Made by a program: the position numbers and the translations under genes | The notes under the pieces: model-generated | Told to the model about the DNA's origin: nothing | The model's database searches: none | What the model saw: only the letters and a program-made list of their open reading frames with translations | DNA from: an uncultured Butyrivibrio sp. | GTDB taxonomy: Bacteria; Bacillota; Clostridia; Lachnospirales; Lachnospiraceae | Direction: 5' to 3' | Length of the DNA stretch: 12,577 nt | NCBI GenBank assembly: GCA_947169985.1 | Contig: CAMVRW010000041.1 | Location: 1 to 12,577, forward strand | Part shown: one piece after another, positions 1 through 12,577 of the stretch | Layout: every line of letters starts with the position of its first letter | Numbering within the stretch: the first letter of the stretch is position 1

Positions 1-600
1 CATGTACAGAGCGGAAAGGTAATGCGTCTTTCACAGCCACAGCAGCTTATGGCAGATGAGAGAAAGATCCTTTCTGAGGCCTATGCGGGAGATATCATGG
101 GTGTATTTGATCCCGGAATCTTCTCAATTGGAGATACAGTCTGCATGCCTAAGGATAACGTAAGGTACGAGGGAATCCCTACCTTCGCTCCCGAGCATTT
201 TGCAAGGGTAAGACAGGTTGATACCATGAAGCGTAAGCAGTTCGTTAAGGGTATCACTCAGATTGCCCAGGAGGGTGCGATCCAGATCTTCCAGGAGTAC
301 AATACAGGCCTTGAAGAGATCATCGTAGGCGTTGTCGGTGTCCTTCAGTTTGATGTATTGAAGTTTAGGTTGGAAAGCGAGTACAATGTAGATATCATTT
401 TGGAAAGCCTTCCCTATGAGTACATCAGATGGGTGGATAATGAAGATGTAGACATGTCAACTTTGGTTGGAACATCTGACATGAAGAAGATCAAGGACAT
501 GCACGACAGACCACTTCTTTTGTTTGTGAACGAGTGGAGTGTAGGCATGACCATGGAGAGAAATAAAGGACTTGTACTTTCAGAGTTCAAGAAGAATTGA
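1..600 (+). CDS. prfC: Peptide chain release factor 3 (RF3), C-terminal part, 5' truncated by window edge
   Basis: RF3 is the cytoplasmic GTPase that removes RF1/RF2 from the ribosome after peptide release. The frame is open from base 1, giving 199 residues; the N-terminal GTPase domain lies upstream of the window, so the first ATG at 22 is internal. The visible part matches RF3 domains II-III: a barrel stretch with LSQPQQLMADER and EAYAGDIMG, then the RF3-type C-terminal block GVVGVLQFDVLKFRLESEYN followed by RWVDNED. The C-terminal block, rather than an EF-G domain IV/V, separates it from other translational GTPases. E. coli RF3 is about 529 residues, so roughly the last 200 are here. It ends in a tandem TGATGA. 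The next gene begins 27 bases later with no terminator between them, so co-transcription is plausible. The family assignment is secure; the intactness of the upstream part cannot be judged. Confidence 0.93.
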   Translation, partial: HVQSGKVMRLSQPQQLMADERKILSEAYAGDIMGVFDPGIFSIGDTVCMPKDNVRYEGIPTFAPEHFARVRQVDTMKRKQFVKGITQIAQEGAIQIFQEYNTGLEEIIVGVVGVLQFDVLKFRLESEYNVDIILESLPYEYIRWVDNEDVDMSTLVGTSDMKKIKDMHDRPLLLFVNEWSVGMTMERNKGLVLSEFKKN

Positions 601-613
601 TGATCCGGTTTTT

Positions 614-620
614 GGGGGAG
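614..620 (+). promoter_or_regulatory. Ribosome binding site fixing a TTG start
   Basis: The purine run GGGGGAG ends seven bases before the TTG at 628. No ATG or GTG in this frame lies near it, and starting at the TTG gives a complete lipoprotein signal peptide, so this site decides the start of the lipoprotein gene. Confidence 0.6.
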
Positions 621-627
621 AAGATCA

Positions 628-2133
628 TTGAAGAAACTGAGTATCACCGTAAAAAGAATAGCACCGCTATTTCTTGCAGCATCGCTGGCGCTGGGGGCGC
701 TGACAGGCTGTGAGTATTCAAGCGTAGAGGATTATCTTGAGGATCTGGGAATCCTGGATCCTTATGATCGTGAGGATGAGACAGGGACTGTAGCTGACCT
801 TGAGATCTCAACAGTGAATTTTGAGTATGACACTGATGAGAATAATTCTCAGGAAGAACCTGAGATCCAGATAGCTGAAAGTGACGCATCTCAGGAATTA
901 TCAGCAGAGGCTTCTACACAAGCCCTGTCCCAGGATGAGGCAAAAGAGCTTTTGGAAGAGCCTGGGGCTGATGCTGAGATAGGAAGTCATGCTGACGATG
1001 AGTTTGTAAAGGGATATAAGGAACTGAAGGATTCCAATACAGACAGTGAGATCAAGGCAGCCAGAACAGCCATGGGTCTTACTGAAAATGGAATCAAAGA
1101 GCTGAAAAATGCCCAGAAAGGTCTTTATGCCTACGAGCTTTTGACGGATGCAGGTAAGACACTGTATGTTGAGATGCTGGCTATCCTGCAGAATCTTGGA
1201 TCAGATGTGACTGTTTCCACCACCAGTGATGAAGCTATTGAGATGGTCTTTGACTATGTGATGGCTGATCACCCGGAGATCTTTTATGTGGATGGATATC
1301 AGTACACCAATTATTCAGTAGGTGATACCATCACCAGGATCTCTTTTACCGGAAATTATCTCTACGGAGAGGATGAGGTAAAGAGAAGGCAGACAAAGAT
1401 AAATGAGGCAGTAAACAAGTGCCTTCAAGGAGCACCTTCCTCAGAGGATGATTACTACGCCATAAAATATGTTTATGAGTATCTCATAGCCAACACAGAG
1501 TATGACATGGATGCAGAGGATAATCAGAATATCTGCTCAGTATTCATAAACGGAAAGAGCGTGTGCAACGGATACGCCAAGGCGGCTCAGTACCTTCTTG
1601 GTAAGCTTGGGATAAAGAGTACCCTGGTTACGGGAACAGTTAATACCAGGAACAGTTCCGGAGTGAGACATGCCTGGAACCTGGTTCTTTGCAACAATGC
1701 ATATTATTATCTGGATGTGACCTGGGGGGATGCTTCCTACCAGACAGTGTCCGGTGAAAGTGCAGATGCCACCAAGCTTCCTGAGGTTAACTACGACTAC
1801 CTGAATGTGACCACGGCAGAGATTACCCACAATCATAAGGTGTCAGACATCATGGCTATGCCAAAGTGCAACAGCGTGACTGACAATTACTATGTAAGAG
1901 AAAATGAATATTTTACCTCTGCAGAGATGGCTCTGGTAAGCGATCTGTTTGACAGAAGATATAAGGATGGCAGCAATAATGTCACCATAAAATGCTCAAA
2001 CGACGGAATTTACGACTCGCTTTTTGAGCAGCTTATCACCAACCGCAGGGTATTTGAGTGCCTTCAGGGGGATACCTCCCAGGTTTCCTACACAACCTTT
2101 GAGGACACAAGGACCATCATATTCTGGATATGA
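628..2133 (+). CDS. Secreted lipoprotein with transglutaminase-like (cysteine protease fold) domain
   Basis: The 501-residue product starts at TTG 628. Residues 1-27 form a lipoprotein signal peptide: KK and R near the start, a hydrophobic core, and lipobox LTGC with the lipidated Cys28. Residues about 29-125 are rich in Glu, Asp, Ser and Gln and look like a disordered spacer from the membrane. The rest is globular, with a helical part near 130-290 and a transglutaminase-like domain from about 290 to 400. The presumed triad is visible: Cys313 in SVCNGYAKA, His348 in VRHAWNLV and Asp363 in YYLDVTWGD. Bacterial members of this superfamily include proteases and amidases that act on cell-wall or surface proteins; the substrate here is unknown. 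The remaining 100 residues at the C-terminus I do not recognise. It lies 27 bases after prfC and has no promoter I can see. Fold and location are well supported, the exact reaction is not. Confidence 0.85.
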   Translation: MKKLSITVKRIAPLFLAASLALGALTGCEYSSVEDYLEDLGILDPYDREDETGTVADLEISTVNFEYDTDENNSQEEPEIQIAESDASQELSAEASTQALSQDEAKELLEEPGADAEIGSHADDEFVKGYKELKDSNTDSEIKAARTAMGLTENGIKELKNAQKGLYAYELLTDAGKTLYVEMLAILQNLGSDVTVSTTSDEAIEMVFDYVMADHPEIFYVDGYQYTNYSVGDTITRISFTGNYLYGEDEVKRRQTKINEAVNKCLQGAPSSEDDYYAIKYVYEYLIANTEYDMDAEDNQNICSVFINGKSVCNGYAKAAQYLLGKLGIKSTLVTGTVNTRNSSGVRHAWNLVLCNNAYYYLDVTWGDASYQTVSGESADATKLPEVNYDYLNVTTAEITHNHKVSDIMAMPKCNSVTDNYYVRENEYFTSAEMALVSDLFDRRYKDGSNNVTIKCSNDGIYDSLFEQLITNRRVFECLQGDTSQVSYTTFEDTRTIIFWI

Positions 2134-2150
2134 GGTCAGAGACGTCAGGT

Positions 2151-2178
2151 TTAACATAATATACATTTATGGTATAAT
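2151..2178 (+). promoter_or_regulatory. Sigma-A promoter with extended -10 for the yqhY-nusB-xseAB cluster
   Basis: The -35 element TTAACA (2151-2156) differs from TTGACA at one base. It is separated by 16 bases from a perfect -10 TATAAT (2173-2178). The -10 is preceded by TGG at 2170-2172, giving an extended TGnTATAAT element. Transcription should start near 2185, leaving a 5' leader of about 30 bases. The region is AT-rich and sits in the largest intergenic gap of the window (2134-2216). No other candidate of similar quality was seen, so this is likely the main promoter of the downstream cluster. Confidence 0.8.
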
Positions 2179-2201
2179 TATAAAGAAATATGCATAAAAG
2201 T

Positions 2202-2207
2202 AAGAGG
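2202..2207 (+). promoter_or_regulatory. Ribosome binding site of the Asp23/Gls24 gene
   Basis: AAGAGG lies nine bases before the ATG at 2217, an ideal spacing, and it falls inside the short leader of the promoter at 2151-2178. Confidence 0.65.
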
Positions 2208-2216
2208 TAAGAAGCA

Positions 2217-2570
2217 ATGGCAAAAGAAAATGCAGAAATTGGAACAGTTAAGATTGCTGATGATGTAGTGGCAAGAATTGCAGCTCTGGCAGCTCTTGAG
2301 GTTGACGGAGTATCTGCTATGGCTGGCAATTACACCAGTGATGTTCTTGAGAAGGTTGGTCGTAAGAACCTTTCCAAGGGAGCAAAGGTCATAGTTGGCG
2401 CCGGGGAAGTACAGGTTGATCTTGCACTTATGATGTCCTATGGTTTCAATATCCCTGCAACATGTCAGCAGGCTCAGACCAAGGTTAAGGCTTCAATCGA
2501 GAACATGACCGGTTTAAATGTAACTGATGTAAACATCAGGATTGCCGGAATCACAATGCCTAAGGCATAA
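2217..2570 (+). CDS. yqhY: Asp23/Gls24 family protein (DUF322), YqhY-like
   Basis: This small, soluble, 117-residue protein is one Asp23/Gls24 domain over nearly its whole length. It shows the opening [20 protein letters not shown], the VDGVSAM turn, the [16 protein letters not shown] strand region, and the closing [14 protein letters not shown]. In Bacillus subtilis the paralogue yqhY lies directly before nusB and has been linked to control of acetyl-CoA carboxylase; the same position here supports that name, but accB and accC are not in this window. Other paralogues are envelope-stress proteins of the Asp23 group. It has a good AAGAGG ribosome site and is the first gene after the strong promoter. 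nusB follows after 19 bases. The family is certain, the role is inferred from synteny. Confidence 0.87.
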
Positions 2571-2589
2571 TAAAGGACTGGTATATTAT

Positions 2590-2991
2590 ATGAACAGAAC
2601 AGAGCTTAGAGAGCAGGTTTTTAATCTGCTTTTTCGCGTCGAGTTTAATCCAATGGAGGATATGTCAGAGCAGGAGGAGCTCTTTACAACTACATCTGAC
2701 AAGGAAATCTCCACAAAAGACGCAGACTATATAAGAGAAAAATACGAGAATATCGCATCCAAGCTCCCTGAGATAGATGAAGCTATCAACAAGGAGACTA
2801 CAGGATGGAACACCTCCAGGATTGCTAAGGTTGACCTGACTATTCTCCGTCTTGCTATCTATGAGATCAAGTACGATGAGACAGTACCAACAGGCGTAGC
2901 AATCAATGAGGCTGTTGAGCTTGCCAAGAAATTCGGACAGGATGGCTCACCGGCATTTGTAAATGGAGTGTTAGCTAAATTTGCGCAGTGA
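2590..2991 (+). CDS. nusB: Transcription antitermination factor NusB
   Basis: NusB binds boxA RNA with NusE (S10) and promotes antitermination, chiefly on rRNA operons. The product is 133 residues from the ATG at 2590, close to the usual family length. It opens with [19 protein letters not shown], the typical NusB first helix. It ends with the conserved half [19 protein letters not shown], then a [18 protein letters not shown] segment and FVNGVLAKF. An in-frame ATG at 2542 would add 16 residues overlapping the previous gene; I reject it because the family N-terminus begins at 2590 and AAAGGA lies at 2572-2577. The last 11 bases overlap the start of xseA. In Bacillus folD normally comes next, but it is absent here. 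Confidence 0.95.
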
Positions 2992-4204
2992 ATATACAGT
3001 CACACAGGTTAATTCTTACATAAAGAATATGTTCACCCAGGACTTTCTCCTTAAGAGCCTTACGGTGAAGGGAGAAGTCAGTAACTGTAAGTACCACTCC
3101 TCAGGGCATATCTATTTCACCCTGAAGGATTCAGGTGGCTCCATAGCCTGCGTGATGTTTAAGGGCGACGCAGACAGAGGCCTTAAGTTCCGAATGCAGG
3201 AGGGGCAGCAGGTCAAGGTTTCCGGCGCCATAACTGTATATGAAAGAGATGGTAAATACCAGCTTTATGCCAGACTTATAGAACTGGATGGAGCTGGAGT
3301 TCTTTATGAGAAATTTGAAGAACTGAAGAATAGATTAAAGGAATCAGGCATGTTTGCTGATGAGTACAAGCAGCCGATTCCCAAATACATACGAACTCTC
3401 GGTGTAGTAACGGCTCCCACAGGAGCAGCGGTTCGGGACATTATAAACGTGTCCACCAGGAGGAATCCGCATATTCAGATCATTCTTTACCCTGCCATAG
3501 TACAAGGTGATAACGCTGCCGAGAGTATAGTCAGAGGCATTGAGTATCTGGCCCGGACTGGGGTAGATGTCATTATTGCCGGACGTGGCGGAGGTTCTAT
3601 AGAAGATTTATGGGCTTTCAATGAGGAGATCGTGGCACAGGCGATCTTTGACTGCCCAGTCCCAATTATCTCAGCTGTAGGGCATGAGACAGATACCACA
3701 ATAGCAGATTTTGTTGCAGACAAGAGGGCAGCAACCCCTTCCCAGGCAGCAGAACTGGCAGTTTTTGAATACGACAGGTTTATACAGGACCTTAAGGATT
3801 ATCAGTATACCTTAGGACTTCGCATGGACAGGAAGCTAAGGAGTCTTTCCCTTGAGGAAAAGAGATATGCAGAGAGCCTTAAGCACTTAAGCCCCATGGG
3901 CAAAATCCGTGACAGGCAGCTTCGAATGGATCAGTACCAGGATATGCTTGAGCAGGCTATGACCAGAAGGCTTCAAAATGCAAGGCACCGCCTGAACATT
4001 GATGTGGAGCGGCTTAAAGGTCTTTCTCCCCTGGACAGGTTAAAGGGCGGTTATTCCTACGTTTCCGGTACTGAAGGGAAGAATGTCCGCAGTATCAGTG
4101 ACGTGGAAGTAGGTGATGAGCTGAAAGTTTACGTAAGTGATGGAACCTTAAGTGTTACGACAACAGGGAAAGAGGCAGAGACTATATGGCAACAAAAAAA
4201 TTAG
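2981..4204 (+). CDS. xseA: Exodeoxyribonuclease VII large subunit
   Basis: XseA is the catalytic subunit of exonuclease VII, which degrades single-stranded DNA from both ends in repair and mutation avoidance. The 407-residue product has an N-terminal OB-fold (about residues 4-100, with VKGEVSN and [13 protein letters not shown]), a catalytic domain (about 120-330) with [14 protein letters not shown] at 201-214 and the [21 protein letters not shown] block around His235 and Asp238, a helical coiled-coil part, and the closing [14 protein letters not shown] motif. The start is TTG at 2981 inside the end of nusB. It is the only usable start, because a stop in this frame lies at 2972-2974; GGAG sits 12 bases upstream. 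The gene overlaps xseB by 19 bases, which suggests translational coupling of the two subunits. It ends in TAG. Confidence 0.95.
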
Positions 4205-4410
4205 AAAAGAAGCTTTCTATCGAGGAGGCTTTCTCAGAGATAGATGAAAAGATAAAGGCCCTTGAGAACGACGATATTTCTCTGGAGGATTCCTTCAAGG
4301 AGTATCAGCAGGGAATGGAGCTTTTGAAGTATTGTCACGAGGCAATAGCTGAAGTTGAGAAGAAGGTTCAGAAGATAGCTGAGGATGGCAGTCTGGAGGA
4401 CTTTGAATAA
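4186..4410 (+). CDS. xseB: Exodeoxyribonuclease VII small subunit
   Basis: The 74-residue product is the small helical subunit of exonuclease VII; several copies wrap each XseA helix in known complexes. It is all alpha and charged, with the family signature LSIEEAFSEIDEKIKALEN, then ISLEDSFKEYQQGMELLKYC and a closing helix. The length is typical (about 70-80). AGAGG at 4171-4175 precedes the ATG by ten bases and lies inside xseA. The first codons lie in the 19-base overlap with xseA, which includes a run of seven A's at 4194-4200. The stop TAA is directly followed by the ispA ATG. Confidence 0.93.
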   Translation: MATKKLEKKLSIEEAFSEIDEKIKALENDDISLEDSFKEYQQGMELLKYCHEAIAEVEKKVQKIAEDGSLEDFE

Positions 4411-5355
4411 ATGATCGGTGAAGATTTCGCAAAAAGGCTTACAGATAGAGCAGCCTTTTTTGAAGATGTATTAAAAAAGTTCTTGCCTAAGGAAGAAGGT
4501 TATCCCAAGGTGGTCCTTGAGGCTATGAACTACAGCCTTCTGGCAGGAGGCAAGAGGATAAGACCAGTCATGATGCTGGAGTCCTATAAACTCTTTGCAG
4601 GACAGGAAGCAGATACACAGCTTATCTGGCCTTTCATGTGCGCCATGGAGATGATCCACACCTATTCACTGGTGCACGATGATCTTCCTGCAATGGACAA
4701 CGACGAATACAGAAGGGGCAGAAAGACCACCCACGCAGTGTACGGTGCAGGAATGGCAACCCTTGCAGGGGACGGACTTTTGAACCTTGCTTATGAGACA
4801 GCCGTGAAATGCGCTGTGGCAGGAAAAGAGCTATTACCCTATGACGGTGAAACCGCAAACAGATACCTTGCAGCCCTTGAAGTCCTTACAACAAAGGCAG
4901 GTGTCTATGGTATGGTAGGCGGACAATGTGCAGACATCTGCGCAGAGAACTCAGCTGAGCCGGATCCTGACAAGGCAAAGGAAGTCCTTCATTACATTGA
5001 TGAGAACAAGACCGGCGCTCTTATTGAGAGCAGCCTTATGGTAGGCGCAATCCTTGGCGGAGCGACAGCATCCCAGGTTAGCCTTATGGAAAAGGTTGGA
5101 AGCAACGTTGGAATAGCCTTCCAGATTCAGGACGACATTCTGGATATCGAGGGCAGCGAAGCAGAGCTTGGAAAGCCTATCGGTTCTGATATCAAGAACG
5201 GAAAGAGCACCTATGTGAGCCTCTATGGCATGGATAATGCCAAGGCTAAGGTCAAAGAGCTCTCCGACGAGGCAATCCAGATTCTTTCAGGCTTTGACTA
5301 CAGTGATACTTTTCTTCAGGAATTGTTTGAGTACCTTATTTACAGAACTAAGTAA
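4411..5355 (+). CDS. ispA: Short-chain polyprenyl (farnesyl/geranylgeranyl) diphosphate synthase
   Basis: This cytoplasmic enzyme condenses isopentenyl diphosphate with allylic diphosphates to make C15 (possibly C20) prenyl diphosphate for undecaprenyl and other lipids. The 314 residues show every class I prenyltransferase landmark: GGKRIRP near 47-53, the first Asp-rich motif DDLPAMD at 90-96 and the second DDILD at 241-245, both of which bind magnesium and diphosphate, plus the KTGALIESS and GKPIGSDIKNGKSTYV stretches. The two-residue PA insert in the first motif is typical of bacterial farnesyl diphosphate synthases. The ATG follows the xseB stop with no gap, and no clear ribosome site lies between, so translation is probably coupled. 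dxs, the first enzyme of the same pathway, follows after 17 bases. Product chain length cannot be fixed from sequence alone. Confidence 0.94.
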   Translation: MIGEDFAKRLTDRAAFFEDVLKKFLPKEEGYPKVVLEAMNYSLLAGGKRIRPVMMLESYKLFAGQEADTQLIWPFMCAMEMIHTYSLVHDDLPAMDNDEYRRGRKTTHAVYGAGMATLAGDGLLNLAYETAVKCAVAGKELLPYDGETANRYLAALEVLTTKAGVYGMVGGQCADICAENSAEPDPDKAKEVLHYIDENKTGALIESSLMVGAILGGATASQVSLMEKVGSNVGIAFQIQDDILDIEGSEAELGKPIGSDIKNGKSTYVSLYGMDNAKAKVKELSDEAIQILSGFDYSDTFLQELFEYLIYRTK

Positions 5356-5372
5356 TTTAGGCGGAGAATACT

Positions 5373-7166
5373 ATGCTGCTTGATCAGATAAATAATACAG
5401 GTGACATTAAGAATATACCCAAGAGCGACTATAAGGAACTTGCCCAGGAGATAAGGGAATTTCTTATTGAGAAGATTTCCGTGACAGGAGGCCATCTGGC
5501 ATCCAACCTTGGTGCAGTGGAACTTACCATGGCTCTTCACATTGCCCTGGACCTTCCTAAGGATAAGATCATCTGGGATGTAGGACATCAGTCCTACACT
5601 CATAAGCTTCTAACAGGCAGAAAAGCCGGGTTTGACACTCTTCGTCAGTACGGAGGAATGAGTGGTTTTCCAAAGAGATGCGAGTCTGATGCTGACTGTT
5701 TTGATACAGGACACAGCTCCACATCAATTTCTGCAGGTCTTGGAATGGTCAAGGCTAGAGATCTTAAAGGCGATGATTATGCAGTTGTTTCTGTAATAGG
5801 AGACGGCTCTTTAACAGGTGGTCTTGCCTATGAAGCACTTAACAATGCTTCTAAGCTGGAGACCAATTTCATCATAATCATTAACGATAATGAGATGTCC
5901 ATTTCCGAAAGTGTCGGTGGAATGGGTAAGTACCTGGACAGCATGCGAACAGCCCAGGGATACCTTGATCTGAAAGAAGATGTTTATGCACAGCTTCGCA
6001 CCAGCACTAAGATCGTGGATTCCATCAGAAGAGCCAAGAACAGTGTCAAGCAGCTCTTTGTACCGGGAATGGTATTTGAGAACCTTGGCATTACCTACCT
6101 TGGACCTGTGGATGGACATGATACAGCTGGCCTTGTAAGGGCCATTAAGGAAGCAAGAAAAGTTAAAAAGGCTGTCATGATCCATATCGTGACCAAGAAG
6201 GGTAAGGGCTACGAGCCTGCAGAGAGACACCCTGCAAGATTCCATGGAACGGAGCCTTTTATCATTGAGAACGGAATCCCAAGGAACCCAAGAACAACCT
6301 CCAACTACCAGGATATCTTTTCCACAGTTATGTGTAAGCTTGGAGCCAGGGATGAGAAGGTTGTGGCCATTACTGCAGCAATGGCAGACGGAACGGGACT
6401 TAAGAGATTCAGGAACATGTATCCCGACAGGTTCGTGGATGCAGGCATAGCGGAAGAACATGCTGTAACTTATGCAGCAGGCCTCGCCATTGGTGGATAT
6501 AAGCCGGTTTTCGCAGTTTATTCCTCATTCCTTCAAAGGGCTTACGATCAGGTGCTTGAGGATGTGTGCTTGCAGAATCTCCCTGTAGTATTTGCCATAG
6601 ACAGAGCGGGACTTGTAGGTTCTGACGGTGAGACTCACCAGGGTATCTTTGATCTGTCCTACATGTCTTCAATGCCCAACATGCATGTACTTGCCCCCAA
6701 GAATAAATGGGAGCTTTCAGACATGCTGAAGTTTGCAGTGAACTATAACGGCCCAGTGGCCATCAGATATCCCAGAGGAAACGCCTACGATGGTCTTAAG
6801 GAATTCAGAGCACCGATCGAAATGGGCAAGTGCGAGCCGATCTATGAGGAGAAGGACATATGTCTTTTAGCTGTAGGCAGCATGGTGAAGGTAGCAGAGG
6901 AAGTAAGAAATATCCTCAAGGACCACGGATTCAAGTGTTCTCTTGTGAACGCAAGATTTGTTAAACCAATAGATACAGACTATATCCACAGAGCGGTAGG
7001 AACCCACAGGCTCTTTGTAACAATGGAAGAGAACGTGGCCTCAGGCGGATATGGAGAGAAGGTCAGAAGCTATATCGGGGAAAAGAAACTTGATGCGAAT
7101 GTGCTTTCCATCTCCATCCCGGATCAGTTTGTTACTCTTGGAAGCGTGGATAAGCTCTTTATGTAG
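5373..7166 (+). CDS. dxs: 1-deoxy-D-xylulose-5-phosphate synthase (apparently ended early by TAG)
   Basis: DXS joins pyruvate and glyceraldehyde-3-phosphate using thiamine diphosphate, the entry step of the MEP isoprenoid pathway. The 597-residue product has the three expected domains: an N-terminal ThDP domain with GGHLASNLG, DVGHQ and the ThDP motif GDGSLTGG (143-150) to NDN (171-173); a central pyrimidine-binding domain with catalytic Glu361 in AEEHAVTYAAGLA and DRAGLVGSDGETHQG; and a transketolase C-terminal domain beginning around residue 480. Active-site residues are all present, so the enzyme should be functional. It stops at TAG 7164-7166, short of E. coli DXS (620 residues). The same frame beyond the stop still encodes a DXS-like tail (see the entry at 7164-7220). 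GGAG at 5363-5366 is six bases before the ATG. ispA lies just upstream. Confidence 0.95.
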   Translation: MLLDQINNTGDIKNIPKSDYKELAQEIREFLIEKISVTGGHLASNLGAVELTMALHIALDLPKDKIIWDVGHQSYTHKLLTGRKAGFDTLRQYGGMSGFPKRCESDADCFDTGHSSTSISAGLGMVKARDLKGDDYAVVSVIGDGSLTGGLAYEALNNASKLETNFIIIINDNEMSISESVGGMGKYLDSMRTAQGYLDLKEDVYAQLRTSTKIVDSIRRAKNSVKQLFVPGMVFENLGITYLGPVDGHDTAGLVRAIKEARKVKKAVMIHIVTKKGKGYEPAERHPARFHGTEPFIIENGIPRNPRTTSNYQDIFSTVMCKLGARDEKVVAITAAMADGTGLKRFRNMYPDRFVDAGIAEEHAVTYAAGLAIGGYKPVFAVYSSFLQRAYDQVLEDVCLQNLPVVFAIDRAGLVGSDGETHQGIFDLSYMSSMPNMHVLAPKNKWELSDMLKFAVNYNGPVAIRYPRGNAYDGLKEFRAPIEMGKCEPIYEEKDICLLAVGSMVKVAEEVRNILKDHGFKCSLVNARFVKPIDTDYIHRAVGTHRLFVTMEENVASGGYGEKVRSYIGEKKLDANVLSISIPDQFVTLGSVDKLFM

Positions 7167-7220
7167 TTGGGAATTGATGCCTAGTCTATTGCTGAGAAAT
7201 TAATGAAGGAAGTACGGTAA
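7164..7220 (+). other. Remnant or readthrough C-terminal tail of dxs crossed by two in-frame TAG codons
   Basis: Reading on in the dxs frame after GSVDKLFM gives TAG (7164-7166), LGIDA, a second TAG (7182-7184), SIAEKLMKEVR and finally TAA at 7218-7220. Bacterial DXS proteins commonly end with a block of the kind LGIDA-x-SIAEKI, with a polar or charged residue where each TAG falls. Apart from the two amber codons this 18-codon stretch therefore looks like the normal end of the enzyme. The TAA is eight bases before the tlyA ATG, the close spacing seen at other junctions of this cluster. Either the gene was shortened very recently by amber mutations, or the codons are read through, or the sequence carries base errors. 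The homology is my recollection of the family, not an alignment. Confidence 0.6.
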
Positions 7221-7228
7221 GATTATTT

Positions 7229-8128
7229 ATGGCAAAGGAAAAAGAAAGACTTGATGTCATTCTGGTAAATAGAGGACTGGCGCCATCAAGAGAGAAGGCT
7301 AAGACCCTTATCATGGCCGGTGAGGTTTTTGTAAACGGCCAGAGAGAGGATAAGCCGGGAACCACCTTTGAGGAAGCTAAGATAACTTCCCTGGAGGTTA
7401 AGAGAGATACACTTCCCTATGTCAGCAGAGGCGGTCTTAAGCTTGAGAAGGCGGTCAACAACTTCGGTTTTTCTCTTGAGGGAAAGGTGTGCATGGACAT
7501 TGGGGCATCCACAGGAGGCTTTACAGACTGTATGCTGCAAAATGGAGCGGTGAAGGTCTACTCAGTAGATGTGGGACATGGGCAGCTTGACTGGAAGCTT
7601 CGAAGTGATCCAAGAGTCGTTTGCATGGAGAAGACCAATTTCAGATATATGGTCAGGGATGATATAGATGATGAGCTGGACTTTGCGTCCTGCGATGTGT
7701 CTTTTATCTCACTGACAAAGATACTGCTTCCTGCAAGAAAGCTTTTAAAGGATGGCGGCGAGATGGTATGTCTCATAAAGCCCCAGTTTGAAGCAGGCAG
7801 AGATAAGGTTGGCAAAAAGGGAGTTGTCAGAGACCCGGAGGTCCACAGTGAGGTGGTCCACCGGATATTTGACTTTATGGGGATTGCAGGTTTTGATGTG
7901 CTGCATCTGGATTATTCACCCATCAAAGGACCTGAGGGGAATATTGAATATCTGATCCACATCAGAAAGAACCCCGATATGAATGAGAAGGTAAAAGACC
8001 TTACAGAGGCTGAAGGTGAGAAGCTTCTTAAGGAGATAGAAGGTACAAAAGAAGGCATTTCATATAATGAGGAGAACAGAAAGCTGGTGGAGGCTGCAGT
8101 AGCCGGTGCTCACGGAGAGCTTTCTTAA
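7229..8128 (+). CDS. tlyA: TlyA family rRNA (cytidine-2'-O)-methyltransferase
   Basis: TlyA enzymes use S-adenosylmethionine to 2'-O-methylate rRNA; Mycobacterium TlyA modifies 16S C1409 and 23S C1920, and the Bacillus homologue is yqxC. The 299-residue product has an N-terminal S4 RNA-binding domain (about 1-65, with RLDVILVNRGLAPSREKAK and AGEVFVNGQ) and an FtsJ/RrmJ-type methyltransferase domain. The SAM loop is DIGASTGGF at 90-98. A K-D-K-E catalytic set can be placed at Lys71, Asp156, Lys184 and Glu240. It is slightly longer than the relatives I know, with an extra acidic C-terminal helix. The ATG at 7229 begins at the S4 domain; the nearest purine-rich sequence is GGTAAG just upstream. 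nadK starts six bases after the stop. It could equally be called a haemolysin-annotated gene in older records, but there is no haemolysin feature. Confidence 0.92.
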   Translation: MAKEKERLDVILVNRGLAPSREKAKTLIMAGEVFVNGQREDKPGTTFEEAKITSLEVKRDTLPYVSRGGLKLEKAVNNFGFSLEGKVCMDIGASTGGFTDCMLQNGAVKVYSVDVGHGQLDWKLRSDPRVVCMEKTNFRYMVRDDIDDELDFASCDVSFISLTKILLPARKLLKDGGEMVCLIKPQFEAGRDKVGKKGVVRDPEVHSEVVHRIFDFMGIAGFDVLHLDYSPIKGPEGNIEYLIHIRKNPDMNEKVKDLTEAEGEKLLKEIEGTKEGISYNEENRKLVEAAVAGAHGELS

Positions 8129-8134
8129 GGGGTT

Positions 8135-8983
8135 ATGGACAAATTTTGTATAGTTGCTAACAGGAACAAAGACAGAAGCCTTGCTCTTTCTAACCACATT
8201 AAGGATTATCTGGAGGAAAGGGGAAAGACCTGCGTCATAGCCAGTGAGAAGTCTGAGGAATCAGATCCTCTTCACATTACAAGGAATCACTTAAGCGTTA
8301 TTCCTGAGGATACGGATCTGGTCATTGTCCTTGGAGGTGATGGGACCATGCTCCAGGCTGCAAGAAGTGTGGCCTTTATGGATGTTCCGCTTATTGGCGT
8401 GAATCTTGGAACCATGGGTTATCTCACTGAGGTTGACGAAAGTGGTGTGGACGAAGCCCTTGAGAAGATCCTTAAGGGTGAATATGAGATAGAAGACAGG
8501 ATGATGCTAAGGGGAAGCGTCGAGGGGAAAAAAGACTACTCCCTGAATGATATTATCCTGACCAGATATCAGGATATTTCCACCATCGGTTACAACATCT
8601 ACGTAAATGATCAGTTCCTGTATAACTACTTTGCCGACGGGCTTATAATTTCAACACCTACAGGCTCCACAGGCTACAACATGTCAGCCGGAGGTCCAAT
8701 CATTGAGCCTTCAGCCCACATGATACTGGTAACCCCGGTATGTCCACATACCTTAAGTTCCAGGAGCCTTGTCTTTTCACCGGGCACAAGAATAGAGGTG
8801 GAGCTCACTGAAGGAAGAGACGGTCGTGAGCAGAAGGCTATATCAAGCTTTGATGGCAGCGGAACGATCCTTATGCATTCCGGCGACAGGCTGGAAATAA
8901 AGATGTCAAAAAAGACAACCAAGATCCTTAGACTCAACAGAGTCAGCTTCTTAGAGGTCATTAGTAAAAAATTTGAAAAATAA
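8135..8983 (+). CDS. nadK: NAD kinase
   Basis: NadK phosphorylates NAD to NADP in the cytosol, supplying the cofactor needed for the reductive steps of isoprenoid and other synthesis. The 282 residues carry all the family marks: the GGDGTML motif at 67-73 (with the catalytic-region Asp69), GVNLGTMGYLTEV, the Asn138-Asp139 pair in LNDIIL, and the glycine-rich TPTGSTGYNMSAGGPI beginning at 174. Length is normal. The start at 8135 yields the usual MDKFCIVANRNKD opening. AAGGGG overlaps the tlyA stop, so the two genes are packed with only six bases between them and translation may be coupled. nadK between tlyA and argR is common in Clostridia, whereas Bacillus lacks it at this place. The next gene begins after 22 bases. 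Confidence 0.95.
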   Translation: MDKFCIVANRNKDRSLALSNHIKDYLEERGKTCVIASEKSEESDPLHITRNHLSVIPEDTDLVIVLGGDGTMLQAARSVAFMDVPLIGVNLGTMGYLTEVDESGVDEALEKILKGEYEIEDRMMLRGSVEGKKDYSLNDIILTRYQDISTIGYNIYVNDQFLYNYFADGLIISTPTGSTGYNMSAGGPIIEPSAHMILVTPVCPHTLSSRSLVFSPGTRIEVELTEGRDGREQKAISSFDGSGTILMHSGDRLEIKMSKKTTKILRLNRVSFLEVISKKFEK

Positions 8984-9005
8984 CTTATGAAGGGCGGTGT
9001 AATTT

Positions 9006-9464
9006 TTGAAGAAGAACAGGCATGACAAGATTATTGAGATCATCAACAACAACGTGGTAGAGACACAGGAACAGCTTGTTTCGCTGCTTTGTAAGGAAGG
9101 CTATGATGTAACACAGGCTACCATTTCAAGAGATATCAGACAGATGAAGCTTACCAAGATGGTTCTGGAGGATGGAAGACAGAAGTATGTCTACACCAAT
9201 GCAGATCCTAAGGTAATGCATGACAAATATGTTAATGTATTAAAGGCAGGATATGTCAGCATTGATACAGCTGAGAATCTGATCGTCATCAAGACAGTTC
9301 CGGGCATGGCAATGGCACTTGCAACAGCAACTGATGCTCTGGAGGTGCCACAGATCGTTGGCTGCATTGCCGGAGATGATACTATATTTGTAGCTCTCAA
9401 GACCAAGGAAGATGCTGAGGAGCTTAAGGAAAAATTCCTGCGTCTTATAGAAAGACAGCAGTAA
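9006..9464 (+). CDS. argR: Arginine repressor ArgR/AhrC
   Basis: ArgR is a hexameric arginine-sensing DNA-binding protein that represses arginine synthesis and, in Firmicutes, activates arginine breakdown. The 152-residue product has an N-terminal winged helix with recognition segment TQATISRDIRQMKL starting at residue 36, and a C-terminal oligomerisation and arginine-binding domain ending with GCIAGDDTIFVALKT, where the GDDT at 123-126 holds the conserved Asp pair. Bacillus AhrC is 149 residues, so the gene is complete. The start is a TTG at 9006 preceded by AGGGCGG at 8991-8997; the ATG at 9022 is out of frame. argR next to recN is a conserved Firmicute pairing without a known functional reason. 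No clear ARG box was found near it, so autoregulation cannot be claimed. Confidence 0.95.
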   Translation: MKKNRHDKIIEIINNNVVETQEQLVSLLCKEGYDVTQATISRDIRQMKLTKMVLEDGRQKYVYTNADPKVMHDKYVNVLKAGYVSIDTAENLIVIKTVPGMAMALATATDALEVPQIVGCIAGDDTIFVALKTKEDAEELKEKFLRLIERQQ

Positions 9465-9489
9465 ATCTTAGGTAATTATTTGGTTGGGG

Positions 9490-9514
9490 TCCTCATTTTA
9501 GAAATGAGAGAGGA
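9490..9514 (+). promoter_or_regulatory. Inverted repeat overlapping the recN ribosome binding site
   Basis: In the 53-base argR-recN gap, CTCATTT (9492-9498) and AAATGAG (9502-9508) form a perfect seven-base-pair stem with a TAG loop. A competing pairing is also possible: TCCTC (9490-9494) is exactly complementary to GAGGA (9510-9514), the Shine-Dalgarno sequence of recN, whose ATG is at 9518. The two pairings share the CTC bases and exclude each other, so one structure frees the ribosome site and the other hides it. There is no U-tract, so it is not an intrinsic terminator. Whether it folds or regulates is not shown. Confidence 0.35.
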
Positions 9515-9517
9515 ATT

Positions 9518-11215
9518 ATGTTATACAATTTACATGTGAAGAATCTTGCCCTGATAAAGGAGCAGGAGATTGAGTTTTCCAAGGGTCTGAACATCCTTAC
9601 GGGAGAGACAGGCGCAGGAAAATCAGTAGTTATAGGGTCAGTAAATCTGGCTCTGGGAGGAAAAGCCGATCCGTCCCTTATAAGGACCGGCGAGGAGTAC
9701 GCTCTTGTTGAGCTTACTTTTGGAGAACTGGAAGAGATTCAAAAAGAGCTGCTTGCCGGCATGGACATTCCCCTTGAGGATGATGGAACTTTGGTTATCC
9801 AAAGGAAGATCATGCCAGGCAGGAGTGTTTCAAAGGTGTCCGGTGAATCAGTATCTGCCAGACAGCTTAAGGATATAGGTAATATCCTTATCAATATTCA
9901 CGGTCAGAACGATCATCAGGAACTTCTCCAGAAGAAAAAACATATGGAGATACTGGACGGCTACTGCGACAAAGATCTTAGTGGCCTCTTTGGTGCGCTT
10001 TCAGATGATTACAAGACTATGAAGGACCTTGAAAAAGAGCTGTCGGAATCGGATATTGATGAGAGTGCCAGGATCAGGGAACAGGAGCTTTTGGAGTTTG
10101 AGATCGGAGAGATTGAGGATGCTGCTGTGGTTCCAGGGGAAGACAAAGACTTGGAGAGCCTCTACCACAAGATGGTAAACTCAAGGAAGATCTCAGAGGC
10201 AGTTTACGGCGTGTCTTCCATGATAAGCTCCGGTGATGGCGATGAGACTGCATCGGACATGGTTGGAAGAGCTGTAAGGGAGCTTTCAAGTGTAGTAAAC
10301 TATGATGAGGCTTTAAACGACCTTCTTAGTCAGCTTACTGATGTAGAGAATCTCCTTTCAGATTTTGGACATTCACTTTCCGGATACATGAAGGATCTGG
10401 AGTTTGATGATGAGACCTTCCACAACACAGAGGAAAGGCTCAATACTTTGAATCATCTCAAGGATAAATACGGCGGAAGCCTTGAAGCTGTGCTTAAGTA
10501 CAGGGATGAAAAGCAGCTCCGCCTTGATGCCCTCACAGACCTTGATGCCCACAGAAAAAGGCTGGTAAAGGAACTGGATGAGATTCGGTCGAAAGTTCTT
10601 TTAACCTGTAAGAACATATCTGATATAAGGCGTAAAGGTGCTAAGGCTCTGGCAAAAGAGCTAAAGGAGGCCCTGATAGATCTTAACTTCCTGGATGTTC
10701 AGTTTGAGATCGATGTCAGGAGCAACGAGGAAAATGTTACTGCCAAAGGATACGACGACGTGGAATTCATGATCTCCACAAACCCTGGAGAGGCTCTTAG
10801 GCCCCTTGATCAGATTGCCAGCGGCGGTGAACTTTCAAGGATCATGCTGGCTCTTAAGACGGTTGTTGCAGATAAGGATGACATCAGCACACTTATCTTT
10901 GATGAGATAGATGCAGGAATCAGCGGCAAGACAGCCTGGAAGGTTTCCGGTAAGCTTGGAGAGCTTTCAAAGGAACATCAGATCATCTGCATCACCCACC
11001 TTCCTCAGATCGCAGCCATGGCGGATGAGCACTTCATGATAGAAAAGGGCCTTTCCGATGGAAGGACGGTTACCGGCATTCACAGCCTTAATGAGGAGGA
11101 TTCCATAAAGGAGCTGGCAAGGCTTCTTGGTGGGGACAAGCTGACTGAGGCAGTGCTGTCTAATGCAAAAGAGATGCGTCAGATGGCCAAAGAACAAAAA
11201 GAGGATAAAAAATGA
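9518..11215 (+). CDS. recN: DNA repair protein RecN (SMC-like ATPase)
   Basis: RecN is a cytoplasmic SMC-like protein recruited early to double-strand breaks, where it tethers DNA for RecA-dependent repair. The 565 residues show an N-terminal ATPase half with Walker A GETGAGKS at 29-36 and INIHGQNDHQELL, a long charged central region from about 155 to 370 that fits a coiled coil, and the C-terminal half with ABC signature SGGELSR at 435-441, Walker B LIFDEIDAG with Asp462-Glu463, and the ITHLPQIAA switch region. Length agrees with the family (about 550-575). AGAGG at 9509-9513 lies only four bases before the ATG and within a possible hairpin. No LexA box was seen upstream. The TGA stop overlaps the next gene's ATG in an ATGA arrangement. 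Confidence 0.96.
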   Translation: MLYNLHVKNLALIKEQEIEFSKGLNILTGETGAGKSVVIGSVNLALGGKADPSLIRTGEEYALVELTFGELEEIQKELLAGMDIPLEDDGTLVIQRKIMPGRSVSKVSGESVSARQLKDIGNILINIHGQNDHQELLQKKKHMEILDGYCDKDLSGLFGALSDDYKTMKDLEKELSESDIDESARIREQELLEFEIGEIEDAAVVPGEDKDLESLYHKMVNSRKISEAVYGVSSMISSGDGDETASDMVGRAVRELSSVVNYDEALNDLLSQLTDVENLLSDFGHSLSGYMKDLEFDDETFHNTEERLNTLNHLKDKYGGSLEAVLKYRDEKQLRLDALTDLDAHRKRLVKELDEIRSKVLLTCKNISDIRRKGAKALAKELKEALIDLNFLDVQFEIDVRSNEENVTAKGYDDVEFMISTNPGEALRPLDQIASGGELSRIMLALKTVVADKDDISTLIFDEIDAGISGKTAWKVSGKLGELSKEHQIICITHLPQIAAMADEHFMIEKGLSDGRTVTGIHSLNEEDSIKELARLLGGDKLTEAVLSNAKEMRQMAKEQKEDKK

Positions 11216-11868
11216 CAATCGACAATGATGATCTTTTGAACAGCATAATTGCTTCTCTTGGCAGGATCGATCCAATATCACTGGAGGAGATGCCCACTAT
11301 TGATCTTTATATGGATCAGCTCACCTCCTTTATGAACGAGAGGCTCAAGAAGTCCACCAGGTATCCGGATACGGACAAGATCCTTACCAAGACCATGATC
11401 AACAACTATGCAAAGAATGATCTTTTGCCTCCTCCTGTTAAGAAGAAGTATTCAAGAGATCATCTGATTCTTTTGCTGTTTATTTACTACTTCAAGAATA
11501 TCCTTTCAATAAATGATATTCAGACTCTTTTGGAGCCTTTAAAGGAGCGTTTCCAGAGCAATGAGGAGTTTAATGTAAGCAGCATTTATAAGAATTGCTT
11601 TGAACTGCAAAATGAGGCTTTAGAGCCTGTAATTGAAGATATTACAAGGAAATACGGAAGAAGCCTTCAGACCTTCGAAGATGAGAAGCTCTCTGAGGAA
11701 GAGAAGGACAGGATGCAGCTCTTTTCCTTCATAATCCAGCTGTCCTACGACGTCTATGTGAAAAAGCTCCTGATCGAAAAGATCCTGGACAACATCACTG
11801 AGGCCAAGGAGCAGGATAAGAAGGCTGAGAAGGACTCCAAGAAGGATTCTAAGAAGACTAAGGGATAA
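11212..11868 (+). CDS. DUF1836 family protein of unknown function
   Basis: The 218-residue protein matches the DUF1836 family of Firmicutes, with the hallmark block around residues 58-106: LTKTMINNYAKNDLLPPPVK, then KKYSRDHLILLLFIYYFKN and SINDIQTLL. This block resembles a MerR-like helix-turn-helix, so DNA binding is possible but unproven. A helical second half follows, then a highly basic, probably disordered tail (about 197-218) of repeated Lys-Asp-Ser-Lys units. No signal peptide is visible; the isoleucine- and leucine-rich stretch at 85-100 is interrupted by charged residues and fits a buried helix better than a membrane span. Its ATG overlaps the recN stop by four bases, with GAGG at 11201-11204, and the helicase gene starts six bases after its stop. 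This tight placement between two DNA-repair genes suggests, but does not show, a linked role. Confidence 0.82.
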   Translation: MTIDNDDLLNSIIASLGRIDPISLEEMPTIDLYMDQLTSFMNERLKKSTRYPDTDKILTKTMINNYAKNDLLPPPVKKKYSRDHLILLLFIYYFKNILSINDIQTLLEPLKERFQSNEEFNVSSIYKNCFELQNEALEPVIEDITRKYGRSLQTFEDEKLSEEEKDRMQLFSFIIQLSYDVYVKKLLIEKILDNITEAKEQDKKAEKDSKKDSKKTKG

Positions 11869-11874
11869 GATTTA

Positions 11875-12577
11875 ATGGGAATTTACGATACACTTAACGG
11901 GCAGCAGAAGAAAGCAGTGCTGCAGACAGATGGGCCGGTGCTGATTCTTGCCGGCGCTGGATCAGGAAAGACAAGGGTCTTGACCCACAGAGTGGCTTAC
12001 CTGATCGATGAATGCAATGTTAACCCCTGGAACATCATGGCCATTACCTTTACAAATAAGGCAGCAGGCGAGATGAGGGAAAGGGTAGACAAGATAGTTG
12101 GATTTGGCGCAGAGAGCATATGGGTTTCGACCTTTCACTCCAGCTGTGTCAGGATCCTTAGAAGACATGCGGATATATTGGGCTACAACACAAACTTTAC
12201 GATCTATGACACGGACGACTCCAAGTCACTTATGAAGGATATCTGCAAGAGGTTTCAGCTGGAGACATCGCAGCTTAAGCTTCGTCAGATCATGAATATG
12301 ATATCCAAGTGCAAGGACAACCTGGTCAGTCCTGAGGAATATTCAAGGTCAGCGGGAACTGACTTTGTGAAGGTCAAGGTAGCAAAGGCATACATGGAGT
12401 ATCAGACTGCGCTTAAGAAGAACAATGCCTTTGATTTTGACGATCTGATCATGAAGACTGTAGAGCTCTTTAAAAAGAATTCGGAGGTTCTGGATTACTA
12501 TCAGGAGCGATTTAAGTACATTATGGTGGATGAGTATCAGGACACCAACAATGCCCAGTTTGAGTTTATAAGGCTTT
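11875..12577 (+). CDS. pcrA: UvrD/PcrA-type superfamily 1 DNA helicase, N-terminal part, cut by window edge
   Basis: This is the first 234 residues of a 3'-5' SF1A helicase; full-length PcrA is about 730-750, so two thirds lie outside the window. The motifs appear in order: Q-motif LNGQQKKAV (7-15), Walker A AGAGSGKT (26-33), motif Ia ITFTNKAAGEM, motif Ib STFHSSCVRIL, the DFDDLI helix, and Walker B VDEYQD with Asp219-Glu220. The start ATG at 11875 is preceded by AAGGGA nine bases upstream, and it gives the usual opening of PcrA. PcrA strips RecA and RNA polymerase from DNA and works in excision and replication repair, consistent with RecN upstream. UvrD, Rep and PcrA cannot be fully separated on the N-terminus, but PcrA is the Firmicute member. 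Confidence 0.9.
   Translation, partial: MGIYDTLNGQQKKAVLQTDGPVLILAGAGSGKTRVLTHRVAYLIDECNVNPWNIMAITFTNKAAGEMRERVDKIVGFGAESIWVSTFHSSCVRILRRHADILGYNTNFTIYDTDDSKSLMKDICKRFQLETSQLKLRQIMNMISKCKDNLVSPEEYSRSAGTDFVKVKVAKAYMEYQTALKKNNAFDFDDLIMKTVELFKKNSEVLDYYQERFKYIMVDEYQDTNNAQFEFIRL

Follow-up and report, generated by a model that had tools for sequence, protein, structure and literature searches.

In the known amber-recoded or amber-suppressing genomes, TAG occurs in frame within conserved genes. An in-frame TAG can also come from base calling: in early Genome Analyzer chemistry, G was called T from about cycle 25 onwards, followed later by A and C, an effect that Kircher et al. (2009; PMC2745764) attributed to T accumulation, the build-up of T fluorophores. 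Later Illumina instruments have other biases, towards G on HiSeq and towards G and T on MiSeq in the comparison given in PMC4787001, so the platform matters for any reading based on T miscalls. At the protein level, the DXS relatives among the matches listed belonged to Butyrivibrio and other Lachnospiraceae; P0002-P0004 were the closest of these (97% identical), P0004 being the DXS of Butyrivibrio sp. AE2032.

The window, i.e. the whole stretch of 12,577 nucleotides analysed here, carries a dxs gene which, as the sequence stands, lies at 5373..7166 on the forward strand and encodes 597 aa up to a first in-frame TAG. This ORF matched TIGR00204 (DXS) with 753.6 bits, passing the curated cut-off of 465.95, and covered positions 3-595 of the 616 in the profile, compared to position 614 reached by the intact P0004. 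PF13292 was complete (1-274 of 274) and PF02779 was scored as complete (4-172 of 174), whereas the match to PF02780 ended at 113 of 124, having started at 1, and that of P0004 spanned all 124 positions. Re-reading of the sequence confirmed the unbroken frame described in the initial annotation: VLSISIPDQFVTLGSVDKLFM is followed by the first TAG (7164..7166, +), LGIDA, a second TAG (7182..7184, +), SIAEKLMKEVR and a TAA (7218..7220, +), where P0002-P0004 end in VLSIAIPDQFVTHGSVDKLFKELGIDAQSIAEKVMKEVR. The in-frame remainder (7167..7217, +) is the segment that completes Transketolase_C (PF02780) in P0004.

The tail had been proposed to be the DXS C-terminus, with Glu, Gln or Lys expected at the two interrupted places, and both proposals agreed with the alignments. 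P0002-P0004 carry the matching tail and end at the position of the TAA. The first place was Glu in 27 of 29 aligned relatives (Lys in one, Met in one) and the second was Gln, Glu or Lys in 14, 13 and 2 of the 29, respectively; none of them stops at either place, and the codon-by-codon comparison showed sense codons throughout the tail in G010 and other relatives. Among the best 120 of 7,996 scored proteins, the truncated 597-aa form occurred on one contig only, that of the window, and the other homologues were 614-621 aa long in 119 of 119 cases. In 85 DXS loci the distance from a motif to the protein end was 32-51 residues, compared to 16 residues up to the first TAG in the window, a count based on a narrow motif on one strand that matched 85 of 109 loci, the 24 unmatched ones being dropped.

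The next gene in the same order is tlyA (7229..8128, +), which starts 8 nt after the TAA and 62 nt after the first TAG. In 34 of 39 distinct relatives the dxs stop and the matched tlyA start motif were separated by -1 to 9 nt (25 nt in one, motif unmatched in four), a range that includes the close spacing said to be restored by the TAA. As the tail reads as the DXS C-terminus, PF02780 is complete only with it, and tlyA lies at a normal distance only when the spacing is counted from 7218-7220, this TAA is the natural end of dxs. The gene resembles that of AE2032 in its 97% identity over 597 aa, in its C-terminal frame and in the position of its final TAA; in the last 35 residues it differs by four substitutions and by the two TAGs.

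These differences formed a patch at 7113..7202 (+). Over 615 residues, the window differed from AE2032 DXS at 22 positions, including A581S, H589L, K597M, E598 to stop, Q604 to stop and V610L in residues 581-615. All six, which include both TAGs, fit single-base changes to T on the + strand and lie within 88 bases, with several source bases (G in three cases, A in two, C in one). The anomaly starts at 7113, upstream of the first stop, and runs to 7200; this upstream start and the shared target base T had been missed by the initial annotation. A581 and H589, both located before the first stop and both changed in the window, do not vary among the 29 relatives. Among the 16 differences in residues 1-580, by comparison, one was an unambiguous single-base change to T, and at that site the residue of the window is common to 24 of 29 relatives. 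The share of changes to T differed significantly between the two segments (6/6 versus 1/16; Fisher p = 9.4e-5), as did the clustering of at least 6 of the 22 differences in the last 35 residues (p = 8e-4), with the caveat that six sites are few and that the AE2032 codons were inferred from its protein sequence.

A similar contrast was obtained over the genes of the window as a whole (3,866 codons with 8 to 29 relatives per codon, codons with fewer than 8 being left unscored). There were 110 window-unique residues, 74 of which were one base from the codon of a relative with a single target base; that base was T in 6 of 6 cases within 7100-7217 and in 12 of 68 elsewhere (Fisher p = 1.0e-4). All 100-base stretches with at least four T changes overlapped the dxs patch, which held six, and the next one listed held two. 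Pairwise against genome G004, over 42,067 codons, the patch again ranked first for changes sharing one target base (six to T, runner-up five of one base), against a baseline of 18% of single-base amino-acid differences going to T, and no second T patch as strong was found in these codons, which represent part of the genome. The end of xseA (4091-4190) had the most window-unique residues of any part of the window (7 per 100 bases, compared to 6 in the dxs patch), with no one-base bias.

That both interruptions are TAG, with no TAA or TGA, had been put forward as a possible sign of something special, as had the rarity of TAG among the stops in the window. Both facts hold (among 13 genes, TAG ends two, xseA and dxs, TGA four and TAA seven), but the first is no special sign. 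Single-base changes to T could create a stop in the dxs of the window as TAG in 66 cases, TGA in 44 and TAA in 23; since codon use favours TAG when bases change to T, the identity of the two stops needs no special cause.

Of the four meanings initially offered, sequence error was the one favoured by the tests, with six clustered changes all directed to T. Whether or not constraint is relaxed, natural substitution should not turn G, A and C into T exclusively. The locus is very probably an ordinary dxs in which a patch of erroneous base calls in this assembly affects the last ~100 bases. With 376 contigs and a completeness of 66.85%, the genome is fragmentary, and a genome this thin makes it possible for a contig to rest on few reads. 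Here, the contig may rest on the late cycles of one or a few reads, in which other bases would have been called T; such a miscall in a codon ending in AG would yield TAG. The pattern resembles the T accumulation described by Kircher et al. (2009; PMC2745764) in its direction (G, A and C to T, mostly from G) and in its extent of about one read length, and differs from it in that the cause in this assembly is deduced from the pattern of bases. Two observations run against miscalling: the lack of a second T patch in the sampled contigs, which indicates that it is not pervasive, and two other interrupted genes (a TAG in a P-type ATPase gene and a TGA on contig C6) that fit no patch of T miscalls. 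The initial observation of a DXS C-terminus crossed by two amber codons was correct, and there is a strong likelihood that an artefact, the leading candidate cause, lies behind it. In the cell, a normal DXS of ~615 aa ending at the TAA at 7218-7220 is the most likely product.

An artefact of this kind calls for caution, as one-sided miscalls to T in a thin assembly create TAG in genomes where AAG, GAG and CAG codons abound, and can mimic recoding. The target base of the neighbouring substitutions offers a quick test for such miscalls. No published work on premature stops in metagenome-assembled genomes was found in the literature searched.

The main rival of sequence error is a real and very recent truncation, in which both TAGs are present in the strain and its DXS, lacking the last 18 residues, still works or is backed up elsewhere. 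The unbroken frame with no indel would agree with this, as would the complete catalytic domains PF13292 and PF02779 upstream, and the in-frame stops in two other genes are equally compatible with errors and with a lineage that is decaying or has recently mutated. A truncation does not account for the shared target base T of all six changes despite their differing source bases, nor for the two changes that precede the stop at sites invariant in all 29 relatives. Moreover, DXS sequence is still recognisable beyond the stop, PF02780 would stop at 113 of 124, the nearest relatives are intact, and the genome, 66.85% complete, yielded no other full-length dxs. This explanation was therefore considered unlikely, and among the published work on DXS truncation in the literature searched, none evidently bears on this point. 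If the stops were real, an isoprenoid-synthesis enzyme would tolerate the loss of its conserved C-terminus, or a Butyrivibrio would read through amber.

A real mutation shower is another conceivable cause. According to the 'A rule', A is inserted opposite lesions, and several lesions in one strand copied in this way would yield G, A and C to T on one strand inside ~90 bases, as seen here. Such a mutation shower requires six substitutions in one lineage, surviving in a gene expected to be essential, and has no independent support in this analysis; as a cause of the clustered changes it appears highly improbable. It is likewise very unlikely that a burst of lesions, confined to one strand near the end of dxs (last 90 bases) and each copied with the same wrong base, has left a living cell whose DXS lacks the C-terminal segment.

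A full-length DXS would also result if TAG were suppressed, reassigned or subject to programmed readthrough in this lineage, which is the least plausible of the explanations and very improbable. The preserved tail after the TAGs would fit recoding, and both dxs stops and the P-type ATPase stop are TAG; codon use, however, favours TAG when bases change to T, and one of the interrupted genes carries TGA. RF1 was intact (prfA, C16:8803-9873; 544.8 bits against a cut-off of 423.25, no internal stop). The check proposed initially for a tRNA with a CUA anticodon gave none among 38 ARAGORN tRNA genes at 37 Rfam matches in the 66.85% complete genome, which is not proof since a third of the genome is absent from the assembly; two tRNA genes with the anticodon 'tag' were tRNA-Leu for CUA codons (ARAGORN). 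TAG ended 48 of the 634 long ORFs counted across 884,730 bases of the genome; in the G004 sample the figure was 37 of 670. Among orthologues with a TAG end, 14 of 15 stopped within 6 codons of the G004 end, dxs being counted under TAA in this table because its match runs through both TAGs. These RF1, tRNA, stop-use and orthologue-end results point to TAG serving as an ordinary stop in this genome, unlike amber-recoded or amber-suppressing genomes: here RF1 is kept, TAG is in ordinary stop use and a CUA tRNA was not found in the incomplete assembly. Suppression or reassignment was set aside on this basis. The suggested readthrough giving two forms of DXS was not supported either: all 29 aligned relatives lack a stop at both places, and so do the 119 other proteins listed (best 120 of 7,996). 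Nothing on an amber suppressor in Butyrivibrio was found in the literature searched.

As other genes with an in-frame TAG had been proposed as a check, interrupted genes were inspected in the rest of the genome. Frame continuation after long ORFs gave 96 candidates with at least 35 free codons (62 TAA, 26 TGA and 8 TAG), nearly all of which, on inspection by eye, had the look of ordinary neighbouring genes or short open stretches. One interrupted gene was picked by eye among them, a P-type ATPase gene (PF00122) with an in-frame TAG at L208 (G000:C24):5324-5326, where the relatives printed have Tyr. This stop involves a change to G rather than T and stands alone, outside any T patch. In the homology scan, 130 G004 genes had a match of at least 60% identity, 8 of them with stops inside the match. 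Six were set aside because their stops fell either within residues 2-31, where the upstream sequence matches poorly, or at residue 241 of 246, which left dxs and a gene on C6. The latter is interrupted at residue 19 of 978 by an in-frame TGA (L158 (G000:C6):18085-18087) and aligns with a 978-aa G004 ORF on either side of the stop, the upstream residues being well matched. Interrupted genes thus exist in this genome beyond dxs, with amber in two of the three, and the C24 and C6 stops may be separate errors or true mutations.

Elsewhere in the assembly, 13 tightly packed tRNA genes (His, Ile, two Arg, two Ser, Trp, four Leu, Tyr and Glu) were found at positions 3460-4660 of L244 (G000:C157). They adjoin genes for a DUF2828/DUF7788 protein and a WYL-domain protein, and this array is perhaps an RNA-related or mobile-element tRNA cluster.
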